Below are positions 1-64,000 of a stretch of 64,000 nucleotides of DNA, piece by piece. The stretch's first letter is position 1. Every line of letters starts with the position of its first letter. The stretch is taken from positions 1 through 64,000 of the IMG/VR virus record IMGVR_UViG_3300033146_001635, one strand, 5' to 3'. Source of the DNA: a virus. Below the pieces are notes generated by a model. That model did no database searches. It was not told where the DNA came from and saw only the letters and a program-made list of their open reading frames with translations. A program made the translations under genes and the position numbers.

Positions 1-1011
1 ATATATTATAAAGATAAACAAAAATATCTAGAAACAATTGTACCCATAGAAGAAATAGCTCAATTAAAATCAATTAAGAGTACAATTAAATGGAGATATC
101 CAAAAATTAATAAACATCAATTTTCATCAATATTAAAATTCTTTAGGGATGTAAATAATAAACATTCCGCAGAATGTATGGTATTTATTGGATTTGATAG
201 AAAAGCAAAAAAAATGACTATTTTTCCACCGCACAAACAAGTAGTAACAGGTGCATCAATTAAATATGAAAACGCCCCAACACCGGGTATTTCTATTATT
301 GGAACAATTCACTCACATAATACAATGTCTGCCTTTCATTCAGGTATTGATATTAGAGATGAAATGGATTTTGATGGGTTACATATTACCATAGGTAAAT
401 TAACAGAACATGATGAATCGTTTGAAATATCGTGTCAATTTGTTGCAAATGCACATAGACAAGATGTTTCTTATGTAGATGTTATTGATGGTATTATTCG
501 AAAAAATAACGTCAATGCATCACAATATCTTAATAACCCAAAAAATATTGTTCAACAATTATTGGGTAAAACTTTAGGAATTTTCTATAATAATAAAGTG
601 CAGGTAATTTCATCTACACCAAAATTATTTCCTGAAATTTCATGTGATTCATTATCAGATGGATATAATAAAATTATTGATAAATGGCATCAAACTATAA
701 AAGTAAATACACTTACACTTAATAAATCAAAATATGGAAAACATTCAAATCTTTTTGGATATGGTGGATATACAGAAGAATTCTACACTCAACATTTTAA
801 TAAACATAAACACCATCCTATTTTAAATAAAGAAGTTCCATTTGAAAAGAAAGTCAATTTTGATGATGACTTTTTTATTAATGAAAATGGTGAAATTGAA
901 AGATTGGAAATGTTTGATAATGATGAAGATGATTTTGATTTTCTTATTGTTGATGATCAAAATATAGTTGATGAAGATGATGAAATAAATGAGGGTGTAT
1001 TACCATTTTAA
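1..1011 (+). CDS. JAMM/MPN-family metallopeptidase, 5' end outside window
   Basis: The reading frame is open from base 1, so the gene starts before the window; 336 residues are visible. It carries a complete JAMM zinc motif: Glu58 (GAA at 172-174), then His104, His106, Ser114 and Asp117 in the exact HxHx7SxxD spacing (IHSHNTMSAFHSGID). The Glu lies before the first internal ATG (178), so a start at 178 would remove a catalytic residue. JAMM enzymes cleave isopeptide or C-terminal peptide bonds of ubiquitin-like proteins. The C-terminal 60 residues are very acidic. The gene heads a run of E1-like and ubiquitin-like genes, so its likely job is to mature or remove the Ubl encoded at 1787. The family is clear; the substrate is inferred. 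Confidence 0.88.
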   Translation: MYYKDKQKYLETIVPIEEIAQLKSIKSTIKWRYPKINKHQFSSILKFFRDVNNKHSAECMVFIGFDRKAKKMTIFPPHKQVVTGASIKYENAPTPGISIIGTIHSHNTMSAFHSGIDIRDEMDFDGLHITIGKLTEHDESFEISCQFVANAHRQDVSYVDVIDGIIRKNNVNASQYLNNPKNIVQQLLGKTLGIFYNNKVQVISSTPKLFPEISCDSLSDGYNKIIDKWHQTIKVNTLTLNKSKYGKHSNLFGYGGYTEEFYTQHFNKHKHHPILNKEVPFEKKVNFDDDFFINENGEIERLEMFDNDEDDFDFLIVDDQNIVDEDDEINEGVLPF

Positions 1012-1025
1012 AAGGGAGTTATAAT

Positions 1026-1736
1026 TTGAATAAAGTTAGTATTTATATTATTGGATTGGGGGGAATTGGTTCATGTTTGTGTGAACCAATTTGCCGTTAT
1101 ATTAATTATTTAGAAAATAGGAGAGATTATGACATAATATTAATTGATGGAGATTCCTATGATGATGGGAATCTTGCAAGACAATATTTTGAATGGGATG
1201 AAATAGGAGAAAATAAAGCTGAAGTCCAAGCTAAAAAAATGAAGAATAAATTTGAAGAATTAGATATAAAAACAGAAGCTATATATATCAATTCACAAAA
1301 TATTAAAAATACTATTGTTGATAATAGTATAATATTATCTGGGGTTGATAATCACAAAACCAGAAAAATTATTCAAGATCATTGTAATAAATTATCTAAT
1401 TGTTTATATATATCAGGTGGAAATTTTTACATTGATGGGGATGTAATTATTTTCGCTAAAAAGGATGGTGTACAGCTTTCACCAACTATTTATCAAGATC
1501 ATAAGGATATCGCCAATCCAACTGATCGAACACCTGATGAAATTGGGTGTGATGAATTAGTGGAATCTGTACCACAACTGTTGTTTACAAATGGAACAGT
1601 ATCTATTTGTATGCAATGGGCATTTTACAATTATTATAAATTATTTCAAGAAAATAATATAAGCATTTATAAAAATAAGATTAGTTTTGATATTTGTGAG
1701 ATGAGTGTTATATCTCGCAACAGACCTATTATTTAA
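1026..1736 (+). CDS. E1/ThiF-like Ubl-activating enzyme
   Basis: The 236-residue protein has a Rossmann nucleotide-binding loop GLGGIGS (residues 10-16), the ThiF/E1 signature DGDSYDDGNLARQ (41-53, with the adenylation Arg52), and SGVDNHKTR (105-113) matching the conserved Asp and Arg that bind ATP-Mg. E1/ThiF enzymes adenylate the C-terminal carboxylate of ubiquitin-like proteins. Cys175 (DEIGCDE) sits where a thioester Cys could lie, but this is a guess. No paired CxxC zinc motif is seen. The start is TTG at 1026, 5 bases after AAGGGAG; it lies 14 bases after the JAMM gene, so the two are probably one transcript. The family call is solid; the partner is inferred from context. Confidence 0.88.
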   Translation: MNKVSIYIIGLGGIGSCLCEPICRYINYLENRRDYDIILIDGDSYDDGNLARQYFEWDEIGENKAEVQAKKMKNKFEELDIKTEAIYINSQNIKNTIVDNSIILSGVDNHKTRKIIQDHCNKLSNCLYISGGNFYIDGDVIIFAKKDGVQLSPTIYQDHKDIANPTDRTPDEIGCDELVESVPQLLFTNGTVSICMQWAFYNYYKLFQENNISIYKNKISFDICEMSVISRNRPII

Positions 1737-1786
1737 ATTATTTAAAAAAGATAACTTTAACCACTTTTTTTCTTAGGAGAATTATT

Positions 1787-2371
1787 ATGAGTGTTATTGT
1801 CAATGGGCTCGAAGTTTTCACACTGGCTGAATTAAATGAAAAAACTGCTAAAGAGCTTCGGGCCCTTTGTGCGCAGTATAATCTTTCAAGATATTCAAAA
1901 GCCAATAAAACAACTCTTTTAGAAATGATTCGTAATTATTATGAAGAATTATTAAATAGTGAAACTGCATCTAATCTTAGAATAATTGCTGGAAATCTTG
2001 GTTATACTGGAATTTCTAAAACCACCAAAGCTAATTTAATTGATTTAATTCTTAATCATACTGATGCAGATAATGATGAAATTGATTTAAGTTCTGATGA
2101 AGAAGTTGACATTTCAGGTGGTGAGGAAATTGATATTTCCACACCTGATAAAAAAGATGATAAAATTACTGTAATTTATGGTGCAAAAAATCGTGAAGTT
2201 GACGATGAAGGCAAGAGTGTATGGGATATTCATGCCAATCTTGCTTCTGTTATGGGTCTTCCACAGAAGCCCGATTTTCGAGTCAATGACGCAGTTGTAA
2301 ATAATAACTATATTCCTACTGCGGGTGATTCGATTGAATTTTTCCGGACTGAGTCTGGGAATAAAGGTTAA
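1787..2371 (+). CDS. Two SAP-like domains plus C-terminal ubiquitin-like domain
   Basis: The 194-residue protein begins with two SAP/Rho-N-like helical units (about residues 12-50 and 56-92; both follow the pattern ELR..A...l..sk..K..LldlI), then an acidic linker (95-123). A beta-grasp-like domain follows (about 126-194) with the features of phage and bacterial Ubls: ITVIYG first strand, VNDAVVNNNYIP turn, AGDSIEFFR last strand, and an end in GNKG. SAP-like units often bind nucleic acid, so the protein could carry a Ubl tail to DNA or RNA. A strong ribosome site (CTTAGGAGAATTATT) precedes the ATG. It lies between two E1-like genes and after a JAMM gene, which supports the Ubl call. The C-terminus has one terminal Gly and not Gly-Gly. 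Confidence 0.72.
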   Translation: MSVIVNGLEVFTLAELNEKTAKELRALCAQYNLSRYSKANKTTLLEMIRNYYEELLNSETASNLRIIAGNLGYTGISKTTKANLIDLILNHTDADNDEIDLSSDEEVDISGGEEIDISTPDKKDDKITVIYGAKNREVDDEGKSVWDIHANLASVMGLPQKPDFRVNDAVVNNNYIPTAGDSIEFFRTESGNKG

Positions 2372-2380
2372 TATATAATA

Positions 2381-2432
2381 TGCCCCCACTATTATATATA
2401 CCTTGTGTGGTACACATATAGTAGTGGGGGCA
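2381..2432 (+). terminator. Long hairpin between genes
   Basis: A 17-base arm at 2381-2397 pairs with 2416-2432 with a single G-T wobble. The stem is GC-rich at its base (TGCCCCCACT) and is followed by TAATTGGTTT. It is probably a terminator or an RNA-processing hairpin. The next start codon comes only 16 bases after the stem. Confidence 0.6.
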
Positions 2433-2448
2433 TAATTGGTTTATAATT

Positions 2449-2814
2449 ATGATTATTGATGAACTTTTAAAAGAAATTAAAGCAGATGAAAATTTAGAAA
2501 AATTAAAAATCATCTGTGATAAAATGCAATCCGAAGAAGTATATACTGAAGATTTTTTTAATTTGTCTGAGATATTGTATTATCACAAATATGATGAAAA
2601 CACCTTTTTTGAAAAGGTTTTAACTTTGTCTTTTGATATGTTGGCTGAAAATATTTACCATATTGATGAATGGCAAATAAATAAAGCTTTAAAAGATGGC
2701 GATGAAAAAAAATTTAAAAAAATTCAAACATATAGTTTACATACAATATTTGCAAAAAATGTATTAATGAAATACGCACAAATTTTGAAAAAGGCTATTA
2801 ATAATGGGAAGTGA
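2449..2814 (+). CDS. Unknown acidic helical protein in the Ubl cassette
   Basis: The 121-residue protein is rich in Lys, Glu and Asp and looks mostly alpha-helical. I recognise no domain. No clear ribosome site precedes the ATG; the start lies 16 bases after a strong hairpin. The 3' end overlaps the next gene by 11 bases, so translation is probably coupled to the second E1-like gene. Its place between the Ubl and the second E1-like protein suggests an accessory role in the same pathway, but nothing in the sequence shows this. Confidence 0.6.
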   Translation: MIIDELLKEIKADENLEKLKIICDKMQSEEVYTEDFFNLSEILYYHKYDENTFFEKVLTLSFDMLAENIYHIDEWQINKALKDGDEKKFKKIQTYSLHTIFAKNVLMKYAQILKKAINNGK

Positions 2815-3643
2815 AATATCAATTATTGGTGTTGGTAGTATAGGCAAAACTTTATTGGATGCCTGTATAAAAACACAAATTTTTGATAAGATAAATATTA
2901 TTGATGGGGATAAAGTTAAAAAACATAACTATGTTTTTAATAATAAATTTTTAAATATACAAAAAGTTTATGCATGTAAGGAATTATATGGAAATAAAAT
3001 AAATCCTATTAATCAATATTTGTCATACGATAATCTAACAGATATAAAAAAATTAACTAATAAATCGCAGTTTATATTTGATTGTAGAGATGTTTTTGAT
3101 AATATAAATTTGCCAAAAACTATTAAATTGTATATAAACGATAGTAGATTGTTTATAAGTTCAATTAGTAAAGAATCTTTTAAATTTGAATTCAAAAGTG
3201 ATTATGTATCATTTACAGATTTAACTAAAATAGAAGATTTGATATTCAAATTTATCAAATATTTCACAAATAAAAATTTGTCAAATCACGATATTATTAT
3301 TAAAAATATATCAAATAAAAATAAAGCTGTTGTTATTAATACGTTAGGAAATATTGATATATTAGATTCTACAAAATATATTTTTTCAAAACAAATTAAA
3401 TCAAAATTAAATAAAATTGTTGAAACACAAAAAATAACTGATTTGAATATAATTGTTGAAGATGGTATTTATATTTTGTGTAATGAAAAATATAATTTGA
3501 ATTTACATCCAATTCATGATATTTTATATAATATTGAAAAAGAGTGTTCCCATTTTCCAGCTGCATTTGTATCCTATAGAATGTCATCTCGACATTCAAA
3601 TGAATTAATTATGACAATTCATAATCAAATAGGAGGCGCATAA
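2804..3643 (+). CDS. Degenerate E1/ThiF-like protein
   Basis: The 279-residue protein opens like an E1/ThiF Rossmann domain: ISIIGVGSIGK (residues 5-15), then INIIDGDKVKKHNY, matching the family's D.D.V..xN stretch. The Arg and Gln of the usual NLxRQ motif are missing (HNYVFNNKF in their place), and no clear thioester Cys is evident. It may be an inactive partner of the E1 at 1026, or a highly divergent active enzyme. The start codon lies inside the 3' end of the preceding gene. The stop overlaps the next start as TAATG, preceded by AGGAGG inside this gene. The fold call is fairly sure; activity is open. Confidence 0.66.
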   Translation: MGSEISIIGVGSIGKTLLDACIKTQIFDKINIIDGDKVKKHNYVFNNKFLNIQKVYACKELYGNKINPINQYLSYDNLTDIKKLTNKSQFIFDCRDVFDNINLPKTIKLYINDSRLFISSISKESFKFEFKSDYVSFTDLTKIEDLIFKFIKYFTNKNLSNHDIIIKNISNKNKAVVINTLGNIDILDSTKYIFSKQIKSKLNKIVETQKITDLNIIVEDGIYILCNEKYNLNLHPIHDILYNIEKECSHFPAAFVSYRMSSRHSNELIMTIHNQIGGA

Positions 3644-4281
3644 TGTTAAATTGGGAAATGGATCTTGAAAAATTGAATATTAAAATTGTTCCAGTAGATA
3701 ATCCCAATTTAATTCAATTAACAACAGATATTAAACCACGATTTTTACAATACCAAGGTCTTTTAATTCCAATTAATATCAAACAAGAATATGTGTTAAA
3801 AACTAGTATTAATAATGTAGTGTTAGAAATAAAACGATTAAACCAACGATCAATTTTAGTTGATAAAATTTATATTTTAAATAGTATACACCCAAATGCT
3901 ATGACACTACCTTCAAATCCAATATTAGATTTGAATTTTGTTAATAATATTGTTTATCAATATTGTTTCAATAAATTTGTATTTGATGATGAAAATCCTA
4001 TTTCGTTTGTTAATCAAGTTGGGTATTTAATAAAATTTTTAGAAAAATGGAATTATGATGAAGCTTATTGGAGAGATTTTAAAATTATTGAAATTAATAT
4101 TGATGACCATGAAGTATGTATAGATCCAAATAATAACAATAAAATGTATAATAAAAAACAATTAAAGAAAAAATTATCACGCCATTCGAAAATCATTCAC
4201 ACTTCTATTATTTTAAATAAACTTTTAGGTATTCCTAGATTAGATATTGAAGATACCTTAAAAAAAATTTTCTTGGTTTAA
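3643..4281 (+). CDS. Unknown protein, possible E2-like fold
   Basis: The 212-residue protein has no motif I recognise with certainty. Residues around 60-100 run as strand-rich sequence followed by IHPNAMTLPSNPILDL, which recalls the E2 stretch HPNxxxxGxxCLDL, but the catalytic Cys position holds an Ile. A helical region (YLIKFLEKWNYDEAYW) follows, as in E2 proteins. Context (JAMM, E1, Ubl) makes an E2-like or E2-decoy role plausible. Translation is probably coupled to the E1-like gene upstream through the TAATG overlap. A strong terminator follows. Treat the function as unknown until a structure comparison is done. Confidence 0.55.
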   Translation: MLNWEMDLEKLNIKIVPVDNPNLIQLTTDIKPRFLQYQGLLIPINIKQEYVLKTSINNVVLEIKRLNQRSILVDKIYILNSIHPNAMTLPSNPILDLNFVNNIVYQYCFNKFVFDDENPISFVNQVGYLIKFLEKWNYDEAYWRDFKIIEINIDDHEVCIDPNNNNKMYNKKQLKKKLSRHSKIIHTSIILNKLLGIPRLDIEDTLKKIFLV

Positions 4282-4287
4282 AAATAA

Positions 4288-4337
4288 AATTACCACCTTT
4301 TGAGATCTTAATAGTGAGATTTCAAAAGGTGGTAATT
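4288..4337 (+). terminator. Terminator closing the Ubl cassette
   Basis: A perfect 16-base stem pairs AATTACCACCTTTTGA (4288-4303) with 4322-4337 around an 18-base loop. It lies 6 bases after the stop of the last cassette gene and separates that unit from the RNA polymerase genes. The trailing T-run is weak. Confidence 0.7.
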
Positions 4338-4401
4338 CCAACATATAAATGCTACATCAATTCTGTCCTTTCTTTTTCTTTTTTTTCTAGGAGAAAAGTA
4401 T

Positions 4402-7170
4402 ATGCCCCAATTATTATCAAACGATTTTATGAAAGATTTACCAGAGATAACAACCTCAAAATATTTTGAAAAGAAAAAAAGATACCATAAAGATGGGTTA
4501 TTTTCTGAATATATTTTTGGTTTGGAAAATAATTATACATGTCATTGTGGTATTTATCACGGTAAAAGTGCTGAGGGCACAGTATGTAATGAAAAATGTT
4601 GCAATGGATTGCCTATTACACATTCTATTAAAAGACGCAGACAATATGCAAAAATAATATTACCAATTCCTGTTTTAAATAAAACTTTTTTATTACTATT
4701 AAAAAAAGTATTTCCAAACGAGAAAATTGTTGAAGCTATCACAAAAATAATGAAATCTTATAAAAATATTATTTATAAAAAAGATGGCGAATATTTTTTA
4801 AGAGAGCTTGGTGAAAACGAAGATTTAGATAAATTTGAATTGGAATACTATTCATTACATGAAGCTGCTGAAATATATTTAAAAGAAACAATTGAAAAAT
4901 ATAGATTGATAGATCCTGAAAATAAACAATTTAAAATGATTGATGATAATAAGGATAAATTGTTTATTAATGAAATTTTGGTTATACCACCTGATTTCAG
5001 ACCAATATCTCAAATAAATGCTAATACAAAATCTGTTGACCAAATTAATCAATATTATAATCAATTGTTAGTCAGAAAAGAAATTATGGCTAAAATTGAT
5101 ATGGACATTACACAACATATTAAAATTTATCATAATTATTATATACAATTTCAATATATTTATAATGAATTATATGAATATATCATTCAAAAAATTTCTA
5201 AAAAAGAGGGTTTAATCAGAGGGAATATTCTTGGAAAACGAATAGATTTTTCTGGTAGAGCTGTTATTGCACCATCCCCCAATATTAATTTGGATGAATG
5301 TATTCTTCCATATAAAATGGTTTTAGAATTATATAAGATTAAAATCGCAAAATATTTATATAATTCGGGAAAATTTAAATTTTTAAATCAGGCATTGTTA
5401 TGTGTTGAGGAATGTCAATTTTATAATGATCCAAGATTATTAGATATTTGTAAAAAAATAATAGGAGATGATGTTTGTATTTTAAATAGACAACCTAGTT
5501 TACACAAATTAAGTTTTATGGCATTTAAAATAAAAGTTGATATTGTTGATGTTATTTATATTCACCCAATGGTATGTCATGGATTTAATGCTGATTTTGA
5601 TGGGGACGCAATGGCAGTATATTTACCAATCACCCCTGAATCTCAAGAAGAAGCAAAACGACAAGCATTATCTACTAAAATGTTAATCAACCCAACTAAT
5701 ATGCAAATTATTACTTTACCAAGTCAAGAAATGATTTTGGGTTTGTATTTACTGAGTGTTGCAAAAGATGGTAAATATGGACAAAAATGTGAATTTAAAA
5801 ATGTTGAAATGACTTATGGTATGGCATTGATTAATAAATGTTTTCCAAAAGATTATAAAGTAATTACTGAAAAAATAACAACTAAATCTATATCTTCAAT
5901 AATATATGAAATTTTTAATAAACACCCTGATGAAATTGTTGAAGTTTTAGATAAAATTAAAACAACTGGTTTTAAATATGCAACTTTAATTGGGCATACC
6001 ATATCATTAAAAGGTATGACTTCAAATGAAAAATTAAAAAATGAAATTTATTCTAAGAAAACATCACAACAACAATTAAAAGCAATAACAAGTAACAAGG
6101 TTAAAAAATATTTACAAGAAAATTTTATATATACTGATATGATTGAATCTGGTGCAAGAGGGAGTTGGGACCAAGCTAGACAATTAATATTAACAAGAGG
6201 ATTTGTATCTAATTTCAAAGGTACTATTTTACCAATTCCTGTTAAAAATTGTTTAGTTGATGGATTGACACCAACTGAATTTTTCTTATCTTCATATGGA
6301 TGTCGCAAGGGATTGCTAGATATTGCAATCAAAACAGCATCATCAGGTTATTTATTTAGAAAATTTCTTTTCGCTTGTTCTAATTTAATGATTGATTATG
6401 AAAATGAAGATTGTGGTACAACTGATTTATTAGGGGTGTATATAAATGATTTGAAAAAAGCATATTCAGTCAAAGGTCGTTGGTATGCGCCAGATCCTGA
6501 AAAACCAACAGAATTAGAATTAATTACAGATGCAAATTTAAATAACATAATTAATAAACGAATATTTATACGTAGTCCCATTTTCTGCAAAACAAAAAAA
6601 TTGTGTAAAACATGTTATGGTAAATTATATGAATATTTAAATAATAGCCGTTTTGTTGGATCTATTGCTGCTCAATCACTTGGAGAATCAAATACTCAAA
6701 TGGTATTAAGAACTTTCCATACATCTGGTGTTGCTATAACAAAAAATAAAGATGTTACTGAAAATGAAACAGAAAATAAAAAAATGAAACAAGATGATAT
6801 TGTCGGTGCATTAACATTAATATCACAACTTGTTCATAAATTTGATTCATCTGTTACATGCGATATATTGGTTGAACAATTACATCATATTTATTCAGAT
6901 GGAAGATTTTTCATGTTAATACATTTTGAATGTTTAGTTGCACAATTGATGTGGAGTGCTAGAAAAAAATGGAGATTATTGCCAAACCGTGACAAAGTAT
7001 CATACGAATTAAATTCGATAGTTGCGGTTCCATCATTAGAAAGTTGGTTAATGGGATTAGCATTTTCAAATACAAAAAGAGAATTAATCAATGGATTATT
7101 AGAACCTGGATTGTATTCTGGAGGTGTTATTGATAAAATATTATGTGGTGTATCATATAAAGATATTTAA
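4402..7170 (+). CDS. Phage RNA polymerase beta-prime-like subunit, one chain
   Basis: The 922-residue protein holds the full order of beta-prime landmarks: an N-terminal Cys cluster (C47, C49, C62, C66, C67); GKRIDFSGRAVI; RQPSLHKLSFMAFK; the catalytic NADFDGD at 396-402 (Mg-binding D398, D400, D402); bridge-helix-like SGARGSWDQARQL; a trigger-loop region GLTPTEFFLSSYGCRKGL (about 621-638); a second Cys cluster (about 729-739); GESNTQMVLRTFHTSGV (about 761-777); and a C-terminal clamp-like tail. It is shorter than bacterial beta-prime (about 1200-1400 residues) but not split into two genes as in phiKZ-like phages. The ribosome site is TAGGAGAAAAG. It forms the active centre with the beta gene that follows. 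Confidence 0.95.
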   Translation: MPQLLSNDFMKDLPEITTSKYFEKKKRYHKDGLFSEYIFGLENNYTCHCGIYHGKSAEGTVCNEKCCNGLPITHSIKRRRQYAKIILPIPVLNKTFLLLLKKVFPNEKIVEAITKIMKSYKNIIYKKDGEYFLRELGENEDLDKFELEYYSLHEAAEIYLKETIEKYRLIDPENKQFKMIDDNKDKLFINEILVIPPDFRPISQINANTKSVDQINQYYNQLLVRKEIMAKIDMDITQHIKIYHNYYIQFQYIYNELYEYIIQKISKKEGLIRGNILGKRIDFSGRAVIAPSPNINLDECILPYKMVLELYKIKIAKYLYNSGKFKFLNQALLCVEECQFYNDPRLLDICKKIIGDDVCILNRQPSLHKLSFMAFKIKVDIVDVIYIHPMVCHGFNADFDGDAMAVYLPITPESQEEAKRQALSTKMLINPTNMQIITLPSQEMILGLYLLSVAKDGKYGQKCEFKNVEMTYGMALINKCFPKDYKVITEKITTKSISSIIYEIFNKHPDEIVEVLDKIKTTGFKYATLIGHTISLKGMTSNEKLKNEIYSKKTSQQQLKAITSNKVKKYLQENFIYTDMIESGARGSWDQARQLILTRGFVSNFKGTILPIPVKNCLVDGLTPTEFFLSSYGCRKGLLDIAIKTASSGYLFRKFLFACSNLMIDYENEDCGTTDLLGVYINDLKKAYSVKGRWYAPDPEKPTELELITDANLNNIINKRIFIRSPIFCKTKKLCKTCYGKLYEYLNNSRFVGSIAAQSLGESNTQMVLRTFHTSGVAITKNKDVTENETENKKMKQDDIVGALTLISQLVHKFDSSVTCDILVEQLHHIYSDGRFFMLIHFECLVAQLMWSARKKWRLLPNRDKVSYELNSIVAVPSLESWLMGLAFSNTKRELINGLLEPGLYSGGVIDKILCGVSYKDI

Positions 7171-7187
7171 AAATATAAGGGGTGAAA

Positions 7188-10100
7188 ATGTATCAAAACA
7201 ATCCTGATTTAAAATTACCAGAAATAAATATTTTTAATCTACGAAAATTAGATGATTTAAAATTAATGGACACTATTGAAGAAATTTTAAAAGTGCCTAT
7301 TAAATATGGATTTAAACTAGAAGAATTTTCTAAATCAGATATTAGATATACTGGACATAATCTAGTTAATACAATTAAAGAAAATATTAATGTAAAATTA
7401 TCTAAAAATAATAATATTGTTGATTTATCAATGCAGATTCCAAAACTTGTTGATAATCAATGGTTTGTAATTAACGGTAGAAGAAAAATACCAAGGTTCC
7501 AATTATATGATATTCCGTTGTTGACATTATATTTTAAAAATGAAATTCGTTTTCATAGTAATGTAGGAAGAATTGGTATCTATTGGACGGATAATAAAAA
7601 GAAAGCTCCTTCATTTGTATCAATAGCTAGTTTATCCAAAAAAATTCCTCTATCTATTGTTTTATATGCCTTTTATGGTATAGAAAAAGTAGAAGAACTA
7701 TTTTTAAAAGATGTGGATGAAGATGAATTAAATAAAATTCCTAATGACAAAAAATCAATTCTTCAATTATTACAATTGGATTTAATAGATGCTTATTCAG
7801 AAGTTACACAAGAAATGTATATTGAAGCAATTGGAGATTATTTTTCAAGAAAAAATCCAAAAGAAAAAGGTGAAGATTATATTTTCACTTTAGAAAATAT
7901 TTTGGATATTGATGTAATAGCAAAAAAATTTATTCCACATGATAATATTTTGGATTGTTTATGTGATATTCTTATTAATGAAATACAACTTGATGATACA
8001 GATTATTTAAATAAAAGATTGAGATGTTATGAATATGCTATTATTCAATATTTTATGGAAAATATTTATAAATTATGTTTGACATGTAGAAATTCAAATA
8101 AACCTAAATATAATATTAATAAAACAAAAATTTTAGCAAGTTGCAATGTTTCAGAAATTATTCAATATGATTTTTGTATTAACCCAGTTGAACAATTAAC
8201 TAAATTAACACAGTGTACGTTATCTGGGCCGGGTGGATTTAAAAAGGAATCAATACCTATAAAATTAAGGGATTTAAATCAATCAATGATAGGTAAAATA
8301 TGCCCCGTTGATACACCAGATAGAGAAAACTGTGGTGTTGTACAAAATGTAACACCAGTTGTCAAATTTGATAATAATTTTAAATTTTTAGAAGATAATA
8401 CGAAAGTAATTCCATCATTAGCTGTTTCAATGGTTCCATTTTTAGAACATGATGATACTACTAGATTACAAATGGCAGCTTCTCAAATGAGACAAGCTAT
8501 ATTACTTGATAATTTTCAAGTGCCATTGGTTTGTTCTGGTGTGGAAAAACAATTTACTGAATTTACTAGTTTTATAGAATATGCAAAAGATGATGGTGAA
8601 GTTATATACAAAGATACTAAAAAACTTATTATTGGATATAAAAATGGTGAAATAAAAATAATTGATATAGGTATTAAAAAAATTCTATCTGATAATATGA
8701 GTCATATGACTACCGTATTAAATATCGGTGATAAATTTAATAAAGGTGATATAATTGCATCAAGTTCATTTTGTAATGATGGTCTTATTAAAATAGGTAG
8801 AAATTTTAAAGTTGCATTTATGTCATACTATGGATATAACAACGAAGATGGAATTGTTATTTCTGATAAACTTGTTAAAGATAATTCATTGACATCTGTT
8901 CATTATCTTGATTTATCATTTAATATATCTCCTAATAAAGTATTAGAAAGATTAATTGATTCAGAAGTATATACACCTTTATTTCCAGTTGGAACTAGAT
9001 TAAAAAAGGGTGATGTGTATGCTAGATTAAAAGATATGTACTTATTTGGCTCAATCAAAGATCAAGTTTATGATATTTTTAAAGATAGTCAAGAAAAAAT
9101 AACACCAAAAGATATTTTAATTACAGATATAAAAATATATGCAAATGAATGGCATACAGAATTAAAAGAATATGATGCATGGATTAAATATAATATTCAA
9201 AAACAAATTGATTATGGTAATAAAATTATTAATATTATTAAAGATAATTCAGATGAAGCTACGGCTAAAAAATTAATTACAGAACACCGACTTGATGAAT
9301 TAATGTATCCAAAACAATATAAAAGAAAAGATGAGAAATTAAAAGGTGTTCACATTGAAATGACTGCTGTATATGAAAGACCAATTCAAGTGGGTGATAA
9401 ATTAGCTAATAGACATGGTAATAAGGGTGTTATTACATCTATTATGAGCCATGAAACAATGCCACAGCTACCCAATGGTGAACATGTTGAAATCTGTTTA
9501 AACCCAATGGGCGTGTTATCAAGAATGAATTTGGGGCAATTATTTGAATTTCATTTAAGTGAAGCTTTAATGAAATTCAAAAATATTCTTAAACAAATGT
9601 TAAAAGATAATTGCAAACAAGATGATATTAAAAAATTAATAATGTCATTTATAAAAATGACAGATAAAACTGATACACAATGGATTTCACATAGTTTCAA
9701 AGAATATTTGCCAGAAATTATAGATGAAAAATTTATCGATGATTTGTATTTAATTCAACCACAATTTAACTCTATATCAAAAGATGATATGGATAAAATT
9801 ATGGATTTTGTTGAATGTGAATACGAAATAGAATTATATGATCCTGTATCAAAGGAAAAAATTGAATCTAAAATTGCTGTCGGATATATGTATCTTATGA
9901 AACTGATTCATATTGCAGAAAATAAATTAGCATATAGAAGCATATCTACACTATCTAGAAAAACCATGCAACCCACTGCTGGTAAAAAATTAAATGGTGG
10001 GCAAAGATGTGGTGAAATGGAAAGTGGCTGTGCTGTATCAAATGATATGCCAATAAATCAGACAGAATTTTATACAATTAAATCCGATTGTATAGATGCA

Positions 10101-10238
10101 AAAAATAATTATTTAAAACAAGAATTAAACACAGAATTTACAATGATTAAAGAAAATCCAGATATGGAACCTGAAACAATTAAATTGCTTAGATCTAATT
10201 TAAGAGTTTTGGGTATTGATTTTGATGGAGAATTATAA
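7188..10238 (+). CDS. Phage RNA polymerase beta-like subunit, one chain
   Basis: The 1016-residue protein shows beta-subunit landmarks in order: LSGPGGFKKESIPIKLRDL followed by GKICPVDTPDRENCGVV (fork and rifampicin-region equivalents), YGYNNEDGIVISD (E553-D554), ERPIQVGDKLANRHGNKGV (Lys738 and Lys746 near the active centre), and GGQRCGEMESG close to the C-terminus, which grips beta-prime. It is shorter than bacterial beta (about 1180-1340 residues). I chose ATG 7188 because AAGGGGTG lies just upstream; a GTG at 7182 is inside that ribosome site. The gene follows beta-prime by 17 bases. No alpha subunit or sigma factor is recognisable in the window. Confidence 0.95.
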   Translation: MYQNNPDLKLPEINIFNLRKLDDLKLMDTIEEILKVPIKYGFKLEEFSKSDIRYTGHNLVNTIKENINVKLSKNNNIVDLSMQIPKLVDNQWFVINGRRKIPRFQLYDIPLLTLYFKNEIRFHSNVGRIGIYWTDNKKKAPSFVSIASLSKKIPLSIVLYAFYGIEKVEELFLKDVDEDELNKIPNDKKSILQLLQLDLIDAYSEVTQEMYIEAIGDYFSRKNPKEKGEDYIFTLENILDIDVIAKKFIPHDNILDCLCDILINEIQLDDTDYLNKRLRCYEYAIIQYFMENIYKLCLTCRNSNKPKYNINKTKILASCNVSEIIQYDFCINPVEQLTKLTQCTLSGPGGFKKESIPIKLRDLNQSMIGKICPVDTPDRENCGVVQNVTPVVKFDNNFKFLEDNTKVIPSLAVSMVPFLEHDDTTRLQMAASQMRQAILLDNFQVPLVCSGVEKQFTEFTSFIEYAKDDGEVIYKDTKKLIIGYKNGEIKIIDIGIKKILSDNMSHMTTVLNIGDKFNKGDIIASSSFCNDGLIKIGRNFKVAFMSYYGYNNEDGIVISDKLVKDNSLTSVHYLDLSFNISPNKVLERLIDSEVYTPLFPVGTRLKKGDVYARLKDMYLFGSIKDQVYDIFKDSQEKITPKDILITDIKIYANEWHTELKEYDAWIKYNIQKQIDYGNKIINIIKDNSDEATAKKLITEHRLDELMYPKQYKRKDEKLKGVHIEMTAVYERPIQVGDKLANRHGNKGVITSIMSHETMPQLPNGEHVEICLNPMGVLSRMNLGQLFEFHLSEALMKFKNILKQMLKDNCKQDDIKKLIMSFIKMTDKTDTQWISHSFKEYLPEIIDEKFIDDLYLIQPQFNSISKDDMDKIMDFVECEYEIELYDPVSKEKIESKIAVGYMYLMKLIHIAENKLAYRSISTLSRKTMQPTAGKKLNGGQRCGEMESGCAVSNDMPINQTEFYTIKSDCIDAKNNYLKQELNTEFTMIKENPDMEPETIKLLRSNLRVLGIDFDGEL

Positions 10239-11095
10239 TGTCAGCATTACCAGATGTTCAAGAAAATGACGCTCCGATTGTAGTTTTCCCCATCAATCTC
10301 GTTGGAGTTGATAATATTAAATTACCCTTTACATTATTATTACGAGATGCATATTATGATAAACATGAAATCGATTTAGTGGCGAATACATCGATTTCAA
10401 CAAATTTGGTTGCAAACGTGAAAGGCATATCAATGTCTAGATTATTAGAAGCAATCAGACCTTATTTGCATAAAGGGTTAAATTGGGAAATTTTGAAAAA
10501 TTGTTTAGATGCTGTGTGTAATTCAATAGGACAAAATGAAGCAAAAATAAAAATGTCTTTTGATTTGCCTATGATAAAAAAATCTCCATTGAGTAAAAAT
10601 AAATATCCTTTATTTCATTCATGTTATTTTGAAGGATATAAAAAAGAAAATAATTATAAATTTCATCAATTTGTAAAAGTACAATATTCTTCATATTGTC
10701 CATGTTCAGCTGCGTTGTCAAAAGAATTGGATACGCAAGGATTTCCTCATGCGCAAAGATCTTTTGCACACATTCTAGTTGATATGGATTTAAAAAATAA
10801 AAAACAAATATGGTTAGAAGATATTATTGATTTAGTTTTGAATAATATTAAAACACAACCATACCCTATAATCAAGCGAGTTGATGAACAAGAAATAGCA
10901 AAAATTGCATCTGAAAATCCATTATTTGTGGAAGATGCAATTAGAATTTTATCAAAAAAATTATCAGAATTAGATGGCATTATTGATTGGTGTGTTAGAT
11001 GTGTGCATGAAGAATCTATACATTGTCATGATGCAATTGCAGTTAATTGGAAATATGTTGAAAACGGATTTGATTTTCATTCCATAGAACCATAA
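10238..11095 (+). CDS. folE2: GTP cyclohydrolase I, FolE2 (type IB) family
   Basis: The 285-residue protein belongs to the tunnel-fold FolE2 family, which converts GTP to dihydroneopterin triphosphate, the first step toward folate and 7-deazaguanine compounds. The metal-site Cys motif SSYCPCSAALS (Cys154, Cys156) is followed by GFPHAQRS, matching the family's GAHNQRS. The C-terminal HEESIHCHDAIA matches the conserved ESIH-HxA stretch. The ATG overlaps the stop of the polymerase beta gene (TAATG), so translation is coupled. QueF is a related alternative but is shorter and lacks the CPCS-HxQRS pairing. The family is confident. The purpose in the phage, either folate supply or DNA or RNA modification, is not shown here. 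Confidence 0.85.
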   Translation: MSALPDVQENDAPIVVFPINLVGVDNIKLPFTLLLRDAYYDKHEIDLVANTSISTNLVANVKGISMSRLLEAIRPYLHKGLNWEILKNCLDAVCNSIGQNEAKIKMSFDLPMIKKSPLSKNKYPLFHSCYFEGYKKENNYKFHQFVKVQYSSYCPCSAALSKELDTQGFPHAQRSFAHILVDMDLKNKKQIWLEDIIDLVLNNIKTQPYPIIKRVDEQEIAKIASENPLFVEDAIRILSKKLSELDGIIDWCVRCVHEESIHCHDAIAVNWKYVENGFDFHSIEP

Positions 11096-11110
11096 ACAAG
11101 GAGTTTGCTT

Positions 11111-11857
11111 ATGTCAGAATTGATTAATATGCTTGAAGATGAATTATTCGAAGAAGAGTCGATTAATCAAGAAGAAACAACTAGTGAAAATGTTAGTGTT
11201 GAAGAAACGGATACTAACGAAGTAGAAGAAATTATGTTTGAAAACATTGCGTTGACGACTACTGATCTTATTTCGTGGTTAAATTCAAATGAAAATAATT
11301 TACAGTTTTGTAAAAAAATTGATATAACTGGAATAAATGATTTAAATGAAAATATTTTATTACTTAAAAATATTAATTGTGATAAAGAATTTATTCAAAT
11401 GTATAAAAATGCTGACACATATAAAGTATTAGATTTCCCTTGTCATCATATGAAATTATTTGGTGAGAATGGATTTCATATTTTATATAATGTTAACGAG
11501 CAATACAAGATTAAATTTTATGGTACAAAAACAACTGTATATGCTACTATTTGTTTGCAACATGATGAAAAATTATTTCCGATTTATCATTATAAATCAA
11601 ATAAATCCAAACTAGAAAATTATGATGTCGCTAATTTGGTTACAATTGAACATTTTAATAATTTAGTTAATAATAATACAAATTTTAATTTTGAAGATTG
11701 TATACTTCTATATCCACCAATCCACAAAACTGATAATGAAATGACAACCAAATTAGAAGTTTTAGAATGGTTGCATGAAAAAAGTTTAAATGTATTTGAT
11801 GTGCCACATGCTGTGAAAATTGATATAGCTATGTGGCGTATTTTATTTATGCATTAA
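11111..11857 (+). CDS. Unknown acidic protein
   Basis: This is a 248-residue protein with a strongly acidic first 45 residues (rich in Glu and Thr), then a globular part with HHMKLFGENGFHILYNVNEQ and several aromatic residues. No family is recognised. AAGGAG at 11098-11103 sets the start at ATG 11111 and not at the TTG six bases earlier. It follows folE2 by 15 bases and ends just before a strong terminator, so it is the last gene of the RNA polymerase transcript. The acidic N-terminus could mimic nucleic acid or serve as a protein contact, but this is speculation. Confidence 0.68.
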   Translation: MSELINMLEDELFEEESINQEETTSENVSVEETDTNEVEEIMFENIALTTTDLISWLNSNENNLQFCKKIDITGINDLNENILLLKNINCDKEFIQMYKNADTYKVLDFPCHHMKLFGENGFHILYNVNEQYKIKFYGTKTTVYATICLQHDEKLFPIYHYKSNKSKLENYDVANLVTIEHFNNLVNNNTNFNFEDCILLYPPIHKTDNEMTTKLEVLEWLHEKSLNVFDVPHAVKIDIAMWRILFMH

Positions 11858-11868
11858 GATTATAAGAG

Positions 11869-11910
11869 AAAGCCGGGGTGATGAAATATTATCACCTCGG
11901 CTTTTTTGTT
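11869..11910 (+). terminator. Strong intrinsic terminator after the RNA polymerase unit
   Basis: The stem AAAGCCGGGGTGAT (11869-11882) pairs with 11891-11904 with one G-T wobble around an 8-base loop, followed by a run of T broken by one G. It is the clearest intrinsic terminator on the + strand. Confidence 0.88.
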
Positions 11911-11912
11911 TT

Positions 11913-12647
11913 ATGAAAAAATATAATTTTATATATAATAATGTCTATTCATATGACATTCCATCATGTCATTATAATATTTTAAAAAATAGTGGGTATG
12001 ATGTATCAGAAATTAATGAACATGATAAAAAAGAAAGAAATACGCAAATTGGTTTATTAATGAAAGATGATAAAAATTTAACAAAATTTTTAAGAGATAC
12101 TACAAAACAAATAATTGATTTTTATATTGAAAATAATTTTATTAACAAAAATGAAATAATACTTCGACAATATGATGGATTTTATACAACCCGCTATTTA
12201 AATTTACATCTCAAACATAACCTTCCTGCTAAATTAGAACTAAAAAACTTATATGATGTTTTCATATTTTCTATAAATAGAAAAATGTATTTGGGTGTTG
12301 ATTATAATAAAGATTCCTATTTAATTAAGGGTATACCTTTTAAATACCATGAAATAGAAAATTTATATAAAAAAATATTACGCTCAAATTTTTTAAATAT
12401 AAGGAGTATTTTTAATAAATTACAAAAGTTAAAATTATATATTTTAAATTCAGATAAAATTCAACTATATGCTATTCCTGTAGATGATGACAAAACAGAA
12501 TTTAAAATATTTTTTAAAGAAATTGGGGAATTAATAATTTCAAAACAAAGTTTAAAATTAATTGATCCAAGTGAAATTGATAAATACAAATATTTTCAAA
12601 TATATTTAGAACCTTTTTTTAAATCAATTGTTTATCATACTTTATAA
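11913..12647 (+). CDS. Unknown protein resembling a reduced family-B polymerase palm
   Basis: The 244-residue protein has VYSYDIPSCHYNIL near its N-terminus (Asp15), similar to polymerase family B motif A (D..SLYPS), then ERNTQIGLLMK (about 41-51), and ILRQYDGFYTT (Asp88), which could stand for motif C. A stretch with KMYLGVDYNKDSYLIKGIP recalls the KxxY and KG elements after motif C in family B enzymes. No exonuclease domain is present and the spacing is far shorter than in true polymerases. The start lies in the T-tail of a terminator with no ribosome site, so either it is leaderless or the true start is not found. The gene is likely real; the function is tentative. Confidence 0.55.
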   Translation: MKKYNFIYNNVYSYDIPSCHYNILKNSGYDVSEINEHDKKERNTQIGLLMKDDKNLTKFLRDTTKQIIDFYIENNFINKNEIILRQYDGFYTTRYLNLHLKHNLPAKLELKNLYDVFIFSINRKMYLGVDYNKDSYLIKGIPFKYHEIENLYKKILRSNFLNIRSIFNKLQKLKLYILNSDKIQLYAIPVDDDKTEFKIFFKEIGELIISKQSLKLIDPSEIDKYKYFQIYLEPFFKSIVYHTL

Positions 12648-12662
12648 AATTATGAGGTTATT

Positions 12663-12842
12663 ATGTCGATTCCCACAATAACAATAAAACAAATAAGGGA
12701 TAATGATTTAAATAGTTGGGCTGTATTAGTTAATAATATTATATGTTTTGGTGGTTTATCGAAATCATCTATACCTTATTATAAAAAACTGGCTTTACAA
12801 ACCTATAACAAAAGGAAACAAAAACAATGTCAGGTACTATAA
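12663..12842 (+). CDS. Small unknown protein
   Basis: This 59-residue reading frame starts at an ATG preceded by GAGGTTATT and ends in TAA. It encodes MSIPTITIKQIRDNDLNSW at the start and a Lys- and Gln-rich tail (KRKQKQCQ). The stop overlaps an ATG (TAATG at 12840-12844) of the next gene, a spacing typical of coupled genes in this genome. No function is recognised. Confidence 0.55.
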   Translation: MSIPTITIKQIRDNDLNSWAVLVNNIICFGGLSKSSIPYYKKLALQTYNKRKQKQCQVL

Positions 12843-13123
12843 TGTATGACAAAATACTTGAACACGTTATTAAATTACATCGAAAAAAAATAGATAAATA
12901 TATGTTAAAAATCATAAAATCAAATGTAGCATCTAAATGCCCCAAAAAATTAAAAGAAGTTGAAACATATGAAGGTGGATTTTTGGAAGATGAAGATCAA
13001 AAACGATTATTATTCTGGACGAATCCTGAAATTCAAAATAAAGATGATAAAATAGTTGCAACATTTAAAATAAACAATAAAGAAGAAAAATTAATAATTG
13101 AGGAAACAGTGCAATGGAAATAA
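12827..13123 (+). CDS. Unknown small basic protein
   Basis: This protein has 98 residues if it starts at ATG 12827, or 93 if it starts at ATG 12842, which overlaps the previous stop as TAATG. The first half is Lys-rich and helical; the second half looks strand-rich (KIVATFKINNKEEKLIIEE). The 3' end overlaps the nucleotidyltransferase gene by 10 bases, so the two are likely co-translated. No family is recognised. Confidence 0.6.
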   Translation: MSGTIMYDKILEHVIKLHRKKIDKYMLKIIKSNVASKCPKKLKEVETYEGGFLEDEDQKRLLFWTNPEIQNKDDKIVATFKINNKEEKLIIEETVQWK

Positions 13124-14046
13124 CACCATTGTTAGAATACCCAATAGGTTCTTTTTTATATGGTACAAATACTGAAAATTCTGACAAAGATTATGCAGGT
13201 GTTTTTGTTGCTGAAATAGATTATTATTTTGGTTTAAAAAATATAAAAGAAGCTGATATGTCAATTAAATCCAAAGATGCCTATAATAAAAATACTTCCG
13301 AGGCTATAGATAAAAAATTTTATGAATTAAAAAGATTTATAAATTTAGCCAAAGATAATAATCCAACTATAATTGAGCAGTTGTTTATACCTCGTGATAA
13401 ATTGATATATCATAATACAAATGGTCTTAAATTACTTGAACATAAAAAAGATTTTTTACATAAAGGATTGTATTATAGATTTTTAGGTTATGCATATTCT
13501 CAAAAGAAAAAAATGATAATCAAATTAGATAATTATAAAGATTATGAATATGTTAGAGATGTAATACAAAATGCAGATCCAAGAGATACACTTTTTCATA
13601 TTAGGGATAAAATAAAAAAATTTATTTTTAAAGATGAACATATAAAAGTTGGTGATATAAAAATTCCAATGGGAATTTTAAATAAAAAAGCTTTAGATAT
13701 TTTAAATAAAAGATTTAAAAATTTAAGTAATAGAACAATTTTAATCAAAAAATACGGGTATGATACTAAATTTGCATCACATTTAATTCGATTGGTTTTA
13801 GAAGGAATTGAATTACTCAAAACAAAAAATCTTATATTTCCATTACAACAAGCTAATTATATTAAGGATATTAAAAAAGGAAAATATGGATTAGATGATG
13901 TATTAAATGATTTTGATAAATTAGAGAAACAAATAAAAAATGTATGTGAAAATTCTGATTTACCTAAATACCCTGATTTTAATAAATTAAATAAACTTTC
14001 TATTGATTTGATTTATCATCAATTAAAAATAAATCAAGTTATATAA
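13114..14046 (+). CDS. Predicted nucleotidyltransferase, RlaP-like
   Basis: The 310-residue protein opens with IGSFLYGTNTENSDKDYAGVF (about residues 11-31), the GS-x(n)-DxD signature of the DNA-polymerase-beta-like nucleotidyltransferase fold (Gly12-Ser13; Asp24 and Asp26 as metal ligands). The GSxxYGTxTxxSDxDxxGVF form matches the RlaP family linked to RNA repair pathways in bacteria and phages. The helical C-terminal half (LIRLVLEGIELL) matches that family's layout. The start overlaps the preceding gene by 10 bases. No RNA ligase is seen in the window. The family is fairly sure; the target, RNA or a small molecule, is unknown. Confidence 0.78.
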   Translation: MEITPLLEYPIGSFLYGTNTENSDKDYAGVFVAEIDYYFGLKNIKEADMSIKSKDAYNKNTSEAIDKKFYELKRFINLAKDNNPTIIEQLFIPRDKLIYHNTNGLKLLEHKKDFLHKGLYYRFLGYAYSQKKKMIIKLDNYKDYEYVRDVIQNADPRDTLFHIRDKIKKFIFKDEHIKVGDIKIPMGILNKKALDILNKRFKNLSNRTILIKKYGYDTKFASHLIRLVLEGIELLKTKNLIFPLQQANYIKDIKKGKYGLDDVLNDFDKLEKQIKNVCENSDLPKYPDFNKLNKLSIDLIYHQLKINQVI

Positions 14047-14062
14047 ATAAGGAGTAAATAAA

Positions 14063-14341
14063 ATGCCTTATTTTAAATTACCAGTTACATGGGAATCTTA
14101 TGGAGCCCTTGATATAGAAGCTAATAATGAAGAAGAGTTTTGGGAATTAGTTAAAAAATATAGAAACGACAATGATGATTTACCGTTACCAGATGCTGAA
14201 TATGTAGATGGGAGTTTTACAATTGCAGATGATGAAACTATTAAGTTATTAAACGAGTCATTACAAAAGAAAGAAGAAACTAGTGAAGATATAATAAATG
14301 TAATAAAATTTTATAATAAAAAATTTAAAAACAAAGAATAA
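14063..14341 (+). CDS. Small acidic unknown protein
   Basis: This is a 92-residue protein with a compact N-terminal part (FKLPVTWESYGALDIEANN) and a helical acidic tail. It recalls small phage and plasmid proteins of the DpnD/PcfM kind, which share a similar strand-helix N-terminus, but the match is weak. AAGGAG precedes the ATG, and the next gene follows 9 bases after the stop, so it sits in the same transcript as the nucleotidyltransferase. Confidence 0.65.
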   Translation: MPYFKLPVTWESYGALDIEANNEEEFWELVKKYRNDNDDLPLPDAEYVDGSFTIADDETIKLLNESLQKKEETSEDIINVIKFYNKKFKNKE

Positions 14342-14350
14342 GGAGTGGTT

Positions 14351-15265
14351 ATGTTTATAGACGAAGCGTTGGATATGGGGTTAACTCAAATAGATAATGG
14401 GTTATACGAGTATAAAGATAGATATTCATCAATATGGTATGAAATATTAAGAGGGGTTTCAAGAGAAACGCCATTACCATCTCTTGGTATTTTTACAGCT
14501 CCATCTGATGCCGATATTGAAAATTCAAACTATGTTGGTGCGGTATCAACTGAATACAAATTTATTGGTAATGCAGATGTTCTTGATACTATGATGGAAT
14601 CAATTAATAATATTAGTTCAGAAATAAATTTAAGAGAAAAATTTATATTTAATCATAAATTTACTCATATTGTAAGTGAACTTATGATAATTAATAATAA
14701 TAATACCAGAATTGATATTGGTACTGTCATACCTATTATTACAGTTGAAAATTCATATGATGGGTCGAAAGCTGAAACTTATTCTTTTGGAATTGGGATT
14801 GTTGATAATAATTATGATTTAATCGGTAGTTTTACTTTTAAAAAGAAAATTCTTGGTATGCGACAAATTCATTTAATCAATGCTCGCTCAACAATTGAAT
14901 CCAATGTTGGGTCATATGTTGAAATTTTCAATACTAATATATCTGATATTATTAGTGAAAATTTCAATAAAGTTATTCCACCTGAAGATGCAATGAAAGC
15001 ATTGGGAATGGTAGAAAAATTGGGTAAAAAAAGATATGCTACAGTTGTTAGTAATTTAGCTCAATTAACACAATCCAGTATAGAAGAAAATGAAGATGGG
15101 GATTTGGATTTACCTCCTATTAATGCATGGAATATGTTTCTTGCTATTGCAACTTATTCTGCAAAGGAGGAAAATTTAAATGCTAAAAAAATGTTAGAAA
15201 ATATTGCTGAAAGAACTTTAGCTATTCCAACAAGAATGATTGAGGCATTAAATCGTAGAAGGTAA
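14351..15265 (+). CDS. Unknown protein, possibly DUF932-like
   Basis: The 304-residue protein starts at ATG 14351 because AGGAG lies at 14341-14345; an in-frame GTG at 14345 is part of that site. The middle is strand-rich with alternating hydrophobic residues, and the C-terminal third has WNMFLAIATYSAKEE followed by a helical Arg-rich end. The overall shape resembles DUF932 phage and plasmid proteins of about 250-300 residues, but I see no decisive motif. A perfect terminator hairpin follows, so this gene ends the transcript. Confidence 0.62.
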   Translation: MFIDEALDMGLTQIDNGLYEYKDRYSSIWYEILRGVSRETPLPSLGIFTAPSDADIENSNYVGAVSTEYKFIGNADVLDTMMESINNISSEINLREKFIFNHKFTHIVSELMIINNNNTRIDIGTVIPIITVENSYDGSKAETYSFGIGIVDNNYDLIGSFTFKKKILGMRQIHLINARSTIESNVGSYVEIFNTNISDIISENFNKVIPPEDAMKALGMVEKLGKKRYATVVSNLAQLTQSSIEENEDGDLDLPPINAWNMFLAIATYSAKEENLNAKKMLENIAERTLAIPTRMIEALNRRR

Positions 15266-15292
15266 ATTTGTAAATTATAAATGATGTTTTAT

Positions 15293-15337
15293 AATCTCCC
15301 ATAAATTATTTATTTAATTTATGGGAGATTTTTTTTT
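15293..15337 (+). terminator. Intrinsic terminator
   Basis: A perfect 16-base stem pairs AATCTCCCATAAATTA (15293-15308) with 15315-15330 around a 6-base loop and is followed by a run of T. It closes the unit ending at 15265. Confidence 0.88.
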
Positions 15338-15413
15338 AAAAAAATATAGATTATTATATATATTTATTTATAGTAACAAATTTATCTTTAATTTATTTAA
15401 AAAGGAGATTGGT

Positions 15414-15995
15414 ATGGAAACTACTACAAAACTTAAAATGTTGGTGTTTATTATTGTAGCTGTCATTTTATTATTTTGTGTATATCAAAATGCACAGGGT
15501 GCAGTAGGTAACAATATAACCGCTGATGTCACAGTTTCATCATTACATTGGGTAGAAGAACCTGTGACAAAAAAAGAAAAAAATTGTTTAGTTTTAGTCG
15601 AGCGTTGGAATTTATATAAAACAGTACGAGAGGGAACAGATCCATTTAAAATGGCTAATAAAATGAAAATGGATTTGGATAGTAAAGGTATTTATTTACC
15701 ACATATTAAATTAAATATGTTATGTATCGAATACAATCGATTAATTAATGTTGAGATTGCGAAACATCCTGAATATAAACAGGATGTAAAAAATAGATTA
15801 GCTAAATCAATGGCTAAATCAATGTCAACGAAAACAATAAATGAGTTATTAAAAGATGATAATTATGTTATACCCCAAGATGAATTGACTTGTTTGAGTA
15901 AAAATATTAAAATAACAATTGAAGAATGGATGAATGAAATAAATAAAAAAATTCATCCATTCTTAATCGAGTATTTAAAAACTCTTCAAAATTAA
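15414..15995 (+). CDS. Membrane-anchored or secreted unknown protein
   Basis: The 193-residue protein begins with a hydrophobic segment (about residues 9-26, KMLVFIIVAVILLFCVY) that is either a signal anchor or an uncleaved signal peptide, followed by a soluble part with helices and four Cys. The start is set by AAAAGGAGATTGGT directly before ATG 15414; upstream in-frame ATGs fall inside the preceding terminator. No known domain is recognised. It stands alone between a terminator and a convergent gene, so it has its own promoter somewhere in 15337-15400, a very AT-rich stretch with TATATAT runs. Confidence 0.68.
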   Translation: METTTKLKMLVFIIVAVILLFCVYQNAQGAVGNNITADVTVSSLHWVEEPVTKKEKNCLVLVERWNLYKTVREGTDPFKMANKMKMDLDSKGIYLPHIKLNMLCIEYNRLINVEIAKHPEYKQDVKNRLAKSMAKSMSTKTINELLKDDNYVIPQDELTCLSKNIKITIEEWMNEINKKIHPFLIEYLKTLQN

Positions 15996-15998
15996 TAA

Positions 15999-16022
15999 CT
16001 ATACCAGGTTTGCCCGTACCTG
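15999..16022. terminator. Weak hairpin between convergent genes
   Basis: CCAGGT and ACCTGG pair around a short loop between the convergent ends of the 15414 gene and the 16043 gene. The stem is only about 6 base pairs, so the call is weak. Confidence 0.3.
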
Positions 16023-16042
16023 GGTTATCAAAAAAGCGGGCG

Positions 16043-16441
16043 TCATTTATATTTGATATTTAAATCTTCAGGTTTAATAATCCACAATTTTATACCATAT
16101 TTTTTTGTTAATATTTCCACTCTAAATACAAATCTATAATCTTTCACATCTTCTACAATTAAAACAATACCAGGTTTTAATCCAGTCATAGTTGAATAAT
16201 ATAAAGATTGCCCCACAGATTCAGCCCATTTTTGTGCAAAATCTACTTCGATAGCATATTCATTAGTTATAATATCAACTCTAGTTTTATCAGGTAATAC
16301 ATATTCTGTTGAAATTGCACCATTATGAATGGCCCAAAAATTTTGATATATTTTTTCTCTATATAAATGTTTAGCAAATACTGAACTAGAAAAGAGAACA
16401 CAATATAGAGGAAGTATGATATAAATTATTTTTTTTAACAT
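16043..16441 (-). CDS. Secreted PD-(D/E)XK nuclease-like protein
   Basis: The 132-residue precursor has a clear signal peptide (KK, hydrophobic core, then SSVFA with cleavage expected after Ala23). The mature part contains TRVDIITNEYAIEVDFAQKW (Asp56, Glu65, Asp67), followed by ESVGQSLYYSTMTG. This is the pattern of a small family related to PD-(D/E)XK endonucleases, where the Asp and the ExD pair hold the metal. The expected third catalytic Lys is replaced or shifted. If exported it would act in the host periplasm, for instance on incoming or outside DNA. A copy of the GAACATA promoter motif lies 36 bases upstream. The call rests on motif reading only. Confidence 0.68.
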   Translation of the reverse strand: MLKKIIYIILPLYCVLFSSSVFAKHLYREKIYQNFWAIHNGAISTEYVLPDKTRVDIITNEYAIEVDFAQKWAESVGQSLYYSTMTGLKPGIVLIVEDVKDYRFVFRVEILTKKYGIKLWIIKPEDLNIKYK

Positions 16442-16476
16442 TTTTTATACCTTTAAAAAAATTTGTATATAATTTT

Positions 16477-16492
16477 AATCAATAATATGTTC
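16477..16492 (-). promoter_or_regulatory. GAACATA-type promoter motif
   Basis: Minus-strand GAACATATTATTGATT lies 36 bases before the secreted nuclease-like gene. It matches the eight-site consensus GAACATAWWAWTGAA except at the last two positions. Confidence 0.6.
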
Positions 16493-16516
16493 TTTAAATA
16501 AGAGGTTATAATATAG

Positions 16517-17872
16517 ATGGCAATTCCAGTTGGATCAAAAAAAGACAATTTATACCAGATAAAAAATGAATTTATCATTTCAATGGTAATTGGAGAATTT
16601 GAATATGAACCTGATATAACAAATATTCAAATAGCAACATCTTTAAATAGTGCATATCCAGTTTATATTATTAAATTAAATTTAAGACCTATTGAAGTAT
16701 TACAACATAAAATATTTGGTCAGAATAGAATTGTTTTATCTATAAAACATATAGATTATAATAATCAACCTTTGGAAGAAACATATACTGTCAATTTATT
16801 ATATTTATCAGGTGATTTTGATATTCCAAATTCAAATCAATTATTAAGTAATCCAGAAAGTTTGCAAGATTTAGCTCCATATACTATGCGATGTGTACCC
16901 GAAACTGCATTTGAATTTATGACACAGAATGTTAATTTTATTTTTAGAGATAGTACAATTTGTAATATATATTCTTATATTGGAAATTATTGTCGAAAGA
17001 ATATGATAAATACAAATTTTAGTATTGAGTTTGATGCTTTGTCACCATATATAAATAAAAAACCAGTACCACAAATTATATTACCTCCAACAATTGTTAA
17101 AAATCAATTTGATTATTTATTAAATGAATTTGGAATGTTTTTGACTTGGGGGTGTATATTTGCTAGTGTTTCTGAATCTAAACCTAATCACATTGTTATC
17201 AATGCATTAGATATTGGTTATCAATATGAACAAGGTGATGTAATATTTAATTTAAAACAACTAGCAAATGATGTTAAATCAAATAAATCAAGAATTGAAA
17301 CATATGGATATGACAACTTTTATATTTACACTCCTATAAATACAAAATATATTGCTAATACAACAGTTGGTAATATTGGGAATGATATACAGTATATTCA
17401 TAAACCAATTGATAAATTTGCTAGAATAAATGATGATGAAGTGTTGATGAATGATTTATCATCTATATCATCTAAAGTTCCAGAATTTATGAATATGTTA
17501 GAACATCAACCTTTTTTATCACCTATTTTAGAAAATAGAAAACGATATGTTACTAATCATATATGTCATTATAAAAATGAAAAAGATTCTGAAAAACCAC
17601 AAGATGAACCGTGGCTAATTTCTAGTATCAATAGATCAATTATGAATTTTTCCCAATTATCATGCAGATTAGAAAAACAAATACCAATATTTAGATTTAC
17701 TAATATTGGAAAAATGGTTACATTTAAATCTGAAACAGCTGAATATAAACCTTACAATGGAAAATATATTTTATTTTCAAGTGTTATGAATTTTAATAGA
17801 TCATCAGTATGGGAAATGACGGTAGATATTAAAATAATACGTCCAGCATGGAGCATGGCAAAAGATGATTAA
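16517..17872 (+). CDS. Putative baseplate hub protein (T4 gp27-like position)
   Basis: The 451-residue protein is strand-rich throughout, with few charged helical runs, as in baseplate hub proteins. It contains VYIIKLNLRPIEVLQHKIFG near residue 60 and ends in WEMTVDIKIIRPAWSMAKDD, typical of a hub protein's last strand. T4 places its hub gene 27 next to the tape measure and tube-cap genes. Here the same side of the genome carries terminase, the tape-measure candidate and a tube-cap candidate. I see no lysozyme or needle domain. No GAACATA motif points at this gene. The structural role is likely; the gp27 equivalence is inferred from order and general shape. Confidence 0.55.
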   Translation: MAIPVGSKKDNLYQIKNEFIISMVIGEFEYEPDITNIQIATSLNSAYPVYIIKLNLRPIEVLQHKIFGQNRIVLSIKHIDYNNQPLEETYTVNLLYLSGDFDIPNSNQLLSNPESLQDLAPYTMRCVPETAFEFMTQNVNFIFRDSTICNIYSYIGNYCRKNMINTNFSIEFDALSPYINKKPVPQIILPPTIVKNQFDYLLNEFGMFLTWGCIFASVSESKPNHIVINALDIGYQYEQGDVIFNLKQLANDVKSNKSRIETYGYDNFYIYTPINTKYIANTTVGNIGNDIQYIHKPIDKFARINDDEVLMNDLSSISSKVPEFMNMLEHQPFLSPILENRKRYVTNHICHYKNEKDSEKPQDEPWLISSINRSIMNFSQLSCRLEKQIPIFRFTNIGKMVTFKSETAEYKPYNGKYILFSSVMNFNRSSVWEMTVDIKIIRPAWSMAKDD

Positions 17873-18005
17873 TAAAAATATAGAACAATATAAAAATTCT
17901 TTTTTAAAATTTTATCAAGATTTTTTATCCACATCTTATAAAATTACTGAAATACAAAAAATTTTTTTAAAAAATCTTGAAACTAATAATAAAAAACATA
18001 GATAA
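17865..18005 (+). CDS. Small unknown protein just before the large terminase
   Basis: This 46-residue frame starts inside the end of the hub gene (ATG 17865) and stops 3 bases before the terminase ATG. It encodes a Lys- and Phe-rich helical peptide (MINKNIEQYKNSFLKFYQDF at the start). The position is where a small terminase is often found, but it is far shorter than known small terminases. It could instead be a translational coupler. Confidence 0.5.
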   Translation: MINKNIEQYKNSFLKFYQDFLSTSYKITEIQKIFLKNLETNNKKHR

Positions 18006-18008
18006 ATT

Positions 18009-19703
18009 ATGGCTACTTCAATAGATTTAAAAGCACAAAAAAAACATATATTAGAAGAATATATGAAATGTAAAAATTCATTTCATTATTTTTCTGAAAA
18101 ATATGTTATGTTAGAATTACCGGGTGGTGATGAACCATTTAAAATGTATGATCTACAAAAAACTTTAATAGATATTATTGAAGATAAAAAACATGTTATA
18201 GTTCTAAAATCAAGACAAGTAGGTATATCAACAACAACCCAAGCATATTGTTGTTGGTTGTTAGTTTTTCATAAAAATGTTGTAGTTGGTATTGTTTCAA
18301 AAGACGGTCCAGAAGCAACTACTTTTGCTAGAACTATTTCTGGTATGATAGACAAATTACCTAATTGGATGAAACCAAAAGGTGGTCAAAAAAATCAAAA
18401 AGGTTTTAGTAAACGTTCTGAGCAATCTTTTATTTTAACTAATGGATCAAAATGTTTTGCAGCTACTGTCAATCCAAAAGCACCGGGTAAAACTCTTCGT
18501 GGTAAAGCAATTACTTTTCTTGTTATTGATGAAGCGGCTTTCGTAGATAAAGTTGAAGAAGCATGGACTGCTATGGTTCCAGCTCTTTCGACAAATCAGA
18601 AACATGCAAGAAAAGCTGGTGTACCTTATGGAACTATATTATTGTCAACTCCTAATAAAACAACTGGACAAGGTGCGTTTTATTATAAACAATATACAAA
18701 TGCTATATCTGGAAATAGTTTATTAACACCATTTGTAATTCATTGGAGAGATATAAAAGAATTAGCAGAAGATCCAGAATGGTATAAACAACAATGTATG
18801 TTATTTGATAATGATCCTCGCAAAATTAAACAGGAACTTGAACTTGTATTTTTACCATCAGAAGGATCTTTCTTTGATGAAGATGTATGTCAGAAATTAC
18901 AAGAGCAAACTAGAAATATTAGTATACCAGAGAAAAAATTGTTTAATGGGATGGTATATGAATTTGAAAACTTCAATAATAACAAAACATATTTAATTTC
19001 TGTTGATACTGCATCTGAATACGGTACGGATTTTTCAGCTATAAATGTGTTTGATTATATTACAATGAATCAGGTATGGGAATATAAAGGCAAATTACCT
19101 GTAAAAGATTTTTGTAAGGTTGTTTTATATGCAGCTACTTTATTTAAAAAGGGACCAATTGTTATTGAAAATAATTCCTATGGTACACAAGTAGTTGAAT
19201 TTATGGAAGATACAGAACATTCATTACGATTATATAAAACTAAAGTTGGTGAAAAGAAATATAAAAATGGTTTAAGTACATCTACTAAATCGAGACCATT
19301 AATGATTGATGCATTATATTCATTAATTACAGAAGACCCATCTATAATTAAATCCAATAGACTTGCTTTGGAATTAGTTGGTTTGGTACATAAACCATCT
19401 GGTAAAGTCGAAGCCGATTCTGATTGCAATGATGACTTGGCTATGACTGTTGCATTTGCAGCTTATATAAGAAAATACGATCCACCGTTGATGTTAGAAA
19501 TAGATACAGGTGCAACAGAAGATTTTTCAAATATTATAGGGATGAATGATGATATACGAATGCCAACAGATGTTAATCATCATATATCATCTGAGAAAAA
19601 TTTAAAAGATATTAATAATATGTTTATAAATGCTATTAAAGACAATTTAAATGACGATCAAACACAAGCATATATTAATGTTTTTGATTTTTATAACGGT
19701 TAA
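18009..19703 (+). CDS. terL: Large terminase subunit (T4 gp17-like)
   Basis: The 564-residue DNA-packaging motor has an N-terminal ATPase with the Walker A-like KSRQVGIST (residues 67-75) and Walker B LVIDEAAF (171-178, Asp174-Glu175), followed by a coupling motif LLSTPNKTTG. The C-terminal nuclease shows LISVDTASEYGTDFSAINVF (Asp333, Asp341), IVIENNSYG and DCNDDLAMTVAFA, the three acidic elements of terminase RNase-H-like nucleases. The size and the SRQxG form of Walker A match T4-type terminases, which package headfuls. The portal and capsid genes are not in this window. Confidence 0.95.
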   Translation: MATSIDLKAQKKHILEEYMKCKNSFHYFSEKYVMLELPGGDEPFKMYDLQKTLIDIIEDKKHVIVLKSRQVGISTTTQAYCCWLLVFHKNVVVGIVSKDGPEATTFARTISGMIDKLPNWMKPKGGQKNQKGFSKRSEQSFILTNGSKCFAATVNPKAPGKTLRGKAITFLVIDEAAFVDKVEEAWTAMVPALSTNQKHARKAGVPYGTILLSTPNKTTGQGAFYYKQYTNAISGNSLLTPFVIHWRDIKELAEDPEWYKQQCMLFDNDPRKIKQELELVFLPSEGSFFDEDVCQKLQEQTRNISIPEKKLFNGMVYEFENFNNNKTYLISVDTASEYGTDFSAINVFDYITMNQVWEYKGKLPVKDFCKVVLYAATLFKKGPIVIENNSYGTQVVEFMEDTEHSLRLYKTKVGEKKYKNGLSTSTKSRPLMIDALYSLITEDPSIIKSNRLALELVGLVHKPSGKVEADSDCNDDLAMTVAFAAYIRKYDPPLMLEIDTGATEDFSNIIGMNDDIRMPTDVNHHISSEKNLKDINNMFINAIKDNLNDDQTQAYINVFDFYNG

Positions 19704-19721
19704 TTTATAGTTTGAGATTGA

Positions 19722-19736
19722 GAACATAATAATGAA
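19722..19736 (+). promoter_or_regulatory. GAACATA-type promoter motif, + strand copy
   Basis: GAACATAATAATGAA lies 32 bases before the metallopeptidase start, right after the terminase gene. It is the only + strand copy found, and it is identical to the minus-strand copy at 53998-54012. Confidence 0.75.
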
Positions 19737-19768
19737 TGATTTCTATTTTTTTAAAAGTGAGATATAAA

Positions 19769-20689
19769 ATGGAAAAAAATAACTTAAATGAAATGTTTGC
19801 TGTACCATTTAATTCTAAATTGGTAGCAATATTTGATAATAAAATTAAATTATATACATCACCATTTTTAATTAAGCAATATAAAAAAGCTTTAGCTTCT
19901 ACTAAATACACAGCACCATCGTTTCCTTTATTAAATGATTTGATTGACAAACAAACAGTAATTCCAGTTTATATGTCACAAAATATTTTATCATATTCTT
20001 TTCATAAAATATTTGGTCACAACAATGCATTATCTGGTGCTTTGGCATTTTATGATCCTTCATCAAATAAAATATTTGTTTTAATTGACATGAATACCAC
20101 TCTAGGATTTGTATCAGATAAATGGATTTCTAAATTAACTGTACATGAAATGATGCATATGGCTTGTGCGCATGGAAAAGATAATTTTAAAAAATTATTT
20201 ATAAACGAATATAAAGCTTTTTATAATCATTTTTTTCATTTACTAGCTGAAGAACATATTACAACAAAAACTACAAAAGATATTGCACCTCTTGTAAATC
20301 AATATATTGATACTTTTCACAAAATAGAAGTACATAGTGCTGATTTGAAAGTCGCTATTACAAAAAAAGGTTTTAATATAATTTACAAAGTTTTAAAATA
20401 TTTCAATATTGATGAAAAAATAATTCAAAATGTTCAAGATGGATATAAATATATATTAATCATGTATATACAATATGGGGTAGCTGGTCTTATTAAAGCT
20501 ATGCAATACAAACAATGTAAATATATTTTGCAACAATTGAAACACACATACAAAAGTTTAACTAATATACAACCTGATACATTAGCAATTCAAGAATTAT
20601 TATTTCCATCTGAAATCATAGCTGTTTTATCTGAAACTGGTGTTATCACTAAGAAAACTCCAGCTGCTATTAAAATGATTAAAAAATAG
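19769..20689 (+). CDS. HExxH zinc metallopeptidase
   Basis: The 306-residue protein has the zinc metallopeptidase motif TVHEMMHMACAHG (His126, Glu127, His130), with a further AEEH about 35 residues later that could give the third ligand (gluzincin-like spacing). A strand with edge residues (KIFVLIDMN) precedes the motif, as in the standard fold. The start at ATG 19769 follows a late-type promoter motif and AGTGAG; an upstream GTG-type start would overlap the promoter. Flanked by terminase and the giant tail protein, it may process virion proteins or act during assembly or entry. No family name can be given with confidence. Confidence 0.75.
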   Translation: MEKNNLNEMFAVPFNSKLVAIFDNKIKLYTSPFLIKQYKKALASTKYTAPSFPLLNDLIDKQTVIPVYMSQNILSYSFHKIFGHNNALSGALAFYDPSSNKIFVLIDMNTTLGFVSDKWISKLTVHEMMHMACAHGKDNFKKLFINEYKAFYNHFFHLLAEEHITTKTTKDIAPLVNQYIDTFHKIEVHSADLKVAITKKGFNIIYKVLKYFNIDEKIIQNVQDGYKYILIMYIQYGVAGLIKAMQYKQCKYILQQLKHTYKSLTNIQPDTLAIQELLFPSEIIAVLSETGVITKKTPAAIKMIKK

Positions 20690-20703
20690 AGAAGGTTTAA
20701 TTC

Positions 20704-23700
20704 ATGGCTGATTATTCAAAATCAATATCATCTATATCATATAATAAAATAGCTGATTCTACAAAAAAATATGCTAAACAAACTAATAACAAGGTAAATG
20801 CGAATGTAGATAGACTTAATAAATCTATTGATAAAATAGATCAACATAGAATTAAAAAAACTGTATCATCTACATTGAATAGCATGGAAAGTGCTTCAAA
20901 AAATTTAGCCAGACAAAGCGCTGTACTTGTTTCAAATACAACAAATTTATTTAAAACATCTGTTGAACAAATTAATAAAGTATCTTTCGGAACATTGAAA
21001 TTAGCTACTGATTCAATGACTGATATTAAAAATAAAATGACCGAAGATATTCATATTAAAAAATCTAATACATTAATGCTTTCAGCAGCTCAAATATCTC
21101 CATTATTAGGATACTTTTTAAAACAAGCTGCTGAAAGTGGTGTATTTGATAGATTTAAAAATTTTGCAAAAGAAAAATTTGATAATATACGTAATTCACG
21201 TAGTAGTGGTGGGGTTGGTGGTTTAGAAGGCCCCGGGGGTGATTTTGATTTTGATGAAGATTTTGATAGTAGCCCCATATCTAAATCTAGATCTAAAGCA
21301 ACTAGAAAGAAAAAGAAAAAAACAATTAAAAAATCACCTGTTAAAAATATTGTTGATAAAGCTAAAAATGTTGCATCTGGTTCAAAATCGACAATTAAAA
21401 GCACAATGGCAAAAGAGGGTGTTAAAAGTATAGAAGCTTTGACCCTTAAATCAATTGATACAAAATTAGGTAAAATTTATAAAGTTTTAAGTGAATCAGG
21501 TATTACTGTTAGTGAATTAAAGAAGCCTAAAAAAATAGAATCACTAACACCTGGTTCTAAAAAGCCGTGGAAAGCGAATTTATGGTCAGCTTTTCTTGCA
21601 TGGCAACGTGAATCAACATTAAGTGATTTGGGTGTTGACCAATCTACATTTTACCAAAGTAGATTTGGTAAAGATGAAAAGAAAAAAGGTATATTCAAAT
21701 CCGCTATTAGAGCATATAAAATTGCAACAGATGAATCAACATTAACTGTTCAGGAAAAAATGCTTAAAGCATTACTTGAAATGAACAAATCTATTTCTAA
21801 ACAAGATGGTGTTTGGAAATTAGTTGCTGATAGATTATTAATTGAACATGCGACATTGCGTACAGCAGTATGGGCATTTAAGAAAGTAAAAGGTGCTGTT
21901 GCTCATTTAATGGGATATAGATTATATAAATGGGCAACTAAATCAAGAGGTGGTTATAATGCTAAATTACCTCGTGGTTTAGGTGCAATGGAACATACTG
22001 CTGCTGTTCTTGATATGTTATATGTTGATGGAATGTGGCGATTAGATAATATTGTTTTTCAATTAAAACAACAATATAATTTATGGGCTTCATATGTAAA
22101 AAGTCAAACTGGTCAACAATTCTCCGAACCACAAGATGTTACTGATAAAACATGGAGATTTTTAACACCGATTACAAAAAAAATTAAACAAAAATATAAA
22201 AGTTGGCGGCAAGCAAATGAAATTCCTGAATATCAAAAATATCAAGTTACAACAAATGATTTATTAGAAAAGCAAATTAATATTGGAAAAACACAAGTTC
22301 GTTTATTAACAATTATTGCTGAATCAATTAGTGCAACATCTGGATATGACAAAAGAAAACAAATAAAAGAAGCATCAAATATAGAAGATACTTATGCAGA
22401 TAAAAGAGTGGCAGAAGATGAATATTGGTTATCCAGTGACGAGAATTTAAAAAAATGGAGAGCTTCGGCATTTTTTAAGAAAAAAATAGAAGCTAAATTT
22501 GGGAAAAAAGATTCAAAAATTAAAAAGTTACGAGATAAAATTTTAGAAAGAGAATCCAGAAGGGGTGGTAAACAACAATGGAAACAATATAAAAAATCTG
22601 GAAAATATTCTGTTGACAAATTTGATCAAAACGATGAATTATTTGAAGCAGGAACTGATTATTATACTCCCACTTTTAAGAAATGGGGAAAAGGTGCTAA
22701 AAGTTTAGGAAAAGGAGCCTGGAAATTTGCTAAAACTGTAGCAAAAGATACTGCTGGTGGTATGGCTGCTTTTGGTGCTGGTGTGGGTGGTGTAAACCCT
22801 GAAACACTTGAAACAATTAAAGAAGTAAAAAAACAAAAAGATAAAGAAAAAGCAGCCATCTCTGACAGACTCACCTTAAAAATGGATGAAAGTGTTAGAA
22901 TAAATAAACAACAACTACGAATAGACACACAACAATTACACCATAGTCGTAAACAACTAACTATATTACAAAAAGTTGGAGGATTTCTTAAAAAAGGATT
23001 AGGTGGTGTTTGGAAAATTGTTAAAAATTTATTCGTATTTGGTTTTGGAATAGTTAAAAATTTATTAGGTGGATTATTAACTAAACTTGGTTTAGGTGGT
23101 TTATTAGGACAAGGTGTTGGGTATGCTGTTGGTAGAGGTGTTAGATGGTTAGGCGCCCAAGCTATAGCAAGTCCTGCTATGGCTGGTGGCGTAATGGCTG
23201 TTGGCAAAGGATTGTATGATGCATATGGAGCTTATAAAAAAAGAAAAGAATGGGGTGTGCATGGTACATCCGCTGCTATAGGTGGATTTTTAGGGGGGTC
23301 TGGAGAAGGTGGTGTAGCAAGTGCATTGAATGGAGCGGCTAAAGGTGCGGGTATTGGTATGATGGCTTTTGGCCCACTAGGGGCTCTTGTTGGAGCTGCT
23401 GTGGGTGGTATTGCTGGTGCTATAGGTGGTGAGAATTTATCAAAAGCAATTGATTTTATATTAGCTCCTTTATATAAAATAAAAGATTTAGCTATTAAAT
23501 ATGTTATCGATCCAGTTTTAGCTGTATTTAAATGGATTGGTTCAACAGTATGGTCGATGGTTAAAGGGTTGTTTCATTTTATTTTACACCCATTAGATAC
23601 AATAAAAAGTATTGGCAAACGAATTAATAATTGGATTGTTGAAAAACATCCATGGGTTGCTAAATTTCTTGGTTTATCACATAAGGATTTAGGTGATAAA

Positions 23701-26700
23701 GATAAAAAATCAACTGCTGAAAAAGCTGTAGAAGCTAAAAAGAAAGTTGAAGAAAAGAAAAAAACAGAAGCAACTGGATGGATGGGTAGTTTATCAAATT
23801 GGTGGCACTCTGATGATATAGAAGAAAAGAAAAAAACAATCAAAGACAAAGCCCAGGCACAATATGCACTAAAAAAAGCAAAGGCAAAAAGTTTAAGTAA
23901 ATCTTATTATAAAACTGGTGGTGCAGATGTTGGTGGTAATAAAAGTTTATTACAACAAGGAAAAGATTGGTGGAATTCTGATGATGTAAAAGCAAAAAGA
24001 AAAGTTGTTAAAGACACTGCTGTGGGCATGTATGCAACAGCTAAGGCTAGTTTCAAAGGAGCTACATCAAATTATAGAAAAGGTGCTGGCGCAGACAGAG
24101 GTTCACAAATTGGTGTATTGGGAAAAATAAAAACAATTGATTCTCATAAATCCAATAATTATAATAAATTACAATATAATGAAACATTTAAACAAATTCA
24201 AGGATTAAATTTATCCGTTCCTCAAATTATATCATATTTAAAAGGCGCAATTAAAACAATTCAACGTGATGGAATATTTATTGATGATTTAAATGCTATT
24301 CATTTTGATAAAGATGATTTACCAAATCTTCAAAAGATATATGATACTTTAACAAAAAAAGATATTAAACATGTTACAACAAGTGGTACATTAATTGCCA
24401 CAGCTGAAACAATTGGTAAAAATATCTCAACTGGTGTCTCTAATTTTGCACAATCAGTAACCAATCCAAATTCAGAATTTTCCAAAGCACACCCAACAAT
24501 GTCAAATATAGCATCAACTGCTGTTAGTACAACAAAATCTATTGGGTCTTCAATTGCGGCTGCTGGTAAAGCTGTTTGGGATTCTGGAAAAAATGTATAT
24601 GAAAATTTCATTAATAATATTCCAACATTGAATTCTGTTTTTGTTGAATTAGGAAAAACAGTTCAGAATTTAATAGGCATGTTATCTGGAAAATTTGATA
24701 AAGCCAAAGGTGCCATAAAAGAAAAATTACAAGAATATGGTATTTTAAAAACACCTAATAAATCCGATATGGGTGACATAGGTGATGATATTGCGGCTCA
24801 TTACAAAGCTCCAAAAACAATGTGGCAACGAATTAAAGGTGGTGTTGGAAAAGGGCTATCTTCTTTATGGAAATCAACTGCATTATATAAAATAAATGAT
24901 TATTTTAATAATTATCATGTCAGACATATGCAAGGCAAATCTGATATGGGCGCAGTTGGTGATGATATTGCCGCTAATTATAAAGGTAAATCAGGTGGTT
25001 TGATGGAGCAAGTATTTGGAACTATAGGAAAAGTTTTTAGTTCTGGAAGTACATCTGATTTAAGCTGGGATAATATTAAAGAAGCGGGTAGTAAGAAATT
25101 TGGTGGGGCTGTAAACTCCTTAAAGAAATTTCTTGGAATTAATGAAAATACTGATTTAAGTTTTGATGAATTTAAAAGGCAAATTGCAAAAGTTTCACCT
25201 GAAGATATTGAAAAATTAAAAAAACGATTTAAAGACCATCCTTTAATTCAAAAAGTATTATCAACTGTATTACCACATACATATAAATCTGATATGGGTG
25301 GTGTGGGAGATGATATCGCAGCTCATTATAAAGCTCCAAAAACTAGAGGTGAAAAAATATTATCATTTTTAGTAAAAATGGCATCTGCACCTCATAGAAT
25401 AAATAAATATTTTAATACTTATCATGAAAAACATATGCCTGGTTATTCGGATATGGGCAAGGTTGGTAATGATATAGCTGGTAAATCTAAAGAAATATCA
25501 ATTCCAGGTTCAGTTGGTAAATTAGAAACAACTAAAGGTAAACAAAATATATTTAATGAACTTGGAATTAAACGAATAAAGGGATTGGTATACACAGATA
25601 AAATTTTAGAAAATTTAGAAGATTTTGATGATTTAGTATCTGATAATCAAAATGGTATTAATTCATTAAGTCCTTTTGAAAAATCATTATATTTATATTT
25701 AAATGCTGAGCATTATATGAAACTTGTTAAGCCCAACGAGTTTCACAAATTAATGTCTGATAAAAAAACAGCAAGACGAATTATAAAATCAGCATTGTAC
25801 CATTATCCAGATCCTATATATTATAGTAAAGAAGCTTTAAGCAATATGCCATCATCTGCCGAAATGAAATTAAAAAGATCTGCTAGATTTTGGAGAAAAA
25901 GATATGAATATACGGGTTCTAATTTCAATATAACTATTAAAAATGGAAAAGCAGATCACAAAAAAGATAAAAAAATTGATGAAATTGCATCACAAAACAC
26001 ACAAGTTAATAGTGAAAATGTTAATAATGTTAAACTAAAAATTGAATCAAAAAAACCAAAAGAAATATCTATACCAAATTCAGTTGGAAAATTTGAATTA
26101 ATTAAAGGAAAACAAAATGTTTTTAATGAATTAGGTATTAGTAAAATAAAAGGTTTTGTATATACAAATGAAATTTTAGAAAATTTAGAAGATTTTGATG
26201 ATTTGGTAGCTGATAATAAAGATGGTATTAATTCATTAAGTCCTTTTGAAAAATCATTATATATGTACTTAAATGCATCTCATTATATGAAGCTTGTTAA
26301 ACCTAATGAATTTCATAAATTAATGTCTGATAAAAGTACAGCTAGGCGAATAGTTAAATCAGCATTACATCATTATCCAGATCCAATTTATTTCAGCCAA
26401 GAAGCATTAAATAGTATGTCATCTACAGCTGAAATGAAATTAAAAAGATCATCAAAATTATGGCGACAACGATATAATGTTGGTGCAACAAATGCTGATA
26501 TAACTCTTAAAAATGGTAAAGTTTCTTCTATATCAGAACAAAAACAACAACCTGTAATGACGAAAGATGATATAGCTAAAAATCATGCTTCCCAAAAAAC
26601 ACAAGAAATAAATAAATTAGGCAATCATTTATCAGAAAGTATTGAGCATCAAACCAAGAATTTAGAAAAAACAACCCAAGGATTATCTGCTGTTGTAGCT

Positions 26701-26841
26701 AATACATCAAATCAAATGTCAAAAATGATAACAACTAATAATACAACAACACAAGTAACAAATAATAATCAACAACCATCATCTTCAAAAAATGAATATG
26801 ACCAAAATATAGAAAATATTTTAGCATGTAATTTAGTTTAA
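20704..26841 (+). CDS. Giant tail protein, probable tape measure
   Basis: The 2045-residue protein starts with a coiled-coil-like region (1-150), then an acidic Gly-rich patch and a Lys-rich patch (about 165-235). A long charged region follows, then a hydrophobic Gly/Ala-rich zone (about 755-960: FGPLGALVGAAVGGIAGAIGG and several amphipathic segments), as in many tape measures. After that come a Lys-rich coiled region with two WW(H/N)SDD units, four copies of a SDMGxVGDDIA motif (Ser1354, 1413, 1529, 1582), and a 154-residue segment present twice (1596-1749 and 1786-1939). The C-terminal 100 residues are Gln-, Asn- and Thr-rich. It lies next to the tube-cap candidate, as gp29 does in T4. No enzyme motif was found. 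Confidence 0.65.
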   Translation: MADYSKSISSISYNKIADSTKKYAKQTNNKVNANVDRLNKSIDKIDQHRIKKTVSSTLNSMESASKNLARQSAVLVSNTTNLFKTSVEQINKVSFGTLKLATDSMTDIKNKMTEDIHIKKSNTLMLSAAQISPLLGYFLKQAAESGVFDRFKNFAKEKFDNIRNSRSSGGVGGLEGPGGDFDFDEDFDSSPISKSRSKATRKKKKKTIKKSPVKNIVDKAKNVASGSKSTIKSTMAKEGVKSIEALTLKSIDTKLGKIYKVLSESGITVSELKKPKKIESLTPGSKKPWKANLWSAFLAWQRESTLSDLGVDQSTFYQSRFGKDEKKKGIFKSAIRAYKIATDESTLTVQEKMLKALLEMNKSISKQDGVWKLVADRLLIEHATLRTAVWAFKKVKGAVAHLMGYRLYKWATKSRGGYNAKLPRGLGAMEHTAAVLDMLYVDGMWRLDNIVFQLKQQYNLWASYVKSQTGQQFSEPQDVTDKTWRFLTPITKKIKQKYKSWRQANEIPEYQKYQVTTNDLLEKQINIGKTQVRLLTIIAESISATSGYDKRKQIKEASNIEDTYADKRVAEDEYWLSSDENLKKWRASAFFKKKIEAKFGKKDSKIKKLRDKILERESRRGGKQQWKQYKKSGKYSVDKFDQNDELFEAGTDYYTPTFKKWGKGAKSLGKGAWKFAKTVAKDTAGGMAAFGAGVGGVNPETLETIKEVKKQKDKEKAAISDRLTLKMDESVRINKQQLRIDTQQLHHSRKQLTILQKVGGFLKKGLGGVWKIVKNLFVFGFGIVKNLLGGLLTKLGLGGLLGQGVGYAVGRGVRWLGAQAIASPAMAGGVMAVGKGLYDAYGAYKKRKEWGVHGTSAAIGGFLGGSGEGGVASALNGAAKGAGIGMMAFGPLGALVGAAVGGIAGAIGGENLSKAIDFILAPLYKIKDLAIKYVIDPVLAVFKWIGSTVWSMVKGLFHFILHPLDTIKSIGKRINNWIVEKHPWVAKFLGLSHKDLGDKDKKSTAEKAVEAKKKVEEKKKTEATGWMGSLSNWWHSDDIEEKKKTIKDKAQAQYALKKAKAKSLSKSYYKTGGADVGGNKSLLQQGKDWWNSDDVKAKRKVVKDTAVGMYATAKASFKGATSNYRKGAGADRGSQIGVLGKIKTIDSHKSNNYNKLQYNETFKQIQGLNLSVPQIISYLKGAIKTIQRDGIFIDDLNAIHFDKDDLPNLQKIYDTLTKKDIKHVTTSGTLIATAETIGKNISTGVSNFAQSVTNPNSEFSKAHPTMSNIASTAVSTTKSIGSSIAAAGKAVWDSGKNVYENFINNIPTLNSVFVELGKTVQNLIGMLSGKFDKAKGAIKEKLQEYGILKTPNKSDMGDIGDDIAAHYKAPKTMWQRIKGGVGKGLSSLWKSTALYKINDYFNNYHVRHMQGKSDMGAVGDDIAANYKGKSGGLMEQVFGTIGKVFSSGSTSDLSWDNIKEAGSKKFGGAVNSLKKFLGINENTDLSFDEFKRQIAKVSPEDIEKLKKRFKDHPLIQKVLSTVLPHTYKSDMGGVGDDIAAHYKAPKTRGEKILSFLVKMASAPHRINKYFNTYHEKHMPGYSDMGKVGNDIAGKSKEISIPGSVGKLETTKGKQNIFNELGIKRIKGLVYTDKILENLEDFDDLVSDNQNGINSLSPFEKSLYLYLNAEHYMKLVKPNEFHKLMSDKKTARRIIKSALYHYPDPIYYSKEALSNMPSSAEMKLKRSARFWRKRYEYTGSNFNITIKNGKADHKKDKKIDEIASQNTQVNSENVNNVKLKIESKKPKEISIPNSVGKFELIKGKQNVFNELGISKIKGFVYTNEILENLEDFDDLVADNKDGINSLSPFEKSLYMYLNASHYMKLVKPNEFHKLMSDKSTARRIVKSALHHYPDPIYFSQEALNSMSSTAEMKLKRSSKLWRQRYNVGATNADITLKNGKVSSISEQKQQPVMTKDDIAKNHASQKTQEINKLGNHLSESIEHQTKNLEKTTQGLSAVVANTSNQMSKMITTNNTTTQVTNNNQQPSSSKNEYDQNIENILACNLV
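25489..25950 (+). repeat. First copy of the 154-codon in-gene duplication
   Basis: The translated unit begins KEISIPGSVGK and ends ITIKNGK; it holds the stretches INSLSPFEKSLY and VKPNEFHKLMSDK. It is the same length (462 bases) as the second copy and differs by scattered substitutions without gaps. Confidence 0.9.
26059..26520 (+). repeat. Second copy of the 154-codon in-gene duplication
   Basis: It begins KEISIPNSVGK and ends ITLKNGK. The linker between the two copies is 36 codons and Lys- and Asn-rich. Confidence 0.9.
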
Positions 26842-26861
26842 AATACATAGAGGTTTTTATA

Positions 26862-29198
26862 ATGGCTATGCAAATTGAAGGAATAATTGGGTTGCCCCCA
26901 TATGATAAAGCTAATGAGGCAGAATATGCAAAAATAAAAGATTCCATGCCTGTTGCTAAAATATATCCATGTAAACAACATTTTATAACAGGTTCATCTA
27001 CTTTTAGATTAAAAACTGCTGAACGTTATTTTAGTTTATTAGAATCACATGGATATTCATTAGACACACCATATGTACCTTTAGCTTTTTTAGCTGATAG
27101 TTTCCCAACTGATAATTTTCAAAACAATTATTCTGAAAGTTTTTTACAAAATATTACATCAGGTGTATCGCAGGGAATGTCATCTTTAATGCAAACATTA
27201 GGTGCTAGAACAGGTACAGAAGCCGCACAAAAAGCGTTAGCTGCTGGTGGAGCAATGGCAAAAACATTGGGTTGGAAAGGTGTTGGTTCATTGTTGGATA
27301 AAAGTGCTGGTTGGGCAGGTGAAACTGGAAAAAAAATACATGCTGTGGCTAAAGAATATGGTGGCACATCAATAGGAATGGTGGCAAAAGCTGTAGATAG
27401 TATTGCCGCAGGTGCTAGATTTGATTTTCCTATGATATGGACTGATTCGTCATATCAACCATCTTATACTATGACTGTTCGATTATATAATCCAAATCCC
27501 GGTGATGCTAAAGCAACAGAAAAATATATTGTTGCTCCTCTCGCTGCTATTTTATTATTGGGTGTTCCGTTATCTGATGATGATTCTGGTTCAACATATA
27601 ATTATCCATTTTTACATAAAATAAAATGTGATGGTATTTATTTTTTGAATCCATGTTTTATAAGCAATATAAGCGTCATTAAGGGTGGAGACCAACAACA
27701 GATAGCATATAACCAACGTCTTGGTATTGTTGATGTACGTATTGATTTTGGTAGTTTATATTCATCGTTGTTAGCTACTGAGAAACCAAATAATGATAGA
27801 CCTACCTTAAAAAAATATTTAGAAGTAATGAAATATGATAAACTATTAGATGAAGAATTATCTGATAAACATTTTATTCAAGAAACAGATGCTAATATAT
27901 GGTCAGACCCATTTAATCCGATAACAACAAAAACAATAGCTGATTTACCTAAAAGAATATCCGAAAATATTAATAAAACAGAATATAATATTTTAGATAG
28001 TATGATAGGAGATCTTGGTAGTTTAAAAAGAGTAGCTGATACTGGTTATCAAATTCCTGATAAATTTATAACTGAATTATATAAAAATGGCGTAATTTCA
28101 GCTGATGATATTTTTTCAGTCAAACCTGATTTTAAATTACCTGATTTAAAAATGCCAGTTCCTAAATATATTCAAAATATATCAAAATCCTCAATGTCGC
28201 TTTTATCAGGAGTTGGCACATCTGCATCCGCATTGGCAGGGAATTTAAGTGATTTAAATTCTTTTGAAAATCAGTTACAAGAAATGATTACAACAACGGT
28301 AGGTGATATTTTACCACCAATTTATTTTAATGGTGAAAAAATAACTGATGCACTTACAAAAAGTCAAGCTATGCAATTAATAAAAAGTGTTCAGAATAAA
28401 AAGAATAGTATTATTGATACTATTGGAAGCGCATTAAATAGAATGGATTCAGAAGTATCATATTTGAATGATTTAAGTTCTAATTTTAATAATATATCTG
28501 GATTAACAAATTATCTATCAACGGTTGTTGATTTTGATTCATATGATGATTTAATGGACAAATTAAAACCTGGTAACATACTTAATGGAGCAGAAAATAT
28601 TATCAAAGATATGGTATCATCTGGATTAAAATTCAATGATAGTAACATGTTTAAAGGTATTGTTTCTACATTAACAGATCCTGGTGAACAAATGGACTTA
28701 TTAAAATCTATTATTGCTAAAGGAGTTGATTTTGTAGGTAAAATAGATATTATAGATATGATAAAAAATGGAGTTCATTTTGATGTTAAAAATGTCTTAT
28801 TAGATATGGCAGCACAAGAAATAAATTTTCAAGCTACTGGTGTTTTAAATATGATTCTTGGAAAAAATTATAAATTTGACGCAACAAATGTTATAAGAGC
28901 TGTCATGGAACCTGGAAAAAGTTTTAAAGATACATTAAATTTATCAGGTAATTTGAAAAATTTATTAGATGATTTGAAAGATTCAGCTGCTGACACGGGT
29001 GTTGGAATTGCGAAAGATTTAAGTAAAGATTTGATGCGATATGTTAAATCTGCTTTGTCTAAGTCACAAAATACAATGAAAATAAATCCACAAAAATATA
29101 TTGACAATTCAACAAAAGCTGCTACAAATGAATTAAATAAAGGACAGATAATGATAAGAGATTATTTAAAACGGCAAGTTCATATCATTGAAGTTTAA
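26862..29198 (+). CDS. Tail tube initiator or baseplate junction candidate (gp48/gp54-like position)
   Basis: The 778-residue protein has an Ala- and Gly-rich low-complexity stretch (about 85-180), then a beta-rich domain opening with RFDFPMIWTDSSYQPSYTMTVRLYNP and closing with GIVDVRIDFGSLYSSLL, the style of tube-like domains in baseplate caps. A long helical C-terminal half (about 330-778) holds repeated short hydrophobic units and the segment ISGLTNYLSTVVDFDSYDDL. T4 order is hub, tape measure, then gp48 and gp54; here the gene follows the tape-measure candidate directly. RBS: AGAGG. The stop overlaps the stop of a convergent gene by 4 bases with no terminator between. The role is inferred from position and general shape. 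Confidence 0.5.
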   Translation: MAMQIEGIIGLPPYDKANEAEYAKIKDSMPVAKIYPCKQHFITGSSTFRLKTAERYFSLLESHGYSLDTPYVPLAFLADSFPTDNFQNNYSESFLQNITSGVSQGMSSLMQTLGARTGTEAAQKALAAGGAMAKTLGWKGVGSLLDKSAGWAGETGKKIHAVAKEYGGTSIGMVAKAVDSIAAGARFDFPMIWTDSSYQPSYTMTVRLYNPNPGDAKATEKYIVAPLAAILLLGVPLSDDDSGSTYNYPFLHKIKCDGIYFLNPCFISNISVIKGGDQQQIAYNQRLGIVDVRIDFGSLYSSLLATEKPNNDRPTLKKYLEVMKYDKLLDEELSDKHFIQETDANIWSDPFNPITTKTIADLPKRISENINKTEYNILDSMIGDLGSLKRVADTGYQIPDKFITELYKNGVISADDIFSVKPDFKLPDLKMPVPKYIQNISKSSMSLLSGVGTSASALAGNLSDLNSFENQLQEMITTTVGDILPPIYFNGEKITDALTKSQAMQLIKSVQNKKNSIIDTIGSALNRMDSEVSYLNDLSSNFNNISGLTNYLSTVVDFDSYDDLMDKLKPGNILNGAENIIKDMVSSGLKFNDSNMFKGIVSTLTDPGEQMDLLKSIIAKGVDFVGKIDIIDMIKNGVHFDVKNVLLDMAAQEINFQATGVLNMILGKNYKFDATNVIRAVMEPGKSFKDTLNLSGNLKNLLDDLKDSAADTGVGIAKDLSKDLMRYVKSALSKSQNTMKINPQKYIDNSTKAATNELNKGQIMIRDYLKRQVHIIEV

Positions 29199-30313
29199 CA
29201 AACAAAATTTTTAAGTGACCAAAATAGATAAAAACTTAAAAAATTAAGATATGTATATTTACTTTGAATAGATAATTTATTAAATTCTTTTGTTAAACGG
29301 GCATCTTTAACAATGTCATCTAATAAATTATTAAGTGATTCTTTAAGATATTTTGTTTTATTATTTTTAGATCTAAGAATATGTTTTACATCAGTGATGA
29401 ATCGAGATGAACAAAGACTATTCACACTTGATAAATTTGAAATATAAAGCATATATATAGTAGTTAATGTATCAGTATATTTAGCATTACTAATTTGTTT
29501 AACTAATAATTGTCCATATATTTTATTAACTGAATTTATTTTTAAAGCATTTTCCAAAGCTTTTATATCAACAAATTTATAAACAGTTATTTTTTGAATT
29601 AAGTTCACCACATGTTTTGGAACTTTTGATGTAGCTTCAACTGTTGATACATCACCTTCATCATTTCTAATTTCACTTTTTTGTTGCGCTATTTTATTAC
29701 CTTTTTCTGAATTATAATAATATGCTGTTGCAAAACTTTTAAGACTTTGTGCATGCCTATGTCTACATTCTCGTATAAACATAGATATTTGCATAGGTTG
29801 ATCCATTTTTTTTATTATTTTTTCCCATCTTTGGACCATTTGATTACTAAAATGATAAATAGCGTTAGCAATTGTTTTTTCTCTATAATAAATATGTGTT
29901 TTGTTTATATTTTCTAAAGTATATTTAAATACATCTGGTTGGCAAAATTTAAAAGTTTTGTGAAATAAATTAGAATATTGTCGCAAATTATAAAACAACA
30001 TACATGAACGAAATCCCACCATATCACGTTGTTGTAAAAAGAAGTGCATAATCAAAACATTAATATTATTAATTGGGTCATTTTCTAATAACCATGATTC
30101 TGCTTTTGTGCCTTTGTAGTATTCTTTCGAAGCTTTCTTGACATCATCTTTACTGATGCCCAAAATATTAAACAAAGTATCCTCATATTTTCTTAATTTT
30201 GGTGCATAACAGGGTTCTGATAAATTTAGTAATTCATTACTAGTGATTGTTTGGAAATATTTTCTTAGTTTTAATTTTAATCGTACCCAATCACTTTGAA
30301 TTAAATCTTTCAT
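29195..30313 (-). CDS. Unknown helical protein at the end of the baseplate operon
   Basis: The 372-residue, Lys-rich protein is mostly helical, with no signal peptide, and a hydrophobic C-terminus (YLNFLSFYLFWSLKNFVC). It contains RECRHRHAQSLKSFATAYYY in the middle, and I recognise no family. It is the last gene of the minus-strand run, 10 bases after the gp6-like gene, and meets the + strand tail gene head-on with overlapping stops. Its place suggests a virion or assembly protein. Confidence 0.6.
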   Translation of the reverse strand: MKDLIQSDWVRLKLKLRKYFQTITSNELLNLSEPCYAPKLRKYEDTLFNILGISKDDVKKASKEYYKGTKAESWLLENDPINNINVLIMHFFLQQRDMVGFRSCMLFYNLRQYSNLFHKTFKFCQPDVFKYTLENINKTHIYYREKTIANAIYHFSNQMVQRWEKIIKKMDQPMQISMFIRECRHRHAQSLKSFATAYYYNSEKGNKIAQQKSEIRNDEGDVSTVEATSKVPKHVVNLIQKITVYKFVDIKALENALKINSVNKIYGQLLVKQISNAKYTDTLTTIYMLYISNLSSVNSLCSSRFITDVKHILRSKNNKTKYLKESLNNLLDDIVKDARLTKEFNKLSIQSKYTYLNFLSFYLFWSLKNFVC

Positions 30314-30323
30314 AATTTACCTT

Positions 30324-32870
30324 TTAGTTAACTAATCTAATTGTAATATCATCTTCTGTAAAATATAATAATTCAGGAGTGTATGTTAATAAATTTTCCT
30401 CAGATAATTCCTCTAATTTAAAATTATAAAAAATATTAGAAGCTGGTTTAATTAATCTACAATGATCAACTCCTTCTATATTTTGTACAGTTGCGATTAT
30501 TTCAGATCTACTTAGATATGATTGGCATACCATTCTATCTTTAAAAGTTTCTAAAATAGTTAATTTTATAGTATTGATAAATTTTTGCATATCAATTGTA
30601 TAATTTTCTTTCATTCTAACATCTAAATCAATTTTTAATGGTATTTCATAAATTGGTTCAATCCAATCACATGATGTATATAAATATTTTTTATTTGTAT
30701 TTCTTGCATATATAAAATCATCCATTTCTGGTTTAACATATGTCCAATCAATTTCACCTGAAGTTGTATCAATACTAATACAAGTAGCAATATAACCAAT
30801 TTTATCTTGCCATTCAGGAAATTCTGTTCCATTTATAATATATCTTTCATTAATTTGTGGAACCCAATTAACATATTCTAAATCAATATAATCCACGGGC
30901 AACCGTGTTTCTTTATTTAATAACATATTTCTTAATTCTTTTGATGTATTTGCAAATTTTAAATTTACAAAATCTGTCATCATTCTTATATCTTCAAAAT
31001 TAATATTATCAATAATTCGTTGAATGACATAATATTCAAAATCAGCTTTATTAGCAATCAAATCATAATAATCTTTTCTAATAACAGGAATATCATATAT
31101 AGAAATACTACCATCTTTATTTATTACCGTATTAGATAACATTGTGTGATTTAAATTTTTTCTAAAAATAAATGATATCGAATATTGATTTAATCTTCCT
31201 TTTGTTGGATGATAAAATGTAAAATAATATGTTTCTTTGTTTTCAGGTAATAATTCATATGGTGTAAAAGATATTTCAAAAAATCGACCAACAGTATTAA
31301 TTGTCATATTCTGATGAACAAGAGTGTTTGTAACTTCTAATAAACATTCAACTTCATCAAAATCAGTTTCAGTTGTTTGAAAATATACTTTTAAATATAC
31401 AGTAGTATAATCTGTTTCAACCAACAAACTTGTTGCAAAAAAATTATATTCTTCTAAACTTAATCCAACTGAAATTAAATTTAAATCATATATAACTTCT
31501 TTAGAAGTATATTTGTATCTTGTTATTTCTAAATCTTTATCTATTTCAATATTAAATGGTAAAATATATATATCCCCCAAATATGAAATTTCTTGATATT
31601 TAGGTATTTTTATAATTCCATCATTAAAATCACATTGTATATTTTCACATGCAGTTGAATCAAGTGTTATATGAACATTTTCTGTTGGAACAATTTCATT
31701 TTTATACATTAAGATAGAATAAATTTGCATTTCATTGGTACGAATATCTGATCGTTTTAATACAGGATATGTATTTTTAGCAAGTGGGGTATCTTCAGCT
31801 AATGATCCAACTACCTTATAATCATTTTCAGAAACAAGTCTGTGTAATGCGGTTAAGTTATTAATTGCGTTAGCTTTGATAACTTCTAAACTTGGTTCAT
31901 CTTCTCCACCTTGTGCGGGTGAAGGGTTAGATACAGAATAATTGATTTCAACTCTTTCACCTGTGCCAGTTACACCATAAATATTATCTGTTATAATATT
32001 CTGACCAGATATAATATTACCTCTTTCACCTAATGTAGTAAAAGCTGTTACATATATAATACTATTAACAGGAGGTTGATAACCTATTAATCCATTACCA
32101 AAATATATTTTTTGTCCTATATCACTTTTTCTAATTACAAAACCCCTATCATTTGGAGACATGAGATATATTGATGAAAACTGGTCATAAATATATTCTA
32201 TATCATTACCAGGTTCCACAACTTTTACTTCTATAGCAGATAATTGACCATCTAATCTTATTTCATATTCTGTAAATTGATATTCTAAATGATTTTTATT
32301 AACAGAAAATTCAAATTTTTCTACATTATATTGTTTCGCATAAATCATTATATTGAATGTTGTCATTACTTCATTATCATAATCAATATAAACTGATAAA
32401 TTTTCTGAAACATCTTTATCATATTTATAAGCCGTTACTATATTATTACGTTCAACTACAACCTTGACATTATAATCAATAATAAAATTTATATTATCTA
32501 TTTTAAAATTTGAATATTTTGGAATAACAAAAGTAACTAAACCATCTGTGAATCTAAAAGGAAATGACAATATTAAATTAATAGTTGAATGTTTAGCATT
32601 ATAAGGAGTGTAGCCAATACTAGCTGCTAAATCCATTACACTATTATTTAATTGAGCTTTTGTTAAGAAAAATTCTTTATAAACAGAAATTTGATAAAAT
32701 AAAATATTAGATGTTAATGTTGATAATATATTTATAATATAAGATAAAAAAGAAGATTTGGTTAAATCAACATCAACAAGATCTAAATATTGTTTAATCT
32801 CTTCTATTAACTGTGTACGGATTGCTTCACGAGATAAAAATATTTCATTTGATAGAGGTGATATTGCCAT
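30324..32870 (-). CDS. Baseplate wedge protein, gpJ/T4 gp6-like
   Basis: The 848-residue protein starts like gp6/gpJ proteins: an N-terminal helical part, then LTKAQLNNSVMDLAASIGYTPY, where J proteins have the conserved A..lGy.p. The core has SPAQGGEDEPSLEVIKANAINN, matching the GG.D.ES...R..A signature, followed by LVSENDYKVVG. The C-terminal part is strand-rich. Gp6-type proteins form the ring of the baseplate that controls sheath contraction. The next genes in the same direction order (218-aa protein and gp25-like) support a T4-type baseplate wedge cluster. A weak AAGG site lies a few bases before the ATG. Confidence 0.85.
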   Translation of the reverse strand: MAISPLSNEIFLSREAIRTQLIEEIKQYLDLVDVDLTKSSFLSYIINILSTLTSNILFYQISVYKEFFLTKAQLNNSVMDLAASIGYTPYNAKHSTINLILSFPFRFTDGLVTFVIPKYSNFKIDNINFIIDYNVKVVVERNNIVTAYKYDKDVSENLSVYIDYDNEVMTTFNIMIYAKQYNVEKFEFSVNKNHLEYQFTEYEIRLDGQLSAIEVKVVEPGNDIEYIYDQFSSIYLMSPNDRGFVIRKSDIGQKIYFGNGLIGYQPPVNSIIYVTAFTTLGERGNIISGQNIITDNIYGVTGTGERVEINYSVSNPSPAQGGEDEPSLEVIKANAINNLTALHRLVSENDYKVVGSLAEDTPLAKNTYPVLKRSDIRTNEMQIYSILMYKNEIVPTENVHITLDSTACENIQCDFNDGIIKIPKYQEISYLGDIYILPFNIEIDKDLEITRYKYTSKEVIYDLNLISVGLSLEEYNFFATSLLVETDYTTVYLKVYFQTTETDFDEVECLLEVTNTLVHQNMTINTVGRFFEISFTPYELLPENKETYYFTFYHPTKGRLNQYSISFIFRKNLNHTMLSNTVINKDGSISIYDIPVIRKDYYDLIANKADFEYYVIQRIIDNINFEDIRMMTDFVNLKFANTSKELRNMLLNKETRLPVDYIDLEYVNWVPQINERYIINGTEFPEWQDKIGYIATCISIDTTSGEIDWTYVKPEMDDFIYARNTNKKYLYTSCDWIEPIYEIPLKIDLDVRMKENYTIDMQKFINTIKLTILETFKDRMVCQSYLSRSEIIATVQNIEGVDHCRLIKPASNIFYNFKLEELSEENLLTYTPELLYFTEDDITIRLVN

Positions 32871-32881
32871 TTTATAAAACC

Positions 32882-33538
32882 TTATAATAAATAAAAACCA
32901 GAATTAGAATCAAATCTGTTTTTAACACTAGCTTTTAATTTTGAATTCATATCCATTAAATTTAATAATAATGTAGCATTTTCAATGGTATGAAGTTGTT
33001 TGTCATATTCAAAAAACATATATGTGTCATTAGTTTGATTTTCAACTTCTTGTATAGTTCGTGATTGGTCAACTTCTATTTTCAGTTTCCAAAAACGTCT
33101 ATCGGTATTGGGCGCAATTTCAACACCTGATACATGATATAGCGGATGTTGATTAGGCTGCATTTGTAAATAATCTTGTTCAAATTGAATTATATCATGT
33201 GGATATGGTATAAATTTATATTCAGATGGAATAACAAAAAATGATTCAGTTAATTTATTTTGACCAATTTCACTTGCATCAAATGAAACTATTGAAACAT
33301 CTTCAATGAAAAAAATAGGAAGTAATAAAAATTTATCCCATCTAATTCCTGTTAAATCACCAATTTCTTCATATGCACCACCCATTACATATTCATTATC
33401 CCAAATAGTTTCTTCTTTATTTAGATGATAATATGTAACAAGAAAAGCGACAGCGTCTTTAGCATAATACTCATATACCAAATATTGATATTCATGAATA
33501 TAATGATAAAGACGCTGCCATAATTGTGGAGAACTCAT
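32882..33538 (-). CDS. Unknown baseplate-region protein
   Basis: The 218-residue, aromatic-rich protein has an N-terminal helix (LWQRLYHYIHEYQYLVYEYY) and a central strand-rich part (GIRWDKFLLLPIFFIEDVS). It lies between the gp25-like and gp6-like genes, where T4-like genomes keep wedge proteins; I do not see a match to gp53 by eye. The start overlaps the gp25-like stop as ATGA, so the two are translated together. It is probably a wedge component. Confidence 0.62.
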   Translation of the reverse strand: MSSPQLWQRLYHYIHEYQYLVYEYYAKDAVAFLVTYYHLNKEETIWDNEYVMGGAYEEIGDLTGIRWDKFLLLPIFFIEDVSIVSFDASEIGQNKLTESFFVIPSEYKFIPYPHDIIQFEQDYLQMQPNQHPLYHVSGVEIAPNTDRRFWKLKIEVDQSRTIQEVENQTNDTYMFFEYDKQLHTIENATLLLNLMDMNSKLKASVKNRFDSNSGFYLL

Positions 33539-33957
33539 TGAGCAGTATCCTTAATTTTTACCGTTAATGTAGATTTTTCACCGTGATAATTAACTATTAT
33601 ATCAACAATAAATCCTTTTCCCGGTGGTTTAGCAAATTTTACTTTAACATCTTCAATGGAAGCTCTATTATCATAATAATAAATGCTATTATAAATTTCT
33701 TCCCTGATTTGTGACATTGTTTCAACATCAGCAGGTTGGTATAATAAATCATATAAACCACTTCCATAAGGAGGATCATGGTCATATGTTCCTCTTGGAG
33801 TTAATAAAATATTATTCCAAGAATTCATAATAACATTTAAATTTTCAATTCTTTTAAAATCACCAATAGGTGATATTGCAGAAACATAATCAATGTATTT
33901 AACTGACTCAGTTCTGGTTCGTGGAGTTAAATTAAACCGTGATAATGGATTAGCCAT
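33535..33957 (-). CDS. gp25-like baseplate wedge protein
   Basis: The 140-residue protein matches the gp25/lysozyme-like baseplate family. It has a helix with IENLNVIMNSWNNILLTPRG, then PPYGSGLYDLLYQPAD, then a helix EEIYNSIYYYDNRASIEDVKV, which corresponds to the family pattern for joining sheath to baseplate. The length is typical (about 130-150). The family is structural in T4-type tails and has no enzyme function despite its name. It lies upstream of the gp6-like gene in the usual order. Confidence 0.85.
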   Translation of the reverse strand: MANPLSRFNLTPRTRTESVKYIDYVSAISPIGDFKRIENLNVIMNSWNNILLTPRGTYDHDPPYGSGLYDLLYQPADVETMSQIREEIYNSIYYYDNRASIEDVKVKFAKPPGKGFIVDIIVNYHGEKSTLTVKIKDTAQ

Positions 33958-33971
33958 TTAATATATCTCCT

Positions 33972-34181
33972 TTAAATTGTTACCTTATCCTGAGCATCAT
34001 TCATTAATTTTTCTTTTTCTTTTTCTAAATTAGACTTCCATTTTAAATATTCTGTTAATTTAGATACGGGCATTTTAACAATACTTTCATATTGTTGATG
34101 CCCCGCTTCCATAGCGGCAAAAATCAATTCATTTTGAGCTTCTATAAACGATTGTCTATATTCACTACTGGTACATTGCAC
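33972..34181 (-). CDS. Small helical protein
   Basis: The 69-residue protein is an amphipathic, Lys- and Glu-rich helix, with EAGHQQYESIVKMPVSKLTE in the middle. The start is GTG and overlaps the end of the upstream gene by 17 bases. Its location between the zinc-finger assembly candidate and gp25 suggests a small baseplate or tape-measure assembly factor. No family is recognised. Confidence 0.6.
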   Translation of the reverse strand: MQCTSSEYRQSFIEAQNELIFAAMEAGHQQYESIVKMPVSKLTEYLKWKSNLEKEKEKLMNDAQDKVTI

Positions 34182-34953
34182 GAAAGAAATTATCGACTAA
34201 GTCGATATCTATCACCTCCGTATGCCCACATTTTGTACAAGTGTTTTTCATTTTAAGTGAAATTTGATATTTGCCAAAATTGTCAATATACGATTTGTTA
34301 ATAATTTTTTTGTCTTTAGCAGGTAATGACAAATAAGCTCTGATAACTTCATCCCTATCTTCAATTATCATAGGTTCTTTAGCTTCTTCTGCATGATCCC
34401 ATATAAATTTATCAATAATAAGTGTTTCAGCAATTAATTCATTTGAATAATTTTGAAAGGTGAATCGTTTCATAGCTTCATTTTCATCTTTCAAAGTCGG
34501 TTGTTTAATAACAACTTTAACTGTTTTAAGAATTTTTAAATCTTCTGTAACTCTTTTTTTAAGAATTTCATTTTCTTTACCATCATATAATTCCATTGAA
34601 AAGGTATCGGAAGCATTAACAGTGACATCTTGGTTTGCACCACAATTACCACATGTAATAGTGTAATTACGGATTTCTTCATATGTTATATGATAAAGAC
34701 CATATAACAATGCTTCTCTATCTTTAAGGGTAACAGTTGATAAAAATTCATCTAAGGTATATTTTTTATTTTTTTCGGCAATAGCATCATATATACATTT
34801 ATTTAAATGATTAAGAATTTTCTTTTCATTTACTAATGATGCTTTCATCTTTTCTTCATCAGCAATTGTTAAACTTTTTAAAAGAAAAGATTGTTTTGTT
34901 TGAGGTGTGATTACTTCATAAGTTGGTAATGCGACGTTAAACGATGTAAACAT
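34165..34953 (-). CDS. Baseplate hub assembly protein candidate (T4 gp26-like) with zinc fingers
   Basis: The 262-residue protein has two CxxC pairs: ITCGNCGANQDV near residue 98 and CTKCGHTEVI near residue 240, likely one split zinc site or two. The N-terminal half has a helix-rich run with LPTYEVITPQTKQSFLLKSLTIADE and LKDREALLYGLYH, which is the pattern of the T4 baseplate hub assembly family (gp26-type), where a short helical domain precedes the Cys pairs. AAGGAG precedes the ATG. A promoter motif stands 65 bases upstream, so this is the first gene of the wedge operon. Similarity is by eye; the role is likely assembly and not part of the mature tail. Confidence 0.58.
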   Translation of the reverse strand: MFTSFNVALPTYEVITPQTKQSFLLKSLTIADEEKMKASLVNEKKILNHLNKCIYDAIAEKNKKYTLDEFLSTVTLKDREALLYGLYHITYEEIRNYTITCGNCGANQDVTVNASDTFSMELYDGKENEILKKRVTEDLKILKTVKVVIKQPTLKDENEAMKRFTFQNYSNELIAETLIIDKFIWDHAEEAKEPMIIEDRDEVIRAYLSLPAKDKKIINKSYIDNFGKYQISLKMKNTCTKCGHTEVIDIDLVDNFFRAMYQ

Positions 34954-35017
34954 GTTTTTTCTCCTTATCTTTGAGTTTTACACTACTATATCTTCTCGAA
35001 ATATAAAGTGGTATCTA

Positions 35018-35033
35018 TATCGATATTATGTTC
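35018..35033 (-). promoter_or_regulatory. GAACATA-type promoter motif (divergent end)
   Basis: Minus-strand GAACATAATATCGATA lies 64 bases before the wedge operon start (34953). The left half is exact and the right half departs from the consensus at TGAA, so it is the weakest of the eight. Confidence 0.5.
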
Positions 35034-35058
35034 CTATCTTAAAAGAAATTTTTATGAT

Positions 35059-35136
35059 TTATTTGTTACGTAATTTAGATATCTTATTTTGAATCTGTTG
35101 TCTACATTTTAATGGATCTGTAGATTTTTTACACAT
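35059..35136 (-). pseudogene. Remnant of the C-terminus of a paralogous membrane protein
   Basis: On the minus strand this codes MCKKSTDPLKCRQQIQNKI, then SKLRNK and a stop, 25 residues in all. This matches the last residues of the 360-aa paralog (MCKKSSNPIKCRHEIQQKI), and the DNA is also close. No start or N-terminal part of such a gene precedes it; the 226-aa paralog ends just before it in another frame. It looks like what is left of a deleted tandem copy. Confidence 0.72.
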
Positions 35137-35143
35137 AATAAAC

Positions 35144-35824
35144 CTATTTTTTGATTTTCTTTTGAATCTTTTTTATTTCACTCTGTATTTTTTCTCTATA
35201 TTTAGAAGGATTTTTTGTTTTATTAGATAAATCAAGAGATTTTTTCAAAGTTTTAATTTTCATTTGATATGCTTTATTTTGATAATTAGTTATACAAGCC
35301 TGTTTTTCATCACCAGTTTTACCTTTACAATATTGTGCAGCTTTTGAAAAATAATTTTTATATATTTTATAAGCACCCGCGATAGCAATAGCAGCCAAAA
35401 CAGTCCAACCTATTTCAGTAGAATGATCTTTAATAACATCTAAAATAGAATGAGGATGATTTACATCGGGTACTATTGAATGTGAATTAACTGTAGGATG
35501 TGGTTTATTTTCAACATAATCTTTATGCAAGTTAGTTGGAACAATTGATTTTGTTCCAGTATCAGTTTTATGGAATTTTTTAGGAATTATACTTTCTGAT
35601 AATAAAATATCAAAATCATGTTTCAAATCTTCTATTAAATACGTAACTACAGATGGACCAAAAACATCTATACATTCAAATAAATTATTTTGTAAAAATA
35701 AAGCAGCTTGCCCTAATTCTGCAATTTCTTCATGAATATTTAACCATTCTAAATCTGGATTAGTTTCAAATATATCTTTTTCATTTCTATGAATATAATG
35801 CACTGATTCATATAAGATGCCCAT
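35144..35824 (-). CDS. Paralogous membrane protein family, member 1
   Basis: The 226-residue protein has a membrane segment (about 131-153, TEIGWTVLAAIAIAGAYKIY), then NYFSKAAQYCKGKTGDEKQACI (about 154-175) and a Lys-rich coiled tail. This C-terminal half is shared with the proteins at 35837, 37004 and 44667. The N-terminal half differs from the other members. The C-terminal Cys pair (as CK and KC in relatives) is lost here: the tail has no second Cys pair (LSNKTKNPSKYREK). No enzyme is seen. Being in the tail cluster, it may be a virion protein delivered to the host membrane, but this is inferred. Confidence 0.66.
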   Translation of the reverse strand: MGILYESVHYIHRNEKDIFETNPDLEWLNIHEEIAELGQAALFLQNNLFECIDVFGPSVVTYLIEDLKHDFDILLSESIIPKKFHKTDTGTKSIVPTNLHKDYVENKPHPTVNSHSIVPDVNHPHSILDVIKDHSTEIGWTVLAAIAIAGAYKIYKNYFSKAAQYCKGKTGDEKQACITNYQNKAYQMKIKTLKKSLDLSNKTKNPSKYREKIQSEIKKIQKKIKK

Positions 35825-35836
35825 CAGTAATCTCCT

Positions 35837-36919
35837 TTAAATCCTATTACGTAATTTAATAATTTTTTGTTGAATTTCATGTCTACATTTTATAGGATTG
35901 GATGATTTTTTACACATTCCTATTGATTTTTGTAATACTTTTATTCTTTCATTAATAGCTTTTCTTTTAAATTGTATTATACAATCATTCTTTTCTGCAC
36001 CACTTTTATTACTACAAGCTTGCCCAGCTTTTGAAAAATATCGTTGATATGCTTTATACGATAAATACCCGGCTACACCAACTAAAGCAGCTACCCCAAT
36101 TGTTGTTCCGTGATTTTGAACAAATTGATATACTTTTGGAAAATTATCCTGTAATTTATGTGCTAAATTTGTAAAAAATCCATCTGTTTCTTTTGGTTCA
36201 AGAACATGTGGGGAAGGTTTTGTTTCTATAATTTTAGGAGTATTTTTGATTTTTTTTGGTTCAGATGGTTTTTCTTTACTTGTATCATTATTAGAGCCAG
36301 TAGCTAATTTATGTAAATTTTTTAAAAAAGTTTTTCTCGATTCGTCACTTGCCTTAACAGATTGTTCCATTGATGAAGATTCTTTTGGTTTAAAGCCAAC
36401 TTTTTCAGGACCCTGACCTATATTAAAAGCCTTTTTAAAATTATCCACCATTTTTTTGTTAGATGGATTTTTCAAATCTTTGTTAACCAAATTTAAATTT
36501 TTTATTTTTTTAAACATTCGTTGATTTGATGGTTTTTTCAAATCAGATTTAATCATATTAGTTATATCAGTAGCTATATCTTCATTAAGAATATTTTTAC
36601 TTGTAATACTTTTTAATGATCCAATTTCATGAATAAAATTATATATAACATCATTATCAATAATTTCAGTTAAATTATAACTATAATCAATAATATGATT
36701 TTTTAATTTGTTTAATAAAATATTCTCATATAATTCTATATTCACATTTTTAGGAGATTTTTTTCCAATTATAGCATAAGACAATACATCTGTATCTGAT
36801 AAATTATTTATAGATTCAGATATAGTAATATTATTTTTAAAATTTTCTTTTAATGCTAATCGAATAAATTCAATTAATAAAGAACTTTCAAAAATATTTA
36901 TATGTTTATTAATAAACAT
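35837..36919 (-). CDS. Paralogous membrane protein family, member 2
   Basis: The 360-residue protein shares an N-terminal domain (about 1-115) with the 372-aa protein, including LSYAIIGKKSPKN and FIHEIGSL. A Lys-, Pro- and Ser-rich linker follows, then the shared C-terminal unit: membrane segment (about 268-290), YFSKAGQACSNKSGAEKNDCI, and a tail with CKKSSNPIKCRHEI. The four paired Cys could form disulfides if the tail is outside the cytoplasm. A hairpin terminator separates it from the next paralog upstream. The length of the linker, not the ends, differs most between the paralogs. Confidence 0.7.
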   Translation of the reverse strand: MFINKHINIFESSLLIEFIRLALKENFKNNITISESINNLSDTDVLSYAIIGKKSPKNVNIELYENILLNKLKNHIIDYSYNLTEIIDNDVIYNFIHEIGSLKSITSKNILNEDIATDITNMIKSDLKKPSNQRMFKKIKNLNLVNKDLKNPSNKKMVDNFKKAFNIGQGPEKVGFKPKESSSMEQSVKASDESRKTFLKNLHKLATGSNNDTSKEKPSEPKKIKNTPKIIETKPSPHVLEPKETDGFFTNLAHKLQDNFPKVYQFVQNHGTTIGVAALVGVAGYLSYKAYQRYFSKAGQACSNKSGAEKNDCIIQFKRKAINERIKVLQKSIGMCKKSSNPIKCRHEIQQKIIKLRNRI

Positions 36920-36942
36920 TTTTTAACAAACTCCTAAAATAA

Positions 36943-36980
36943 TATGTGACCCCATATTAAAAATAATATGGGGCCACATA
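36943..36980 (-). terminator. Hairpin terminator between paralogs
   Basis: A 17-base stem pairs 36943-36959 with 36964-36980 (one G-T wobble) around a 4-base loop, 23 bases after the stop of the 372-aa gene. On the minus strand it is followed by TTATTTT. Confidence 0.8.
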
Positions 36981-37003
36981 TAACCAAAATAATAAATTAT
37001 AAA

Positions 37004-38122
37004 TTAAGCTAATTTAGCTTGTAATTTAGAAATTTTAGCAGTTAAATCGGTACGACATTTGGCGGGATTGGTTGCAGCTTTACAACCAGATAATGATTTT
37101 TTCAGCATATTAATCTGTTGTTTAACAGCTTGCTTTTTAGCATTGGCAATACAAGCTGATCTTTCAGCCCCAGATTTACCTGCACATGATTTAGCTGCCT
37201 GTGAAAAATATCGTTGATAAGCTTTATATCCAAGAAAAGCCGCCATAGCAACAAGAGCAGTAACACCAATGGCCTTAGCATGACCACCACTATGTTGATT
37301 TACAAATTGTGTAAAACCTGACCATGCTTTGGAAATATTTTGACCCACATTACCAGCAGCAGCTCTTAAACGGTCTAACCATCCTGTTGCAGCCACTTCT
37401 TTAGGTGGATTTTTAGCAATCTCATCACCAACACCGCCCATATCTGAATGATTATTTTGTTTAGCAATATCATCACCAACACCACCCATATCTGATTTAT
37501 TTGCAGCGCCAGTTGTGCCTGCTGAATTGACCCCTTTAAATTCACCTTTATAAGAAGGGGTATAAACTTTGTGGGTTCCTGCTTGAGTTGGATTGTCAGC
37601 AGCCGCAGATGCATTAGACTGCCGCATAGCTGCATCAACTGCATTTTTTGAATATGTATGACTAGTGCCACCACTAGAATTAACACCACTAAATTCACCA
37701 GCTCTAGAATTTGGATATCTATTACCAGAATCCGCACCAGCTAATTTACTATATTTTTCAGTTAAAATCCCTTCCTGAATTAAAGTCATGGAATCGGAAT
37801 CAACCATTGATAATCCACCAATTTCATGAATAAAATTAGAAGGTGTATAGCCATCATCAAAAGGTAATTCACTAACATGCTCTAATACAAAATCTTTAAG
37901 ATTTGACATTAAGTATGTTTCAGCCAGAGCAGGATTATCAGTAGGACAAGCCTTGCCATACATAGCAAGTGATAATACTTCACAATCCTTAGCATCTTCT
38001 GTGATATACTTGATAGTTTCAGCTGGTGCATCTTTTTCCTTTAGATTTTCAACCAGAGCCTGACGCATGAAACCCATGAAAATAGCACTATCTTTGACAT
38101 TAATTGATTCATTTAAAAACAT
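37004..38122 (-). CDS. Paralogous membrane protein family, member 3, with SDMGGVGD repeats
   Basis: The 372-residue protein has the shared N-terminal domain (VLSLAMYGKACP, NFIHEIGGL), a Gly-, Ser- and Asn-rich linker with two tandem copies of (K/H)SDMGGVGD(D/E)IAK, and the C-terminal unit: membrane segment (about 284-305, GHAKAIGVTALVAMAAFLGY), RYFSQAAKSCAGKSGAERSACI, then SGCKAATNPAKCRTDL. The SDMG motif is also found four times in the giant tape-measure candidate. Ribosome site AAGGAG. It is the best preserved member of the family and follows the tail tube gene. Its role is unknown. Confidence 0.74.
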   Translation of the reverse strand: MFLNESINVKDSAIFMGFMRQALVENLKEKDAPAETIKYITEDAKDCEVLSLAMYGKACPTDNPALAETYLMSNLKDFVLEHVSELPFDDGYTPSNFIHEIGGLSMVDSDSMTLIQEGILTEKYSKLAGADSGNRYPNSRAGEFSGVNSSGGTSHTYSKNAVDAAMRQSNASAAADNPTQAGTHKVYTPSYKGEFKGVNSAGTTGAANKSDMGGVGDDIAKQNNHSDMGGVGDEIAKNPPKEVAATGWLDRLRAAAGNVGQNISKAWSGFTQFVNQHSGGHAKAIGVTALVAMAAFLGYKAYQRYFSQAAKSCAGKSGAERSACIANAKKQAVKQQINMLKKSLSGCKAATNPAKCRTDLTAKISKLQAKLA

Positions 38123-38176
38123 TTTAATTTCTCCTTAATATTAATATTAAATAATATTACTTTTTTTTGTTAAAAG

Positions 38177-38896
38177 TTACTTATTTATTTTTTTTTTCAA
38201 AGCTTTTTCAAGTTCATTTTTAATTCTATCACCACTATAACTACGGCATTTTTCTAAAACCCAATCTTCATGCCAAACATAATCAACATTGAACTCAATT
38301 TCTGGTTCAATTTTACCAACATTTTCAACATCTGAAGATAATAAATCTTGTGGATCTTTAGTTGGAAAAACACCGGTATAACAAGCATAATATTCAACAG
38401 TTACTCCATCAGGCGCAGTAGTCCAATAATATAATCTAGCAGCATACTGTTTTTTAGAATAACCAGTTCTATCATTACCAGCAATTAATTTAGATGATAC
38501 ACCAGTTCTATAATCACGAATACCTTTAACCCATTCATGAAAAATCTGACAAATAGGAAGACCTGAATATTCAACAAATTTTATGGAAATAGAATCTCCA
38601 TAATCAATGCTACCCGGCACTGCCCATTTTGTACCACCCAAACCTGTAAATGAAATTTTATTTAAAGTTCCACCGGGTGGTGTAACAGATAAACAACTAC
38701 CAGCTAATAAAGCTTGAACTTCCTTATCTGTTAAATTACCTGGCACTGTATTGGCATCTACCTTAACAATTTCTGGAAGATAATCAAACCATATATGATG
38801 ATATCCTGTTACATATGGCTCTGCAATGCCAACTAACGTACCACCCATATTTCTGGTAGCAACTTGTTTTGTAACATTAGTAAATGAATTTAACAT
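38177..38896 (-). CDS. Tail tube protein (gp19-like)
   Basis: The 239-residue protein matches the inner tube family by size, by the beta-sandwich style with alternating hydrophobic residues, and by its position directly after the sheath gene. It has MGGTLVGIAEPYVTGYHHIW near the start and long strand-rich stretches (KFVEYSGLPICQIFHEW). The C-terminal 20 residues are a Lys-rich helix. Tube subunits stack as hexameric rings inside the sheath and guide DNA. AGGAG precedes the start. Identity rests on order and length more than a sharp motif. Confidence 0.72.
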   Translation of the reverse strand: MLNSFTNVTKQVATRNMGGTLVGIAEPYVTGYHHIWFDYLPEIVKVDANTVPGNLTDKEVQALLAGSCLSVTPPGGTLNKISFTGLGGTKWAVPGSIDYGDSISIKFVEYSGLPICQIFHEWVKGIRDYRTGVSSKLIAGNDRTGYSKKQYAARLYYWTTAPDGVTVEYYACYTGVFPTKDPQDLLSSDVENVGKIEPEIEFNVDYVWHEDWVLEKCRSYSGDRIKNELEKALKKKINK

Positions 38897-38918
38897 AATT
38901 TAAATCTCCTCTATATAG

Positions 38919-38948
38919 GAGTGGGTAGGGAATTACCCCTACCCACTC
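38919..38948 (-). terminator. Hairpin after the sheath gene
   Basis: A perfect 12-base stem, GAGTGGGTAGGG (38919-38930) with 38937-38948, stands around a 6-base loop between the sheath gene stop and the tube gene start. It may set lower tube expression or mark an RNA end; the tube gene lies only 23 bases beyond. Confidence 0.72.
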
Positions 38949-38959
38949 TTATTTATAAT

Positions 38960-40915
38960 TTATTTGATATAGAAATTCAATTCAATCTTTTCAGTTACCC
39001 GAGTCGGGGTTAATGTAACATTGACATGAAAAGTTTTTGTTTTCTTTTCATAATCACTTGCACCAACTTCAATTGAATAACTATATAATCCACGTCTAGA
39101 TGAAACATCTTCCAGAAAACTGGTAATATCATTACCAACACTATCCCAAGTTGTATTATCATTTAATTCAAAAATATAAAAACGACAATATCTTTCAAGA
39201 GCTTCCTTACAATATAATACAAGACGAACAATATTCAGATCTTGCATTGCACTTGGTTTAGCTTGGGTTGTTAGTTGCCCCCAAACAGCATAACCAATAT
39301 TAAATTTAACAATTGGATTTAACTGTCTAAGATACATTTGATCTCTTTGTTCAAGACGAGGATTAAATCTCAATTCTTGAATAGAATCAATAACACCTCT
39401 TTGGAATCCAGCAATAGCATACCAGACTTCTGATACATTATCATTTCTCGGAGCTAAATATGACATATGATACAGAGGGGATACCCAAATATCTGCGCCC
39501 GTAAATGCATCAAAAATCTTATTATATCCTTCATATAAAGCACATAAATAAGTATTGAAATTATGATCAGAATTTCTTTTGGCCATAGCTGTATTGAAAT
39601 CAGTATTATCACCATTGTCTAATAAGGCAACACAATCACGACGAGTATTAACTAATTGAGAAATGGATTGTTTTACTGATGTTGGATAACCAGCATCAAA
39701 AACAATAGTATAATACATTTTTTCTCTATCAAGTATTTCCTCATCTAAAATACCAGCATATCCTTGTGCTAATAAAGTTTCGCACATAGGCATATTAACA
39801 TTATGGTTTATATCATATATAGAACCATCTGAACCTTTTCTAAGAGCGATTTCACCACCGATAAAAGGTTCTGTTAAATCTGATAAATCTTTACGAATAT
39901 AATATTCAACACTATAATCAGTATCGTCAAAAATAGCTGTATCACCAATCCATTCTTGACTAGCGGTTGATAAATCTCTATCATTAAAAATATTTACAGT
40001 TTCATTGTCAACACCAGAAGAAGCACCTAACCACCCATATAATCTATTACCACGTTGGTCAATTGCAACAATAGCATATGTCGAAAGCCCAGTTTCAGCT
40101 TGATTAGCCCATTCACTAAAATCTTGTTTAAGATCTGTAATAGAAGCTAATCCTGGTGTTCTTTCTGTAGTGCTTGTACCAATTCTATTATCATAATTTT
40201 TAACGCATAACTGATACCCCGGTGAATATTCACCATTTGGAAGCATACATTCCGCTCTTAATAAACTTGAATATTTTTCAAGAATATCAGTAATAAAAAT
40301 AGAATCACCAGATGAATCTCTGGCTTCTGGGTTAAATGAAACAGAAAATGATTCAACAATTACTTCATCCCCATCAGCTTGTTTTTCATATATATCTATA
40401 ATATATACACCTTCAAACATTGGATTGGCATGTCTAGTTAATCGAACTGAAACTAGATTATAATAATCACCACGACCAATTGGGTGTAAAATACAAATTG
40501 GATATGTATCACCAACTTGTACTAAATTTGATTGAATTTCTGCTTGTGTTGAAATACCACTAATATAAGTAGTTAAAATATCAGCTGTAGAATCTGTACC
40601 ATTCCAAACAGCATCAATCCTTAAATTAGAGAATGTTGCATCATCTGGCATAACACGCATAAACCATAATGAACCAGATTCACCAAGATAGTTATAAGCA
40701 TTATATAAACCTTGCCCATAATGTTTCCCAAAAGTGGTTATATTAGGTTCACCCCATTCACTAATTAATTCATTTCGTGACCCAACAAAAATAGCCTCGT
40801 TATCACGACCTTTTTTTGTTAGAGCACACATAAAACCTGTTGTAGCAGGAACTGCTGAAACGTATGTAGAAAGATCAATTATCTTCGTATATACGCCCGG
40901 TGAAATATGAGCCAT
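38960..40915 (-). CDS. Contractile tail sheath protein (gp18-like)
   Basis: The 651-residue protein begins with AHISPGVYTKIIDLSTYVSA, the N-terminal pattern of contractile sheath proteins (SPGVY.....s), and has VPATTGFMCALTKKG soon after. A conserved region lies at about 490-560 (FQRGVIDSIQELRFNPRLE and AVWGQLTTQAKPSAMQDLNI, where T4-like sheaths have the attachment sequences). The C-terminal domain ends in KTKTFHVNVTLTPTRVTEKI, the insertion strand that links sheath subunits. The size matches T4 gp18 (659). AGGTC sits before the ATG. The neighbouring tube gene follows as in T4. Confidence 0.93.
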   Translation of the reverse strand: MAHISPGVYTKIIDLSTYVSAVPATTGFMCALTKKGRDNEAIFVGSRNELISEWGEPNITTFGKHYGQGLYNAYNYLGESGSLWFMRVMPDDATFSNLRIDAVWNGTDSTADILTTYISGISTQAEIQSNLVQVGDTYPICILHPIGRGDYYNLVSVRLTRHANPMFEGVYIIDIYEKQADGDEVIVESFSVSFNPEARDSSGDSIFITDILEKYSSLLRAECMLPNGEYSPGYQLCVKNYDNRIGTSTTERTPGLASITDLKQDFSEWANQAETGLSTYAIVAIDQRGNRLYGWLGASSGVDNETVNIFNDRDLSTASQEWIGDTAIFDDTDYSVEYYIRKDLSDLTEPFIGGEIALRKGSDGSIYDINHNVNMPMCETLLAQGYAGILDEEILDREKMYYTIVFDAGYPTSVKQSISQLVNTRRDCVALLDNGDNTDFNTAMAKRNSDHNFNTYLCALYEGYNKIFDAFTGADIWVSPLYHMSYLAPRNDNVSEVWYAIAGFQRGVIDSIQELRFNPRLEQRDQMYLRQLNPIVKFNIGYAVWGQLTTQAKPSAMQDLNIVRLVLYCKEALERYCRFYIFELNDNTTWDSVGNDITSFLEDVSSRRGLYSYSIEVGASDYEKKTKTFHVNVTLTPTRVTEKIELNFYIK

Positions 40916-40970
40916 TTCTGACCTCCATTAAATATAAAAACAAAAATTATCTTTTCTATGTATAAAAATT

Positions 40971-41633
40971 TTAGAAAAATATATACCAAATAAACAATAA
41001 TTGGCGTGTATCTACTTTAACAACGGTGGGAAATGTTATACGAGAAAACATATGGAAAGGGCCGGTATGATTAGGTACAGGGCCATCAACAGCCGTAAAT
41101 AACGCTGCTTCTGAAATCTGACTTCCATTTGCATCTCCAAGAGAGACTCTTGATACAGTTTTAACAATTAACCACGAATTGTTGTTATAACCATCTTGTT
41201 CAAATTCAATACTTTCAATAGGTTTTTTAAAATAAAATCCATCATGAAAATCACCACATGTAGAATCAATAGCACTAATGGGTAATTCATTATATAAATC
41301 AATATCCGTAGCCACAGGTGATGACGGATTAAAAGGATCACCTACATTAACACCACCTGAGCCGATACCAAACCATGATATATATTCAGCTGGATCTGTT
41401 AATACTTGGGTATTCTTTAAATTAAACATTCTCTGGGCAATTAATTCACGCCCCTGATAAACAACTAGATTGTGTTTACCTAATAATTTTTCATTACCAT
41501 TTTCATCTATTTCGAAAATTTCAACCCATCCTTGGGGTCTTCTCGCACCAGATACCTTATTAGAAAATGCATCGACTAAACAATTATCACCATAAAAATC
41601 TTTGGCAACAATGTTATTTTTTAAATTTTTCAT
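40971..41633 (-). CDS. Unknown tail-region structural protein
   Basis: The 220-residue protein has a strand-rich middle and ends with FSRITFPTVVKVDTRQLLFI, followed by WYIFF, the style of phage baseplate and fibre-attachment proteins. It has VVYQGRELIAQRMF near residue 60. No enzyme motif is present. A promoter motif of the GAACATA type stands 37 bases upstream, so it starts the transcript for the sheath and tube genes. I recognise the general shape but not a named family. Confidence 0.62.
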   Translation of the reverse strand: MKNLKNNIVAKDFYGDNCLVDAFSNKVSGARRPQGWVEIFEIDENGNEKLLGKHNLVVYQGRELIAQRMFNLKNTQVLTDPAEYISWFGIGSGGVNVGDPFNPSSPVATDIDLYNELPISAIDSTCGDFHDGFYFKKPIESIEFEQDGYNNNSWLIVKTVSRVSLGDANGSQISEAALFTAVDGPVPNHTGPFHMFSRITFPTVVKVDTRQLLFIWYIFF

Positions 41634-41670
41634 ATATTTCCGATACCTTTAGTAAAAATACAAAATAATA

Positions 41671-41685
41671 TTCATTTATATGTTC
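41671..41685 (-). promoter_or_regulatory. GAACATA-type promoter motif
   Basis: Minus-strand GAACATATAAATGAA lies 37 bases before the 220-aa gene. It is identical to the copy at 61011-61025. Confidence 0.72.
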
Positions 41686-41722
41686 TCATTTTTTTTAAAA
41701 ATTTGTAGTTTATATAATCAAT

Positions 41723-43528
41723 TTAATTATCAATAATTTGTATCATACAAATATCATTGGAATATTGTGTATCAAAACAACCACCTTCATCAAAATTAGC
41801 AAACCCACCTGATTGAGCTGCAAAAAATTCGTTTGGTAAATTAGTAATCACAGATTCAACATATGCTTCTGGTGGTAAAAAACCTTTTCGACATGTTAAA
41901 GGATCATATACATTATCTGTAAGATACATTTGAAATGCATCTGGTCTAACATCACATGCGCCCCCAATATCATAAAAAGATCCACAATCATATGTATCTC
42001 TTGCATAATAAAAATTATCACTTTCATCACATGTTGAATCTATACAACATGGTTTACTATTACAAGTATCCCAATCTAATACACATTCTTCAACTGAATC
42101 TATACCAAAATCTTCTACTATAATTGATTCTTTGTTTCTATCATCAACAACATATGCAATATCATATGAAAGTAATCTAGCATGATATGGTTTAAAAAAA
42201 TTAATCAAATCACCCAATTGATTCATTAATTCGGTTTTGCCAAACAACAAATATCCAATATTCGGCACACCTATTGAAACATAACTCGCTACCCATTTCA
42301 TCAAATCAGCTAAAATATCACCGATTAAAACAACTGGATCTTGTACCGAATATACTTTATTTAAATCATCATATAAATTTGGATTAATAGCTTGTAAAAC
42401 TTCGCCAGCTGAATTGGCATCAATTAAGAAATTATCCAATCTTAATCGATTAAACATATCATAAAAATAAGATTGATTTTCTAAAATGTCCTGTCTTGTA
42501 TGTGGAATATCATTTAGATATTTATTAAATTCATCAACAATATTTAAATAATCTGCATTAGTGCCATCATAACAAGTAAAATATTTACCATGATCTCCCA
42601 ATAAAACAGATGTATCATAAATATCATTACTTGGATGTTTAATCGTTATTTCTTCACCATAATATTTATAATAAATATAAACAGCTGAAATATATGTTTC
42701 AAGAACTGACGCTGATGTAGTTACTGCATTAATATAAATTTCTTTATCAGGAATATTAGATATTGGATCACGCCTCCAATATGCATATTGATCCTGAATA
42801 CGACGAGATAAAAATTGAATAAATTTAATATAATCATTTAAATTAATATAATGCCGTAATGAAAAATAAGGACTTTTGGTTGGTAAATGTAATCGAGAAT
42901 TATTCTGCCCAAAAACAATAGATTCTTCAGATGTTAAATAATGTGGATCCCACCCAGTTGCTTCTTCATATTTTAAAATATCTGGTCTCGTACTATACCA
43001 TTTACCCAAATGAGATGCAGATAATGAATGAAATTCAATTTTTTGAGAAGATATTCTTCTAAAAGTCATATATTCCAATAATTCTATGTTTTGGAATCCA
43101 TAATATCTTAAAACATTTAAAAGAGTTCTAGGAGACCCTTTTTTCATATATAAATTAACTAAATCATAATAAAAATTAGCTTTATTATAATTTACTCGGC
43201 TTCCATAAACACCTAATAATGGTGAAAATTCAAAACCACGGCTTCTAAATAATTCATCTAAATGTGCATCTGGTAATCCATATACATCTGATATATTTTT
43301 TTGAACTGATGTTAATGTTTTTAAAGATGAATACCAATCTATAAAAAATTTACGTAATCTCAAATATTCATCATCTGAAAAACATAATTGGTCAATAGTA
43401 GATATGAATAAATCATTTGTTTTTGATAAATCAGATTTCGCTATAGCTTGTGTTGTATCATTTAAATCAGAGGAATCACCTGATTTAATATATTTAAAAA
43501 CTTTCCAAAAATCTAAAATTTTCCACAT
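41723..43528 (-). CDS. Unknown baseplate or tail protein with Cys-rich C-terminus
   Basis: The 601-residue protein has a helical N-terminal half with YDLVNLYMKKGSPRTLLNVL and RYYGFQNIELLEY, and a C-terminal Cys-rich segment (about 505-545: WDTCNSKPCCIDSTCDES, then CGSFYDIGGACD). Such clusters can bind metal or form disulfides in fibre-like virion parts. The neighbouring 252-aa gene also has several Cys pairs (CCDST, QQCDATSS, CCDDST, RCDSTS). Gene order suggests a baseplate or fibre-base protein. No known domain is sure. Confidence 0.58.
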   Translation of the reverse strand: MWKILDFWKVFKYIKSGDSSDLNDTTQAIAKSDLSKTNDLFISTIDQLCFSDDEYLRLRKFFIDWYSSLKTLTSVQKNISDVYGLPDAHLDELFRSRGFEFSPLLGVYGSRVNYNKANFYYDLVNLYMKKGSPRTLLNVLRYYGFQNIELLEYMTFRRISSQKIEFHSLSASHLGKWYSTRPDILKYEEATGWDPHYLTSEESIVFGQNNSRLHLPTKSPYFSLRHYINLNDYIKFIQFLSRRIQDQYAYWRRDPISNIPDKEIYINAVTTSASVLETYISAVYIYYKYYGEEITIKHPSNDIYDTSVLLGDHGKYFTCYDGTNADYLNIVDEFNKYLNDIPHTRQDILENQSYFYDMFNRLRLDNFLIDANSAGEVLQAINPNLYDDLNKVYSVQDPVVLIGDILADLMKWVASYVSIGVPNIGYLLFGKTELMNQLGDLINFFKPYHARLLSYDIAYVVDDRNKESIIVEDFGIDSVEECVLDWDTCNSKPCCIDSTCDESDNFYYARDTYDCGSFYDIGGACDVRPDAFQMYLTDNVYDPLTCRKGFLPPEAYVESVITNLPNEFFAAQSGGFANFDEGGCFDTQYSNDICMIQIIDN

Positions 43529-43547
43529 AATATATTATTATCCCCAT

Positions 43548-44306
43548 TTAAAGTTCTACATAATCAGGGCCGATTTCTACCATATATTGAAAAACATTAT
43601 CAATAACATATATCTCATATAAATACTCAAATAGATATGTACCTATTGGGCCATCTTCCCAAGTATAAAATGAATAATCTAAATTAATTTTTAAATTTAA
43701 ATATATAAAAATAAGTTTTGATAATGATGTTACTAAATTAGAAAAATCAACTGTTAATATCCAATCTTTAGAACCAGGTAATTGAAATAAATTAGGAGGT
43801 TGATTAGAAACTTGTTGTAAAATCTGTACAGATGTTGAATCACATCTATAAATATTTAATGCATCCAACAAAACAAAATCATCATGTTGTAATTGAAAAA
43901 AATTGGCTGCATTGGTAGAATCATCACAACATAAAGTTTCATCATGACTAATAGTATTTATATAATCAGATGATGTTGCATCACATTGTTGATATAATAA
44001 ATTAAAATTTGTAGAATCACAACATGGTAAAAAATATTTACTATGGGGATAAATTAATAGCCTATCTCTAATAGAAGTAGGCCATGAACCCCAATCTTTT
44101 ATATCTTTATAACAATGAGTATAATTTGGAAAATTCCAATCATCATCAAATAATAATCTTATAAAACTTCTACATTCAAAAAAATGGTCATGATATATAT
44201 CACCGGGAATTGGAACTTCATACCTATCCAACTGATTTGATTTCAAATATTTTGCAAAATATTGTTGCAAATCTGGAAATAATTGTGCGGATGCTGGATA
44301 TGACAT
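43548..44306 (-). CDS. Unknown Cys-rich structural protein
   Basis: The 252-residue protein has four CDxT-like short units: CCDSTN, QCDATS, CCDDST and RCDSTS (about residues 94-155), spaced by roughly 15-25 residues. These echo the CxDST units in the 601-aa neighbour. The C-terminal half is hydrophobic and aromatic. The start overlaps the stop of the small gene before it (TAATG), so they are co-translated. Perhaps the Cys units pair between the two neighbours; the function is unknown. Confidence 0.6.
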   Translation of the reverse strand: MSYPASAQLFPDLQQYFAKYLKSNQLDRYEVPIPGDIYHDHFFECRSFIRLLFDDDWNFPNYTHCYKDIKDWGSWPTSIRDRLLIYPHSKYFLPCCDSTNFNLLYQQCDATSSDYINTISHDETLCCDDSTNAANFFQLQHDDFVLLDALNIYRCDSTSVQILQQVSNQPPNLFQLPGSKDWILTVDFSNLVTSLSKLIFIYLNLKINLDYSFYTWEDGPIGTYLFEYLYEIYVIDNVFQYMVEIGPDYVEL

Positions 44307-44482
44307 TATTTTTTATTCTCTTTTCTAGGTAAACATTCTACAACATATTGTGCGCCTTCTGATGATATATTTTCTTGCCCAGGTTGAACATTTAAATATT
44401 CTTCCTGTTTTCTGCCCATACCATCAAAGAAATAAATATCAATAGGAAATTTCATACCAACTGTATGAAATGACATTTCCAT
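44306..44482 (-). CDS. DUF192-like protein, C-terminal part
   Basis: The 58-residue frame starts with an ATG directly after an in-frame TGA. It codes MEMSFHTVGMKFPIDIYFFD, which matches the DUF192 core (W.M....iPLD..F.D), and goes on to QYVVECLPR, matching YVLELP. The frame continues that of the 60-residue part upstream without a shift. Its stop overlaps the next start by one base, so the end is used for coupling. It might be read by re-initiation at this ATG or by TGA read-through. Confidence 0.62.
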   Translation of the reverse strand: MEMSFHTVGMKFPIDIYFFDGMGRKQEEYLNVQPGQENISSEGAQYVVECLPRKENKK

Positions 44483-44665
44483 TCACGACGGATATGCAAA
44501 TATATAAGCTGTATCATATGGAATTGAATCATATTTTAATAAACCTTCGTCAAAATCTTCTAACTCGATAATTTCTATATTATCAAATTGTTCAAGAAAT
44601 TTATCAAAATCTGATACATTTTGTATATGTTTTATATAAGCTTCGAATAAAGAAGTTCGTTTCAT
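44483..44665 (-). CDS. DUF192-like protein, N-terminal part, ended by TGA
   Basis: The 60-residue frame has a good GAGGATAAT ribosome site and codes MKRTSLFEAYIKHIQNVSDF and later EDFDEGLLKYDSIPYDTAYIF, which fits the DUF192 N-terminal half (GLm...lp.d.gml..F). It stops at TGA (44483-44485), and the very next codon is the ATG of the C-terminal part. The two together give 118 residues, the usual DUF192 length. It could be a broken gene, a sequencing error, or a real stop used for dual expression. Confidence 0.62.
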   Translation of the reverse strand: MKRTSLFEAYIKHIQNVSDFDKFLEQFDNIEIIELEDFDEGLLKYDSIPYDTAYIFAYPS

Positions 44666-44666
44666 A

Positions 44667-45539
44667 TTATCCTCTTTTTATTTTCATAATTTTCTCATCT
44701 ATCTTCTTTTTAAAAGTATTTGGATCTGTTGTTTTTGTAGCCATTGATTTTGCTCTATTTAATTGACTTATTTGAGCCTGTTTAGCTTTGTTCACATCCC
44801 CTGTTTTGTTTTTCCACATTTTATAAGCTGCATAAGCTAAAGCTGATGCCGCAGCAACACCTAATCCTATTTTTAAATTTTGCCCATGATTATGCATAAA
44901 AAAATCTTTAAAATTATGCATTGCTGTTTGAAATCCACCACTATCAGCTTTGGGATTTTGTTTTGGTTCATCATCTAATTTACTCATATCAATTCTGGTT
45001 ATATTATCAGGTCTGGCTGCATCTTTCATAATTTTTTCATATTCATCTCGTGTTACCGGTGTACCATCTGGGTGTCTAGGAATATTATGTGAACCTTTTT
45101 GTGGTGTAAAATATGTTTCCCTATTTTTTGGTGTAAAATATGTTTCTTTTTTTGCAGGTGTAAAATATGTATTTCTATTTTTTGGTGTAAAATATGTTTC
45201 TTTTTTTGCAGGTGTAAAATATGTATTTCTATTTTTTGGTGTAAAAAAAGTTTCACGTTCATATAAATATTTTTTATAACTATTACTATCAGATTCTATT
45301 ATAAAATTTAAATTTTCTTGCATATAATCAGAATATTTAGATATTAAACATTCGACATACAATTGCTTGTTTTTAATTTGTTCTGGAATTGCTTTACCAG
45401 TCATATATAATGATATAACATCACCATCTGACATTTCTAACATAATTTTGTTTATAAGTGTATCATTTAATTTTTCTTTTAAAATATTACATAAATTCAA
45501 TCTCAATTCTGATATAAAATACATAGATATGGTATCCAT
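44667..45539 (-). CDS. Paralogous membrane protein family, member 4, with TYFTP repeats
   Basis: The 290-residue protein shares the N-terminal VISLYMTGKAIPEQ stretch with members 2 and 3 and has a C-terminal membrane segment (about 224-245), though the Cys pairs of the others are missing (MWKNKTGDVNKAKQAQISQL). Between lie six 9-residue repeats (residues 96-149), based on (N/E)TYFTP(K/A)(N/K)(R/K). The repeats are nearly identical in DNA too. The gene starts a few bases after the amidase gene region and has no clear ribosome site beyond AAGGAT. The function is unknown; the linker type differs from each relative. Confidence 0.66.
   Translation of the reverse strand: MDTISMYFISELRLNLCNILKEKLNDTLINKIMLEMSDGDVISLYMTGKAIPEQIKNKQLYVECLISKYSDYMQENLNFIIESDSNSYKKYLYERETFFTPKNRNTYFTPAKKETYFTPKNRNTYFTPAKKETYFTPKNRETYFTPQKGSHNIPRHPDGTPVTRDEYEKIMKDAARPDNITRIDMSKLDDEPKQNPKADSGGFQTAMHNFKDFFMHNHGQNLKIGLGVAAASALAYAAYKMWKNKTGDVNKAKQAQISQLNRAKSMATKTTDPNTFKKKIDEKIMKIKRG
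45093..45254 (-). repeat. Six 27-base tandem repeats within a coding region
   Basis: The units code ETFFTPKNR, NTYFTPAKK, ETYFTPKNR, NTYFTPAKK, ETYFTPKNR and ETYFTPQKG. Two alternating types make a 54-base higher-order period, so the array grew by copying pairs. Confidence 0.9.
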
Positions 45540-45555
45540 AATAAAATCCTTATAT

Positions 45556-46245
45556 TTAAATTGCCAAAACTTTTGTAATTTCTTCTATAGATTTACAATA
45601 TGCTGCTATAAGAGCAGCTTCATTAATTGGATCTAAAAAATATTCCAGCTCATTTGAATTATCAATAAAAAACGGTTCTGCAATAACACAAGGAGCCTTT
45701 GTATATTTTAGTAAATATCCACCTCTATCTTCAACAGTCAACGGAACAATACCTCTATCCCTAGATTCAATTGAATCTGGTTTAATTGATAAAAGATTTT
45801 TTTGAAGTATTGTTGCCATTGTTAAACCCAACCACGATTTATAATAATATAAAACCTCGCACCCTTTAGCTTTGGTATTAAAAGCATTACAATGTAAACT
45901 AATAATAAAATCTGGATTCAATTCATTAATATCATTTGGCAATGATTTATATGTCCGACGATAAATTCTTTGAATTATAATATCACTATCATAAAATCTT
46001 TTTTCTATTCCCAAAGCAATTTTTTCATTAAATTCGAATTCATATATGTCATGATCTATATTATATGCACCGGGTGATGTTTTTTTATGACCAATTACCA
46101 AAGCGCAAGTTATCAATTCTTTATCTGTTTGATTTTTTGAATCGACCATTTTTTTCATTTCCTCTTGTATAGCAACTGTTTTTATTTTTTCTTGCCACCA
46201 CAATGATGTAAAATTATTAAAAAGTGTTTTAATAAAACTAAACAT
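45556..46245 (-). CDS. N-acetylmuramoyl-L-alanine amidase (amidase_3), endolysin
   Basis: This protein of 229 residues has the amidase_3 zinc ligands: His53 (LVIGHKK), Glu69 (YEFEFN), the His of FIISLHCNAFN and the catalytic Glu of VIAEPFF. Between these are DRGIVPLTVEDRGGYLLKYT, the family's R.rG......RGG.l. An N-terminal 40-residue helix with FIKTLFNNFTSLWW may be a membrane-associated or export element. ATG 46245 is better placed after GAGG than the TTG at 46251. It cuts the amide between peptide and sugar in cell wall for lysis. A promoter motif lies upstream, and the + strand unit diverges here. Confidence 0.88.
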   Translation of the reverse strand: MFSFIKTLFNNFTSLWWQEKIKTVAIQEEMKKMVDSKNQTDKELITCALVIGHKKTSPGAYNIDHDIYEFEFNEKIALGIEKRFYDSDIIIQRIYRRTYKSLPNDINELNPDFIISLHCNAFNTKAKGCEVLYYYKSWLGLTMATILQKNLLSIKPDSIESRDRGIVPLTVEDRGGYLLKYTKAPCVIAEPFFIDNSNELEYFLDPINEAALIAAYCKSIEEITKVLAI

Positions 46246-46283
46246 ATTCAACGTACCTCGATTAATTTAATAAATTATATTAC

Positions 46284-46298
46284 TTCAATAATATGTTC
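46284..46298 (-). promoter_or_regulatory. GAACATA-type promoter motif
   Basis: Minus-strand GAACATATTATTGAA lies 38 bases before the amidase gene. Confidence 0.7.
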
Positions 46299-46304
46299 CC
46301 ATAT

Positions 46305-46334
46305 TTATAATAAAATACGAAGATTATATATATT
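46305..46334 (+). promoter_or_regulatory. Second promoter-like motif, copy 1
   Basis: The 30 bases (TTATAATAAAAT then TTATATATATT) lie 46 bases before the 46381 gene. They match 61058-61087 at 26 of 30 positions and are back to back with a GAACATA motif, as is the other copy. Confidence 0.55.
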
Positions 46335-46380
46335 ATATATTAGAATAAAATAACTTTTAATTTTACACAGGAGGAATGAA

Positions 46381-47034
46381 ATGGAAAAAAAACAAGAAGA
46401 AGAAAAACCGTTTTTTACACATGATTGTAAAAAATGTATCTTTCTTGGAAATTTAATTCATAAAGACAAATATAGAAATTTAAATGAGGCTCAGTTTGAT
46501 TTATATTTTTGCCCATCAAATCATAGAAATAGTTTGGGTAATACCCTAATTGCTAGATATGATAATGATGGCCCAGAATATATGTCAGGATTTGAATTTG
46601 CATTATCTGGTGTGAATCCAATTTTAATAGAAGCTTTTAATAGAGCTTCAAAAAGAAATTTATTAAATAAACCAATAATATATGTAAATCCTGTATTATT
46701 GAATTTATATTTAGATGATTTAGCAAATGATTCAATTAAACAAAAAATACCAACTGTGAAACAAGCAATTCTAAAATATTACAAATATATATATAATATA
46801 TTCTATCCTGATTTATGGGATAGAATTGATAATTTAATTGGATGCCCTGTGGGAGAAATTGAAGTTGTAACAAAATTTAATAATTTTATAAAAAATACAT
46901 ATCAAGATATTACATCATCTACAGATATTATTATGTCTTTAATAAATTATGGAATGAAACAATCAACTGATACTACAGAATTAAAAAATAATGAAATTCA
47001 GTTGGCTTTATTTACATTGAAACAAAAAGAATAA
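46381..47034 (+). CDS. Unknown phage protein with N-terminal HDCxxC
   Basis: The 217-residue protein starts with a module found in other phage proteins: THDCKKCIFLGN (about 13-24), FDLYFCPSNHRNS and LIARYDNDGPEYMSGFEFAL, in which Cys and His may bind a metal. The rest is helical with no known domain. GGAGG before the ATG is a strong ribosome site. It is first in a short + unit under the second promoter type and thus may be expressed at a different time than the tail genes around it. Confidence 0.68.
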   Translation: MEKKQEEEKPFFTHDCKKCIFLGNLIHKDKYRNLNEAQFDLYFCPSNHRNSLGNTLIARYDNDGPEYMSGFEFALSGVNPILIEAFNRASKRNLLNKPIIYVNPVLLNLYLDDLANDSIKQKIPTVKQAILKYYKYIYNIFYPDLWDRIDNLIGCPVGEIEVVTKFNNFIKNTYQDITSSTDIIMSLINYGMKQSTDTTELKNNEIQLALFTLKQKE

Positions 47035-47047
47035 TTTCATCATCGTC

Positions 47048-47545
47048 ATGAATATTTTAGAAGATTATGAAATTATATCAGAAGTAGAATTACAATATTT
47101 TTTAAAAGATTATAGTGCTGTAATTAAACTAGTTAAACCAGTTGCTATAAAACAAAATATAAAATATTTTTCTACTAATGATATTAAAACAATCCAAAAT
47201 AAAATTGAAGGGAGTGTTAAACCACCTCTTATTAATAAAGAGGATCTTAAAAATATATATCGGGAATTAGCAAAACCACAATACAACTTCAAGTTTAAAA
47301 ATTTTAATTTAAAAAAAGTACGTCGAAAAGCAATTCAATATTTAAATAAAAGAACAAATATAAAAAGAAAAAATGAAGGAATTATACGAACATTTGTTAT
47401 TAATAGAATTCGTCATAAGTATACAAATTATGATGAATTAGTAACTCTTATATCAAAAAATAATAATATTAATGCTATTTTAAAAAATGAAATGATAAAA
47501 ATTTTAAAAAAAAGAATCAATACATATATAACAAGGCAATTATAA
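47048..47545 (+). CDS. Unknown basic protein
   Basis: The 165-residue protein is rich in Lys, Arg, Ile and Asn, helical, with NFNLKKVRRKAIQYLNKR and RTFVINRIRHKYTNYDEL in the C-terminal half, which may bind nucleic acid. No clear ribosome site precedes it. It lies 13 bases after the previous gene and ends at a bidirectional terminator. The function is unknown. Confidence 0.6.
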   Translation: MNILEDYEIISEVELQYFLKDYSAVIKLVKPVAIKQNIKYFSTNDIKTIQNKIEGSVKPPLINKEDLKNIYRELAKPQYNFKFKNFNLKKVRRKAIQYLNKRTNIKRKNEGIIRTFVINRIRHKYTNYDELVTLISKNNNINAILKNEMIKILKKRINTYITRQL

Positions 47546-47594
47546 AAATTTCCTCTCTATATTACATTGAAAAAAATATAGAGAGGAAATTTTT
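47544..47594. terminator. Bidirectional terminator between convergent genes
   Basis: A perfect 19-base stem pairs 47544-47562 with 47576-47594, with runs of A and T on the two sides that serve both strands. The minus-strand gene ends just beyond at 47596. Confidence 0.88.
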
Positions 47595-47595
47595 T

Positions 47596-48384
47596 TCAAC
47601 TTAATCCAAATAAAGCAATTGTATTAAAAGACATATGTAATAAAACGGCAACAACATAACCAAGAAACGAATGATCGATTTTAATAAATTCAGTTTGTAT
47701 TTTTGCCAAACCCATATGAAGTATAACCCAAATTATTCGAGCAATTAATAAACAAACTGTTAAATTACCATGAATAACCCAATTCATTATATAATAAAAA
47801 AATTCAGCAGATGCAAATATAAATGTATATGTCAAACCAGCTTTAATATTGGATTCTAAAAACCAATGTTTAGCATATTCTTCTATTATGGGACCTATTA
47901 ATAACACAGCTATATATGTAGCCAAAGGAGGATTTTTGGTTAAAATTGTTATCACTACAAAAGCTAAAGTATTTAAATAAAATATTAAAACGAATACTGC
48001 AATTGATGCACCAAAAGTATCTGCAAATGTATTAAATGATTCACCAACAGCATCATCTAAATTTTTAAAAATTTTATTTTTAATATTTTCAGAAAATTTT
48101 GATGGTGGTATTTTTTGTTTATACGCTTTTTTTAAATCAATTGATATAGTTTTACCAATTTTTTTAGCTTGTAAAGAAATCCTATTTATATTAATATTAT
48201 TCTTTTTTAAATAAGATTTTATAAGATTATTATATTGTTTATATTCTGTAATTGCTTTTTTAACATTAATTTCTTTAATTATTTTTTTTATTTTATCTGG
48301 TAATTCAATTGAATCTTCTATTTTATTTAAAAAATCAAACTCTAATAAATCTATTTCATTTTTATTAATAAATATAAAACTCAT
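47596..48384 (-). CDS. PrsW-like (M82) intramembrane protease
   Basis: The 262-residue protein has a soluble N-terminal part (1-115) and several membrane segments. Sequence marks of the PrsW family are present: GPIIEEYAKHW (Glu168, Glu169, Lys172), FASAEFFYY (Glu194), an ILHMGLAK His223, and a last LLHMSFN (His250, Asn254). In bacteria PrsW cuts anti-sigma factors inside the membrane. In a phage it might act on host envelope regulators or on its own membrane proteins, such as the family encoded next to it. CPBP proteases share EE and H motifs and are an alternative. Catalytic residues are as expected for either; the target is unknown. Confidence 0.7.
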   Translation of the reverse strand: MSFIFINKNEIDLLEFDFLNKIEDSIELPDKIKKIIKEINVKKAITEYKQYNNLIKSYLKKNNININRISLQAKKIGKTISIDLKKAYKQKIPPSKFSENIKNKIFKNLDDAVGESFNTFADTFGASIAVFVLIFYLNTLAFVVITILTKNPPLATYIAVLLIGPIIEEYAKHWFLESNIKAGLTYTFIFASAEFFYYIMNWVIHGNLTVCLLIARIIWVILHMGLAKIQTEFIKIDHSFLGYVVAVLLHMSFNTIALFGLS

Positions 48385-48391
48385 TATTAAT

Positions 48392-48862
48392 CTACCTTAT
48401 ATATAACTTTTTTAAAATTTGAATTTTTTCATTATTATTTTTAATATTTTCTTTTAAATCATTAATTTTTTTATCAATTTGTTTTGTATTTTTACCTTTT
48501 TTTTGATATTCCTTTTTTATTTGTAAAAGTATTTTTATTTTTTTATTAGTAAAATCAATTTTGCTTTGTAAAATACATATATCTCTATCATTTGATATAG
48601 TAAAAATACCACATTTTTTCTGGTGTTCACTAAATGCTGCTAAAGCTATCCTCCAAGCAACCCATATATAAGGTTGAAAAATAAAAAAACCTAATATATT
48701 ACCCGCCACACCTGCCTCTTGAATATATTTATCAAGATTTAGTCTCTTACATAACAAATCTATTTTAGAATCAGGTAAATTTTTAATTAATTCTGGTTTA
48801 ATTTTTTTTGAATATGATTCACATAAATTTATTAAAATAAATCTTTTTCTATCAATATCCAT
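48392..48862 (-). CDS. Paralogous membrane protein family, divergent member 5
   Basis: The 156-residue protein has a short N-terminal helical part, a membrane segment (about 54-75, NILGFFIFQPYIWVAWRIAL), and a C-terminal tail with FSEHQKKCGIFTISNDRDIC then a Lys-rich coiled end. This layout (membrane segment, aromatic-rich FS, Cys, Gly, then R/K-C and coiled tail) matches the paralogs at 35144-38122, but the sequence has drifted. It is next to the PrsW-like gene, with 7 bases between. Confidence 0.58.
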   Translation of the reverse strand: MDIDRKRFILINLCESYSKKIKPELIKNLPDSKIDLLCKRLNLDKYIQEAGVAGNILGFFIFQPYIWVAWRIALAAFSEHQKKCGIFTISNDRDICILQSKIDFTNKKIKILLQIKKEYQKKGKNTKQIDKKINDLKENIKNNNEKIQILKKLYIR

Positions 48863-48876
48863 TTTATAAAATTCCC

Positions 48877-49407
48877 TTATAGGTCATATTCATATTCGTT
48901 AATATATTTTTGAGTTATTAATTGATAAGTAACCAAAATGAAAAACCAAAAAAGAGGTATTAATAAAATACCTTTAATTGTAATAATTAATAATAATGTA
49001 CCCATAAAAGCTATAATAAAAAGAGCTATAACTGATAAAATTAATTTACCTTCACTAAAACGGTTTTTTATATCATATTGTGATAATTCTTTTTTAATAT
49101 CATTGCCAATTGATTTAATAAATTTTTTAGCATTATTCATATTAGCATCTGATAATTTTTCTATTTTTATTTTATTTTTATATTTGTTAACAATTTTATT
49201 AATTATTTTATCTATTGTTTGTTGATTAAATCCATTTCTTTTTAATTTATCAATAGCTTTATCTTTATTTGATAACAATTTATTTTTCATATCTACCATT
49301 GACATTGAAGCTAATTTATTTTGAAATGATGATATTAAATTTTCATGAAATAATATATTTACATCTTCTGATAAATAAATATATTCTTCAATTAAGTATA
49401 TATTCAT
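48877..49407 (-). CDS. Membrane protein of unknown role
   Basis: The 176-residue protein has a helical Lys- and Asn-rich N-terminal part and two C-terminal membrane segments (about 122-142 and 145-165) with a short tail. No domain is recognised. The start overlaps the stop of the upstream gene as ATGA, giving coupled translation. Together with the two genes that follow it forms a three-gene membrane protein set. Confidence 0.62.
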   Translation of the reverse strand: MNIYLIEEYIYLSEDVNILFHENLISSFQNKLASMSMVDMKNKLLSNKDKAIDKLKRNGFNQQTIDKIINKIVNKYKNKIKIEKLSDANMNNAKKFIKSIGNDIKKELSQYDIKNRFSEGKLILSVIALFIIAFMGTLLLIITIKGILLIPLFWFFILVTYQLITQKYINEYEYDL

Positions 49408-49814
49408 ACTTCAACACCTTTTATTTCTCTATTGATAAAATTTATACATGATTCTACATCTTTAAATATATAATCTGAATTACCAATGATCCAAGGATCA
49501 TTTGAAACTATTGGATTATTTGAAATAATTAAAACATGTTTGTTATTATCAAAAGCATAACACACTTCCATAATTGTGCCAGCTGTGAATTTTTCTATTT
49601 TAGCAACTAATACATCACATGATAATATTAATAATTTATCAGTTTCTACTAATCTATCTGGACGTAATTTCTGATTAACTAATTCAAAAGGATTAATTAA
49701 TTCTACGTGTATAGACCCTTTATAATGATTTTTAAAAATTTCTCGATATTCAGATTCAATAATATTACCAGCTAAATAAATTCGTTTAGACAATCTCAAT
49801 TGCATATCTCCCAT
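49404..49814 (-). CDS. Nucleoside 2-deoxyribosyltransferase-like protein
   Basis: The 136-residue protein resembles the nucleoside deoxyribosyltransferase fold: RIYLAGNI near the N-terminus, then LLILSCDVLVAKIEKFTAGT with catalytic-type Glu in GTIMEVCYA, and a last VLIISNNP. In this family the Glu attacks the sugar. In phages such enzymes may salvage or modify nucleotides. The start overlaps the methyltransferase stop by about 29 bases; the exact start is unsure (ATG 49814 or a later one at 49805). Confidence 0.7.
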   Translation of the reverse strand: MGDMQLRLSKRIYLAGNIIESEYREIFKNHYKGSIHVELINPFELVNQKLRPDRLVETDKLLILSCDVLVAKIEKFTAGTIMEVCYAFDNNKHVLIISNNPIVSNDPWIIGNSDYIFKDVESCINFINREIKGVEV

Positions 49815-50343
49815 AGCTATCTAATGTAGAATCCTGTAAATTATTAATATTTAAATTATTTTCAGTACAATAATTAATGACACTATTATGATATTCTATA
49901 TTATGCATATCATCTACAATCATAACACCATTTTTTCTTTTATATGTTAATATTTCAGGGAAGCGTGAAAATCTATTAGAAGTAGCATCCATATCATATA
50001 AAATTAAATCTTGTTTATATTTTTTTAATTCTATAAAATCATCAAAAAGATATAAATTATCCGTATTCAATTTTGATCTTTCTAAAAATAATTTTGTAGT
50101 ATCCAACCATGTTTTTGAAGTATCAACAGTTGTTATAATAGCATTTTGATTAATTTCTTTTTGATAAAAACGAAATAACCATGAACTAAATCCACTTCCT
50201 AAATCCAAAATTTTAGTAGGCTTGTTATTAACTAAATAATACCATAAATAATTAGTTAATTCACTTGATATAGCCATTACTTTATTTGAATATATAGATG
50301 TATAAATTTTATGTTTTTTTCGTATTTTTTTAGATGCTTTCAT
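49786..50343 (-). CDS. Class I SAM-dependent methyltransferase-like protein
   Basis: The 185-residue protein carries the SAM-binding motif ILDLGSGFSSWLFRFY (about residues 40-55), then TTVDTSKTWLD (acidic end of strand 2) and LILYDMDATSNRFSRF and VMIVDDMHNIEYH. These fit class I methyltransferases of the Methyltransf_24 type, which act on small molecules or sugars. The target is not given by sequence. It is followed by a deoxyribosyltransferase-like gene, so nucleotide or glycan modification is a plausible role. Confidence 0.75.
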   Translation of the reverse strand: MKASKKIRKKHKIYTSIYSNKVMAISSELTNYLWYYLVNNKPTKILDLGSGFSSWLFRFYQKEINQNAIITTVDTSKTWLDTTKLFLERSKLNTDNLYLFDDFIELKKYKQDLILYDMDATSNRFSRFPEILTYKRKNGVMIVDDMHNIEYHNSVINYCTENNLNINNLQDSTLDSYGRYAIEIV

Positions 50344-50345
50344 AA

Positions 50346-50519
50346 TTATATAGTCTCACTTAAAATAGTTCTACCATCCGTTGATTTTGGGGTATATTGA
50401 TTATTTTCATTGATATTTTGTTTAACACAATCACATTCTTTAACATATGGAGAATTAACTTTTCCACATAAAGGGCATTGCCATCCTTTATTATTTTCTG
50501 ATAAATTATTTTTATCCAT
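50346..50519 (-). CDS. Small zinc-ribbon protein
   Basis: This 57-residue frame starts at ATG 50519 after GGAG and ends two bases before the methyltransferase start. It codes WQCPLCGKVNSPYVKECDC, one zinc ribbon-like CxxC plus CxC, then a polar tail. It has no other recognised domain. It is likely co-transcribed with the methyltransferase gene. Confidence 0.62.
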   Translation of the reverse strand: MDKNNLSENNKGWQCPLCGKVNSPYVKECDCVKQNINENNQYTPKSTDGRTILSETI

Positions 50520-50535
50520 AACAAAACTCCATTGA

Positions 50536-50572
50536 AAGGGGTTGGGTTAAATAAAAATTAACCCAACCCCTT
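50536..50572 (-). terminator. Strong hairpin terminator
   Basis: A perfect 15-base stem (50536-50550 with 50558-50572, loop of 7) stands 5 bases after the stop of the secreted protein gene. Confidence 0.85.
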
Positions 50573-50577
50573 ATACA

Positions 50578-51543
50578 TTAATATCGTCTACCAATATAAC
50601 TAGAAAACCCATTATTATTTCCAAAGAAACATATACCATCCATCGGAAAATTACCAATTACTTTAATCCAACAAGATCCTTTATAATTTTCATTACTCAT
50701 TAATTCATCAATTGTAAACGTATATACCCCACCACCAACAACAATTTTTTGAAAACTATATGTATTTGTGGGAGTTACAATCTCAACAGTACATGTTCCA
50801 ACAACATCAGATAAATTAGCAATTGCAACACCAGTCCACCAATCCATCTGTCCACATAACGCATATGGGAATATAGTTTTAAAAGATTCGGTGCATGATA
50901 ATTTACCAACATCTTTAATGTTACAACATATTACACTACCACAATCAGGGCATATTGAATTTCCATCCAAAACACCAACTGATAATAATGCATGTTTTGT
51001 TGGATCTACTTCTGATTTATCATATGTAAATGGAGGCACTTCCACTAAATAATATGAATATCCAGCTTGCACCAAATCAGTATCTATATTTGAAATTAAT
51101 TGCTGTGTATCGGGTCCATGTGCATATGTAAATACAACTGATAATTCAATACCATTAATTCCATTATTTAAATCTTCTTCAGATGCAAACATTTTTACAG
51201 AATAACTAACTGGTGTAGCTGACGTAGCGGGATCTAAAAATTCAAATCCATCTGACCACAATTTTAAACCAATTCTATATTTATTACCCGGAATTAATTT
51301 ATCTTTGTTAGAACATTTTGTAACATCTAACGAAAGTCCACATAAATTAGTGGGGGGAATACAATACCCTTCACCAGTTTGAATATCAATTTTCGGTGGA
51401 GGTGGTGCAGCTGCTTCATAGAAAATACTACCACTTGAAAATCTTTGGCATGTACATGCTTTTTGACATGCATAACTAGTAACAGTAAAAAATACTAAAC
51501 TAATAAAAATAGCTAAACTTACATACAATATGTTCTTCTTCAT
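50578..51543 (-). CDS. Secreted Cys-rich protein
   Basis: The 321-residue precursor starts with a signal peptide (KK, hydrophobic core, then SYA with cleavage expected before Cys-Gln). The mature part has about 18 Cys in scattered pairs (CQKACTCQ, CPDCGSVICC), a Pro-rich short stretch (AAAPPPPK), and strand-rich segments ending in GGGVYTFTIDEL. It may be an exported outer-surface or periplasmic protein held by disulfides. ATG 51543 fits GAGGTG better than the GTG at 51552. It is followed by a strong terminator. No domain name can be given. Confidence 0.7.
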   Translation of the reverse strand: MKKNILYVSLAIFISLVFFTVTSYACQKACTCQRFSSGSIFYEAAAPPPPKIDIQTGEGYCIPPTNLCGLSLDVTKCSNKDKLIPGNKYRIGLKLWSDGFEFLDPATSATPVSYSVKMFASEEDLNNGINGIELSVVFTYAHGPDTQQLISNIDTDLVQAGYSYYLVEVPPFTYDKSEVDPTKHALLSVGVLDGNSICPDCGSVICCNIKDVGKLSCTESFKTIFPYALCGQMDWWTGVAIANLSDVVGTCTVEIVTPTNTYSFQKIVVGGGVYTFTIDELMSNENYKGSCWIKVIGNFPMDGICFFGNNNGFSSYIGRRY

Positions 51544-51564
51544 GATTCTCACCTCTTAATAGTT

Positions 51565-52563
51565 TTACTTATCAGTTCGTTTTGCAAAAAATTCCATTTG
51601 CTGTTGATAAGTATCTTGCTCAGTTAATTGTTGTGGATACAACATTTGTTTTAAAGTATCAAAAATTTCCTCATCTGACTTCGCGCCTTTGTTGATTGCA
51701 TGATTAATCATTCTTTCATGTGTAGCCTCCGATGTCATTCCAACTGATTCCATCAACATTTTAATAGTTGTCCTGTTAATTTCCTTAACATTATCAATAT
51801 CAAATTTAGATGATGAATCAGTTTCTTGAATAAATTGTTGTTGTGATTGTTTTTTATCCCATGCTTCTTGTAAAATTTTTCTAACTTTAGTTCTCAATTT
51901 TAATTGTTCTGGATTATCATGTTTACCTGTTTCTGAAATAGGAATACTATTTTTAACAGCATCTTCTTCAATTTTAGTTATTTCTTTTATAAATTTTCTT
52001 TTATCAAAAGTTACTTTTGGTTTAGAAACAATTTTCTTTTTAACAGATGGTTTTTTAACCACTTGTTTTTTTGTTTCTTCTAATAAAATTTGATCATTTT
52101 TAGTTTCTGTAAATCCATGTATTTCATCATTAGTTTGTAATTGATTTTTTAATTTTTTCAAATATTGTAAATCTTCATCTAATAAAAATTTATTTTCTTT
52201 TTTAGTATCTTCTGCAATAATATCATTTTTATGTTCATCTGTATCTTCAACAATTGGATTCGATGCATCTACATATGCACTACGTTCAACTGTTATTTTT
52301 GTTGTCCAAGGTTCTAAATGAAAACCTTCACCAACAAGTTCTAATGAACAAGAAATTTCATCTGATTCTGATATTCGTTTTTTAATAACACTTTGTAAAG
52401 CTGGGATTTCAACTTCAACACGATCTTTATATATTTTTGTAGGAAAGCCATATGATACGCCTTCATACACAAATTCTAGACGTCCTTTTAAAGTACGATA
52501 ATCAATCCCATCAATATTTACATTAAATTGAAAATATTTTGGTTTGGTTACATCTACATTCAT
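51565..52563 (-). CDS. Unknown structural protein with charged C-terminus
   Basis: The 332-residue protein has a beta-rich N-terminal domain (1-95; FNVNIDGIDYRTLKGRLEF, YGFPTKIY), an acidic and Lys-rich long linker with coiled-coil, then a helical C-terminal region (about 225-332) rich in Gln. The N-terminal domain ends with GEGFHLEPWTTKITVERSA. This style fits a virion-associated or scaffold protein, but I cannot name a family. It lies before the secreted protein in the same direction. Confidence 0.58.
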   Translation of the reverse strand: MNVDVTKPKYFQFNVNIDGIDYRTLKGRLEFVYEGVSYGFPTKIYKDRVEVEIPALQSVIKKRISESDEISCSLELVGEGFHLEPWTTKITVERSAYVDASNPIVEDTDEHKNDIIAEDTKKENKFLLDEDLQYLKKLKNQLQTNDEIHGFTETKNDQILLEETKKQVVKKPSVKKKIVSKPKVTFDKRKFIKEITKIEEDAVKNSIPISETGKHDNPEQLKLRTKVRKILQEAWDKKQSQQQFIQETDSSSKFDIDNVKEINRTTIKMLMESVGMTSEATHERMINHAINKGAKSDEEIFDTLKQMLYPQQLTEQDTYQQQMEFFAKRTDK

Positions 52564-52585
52564 ATTTTATTCCTTACAAAAATAT

Positions 52586-52798
52586 TTAATTCGACGTTAT
52601 GACTTTTGTAATTTTAATTGAAATATCATCTGATTCATTTAAACCTGATTTAGAATCACTTGTTTTAACTTTAATTACATTAATCTTTGGTTTTTCTAAT
52701 TGTATGTCCCTTTCATGGTATCCACCACCACCACCAGATACAATTGTGGTTGTGCCAGTACATAACATACCTCTTGTAACTAAAGATAAACTAGACAT
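52586..52798 (-). CDS. Small Gly-rich unknown protein
   Basis: The 70-residue protein has a Gly run (SGGGGGYHERD) and a Lys- and Ser-rich second half. AAAAGG precedes the ATG. The + strand also has an open frame here, but the operon direction and ribosome site favour this strand. The function is unknown. Confidence 0.55.
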   Translation of the reverse strand: MSSLSLVTRGMLCTGTTTIVSGGGGGYHERDIQLEKPKINVIKVKTSDSKSGLNESDDISIKITKVITSN

Positions 52799-52801
52799 AA
52801 A

Positions 52802-53302
52802 TTAAACCTTTTCTACATTATATGATGTCATTTGATTACCAGAATATGTGGCTATCATATTATATGTTGCAACAACACCATTATTAGATCCCACATTAGA
52901 TGCAACATCATACACTCTAATACGAGATGAAATTAGATTGCCATCAACATCATATGTAGTTTGGTCAACAGAATAATTTTCCTGCATTAATCCAATCATT
53001 CTAGATAATATATTTAAATCACTTGTATATATTAAAGCTGAATTTGATTTACCATATGGAAAATAAACAGGGTGTGTGACAGTTATAAACCATGTTCCTA
53101 TTGTATCCGGTGTAAATTCACACCGATATGCACCATTTCCCATTTCATAAAAATTTATCGTTCCATTATATAAATTTCTATCATTATCATAAATAAATGC
53201 TGAAAATTCAGTTAAATCTATTCCAGTAACAAATCCTGCACCCGTTGAATCAATTACAATAAAATCTTCATATACGGGTTGATGGACTGTGCCTAAAATC
53301 AT
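52802..53302 (-). CDS. Unknown beta-rich virion-type protein
   Basis: The 166-residue protein looks like an Ig-like beta-sandwich in its first 95 residues (FIVIDSTGAGFVTGIDLTEF, GAYRCEFTPDTIGTWFITV), then a helix and a strand-rich tail. These features fit a virion decoration or adaptor protein. It follows small proteins in a structural cluster. No family name can be given. Confidence 0.62.
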   Translation of the reverse strand: MILGTVHQPVYEDFIVIDSTGAGFVTGIDLTEFSAFIYDNDRNLYNGTINFYEMGNGAYRCEFTPDTIGTWFITVTHPVYFPYGKSNSALIYTSDLNILSRMIGLMQENYSVDQTTYDVDGNLISSRIRVYDVASNVGSNNGVVATYNMIATYSGNQMTSYNVEKV

Positions 53303-53336
53303 AATAATAAAACCTTATTATAAAACTATATACAAT

Positions 53337-53549
53337 TTATTTTTCAAAATAAGTAGAAGGTTTAGGGACTCTGTTTTTCAATTCTAAAATATCTTCTAAT
53401 GTAGGTTCGCCCTCTATATTCCAATCTTTAACTAATTGCATAGCCATTGGAATACCATGCCTCAGAATTAATTCTGAAATTGTTAATACCAAAGTTAATT
53501 CCATTTGTTGACCGTCCTTCTTAATTGGGGTTTCTGTATCATTACTCAT
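53337..53549 (-). CDS. Small unknown protein
   Basis: This 70-residue protein has a hydrophobic helix (MELTLVLTISELILRHGIPM) and an acidic-Pro tail. The frame follows a lipoprotein gene by 12 bases. No domain is recognised; helix content suggests contact with another protein. Confidence 0.55.
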   Translation of the reverse strand: MSNDTETPIKKDGQQMELTLVLTISELILRHGIPMAMQLVKDWNIEGEPTLEDILELKNRVPKPSTYFEK

Positions 53550-53561
53550 CTTAACACCTAT

Positions 53562-53957
53562 TTACTTATTTAAATTTTCTTGACTAATTTCTAAAAATTC
53601 AACCAAAGCATTGTCCATACTTTTCACTATTGTATCTAATCTATCTTTATTAGCGGTTGTTTTTTGTCTCATATATATTTCATATGCTAAAACAGCAGAA
53701 TGATATGTTTTCCAATAAATATCAGCTTTTTGAATAATTTTTTCTTTTGTTTTTTCATCAATCAAACCTTTTTTATAAGCTTCACCAATTGTTTCCATTG
53801 TACTTTCATATGTTGTTGCAGCCATATTTAAACCTTTATAAACATTTTGTTCATAAGTCGCTGTATTGACTGCACAACTAATTAATAAACAAGAAGCAAT
53901 GGTTGTAATAACAAGATAAAAATAGATTGATGTAAAATATGATTTGATTTTATACAT
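53562..53957 (-). CDS. Lipoprotein
   Basis: The 131-residue protein has a signal peptide ending in a lipobox LLISC (Cys28 lipidated), then a helical mature part with NMAATTYESTMETIGEAYKK and IYWKTYHSAVLAYEIYMRQK. Such phage lipoproteins of this length occur near lysis genes or as virion-exported factors. It could be an outer-membrane spanin partner, but the Pro-rich run of o-spanins is absent. A promoter motif lies 40 bases upstream. Function unknown. Confidence 0.72.
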   Translation of the reverse strand: MYKIKSYFTSIYFYLVITTIASCLLISCAVNTATYEQNVYKGLNMAATTYESTMETIGEAYKKGLIDEKTKEKIIQKADIYWKTYHSAVLAYEIYMRQKTTANKDRLDTIVKSMDNALVEFLEISQENLNK

Positions 53958-53997
53958 GACTTGAACCTCGACTAATCCTTATAAATTAAAAATTAAC

Positions 53998-54012
53998 TTC
54001 ATTATTATGTTC
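53998..54012 (-). promoter_or_regulatory. GAACATA-type promoter motif
   Basis: Minus-strand GAACATAATAATGAA lies 40 bases before the lipoprotein gene. A terminator for the upstream gene stands just before it. Confidence 0.72.
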
Positions 54013-54027
54013 TTAAAATTAAAAAAA

Positions 54028-54067
54028 ACCCCGACCATATACAATCTTAATAGTATATGGTCGGGGT
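54028..54067 (-). terminator. Strong hairpin terminator
   Basis: A perfect 15-base stem (ACCCCGACCATATAC at 54028-54042 with 54053-54067) is followed on the minus strand by a run of 8 T. It ends the unit of the gene at 54155 and isolates the promoter beyond. Confidence 0.9.
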
Positions 54068-54074
54068 ATAAGAA

Positions 54075-54156
54075 AATTAAAAATCAATCCCTTAATTTTT
54101 TTAGTTTCCACTCCCTGATTGAGTGCATGGTGTAATATTGGAATTGATTTTTAATT
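54075..54156 (-). ncRNA. Structured 3' region or small RNA candidate
   Basis: An outer stem pairs 54075-54090 with 54140-54156 (16 base pairs, one bulge); inside, CACTC and GAGTG make a short second hairpin. The structure begins at the stop codon of the 153-aa gene and is followed by a strong terminator, so a processed 3' RNA of about 130 bases is possible. There is no coding frame of note. Confidence 0.4.
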
Positions 54157-54616
54157 AATCTTTAAAAAAAACAAACCAAGACATAATAGCTGTTACTATA
54201 GCTATTACAGCATTAACTGCTGAAATAGTTACAAAATATTTAAAAATTTTATCTTTAATAGCTAATAAATCTTTGCCTATCTCAGATAAAGAAGTCTTGG
54301 TCGAAGTATAATGGCGAGTATTTTCATCTCCCTTTATTTTTAATACTTCAATATTTGATTTTAAAAATTCTATTATTTTTTGATTATTTGAGGAAATATC
54401 TTTCTGAAGGTCTTCTATAATAGCTTCTAAATTTTCTTGTTTTTCCGAATTTAAAATGGCAACTTTACTCATCTCTTGTACTAGTTTTTCTGTTCTATTT
54501 AATCCATCTTTCATATGCTCGAATAAACTATTCAGAAGTCTTTCAGATAAAACGAGGGTTGTATCCTCATCCAAATCAACCCTCGAATATCGCTGAAAAT
54601 CTTTATTATCCGACAT
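54155..54616 (-). CDS. Coiled-coil membrane protein
   Basis: The 153-residue protein has a helical coiled-coil (about 20-118, with NLEAIIEDLQKDISSNNQKI) and one C-terminal membrane segment (about 127-149, YFVTISAVNAVIAIVTAIMS). The tail ends FVFFKD. It overlaps the GAF gene by 11 bases. Its position after two GAF proteins suggests it is a membrane partner for them. Confidence 0.66.
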   Translation of the reverse strand: MSDNKDFQRYSRVDLDEDTTLVLSERLLNSLFEHMKDGLNRTEKLVQEMSKVAILNSEKQENLEAIIEDLQKDISSNNQKIIEFLKSNIEVLKIKGDENTRHYTSTKTSLSEIGKDLLAIKDKIFKYFVTISAVNAVIAIVTAIMSWFVFFKD

Positions 54617-55871
54617 TTTGTGGTTTCCTTTTCTGTAGATAAGATGATAAAATTGTATCCATCTTTCCTTTTAATCTGTTAAATATTTTATTATTTTCTT
54701 CATTTTCATGTTGCCATTCTAAAATCTTATCTAATATATATGCTTCCTTTTCTTTTGTGGCTTTGTATGGCTGATACCTTTTTATTGCCTCTGCTATATA
54801 GCATGACAACACTGTAAGTGTTTCAATTAAATCTTTTTTAAATGAGGAATATTCAAAAATTTGTGAAAATCCTAATACACCTATAGTAATATTATTATCT
54901 TTAAAATTATCAATAATAGGTATTAATAAAATAGATTTAATTTTTTTAACATTTTTTAAATAATCAATCTGTTGTTTTAATGTTAAATATAAATCACTAT
55001 CCTTTTCTATATTTACTTTGTCTGCTAATATTTCTAATTCCTCCCCCACATTTTCTATATGAATAGGCACAACTTCATCATTGAATTTATAAATAATATG
55101 GTTCCACGGAAATAAATTTATATCAGCTTCTTTATCTTGTAATAATAATGAATCAACTCCATCTGCACACCATTCGTTTGTTTTAATCATTTTTTGATTT
55201 TCATAATCAACAATGAATAAATAACCCCTATCAATTCCCCACAATTTACAAGTTATTTCCAAACATTTATCAATATATGAAAGCATTTCTGAATTTTTTG
55301 TTTTATATAGCAAAGATGATAAATCATTTAAATTTTTTCTAAAAATATGTATTTTTTTTAATTTTTGTTTCATACGTTTAGATTTTTCTTGTGAGGCGAT
55401 AATATTAGCAGCTAATTCATAATAATGAATATCTACCTCACTAAATAATTTATATCCTAACGAATTATATAAATACAAACCAACTAAACAACCTATGAAT
55501 TTATCTTTTAATTTTACACGAACTATAATTACAAATGACCCATCCTCACATTGAAAAATTTGATTTAATTCTTTATCCCTATATATAATTTCACTTTTAG
55601 TTAATTTATCAGCATATTTAATTAATTTTTCATATGTTCCATTTGTAGATAATACATCTCTTGTTTTTTCTAAAGGAGCAATAACATTGGATTCAGTGTT
55701 TAATTTCTTTTCTTTTTGAACATAAACAACTGCATCACATTTACAAATTTTATGTATTTGTTTTAATAATTTCTCAACATTAGGTAATTCATCTTCCCCA
55801 AATTCAGCATAAATCTCTGTTATTTTTAGAGCTTTATCTAAATTAATACAAACAGGCCTTTCTTCTAACAT
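54606..55871 (-). CDS. GAF-domain protein with two domains
   Basis: This protein of 421 residues reads as two GAF-like domains: about 15-165 (with CKCDAVVYVQKEKKL and FVIIVRVKLKDKFIGCLVGL, then HYYELAANIIASQ) and about 185-375 (CKLWGIDRGYLFIVDYENQK, IKSILLIPIIDNFKDNNITI, IGVLGFSQIFEYSSF, then a helix). GAF domains bind small ligands or partner proteins. The C-terminal helix has ILEWQHENEENNKIF. No output domain (kinase, GGDEF, HTH) is present. It shares its end style with the 56k gene, so they are likely paralogs. GAF in a tail gene area is unusual. Confidence 0.72.
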   Translation of the reverse strand: MLEERPVCINLDKALKITEIYAEFGEDELPNVEKLLKQIHKICKCDAVVYVQKEKKLNTESNVIAPLEKTRDVLSTNGTYEKLIKYADKLTKSEIIYRDKELNQIFQCEDGSFVIIVRVKLKDKFIGCLVGLYLYNSLGYKLFSEVDIHYYELAANIIASQEKSKRMKQKLKKIHIFRKNLNDLSSLLYKTKNSEMLSYIDKCLEITCKLWGIDRGYLFIVDYENQKMIKTNEWCADGVDSLLLQDKEADINLFPWNHIIYKFNDEVVPIHIENVGEELEILADKVNIEKDSDLYLTLKQQIDYLKNVKKIKSILLIPIIDNFKDNNITIGVLGFSQIFEYSSFKKDLIETLTVLSCYIAEAIKRYQPYKATKEKEAYILDKILEWQHENEENNKIFNRLKGKMDTILSSYLQKRKPQNVG

Positions 55872-55885
55872 GATAAATTCCTTTA

Positions 55886-56932
55886 TTATTTTGTCATGCT
55901 CTGTAAATTCTTAATCAAGTTAAAACTATCAGATGCAACTTGCTTCGACTCTTGTTCCCATTTTCGCAATTTACCTTTTAACAATCTTTCGATAGCCTTA
56001 TTTTTTTTATACATCGCTTTTTGACAAATAATTTCATAAAGAATATGAAAAATTATTTCTATTCTAACTAATGCTATATCATCTAAATCTATATTTTCAT
56101 GATTATTTGACATTGTAAATAATATATTTATATCTCTATATTCCAACGGTAATGCATAAACAGTTTTGGGCATATTATCATTTATAAAATATTTAGAAAA
56201 TTTTTCTGGTACGTCATATAAATAAACATAATTAGTATGTGATTGATTTAATATAGTGTGTATGGTAGGCCACGGTCCATATGGATCCGAAATTTCAAAA
56301 TCATATAAACCATATAAACATTGTGCATTTTCAGTAGCATATGAAACAAATGGATAATATCGATTATTTCTATTTTCACTAATATGAGCACAAGTCATAT
56401 TAAAATAAGTACACATTATTCCTAATACTTTTTGTAAAAAATCATCTGTATCATCATCTGATTTATAAAAATCGTTATTAAAAACGTCATTAATAGTTTT
56501 ATTAAAACTTTCAATAATATGTACTTTTTTTCTATATAAAAAATAATTTATTTTTAATTCAAATAATTTTGTAAAATCATCAATATTTTTAATATTTTTT
56601 TGTGGTTCTTTTTCAAAAACAAAAATTAGATAATTACAATATTTATGTTTTAATTCAATATTTACCTTTTTATATATAGTAAAATATTTATGCCCCAATG
56701 ACATAAAAAAATTATCATCTGTATACAGATGATTTAAAATAATATTTTTAATATCTAATTCACCAATTTTTTCAATCCATTTTTTCGGAATGTTTTTGGT
56801 GTGATATATTTCAGAAAAATTATCCATAATATAAATACAATCTATATTATGAAGTAATTCAAAATTATCGATTAATGCTTTAGGAAGGGATGAATTATCA
56901 GTGATATTTAAGATTTCATTAACACTAATCAT
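55886..56932 (-). CDS. Second GAF-like protein
   Basis: This protein of 348 residues has the same plan as the 421-aa neighbour: an N-terminal GAF-like part, a helix, a second GAF-like part (about 150-300, with CTYFNMTCAHISENRNNRYY, MPKTVYALPLEYRDINILFT), and a C-terminal helix LKGKLRKWEQESKQVASDSF. The ATG at 56932 is chosen; an upstream TTG at 56971 would overlap the previous gene. Ligand-binding residues are not evident. The two GAF genes and a coiled-coil membrane protein form one unit. Confidence 0.62.
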   Translation of the reverse strand: MISVNEILNITDNSSLPKALIDNFELLHNIDCIYIMDNFSEIYHTKNIPKKWIEKIGELDIKNIILNHLYTDDNFFMSLGHKYFTIYKKVNIELKHKYCNYLIFVFEKEPQKNIKNIDDFTKLFELKINYFLYRKKVHIIESFNKTINDVFNNDFYKSDDDTDDFLQKVLGIMCTYFNMTCAHISENRNNRYYPFVSYATENAQCLYGLYDFEISDPYGPWPTIHTILNQSHTNYVYLYDVPEKFSKYFINDNMPKTVYALPLEYRDINILFTMSNNHENIDLDDIALVRIEIIFHILYEIICQKAMYKKNKAIERLLKGKLRKWEQESKQVASDSFNLIKNLQSMTK

Positions 56933-56939
56933 GGCAATA

Positions 56940-57230
56940 TCAATAATACGAAGATAAAGATTGTTTTTCAAATAGTTCTGACAGTTTAGATCCGTTTGTT
57001 ACTATTGATTCACCTTGATTATATTTTTCTAAATTCGTTTTTAATATATTTAAACTTTCTTGAACTTTATATATATTTTCTAAAATATATAATTCATTTT
57101 GAGAAGGATCTATTTTATTTTCCAACATTTCAGATAAATTTTTTAATCGATCCATGAAATCGTGGCCATTTTGTCCACTCATTTCTAATAATGTTGCACG
57201 AATACGATTTTTTATTTTTTCTTCACTCAT
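56940..57230 (-). CDS. Unknown small helical protein
   Basis: The 96-residue, charged, helical protein (MSGQNGHDFMDRLKNLSEML) ends 7 bases before the ATG of the second GAF gene. It lies in the same direction and may be part of the GAF unit. No domain is recognised. Confidence 0.62.
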   Translation of the reverse strand: MSEEKIKNRIRATLLEMSGQNGHDFMDRLKNLSEMLENKIDPSQNELYILENIYKVQESLNILKTNLEKYNQGESIVTNGSKLSELFEKQSLSSYY

Positions 57231-57253
57231 AATAAAATAGATCCTACCAAAAG

Positions 57254-57652
57254 TTATTTTACAGGTTTCTGGTTATCATCTTGAAAGACAAATGCTTTCT
57301 TAGATGGTTCAAACTTATATCCATCTGGAATATTATATGTTTCTACGATTCTTTGAATAAGAGCATTAACTTCATTAATTTCTTGTTGATACTGTTTAAT
57401 AAATTCTTTGTATTGAATTTCTAATTGTTGTTTTTTTAATTGTTGTACTTCTAATTTGAGTAAATGATTTTCTAAATTTAAACTAGCAACATCATCAATT
57501 TTATATTCATCTTTTTTAACTTGATCAGTTTTTATTTCTTCTTTTTCAATCGTTCCAAAATCTTGTACAGGCGCAATACTTTCTTTTTGTTCTTGCCCGT
57601 TTAAGGTTTCCATAGTAGTTAAATCTTGCATGGTAGTTAAAACTTCTTCCAT
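57254..57652 (-). CDS. Coiled-coil acidic protein
   Basis: The 132-residue protein has an acidic, Gln- and Thr-rich N-terminal part, a coiled-coil (about 60-108, with KQQLEIQYKEFIKQYQQEIN), and a C-terminal stretch DGYKFEPSKKAFVFQDD. A promoter motif stands 40 bases upstream, so it starts the GAF unit. It may be a structural or chaperone protein. Confidence 0.62.
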   Translation of the reverse strand: MEEVLTTMQDLTTMETLNGQEQKESIAPVQDFGTIEKEEIKTDQVKKDEYKIDDVASLNLENHLLKLEVQQLKKQQLEIQYKEFIKQYQQEINEVNALIQRIVETYNIPDGYKFEPSKKAFVFQDDNQKPVK

Positions 57653-57692
57653 TTCAGCTCTCCTTAATTTGGTTTTTTAAAAGTAAAAATTG

Positions 57693-57707
57693 TTCATTTT
57701 TATGTTC
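57693..57707 (-). promoter_or_regulatory. GAACATA-type promoter motif
   Basis: Minus-strand GAACATAAAAATGAA lies 40 bases before the 132-aa gene, between it and the fibre unit. Confidence 0.72.
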
Positions 57708-57734
57708 TTATTATTTTATAAATAATTGACTTTA

Positions 57735-58274
57735 TTATTCAATGACAAAAATTTCAGGTCGTGAATCAACAAAATTTTCTAATTGTTCTCTTGTCATAGT
57801 AGATAATGAATCTTTTATTGCTCTACCTTCTGCTAACTTAGTTGCAGTCCAATACATAAATTCATTAAATAATGTTTCAAAATAAGTAGCATCTTCCATT
57901 ACTAAATATTGTGTTACACCATCTTTTGTTTCACTTGCTTTTAAATAATAAGGATATGGTAAATTGCCTCTAATTGCAGATAATTGTGAAACATTAAATT
58001 GCCATTCTTGTGTTGCCCAAATATCAGTTGTTGAATCAATTGATGTATGAAAACCATACTGAATTAATATAGAAGTTCTATAATTAATTTCCACAATAAT
58101 TTCACGAATAACCCATACTAAACATTCTGTTTCAACTTCTTCCCATGTAGGTTTAGGTCTATCATCTAACCACACTAAATTATTATATTCATCTTCGGTG
58201 TGATTAATAAATCCACCTTTGAATAAAGGACCCTCCACTAATGAATTAAGTCCTGTATAAATATTAAATCTCAT
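57735..58274 (-). CDS. Unknown fibre-region protein
   Basis: The 179-residue protein begins with YTGLNSLVEGPLFKGGFINH and ends with a helix REQLENFVDSRPEIFVIE. The C-terminal helices recall DUF4376-type proteins linked to tail fibres, but the match is weak. It follows two fibre genes and may be a fibre assembly or adaptor protein. Confidence 0.58.
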   Translation of the reverse strand: MRFNIYTGLNSLVEGPLFKGGFINHTEDEYNNLVWLDDRPKPTWEEVETECLVWVIREIIVEINYRTSILIQYGFHTSIDSTTDIWATQEWQFNVSQLSAIRGNLPYPYYLKASETKDGVTQYLVMEDATYFETLFNEFMYWTATKLAEGRAIKDSLSTMTREQLENFVDSRPEIFVIE

Positions 58275-58284
58275 AAATCGCCTC

Positions 58285-59352
58285 TTAGATTGTTTCTATT
58301 AAAATATTGGATTGTCTCCATATTGTAGAAACTTTTTTTGTATATCCAAATTTTGAAGAATTATAAGCAATTTTAGTGTGTAGTCTAATTTCATCACCAT
58401 CTGTTACATTCAATAAAATACCGGGGCATGTTACTGCACCATTTTGTCCATATTTATAACTTCTGGTATATGCAAATGAAATACTATCAGTTACTTCATT
58501 CCAATTTTTACTTAACAATGCTTGCATTTGAATTCGATTATATTCAGAATTTATAAAATTAACTTTATATGATATTTTAATCATACCAGAATAATTATTA
58601 ATTAATATTACATCATACCCTATTTCATCTTTTATATCAGCTTTTTTCATAGAGAAAATATCATCTGATTTAATAAAATCATCCCATATAATAACTAATT
58701 CTTTTTGACGTTGATGGCTCTGCCATGTTTCATTAATAGCATATAAATATTTAATTTGAGTTGGTTTAATTGGAGCAGGAATTTCTGAAAAAACTTCCTG
58801 TAAAGAATGTGGTATCTCACCACAAGAATTATATTCATAATCATAATATTTTGCATCATTCATTGCCTGTACTTTATCAAAATATAAACTTCGTATACTA
58901 TTCAACCAATTTAAAATATCTATTGCTTTTTTATTATTTGCAGAAGATAAAGAATATAAAGCAGTAACATCAGATGGTGTTATTCCAAAATGCTGCTCAT
59001 AATCAACACGTTTTTCTAATAAATATTTTTCTTGATCTAAATTATTATAAGCATATAAAAAATCTCTATTTATATCAACTGGATATACATCACCACGATA
59101 ATAAATTATCATTGTTTCTTGAGATTTATATTTAATAAAAGTTTGAAAAATTTCAAGAATACATGGTTCACATTGCATTGACAAAATAAAAATTGGTGAA
59201 TTGCTTATTACAAACCCCAATAATTTATTAGTATCTTTATCTATAATTTTTAAATCAACATTATCTGTTATTTCTTTAATTTGATCTTGATGTAAAATAG
59301 CTTGATTATCAAGAGCTTCTTGTTTATTTGAATCTTGAAATAATATATTCAT
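58285..59352 (-). CDS. Fibre-associated protein with shared C-terminal domain
   Basis: The 355-residue protein has a helical and mixed N-terminal part with a DUF4376-like stretch (VTALYSLSSANNKKAIDILN, LNSIRSLYFDKV), and a C-terminal domain (about 255-355) shared with the larger fibre gene: SFAYTRSYKYGQNGAVTCPG, NVTDGDEIRLHT. In the larger gene the equivalent is AYTRGYNYNKYGNCSCPLTY. The ATG overlaps the fibre stop as ATGA. It may be a second receptor-binding tip that uses the same head domain. Confidence 0.66.
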   Translation of the reverse strand: MNILFQDSNKQEALDNQAILHQDQIKEITDNVDLKIIDKDTNKLLGFVISNSPIFILSMQCEPCILEIFQTFIKYKSQETMIIYYRGDVYPVDINRDFLYAYNNLDQEKYLLEKRVDYEQHFGITPSDVTALYSLSSANNKKAIDILNWLNSIRSLYFDKVQAMNDAKYYDYEYNSCGEIPHSLQEVFSEIPAPIKPTQIKYLYAINETWQSHQRQKELVIIWDDFIKSDDIFSMKKADIKDEIGYDVILINNYSGMIKISYKVNFINSEYNRIQMQALLSKNWNEVTDSISFAYTRSYKYGQNGAVTCPGILLNVTDGDEIRLHTKIAYNSSKFGYTKKVSTIWRQSNILIETI

Positions 59353-60965
59353 GTTACTGTCCTAGGAACTTGTTGTATTAATATCCAAGTTTGTGAACTA
59401 CCAATAACAGGTGCTTGTATATCATCATCTCTTACATATGCAACTTCTATATAATCACCATTATCTAATTCAACATAAGTCAATGGGCATGAACAATTGC
59501 CATATTTATTATAATTATATCCTCTAGTATAGGCAGCGGTTTGAGAATAATCAATTTTTGTACCATTTACTTGAAGCCATGCTGTTATTGTGTTTCTAGC
59601 ATTATCACCCGAATCAAGTGTCATAAAAATATTATACGCAATTAATAATTTCAAATCATCATTAGCTGTTATTCTACCAGTTGATGTATTTAATGATAAT
59701 TTAGAATGTGATTTAATCACATCATCAAAAGGCACAACTCTAATAGTTGAATCAACTACTTGTGTACCAGTCATACCATATGAAACAGTAAATGGAGGTT
59801 TTGGAACTCTGATTCTAGCAACACCACCACCTCTATCATCTGCAACTATATCACCAGTAAAATTCAATGTACTATGTGGGGTATTTGATAAATTAACACC
59901 ATCTTCCTGAATTGTAATTGATGTGCCTGAACCATCCGCACCTTTTTGTGCAACTAAATCCCAATTAGATGAAGGTGGTTGGTCATTTAAAGTATTATTC
60001 GTTTTGCACACATAACAAGATCCATCTGATTCAACAGTATCATTTATATTGTAGGTAGTAGATGATGAATAAGCACCTTTCCAATCTAAATCACCAGATG
60101 GGCCAGTTGGTCCCGTTGCACCAGTATCACCTTTAGATGCCATTAAACTCCAATATGTTGAATTAGATGGATTTTGATTTGTTGTTGTATCTTGAATACA
60201 TACATAAGCAGACCCATTATATTCAACAGCTTGGTTTTCAGTATAATTTTGATTTTGCCACGCACCGTGCCATGTTATATCACCATCACTACCTTTAGGA
60301 CCCTGACTTCCTTGTGTATTAAAAAGTGTTACTACACATTTATTAGCAATTGTTGTAAGAGTATTAGACCCATTATATCGAATAATTTGAACTCTTATTT
60401 TGTCACCAGTTTGAAATTTAATTGGATATATATGTGAACCAGATAATCTACCATTGTTTTCAGTTCTGTGGTACATACTAATTTCAAAATTATTTACATC
60501 AGCATAACCACTTCCACTATCAAGTTGTAAATATGCGGTGCTTCCACTTCTTGTAGTACCGGAATCAACATCTACATTTAAAGAAACACCTACCAATAAA
60601 GTTATATTTTTATTAATTGTAATTTCATTTGAACTTAAAGATGCAAATGTTGATGAAATATCAGTTGTATTTAACGCAATAGAAATTCTAGAATTGGTAA
60701 ATGTTTGTGCAGTTGATGCATAACATGAAAAAAGAACATCTTCTTTATTTTCAGTCCAATATGTTGTAGCTATATCAGGTGTTTTTGATAAATCACCTTC
60801 GGTACTTCCTGTTACAGCAGATATGCATCTATATGTTTTTGCTTTCCAAATAACAATATCACCAATTGCATAATTTGCAGTTTCATCATATAATCCCAAT
60901 GATGAAATAAAACTAGCTCCAGTTAAATTATGATCTGCTATTTGGTGTTTCTTTATTTGTGTCAT
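59349..60965 (-). CDS. Tail fibre with carbohydrate-binding and collagen-like parts
   Basis: The 538-residue fibre has three short carbohydrate-binding (CBM5/12-like) units, with TYWTENKED, TYWSLMASKGD and NWDLVAQKGAD at their ends and (N/S)Y.x.(D/A)V.y.G..Y.C cores. Two collagen-like stretches (GSQGPKGSDGD, KGDTGATGPTGPSGD) lie between them, and there are two jelly-roll-like domains (about 85-210 and 400-535; C1q-like shape with AWLQVNGTKIDYSQ). I chose ATG 60965 for its CGGAG site; a TTG 27 bases upstream also opens the frame. It probably binds host sugars. A GAACATA motif lies 45 bases upstream. Confidence 0.82.
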   Translation of the reverse strand: MTQIKKHQIADHNLTGASFISSLGLYDETANYAIGDIVIWKAKTYRCISAVTGSTEGDLSKTPDIATTYWTENKEDVLFSCYASTAQTFTNSRISIALNTTDISSTFASLSSNEITINKNITLLVGVSLNVDVDSGTTRSGSTAYLQLDSGSGYADVNNFEISMYHRTENNGRLSGSHIYPIKFQTGDKIRVQIIRYNGSNTLTTIANKCVVTLFNTQGSQGPKGSDGDITWHGAWQNQNYTENQAVEYNGSAYVCIQDTTTNQNPSNSTYWSLMASKGDTGATGPTGPSGDLDWKGAYSSSTTYNINDTVESDGSCYVCKTNNTLNDQPPSSNWDLVAQKGADGSGTSITIQEDGVNLSNTPHSTLNFTGDIVADDRGGGVARIRVPKPPFTVSYGMTGTQVVDSTIRVVPFDDVIKSHSKLSLNTSTGRITANDDLKLLIAYNIFMTLDSGDNARNTITAWLQVNGTKIDYSQTAAYTRGYNYNKYGNCSCPLTYVELDNGDYIEVAYVRDDDIQAPVIGSSQTWILIQQVPRTVT

Positions 60966-61010
60966 AAAAATAAACTCCGATGATACCAACACAATAATAG
61001 AATAGAATAA

Positions 61011-61025
61011 TTCATTTATATGTTC
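61011..61025 (-). promoter_or_regulatory. GAACATA-type promoter motif
   Basis: Minus-strand GAACATATAAATGAA lies 45 bases before the fibre gene, divergent from the second promoter-like motif at 61058. Confidence 0.74.
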
Positions 61026-61057
61026 TTATATTTTCATAGAAAATTACATTATTGAGT

Positions 61058-61087
61058 TTATAATAAAATTCCAAAGTTATATATATT
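61058..61087 (+). promoter_or_regulatory. Second promoter-like motif, copy 2
   Basis: The 30 bases match 46305-46334 at 26 of 30 positions. They lie 53 bases before the zinc-ribbon gene, at the same kind of divergent junction as the other copy. Confidence 0.55.
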
Positions 61088-61140
61088 CAATTATAATTTA
61101 TACTAGATATTATTATTTTTTATGGAGGATAATTTTAACA

Positions 61141-61665
61141 ATGATAGAAGCAGCAGATTATATAACAATTACAGAATGTTCAAAATTATTTAATTTGAAT
61201 CCATCTACTGTTAAAACATATATAGGTGGACCTGATTATCCAGGTTTTAGATGGAGTAAAAAAAGAGTATATAAAGTCTTAAAAACATATCAACGAAATT
61301 GTGCTAAATGTGGAAAACCATTTATTCTACATAAAAATAATACTAAACATTCAACACTTTGTGCAGAATGTAGAATAATAAAAAAAGTAAAAGTATACAA
61401 ACGAATATGTCCCAAATGCAAACAACCATTCACAACAAAAATAAAAGAAAATAAAATCTGTTTCCAATGTTTGTCTAATCCTTCTATTAACAAAAAAAAT
61501 GATCCATTTGGTGTAATGAGAAAACCAACTTATCGTGGGAGAACATGCCCTTGTGGAAGTGGTATTCCATTACCAACTGGTATATATAGATGCAATGAAT
61601 GTAATGACAAATTTCAATATGAAAGAAATGAGTATGTAGATGATTTTGTTTATTATTTTAACTAA
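61141..61665 (+). CDS. DNA-binding-type protein with HTH and three zinc ribbons
   Basis: The 174-residue protein starts with a helix-turn-helix-like part (YITITECSKLFNLNPSTVKT, 7-26), then three zinc motifs: CAKCGKPF with CAEC, CPKCKQPF with CFQC, and TCPCGSGI with CNEC. The HTH plus Cys pairs suggests a regulator or a small nucleic acid-binding factor. A good GGAGG precedes the ATG. It is the first gene of the + unit under the second promoter type. Whether it controls phage or host genes is not known. Confidence 0.72.
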   Translation: MIEAADYITITECSKLFNLNPSTVKTYIGGPDYPGFRWSKKRVYKVLKTYQRNCAKCGKPFILHKNNTKHSTLCAECRIIKKVKVYKRICPKCKQPFTTKIKENKICFQCLSNPSINKKNDPFGVMRKPTYRGRTCPCGSGIPLPTGIYRCNECNDKFQYERNEYVDDFVYYFN

Positions 61666-61674
61666 GAGGAAATA

Positions 61675-62199
61675 ATGTTAAATTTAGCTATTGAATACGC
61701 AACTGAAAAACACAAAAATCAAAAAAGAAAATATATTAATTTACCATATATTATACATCCATTAACTGTTATGGAAATTATCCGAGGTACAGTTGAGAAT
61801 CACACAGAAGAAATGCTATGTGCAGCTGTATTACATGATGTAGTTGAAGATACAGATACCACAATTATAGATATTAAAAATAATTTTGGTGAAGATGTTG
61901 CGGAATATGTATATTATTTAACAGATATTTCCAAACCATCTGATGGTAATAGAAAAATTAGAAAAGAATTAGATAGACAGCATATAGCAAAAGCGGGATA
62001 TGAAGCACAAACAATTAAATTAGCTGATTTAATTGACAATTCTGCTTCTATTCTTTTATATGATAAAAATTTCTCTGTAGTATATATTAAAGAAAAAATG
62101 AAACTTTTAGAAGTTTTAACAAAAGGTGACAAAAGACTTTTAGAAGTTGCTAATCAAATTGTAATGGATTATTATTTACAAAAAAATATAATTACATAA
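61675..62199 (+). CDS. HD-domain hydrolase, (p)ppGpp hydrolase-like (MESH1/SpoT-type)
   Basis: The 174-residue protein matches the stand-alone HD hydrolase of the RelA/SpoT family: HKNQKRKYINLPYIIHPLTV (His13, His28), AAVLHDVVEDTDTT (His54-Asp55, Glu58-Asp59), FGEDVAEYVYYLT, and IKLADLIDN. These are the metal ligands and the catalytic ED pair for cutting the 3' pyrophosphate of (p)ppGpp. No synthetase domain is present, so it would lower the alarmone. It follows the zinc-ribbon gene by 9 bases, with AGAGGAAATA before the ATG. A related small nucleotide could be the substrate instead. Confidence 0.82.
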   Translation: MLNLAIEYATEKHKNQKRKYINLPYIIHPLTVMEIIRGTVENHTEEMLCAAVLHDVVEDTDTTIIDIKNNFGEDVAEYVYYLTDISKPSDGNRKIRKELDRQHIAKAGYEAQTIKLADLIDNSASILLYDKNFSVVYIKEKMKLLEVLTKGDKRLLEVANQIVMDYYLQKNIIT

Positions 62200-62276
62200 C
62201 AAGGGAGGGTGATGCCATGTACCTTTATTTTCATCCCATCTGACGTATTAACCTTTAAAAAAAAAGGAGTTTTTGG

Positions 62277-62594
62277 ATGGGTAAAACAATTAGAAGGAAG
62301 AATTCTAAACCGGATTATCTGCTCAATTACCATGACCCCATGTTCGACCACAATGAGGCGAAGTGGTATTGGAGAAATCATCAGATTAAATATATGGGCA
62401 AAGAGCATCAGCGCCGTATTGCCCGATATTTTTCTGATGCCGGAACTACGATGAATCAGGCCCCTAGTTGGTATAGGAAAATGTTGAATCGTAAATTCCG
62501 TCGCAAGAATTCGCATATTCTTGTGAAAATCCAGAAAGGGCATGATAAAGAATTCATCCCGTTTAAGAAAAATCTTCTGTGGTTGTGGTGGTAA
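62277..62594 (+). CDS. Small basic protein of unknown function
   Basis: The 105-residue, Arg-, Lys-, His- and Trp-rich protein (KPDYLLNYHDPMFDHNEAKW, HQRRIARYFSDAG) ends in LLWLWW. AAAAGGAGTTTTTGG precedes the ATG. The base composition is clearly richer in G and C than all neighbouring genes, which suggests different selection or recent transfer. It may bind RNA or DNA. It ends at a hairpin and then a terminator. Confidence 0.68.
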   Translation: MGKTIRRKNSKPDYLLNYHDPMFDHNEAKWYWRNHQIKYMGKEHQRRIARYFSDAGTTMNQAPSWYRKMLNRKFRRKNSHILVKIQKGHDKEFIPFKKNLLWLWW

Positions 62595-62611
62595 GTATTG
62601 TTTACCACCAG

Positions 62612-62663
62612 AAATCTCCCCATTATTCTATTAATTTAGAATGATGGGGAGATTTTCTTTTTT
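62612..62663 (+). terminator. Intrinsic terminator
   Basis: An 18-base stem (62612-62629 with 62638-62655, one wobble) is followed by a T-rich run. A smaller hairpin (TGGTGGTAA with TTACCACCA, 62586-62610) covers the stop codon before it. Confidence 0.82.
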
Positions 62664-62672
62664 GGAGGTTAA

Positions 62673-63614
62673 ATGTATACAACAATTGATAGTATCAATA
62701 ATGTGCTTACATCATATAAAAATGGAAACTACAATGTTATTATTTTAAAAGATGGTACTAAAATTAGACAAACAATTGATAATGAATTTCAACCAGATTT
62801 TCCAGAATCAATGGATGTTAAAATAACAAATAGATGTGATTTAAATTGTAATTATTGCCATGAAAATTCTGTAGAAAATGGTCGGCATTGTAATATTGAA
62901 CAATTAATTTCAGTTTTAAAAAATTTTCCAGTACCCGGTGTTGAATTAGCCATTGGTGGTGGTAATCCATTGGAACATCCATATCTTATTGATTTTTTAC
63001 AATGGGCTAAATCTAATGGATTTATTTGTAATTTAACAATAAATGGTAAACACATAAATCATATTTTAAATAAAATTATAGAAAAAAATCTAATTCATGG
63101 ATTAGGTATTTCATATACAAATGAAACAGAAAAATTAATTGAATATCCCCACACAGTCTGTCATTTAATTGCAGGTATTCATTCTATTAAGAATATTCAA
63201 CATGCATTAGATATATATGGAAAAGTTTTAATTCTTGGATATAAAAATGTAGGGAGAGGATCTACTTTTGGAGTTAAAAACAATAAAGAAATAAATAATA
63301 ATATTCTACAATTATCAAATAATTTATGGAAATTATTTCAACACGAAGGTATTATAAGTTTTGATTGTTTAGCAATTGACCAATTACATTTAAAAAAATA
63401 TTTTACTAACCATGAATGGGAAACATTTTATATGGGCGATGATGGAAAGTTTTCTATGTATTTTGATGCTGTTAATATGATATATGGTAGAAGTTCAACA
63501 TTACAACACAGAGAAATGGAATTTTGTAAAGATATTCATATATTTAACTTTTTTAAAAAAATATCCAATATAAAAAGAGACATAGATGAGGTGATTAATA
63601 ATGTTAATAAATAA
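62673..63614 (+). CDS. Radical SAM protein
   Basis: The 313-residue protein carries the [4Fe-4S] motif NRCDLNCNYCHE (Cys55, Cys59, Cys62; CxxxCxxC) and a GGGNP motif (SAM-binding, after VELAIGG). The N-terminal 45 residues form a small extra domain, and the C-terminal part lacks the Cys-rich SPASM motif. It could modify a peptide, a nucleotide or RNA. GGAGG lies before the ATG. Its 3' end overlaps the next gene by 14 bases. With the FolE2 gene elsewhere, a QueE role was considered, but the length (about 210 residues in QueE) and form do not fit. Confidence 0.82.
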   Translation: MYTTIDSINNVLTSYKNGNYNVIILKDGTKIRQTIDNEFQPDFPESMDVKITNRCDLNCNYCHENSVENGRHCNIEQLISVLKNFPVPGVELAIGGGNPLEHPYLIDFLQWAKSNGFICNLTINGKHINHILNKIIEKNLIHGLGISYTNETEKLIEYPHTVCHLIAGIHSIKNIQHALDIYGKVLILGYKNVGRGSTFGVKNNKEINNNILQLSNNLWKLFQHEGIISFDCLAIDQLHLKKYFTNHEWETFYMGDDGKFSMYFDAVNMIYGRSSTLQHREMEFCKDIHIFNFFKKISNIKRDIDEVINNVNK

Positions 63615-64000
63615 ACGTATTGGTATATTTGAAACAAATTCATCTTCTTCTCATTCAGTATCTGTTTCTATAAACAATAATAATTTAAAATGTTGTTTAA
63701 AAAAATATGATGAAGATGGTTTTATAGTTATCCGTACTGAGGGTGGTGAATTTGGATGGGAGGTTGATTACTTTCAAGACGCTGAAACAAAATTATCATA
63801 TTTGATTACATATATTTTTAGAAATTTTGATATATCAGATATAGATGAAGATATAAATAAAATGACACCTAGTGAACAATGTAAGATATTAAACAGTTTA
63901 AATTTACCAAAATACCTAAATAAATCAGATTATGAATTATATCAGAAATTAGAAAAAATAATTTGTAAATTTTGCACATGTGATAAATTACGAGTAGAAA
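63601..64000 (+). CDS. Phage protein with FETNSSSSHS motif, 3' end outside window
   Basis: The frame runs from ATG 63601 to the edge (133 residues seen) with no stop. It begins MLINKRIGIFETNSSSSHSV, an N-terminal motif seen in other phage proteins of unknown function, then continues with acidic and aromatic sequence and a short CKFCTCDK. GAGGTG lies before the ATG. The overlap with the radical SAM gene suggests they act together, for example with this protein as substrate or partner. Confidence 0.7.
   Translation, partial: MLINKRIGIFETNSSSSHSVSVSINNNNLKCCLKKYDEDGFIVIRTEGGEFGWEVDYFQDAETKLSYLITYIFRNFDISDIDEDINKMTPSEQCKILNSLNLPKYLNKSDYELYQKLEKIICKFCTCDKLRVE

Follow-up and report, generated by a model that had tools for sequence, protein, structure and literature searches.

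A probable phage-encoded, reversible ubiquitin-like conjugation cassette beside the RNA polymerase genes of a myovirus lineage

Bacterial ubiquitin-like systems have mostly been viewed as host defences against phages. The nearest known relative of the cassette described here is the PRTRC operon family, operon type 6d (Iyer 2006, PMC1779556), in which, as here, a JAMM protease, an E1, a ubiquitin-like protein (Ubl) with a conserved C-terminal glycine and an E2-like protein are separate products of one operon. The first-pass annotation of this DNA had named Bil as the known parallel. PRTRC operons are closer, and the logic of E1, E2, JAMM and Ubl is common to both. No paper describing the cassette was found in a literature search covering sources other than subscription papers and bioRxiv. 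Comparison of sequences and predicted structures indicates that the cassette is probably a reversible Ubl-conjugation system encoded by the phage itself and inherited vertically as a core module of myoviruses that encode their own RNA polymerase (RNAP).

The window analysed is a stretch of 64,000 nucleotides from a 94,583-base viral contig. It begins at the end of the contig, inside the JAMM gene, so that approximately 25–30 N-terminal residues of the JAMM protein and everything upstream are absent. None of the genes missing 5' of JAMM was found elsewhere on the contig, a check for circularity included. The six consecutive genes originally proposed were all recovered as ORFs on one strand within positions 1–4281, and the RNAP genes follow directly downstream, as had been suggested, giving the order JAMM, E1, Rho_N/SAP-like-Ubl, the 121-residue p4, E1b, E2-like protein, RNAP β' and RNAP β (Table 1). 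Relatives of p4 sit 5' of JAMM in many other loci. The cassette had been described as closed by a terminator. A strong hairpin is indeed present after the E2-like gene but it carries no U-tract, so it is not a canonical intrinsic terminator.

Table 1. Positions of the cassette genes, hairpins and neighbouring RNAP genes.
Feature	Coordinates	Strand	Remarks
JAMM/JAB metalloprotease, PRTRC_A-like	1..1011	+	5' end cut by contig end; Prok-JAB 9.7e-5, PRTRC_A 7.6e-6
E1-like adenylyltransferase (ThiF/MoeB fold, PRTRC_ThiF-like)	1026..1736	+	TTG start; ThiF 1.3e-18, PRTRC_ThiF 1.6e-17
Ubl precursor with an N-terminal pair of Rho_N/SAP-like helical units, a linker and a ubiquitin-fold domain at the C-terminus (SGNKG end)	1787..2371	+	
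Hairpin between Ubl and p4 genes, strong, without U-tract	2379..2434	+	19-nt arms, -35.7 kcal/mol, z -5.1
p4, 121-aa protein	2449..2814	+	orthologue at the equivalent place in relative L114, 38% identity
E1b, second E1-like protein	2804..3643	+	ThiF 4.5e-5
E2-like protein p6	3643..4281	+	HPN motif 83-85, candidate catalytic Cys108
Hairpin between E2 and RNAP β' genes, strong, without U-tract	4288..4337	+	21-nt arms, -31.3 kcal/mol, z -8.9
RNAP β' subunit, synteny anchor	4402..7170	+	tblastn match to RNAP β'; ~45-62% identity in relatives
RNAP β subunit	7182..10238	+	

The identities of the JAMM, E1, Ubl and E1b genes are strongly supported. The Prok-JAB score of the JAMM protein is just short of the Pfam cut-off, and a complete relative (L114:5499-6551) matches PRTRC_A at 4.9e-12. 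The exact JAMM motif noticed at the outset, HSH-x7-S-x2-D, occupies residues 104–117 and is accompanied by Glu58; Glu58, His104, His106, Ser114 and Asp117 are kept in 67–68 of 69 relatives. The protein is predicted to act as both Ubl maturase and deconjugase. The E1 signature was likewise found to be intact, the GxGGxG motif, Asp41, Arg52, Gln53, Lys64, Asp108 and Cys175, the candidate catalytic cysteine, being invariant in 66/66 RNAP-linked relatives. A second Rossmann E1-like protein had also been recognised, and the family profile of E1b confirms this by matching MoeB (1e-14) and also MccB, UBA5 and UBA3. Its Rossmann and ATP-site residues are largely kept, while the arginine of the NLxRQ motif and the cysteine of CxEx are missing. 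The C-terminal tail of E1b is conserved, as IGGA in the present copy and ETGAA in most relatives. The idea that this C-terminal domain, with its GGA/TGAA tail, is a second Ubl was dropped when profile comparison gave P < 1%. No match to E1b was returned by tblastn against phage records.

The Ubl is fused to a putative nucleic-acid-binding region. Its N-terminal part contains two Rho_N stretches (2.7e-8); these had been read as SAP-like units, and two helical units of nucleic-acid type are present, Pfam Rho_N fitting them better than SAP. The C-terminal domain (approximately residues 125–194) was modelled by AF2 with a pLDDT of ~95 and ubiquitin-fold topology. A fold other than beta-grasp had been named beforehand as evidence against the proposal; the 50 best Foldseek matches in the PDB were all of the ubiquitin (beta-grasp) fold, at probability 0.99–1.00, and included ubiquitin, NEDD8, SUMO and MoaD. 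Searches of Pfam and NCBIfam gave no match of the protein to Prok_Ub or PRTRC_C, and profile comparison with phage Ubls of Prok_Ub type was weak (P 11, E 0.003). Among the relatives, ThiS was matched in 28/57 and Rho_N in 42/57. The GNKG ending is also genuine, and the C-terminus is GxKG instead of the usual diglycine. Of 65 distinct relatives linked to RNAP, 63 carry this tail, as exact GxKG in 39 loci, as GxKGC in 14 and with other or longer extensions in 10. Extended tails such as that of L114, GTKGIIGTLLKKC, are what maturation by a protease would predict.

The possible E2 of the first-pass annotation, p6, gave a more mixed result: the HPN...Cys motif and the synteny agree with the assignment but the predicted fold has no significant match. 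The p6 sequence itself gave no direct family match, and neither PHROGs nor PADLOC gave an informative model; tblastn in phage records again found nothing. The HPN and the cysteine are conserved in more than 40 relatives, where they are invariant or nearly so, and are the most conserved residues of the p6 family. Sequence matches in the PDB were to E2 enzymes only, aligned at HPN..C. Pfam UQ_con matched one of the 44 family members (E 0.006) and hhalign of the family against known E2s gave E 0.0012. In the present copy an insertion separates the HPN from Cys108. Loss of the cysteine from this copy was considered and rejected, as alignment of the insertion places the cysteine at the family position. 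The AF2 model (pLDDT 80) gave no significant Foldseek match in the PDB or among viral models (BFVD); among the matches listed, the highest TM-score was 0.36, for the E2 1yf9 at probability 0.11. Assignment of p6 as a putative E2 is thus well supported by motif and synteny, and the identity of this gene is held with moderate confidence.

Relatives of the cassette were found by alignment-based scans; single-sequence scans with E1 and RNAP β' for close relatives returned nothing. Two apparent 'phage' RNAP matches adjoin cellular ribosomal-protein genes and were disregarded. The order JAMM-E1-Ubl-E1b-E2-RNAPβ' was identical in 56 loci, a recurrence that places the arrangement far beyond chance. 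In a sample of 62 loci anchored on RNAP, JAMM was present in 58, E1 in 57, Ubl in 57, E1b in 59 and E2 in 58. Divergence of E1 and of RNAP was correlated (r = 0.85; permutation maximum 0.37), and this correlation, taken with the near-universal presence of the genes, indicates a vertically inherited core module of a myovirus lineage encoding RNAP. Retained by almost every relative, the cassette probably serves a core function of these large tailed phages. The genome also contains RNAP β and β', a TerL of PF03237 type and a tail sheath; the phage is a candidate member of the Caudovirales encoding multi-subunit RNAP (mReC; published set in PMC7481178), the criterion for which is RNAP β and β' with a TerL of that type. 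Complete relatives encode a large Prok-E2_D-like protein just 5' of JAMM, a position that lies off the contig here. The sole Pfam match of this upstream protein is a weak one to Prok-E2_D (E 0.002–0.007), and comparison with phage PRTRC-B/Prok-E2_D by hhalign gave P 99.1 and E 8.5e-18.

A scheme for the cassette can be suggested. JAMM would trim the Ubl precursor, where this is extended, to its ...GxKG end. E1 would then adenylate the terminal glycine and hold the Ubl as a thioester on Cys175, with E1b probably acting as a non-catalytic partner of E1. From there the Ubl may pass to the HPN-Cys E2, to the upstream Prok-E2_D-like protein or to both, and then to target lysines. The Rho_N/SAP units would stay on the tag, so that a conjugated protein would gain a nucleic-acid-binding arm until JAMM stripped the tag again. 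The gene neighbourhood suggests, as a guess, phage proteins of transcription, recombination or the virion encoded nearby as the likeliest targets.

The conserved p6 motif bears directly on a narrower interpretation, in which a functional tag system is made up of JAMM, E1 and Ubl, neither p6 nor E1b has an enzymatic part in conjugation, and transfer is made directly by E1 or solely by the upstream Prok-E2_D-like protein. The unmatched fold of p6 would agree with this, as would the existence of three-gene JAMM-E1-Ubl loci without E1b and E2 (L022, L081, L089, L092, L094 and NC10 contigs). However, the HPN and cysteine are the residues that p6 conserves best, its PDB matches are solely E2s, and E1b and p6 are retained in 59/62 and 58/62 loci, respectively, and we regard this interpretation as unlikely. 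The same E2-like gene, conserved in the cluster along with the Prok-E2_D-like protein, argues against a sulfur-carrier pathway, in which a protein like ThiS or MoaD would be adenylated, thiocarboxylated and used, with a radical SAM partner, as a source of sulfur for, say, a modified nucleotide or peptide. Such a pathway would account for an E1 of ThiF/MoeB type, for a Ubl domain that matches ThiS and, by fold, MoaD, and for the conservation, in 47 loci, of a radical SAM gene lying a few kb upstream. It fits poorly with a Ubl fused to nucleic-acid-type domains and ending in GxKG rather than GG, nor did family searches of the cassette find a rhodanese domain; we consider it quite improbable.

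Bacterial systems of E1, E2 and JAMM are known in anti-phage defence, and the cassette may instead counter host Ubl immunity such as Bil or type II CBASS, with JAMM stripping host conjugates and E1, E2 and Ubl serving as decoys. The E1 has weak matches to the E1-E2 models of PADLOC, and in Salmonella phage Arash, which is distantly related, the E1, JAMM and Prok-E2_D-like proteins were detected in virions (PMC10585845) and could be injected. Stripping conjugates, however, needs no complete conjugation cascade, and near-universal genes in fixed order that descend vertically with RNAP look like a core module, unlike patchy anti-defence genes. Counter-defence is accordingly judged very improbable. 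That the phage owns a cassette whose Ubl is joined to a domain of nucleic-acid type, as first proposed, is supported by the sequence and fold tests. If this is correct, ubiquitin-style protein modification belongs to the normal life cycle of some bacterial or archaeal viruses, and the loci would be a natural setting in which to study how pairs of E1s, E2s of HPN type and JAMM proteases were assembled outside eukaryotes. A more far-reaching proposal, which we put forward tentatively, is that this phage lineage may depend on its own ubiquitin-type cascade, with E1 and a pseudo-E1 partner, two kinds of E2, the JAMM protease and a DNA/RNA-binding modifier, for tethering or regulating the machinery of its transcription and recombination. 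Ubiquitin-type modification would then belong to the core of replication in these viruses and be neither a defence nor an accessory function.

The resemblance to PRTRC operons extends to the individual proteins: among NCBIfam models JAMM matches PRTRC_A only, E1 matches PRTRC_ThiF best, and the Prok-E2_D-like protein of the relatives is encoded beside JAMM. Unlike PRTRC members, the proteins miss the curated cut-offs by far (25.6 against 101.8 bits for JAMM/PRTRC_A, 63.7 against 144.75 for E1/PRTRC_ThiF), the Ubl lacks a Prok_Ub match and carries Rho_N/SAP units in fusion, E1b and a second, HPN-type E2 are added, and the locus has a constant place next to phage RNAP. The PRTRC-like cassettes of three isolated phages, Bacillus phage KLEB27-3, Vibrio phage D69 and Arash, have the Prok-E2_D-like protein and then JAMM in the same order, followed in KLEB27-3 and Arash by an intact E1. 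However, profiles found no E1b/HPN-E2 pair in the three phages, their genes have no RNAP neighbour, and the Ubl genes of KLEB27-3 and D69 lie upstream as unfused tandem repeats. Bil, bacterial Bub and E1-E2 CBASS share the E1, E2, JAMM and Ubl logic, and the cassette E1 is weakly similar to the E1-E2 and BilD models of PADLOC. In contrast to Bil, PADLOC gave only the weak BilD match (1e-4), to E1, and none for BilA, BilB or BilC; in contrast to type II CBASS, E1 and E2 are unfused and no CD-NTase occurs among the six proteins. The cassette is also a phage core locus, whereas Bil and CBASS are defence operons. None of the systems compared has a modifier that brings a nucleic-acid-binding domain with it. 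With the heterodimeric E1s of eukaryotic SUMO and NEDD8, where the cassette differs in that its own heterodimer is a putative one and the C-terminal region of E1b is dissimilar to the Ubls compared, it shares a catalytic and a partly degenerate E1-like protein and an HPN-Cys E2.

The 94,583-base IMG/VR viral record, of which the window covers bases 1-64,000, carries genes for a T4-type terminase, a tail sheath and a baseplate wedge near the cassette, so the window phage is a myovirus. Its terminase belongs to Pfam PF03237, as do those of the Caudovirales with their own RNAP that Weinheimer and Aylward reported (PMC7481178), and the RNAP beta' and beta genes suggest that it lies near this group. 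Their paper makes no mention of ubiquitin. The two very stable hairpins at gene ends, neither with a U-tract, are perhaps processing or non-canonical termination signals.

Cassette, hairpins and adjoining polymerase genes in the window
Feature	Coordinates	Observation
JAMM	1-1011	Prok-JAB and PRTRC_A matches
E1	1026-1736	ThiF 1.3e-18, PRTRC_ThiF 1.6e-17
Ubl protein	1787-2371	Rho_N in two stretches; C-terminal domain with SGNKG as its last residues
Hairpin	2379-2434	z -5.1
p4	2449-2814	no assigned function
E1b	2804-3643	diverged ThiF-fold protein
p6	3643-4281	no direct family match
Hairpin	4288-4337	z -8.9
RNAP beta' and beta	4402-10238	

A beta-grasp Ubl at the C-terminus of the 1787-2371 protein had been proposed in the first-pass annotation and was borne out, no other fold being predicted. 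The AlphaFold2 model, built from an alignment of 57 relatives, has a pLDDT of about 95 over residues 131-180 and consists of strands 127-131 and 134-138, helix 145-156 and strands 163-166 and 182-186. All of the 50 best Foldseek matches in the PDB were ubiquitin-fold proteins (probability 0.99-1.00), including MoaD, Caldiarchaeum ubiquitin, NEDD8, SUMO, SAMP1 and ubiquitin, with TM-scores (to target) reaching about 0.69 and E-values of 0.003-0.02, no lower because the domain is small. Within the family, 28/57 members match ThiS and 42/57 match Rho_N. The C-termini of 65 distinct RNAP-linked relatives end exactly in GxKG (39) or in GxKG plus one Cys (14), the rest having other or longer tails (10) or lacking the motif as scanned (2). 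A conserved GxKG with an optional extension would be the pattern expected of a protease-matured Ubl.

The contig start falls inside the JAMM gene so that the first 25-30 residues are missing, and the active site, Glu/HxH-x7-S-x2-D, is complete. In many relatives JAMM is extended at its C-terminus by a long stretch with CxxC zinc ribbons that the window copy lacks; the protein of one related locus (L015:8363-9994) gave a TFS-like match (1.7e-4). Across RNAP-linked relatives the catalytic residues of the cassette are invariant or almost so, and selection presumably keeps it active.

The same annotation had listed p6 as a possible E2, a reading that motif and gene order support well. In most relatives, gathered by an E1-family profile scan of IMG/VR and of GTDB genomes, p6 is 107-170 aa long and reads HPNxDPxTxEFCLP; an alignment of 44 members shows no variation at Pro32, His, Asn and Cys, while in one of 51 members His and Cys are invariant and Pro and Asn almost so. 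Searching PDB sequences with either profile matched E2 enzymes alone, aligned exactly at HPN..C: Pex4 of two species and, with the second profile, 1yrv. These matches are suggestive because they are exclusively E2s and not because of their strength (E-values of at least 0.13). One family member matches Pfam UQ_con (0.006), and an hhalign comparison with four known E2s from human gave an E of 0.0012 at the same motif (control family 0.42). In the window copy and its nearest relative, L114, an insertion separates HPN from the Cys (Cys108 in the window). However, the model of the window copy gave no significant match to a known fold, and p6 is therefore named E2-like with its fold unproven.

The E1b family profile matches MoeB (1e-14), MccB, ThiF, Cap2, UBA5 and UBA3. 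The glycine motif, Asp34, Lys54 and Asp93/Asp96 are retained; in the family the Arg of NLxRQ is absent and a conserved crossover Cys was not seen. By analogy with eukaryotic SUMO and NEDD8 E1s, E1b may be the degenerate partner of the catalytic E1. The family's C-terminal tail is conserved (ETGAA, GGA, GSA).

The order JAMM-E1-Ubl-E1b-E2-RNAPb' was found on one strand at 56 loci, window included, retrieved with E1. Since several of these contigs are near-duplicates that bias the set, a second set of relatives was drawn using RNAP beta' only. Of its best 80 matches, 62 loci had 7 kb or more of upstream sequence; JAMM was present in 58 of these, E1 and Ubl in 57 each, E1b in 59 and E2 in 58, counts resting on fragmentary contigs of uneven redundancy. 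When E1 and RNAP beta' (mean identity 54% and 60%) were compared across 65 non-redundant loci, their pairwise distances correlated with r 0.85 against a permutation maximum of 0.37, indicating that cassette and polymerase were inherited together. Such inheritance is more in keeping with a core function than with the scattered occurrence of defence or anti-defence genes. A diverged RNAP-linked locus (L188:4016-9987) has two E1-like genes, JAMM and, judged by eye, a glutamine-amidotransferase/QueC-like protein, and encodes an E2-like protein with HPNCDKNGYYCLG; Ubl was not detected there. Methylomirabilota (NC10) MAG contigs (L110:7094-10971, L101, L102, L104, L106, L108, L109) have E1-Ubl loci without E1b/E2, including JAMM where the contig extends far enough; that of L110 is apparently chromosomal as AAA ATPase, thiolase and HSP70 genes adjoin it.

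Complete relatives encode an approximately 850-aa protein directly upstream of JAMM, a region that the contig start cuts off in the window. Its sole Pfam match is Prok-E2_D (0.002), and over its N-terminal part it matches phage proteins of the PRTRC-B (Prok-E2_D) family (hhalign probability 99.1, E 8.5e-18). In L114 the Prok-E2_D-like protein, again with that sole Pfam match (0.007), lies two genes upstream. Phages of this lineage may therefore possess a pair of E2-like proteins. Farther upstream lie genes for a WYL_2 protein and a radical SAM enzyme, and others that are SbcC/SbcD-like; in 47 loci (for example L012:3838-4860) a conserved radical SAM/SPASM-like gene precedes the cassette by a few kb.

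The cassette is most probably a cascade that would conjugate the Ubl reversibly to targets, its predicted nucleic-acid-binding arm (Rho_N/SAP) staying attached to the tag. Judged by gene position, our best guess is that the targets are phage transcription, recombination or virion proteins. A sulfur-carrier role for the cassette appears unlikely and a counter-defence role slightly less likely again. These estimates overlap and the explanations are not mutually exclusive. A further alternative, in which transfer would be made by E1 directly or by the upstream Prok-E2_D-like protein, p6 and E1b not being conjugation enzymes, differs from the conjugation cascade solely in which protein performs the transfer.

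The cassette proteins fall below the curated PRTRC score cut-offs, and the cassette lies outside the definitions of Bil and CBASS. PRTRC-like cassettes are present in phages KLEB27-3, D69 and Arash. Mass spectrometry of Arash virion preparations detected its E1, JAMM and E2-like proteins (PMC10585845), a hint that in this distant relative they may act during the assembly of particles or later; gp248-gp246 of this Salmonella phage (L007:1519-4539) are Prok-E2_D-like, JAMM and ThiF proteins. Bacillus phage vB_BauM_KLEB27-3 gp199 (L002:6742-7449) is polyubiquitin-like, with four near-identical 57-aa Prok_Ub units (Pfam 5e-27, 4 stretches) each ending AGVKG then Met. The final unit bears a short tail, MPRIVVK, and the whole arrangement resembles eukaryotic polyubiquitin precursors. 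Tandem (2-3) Ubl-like units ending TGTKG lie upstream of Prok-E2_D-like/JAMM genes in Vibrio phage D69 and viral contigs (L006:5310-6101, L046:6254-6643, L047:6176-6616). Among described operons, type 6d of Iyer et al. 2006 (PMC1779556) comes closest, comprising JAB, E1, a small Ubl with a C-terminal Gly and an E2-like protein that retains the Cys and has its His at another position. We ourselves identify type 6d with PRTRC. In contrast to it, the window cassette has a classical HPN in its E2-like protein, a Ubl fused to Rho_N/SAP units and an additional, second E1.
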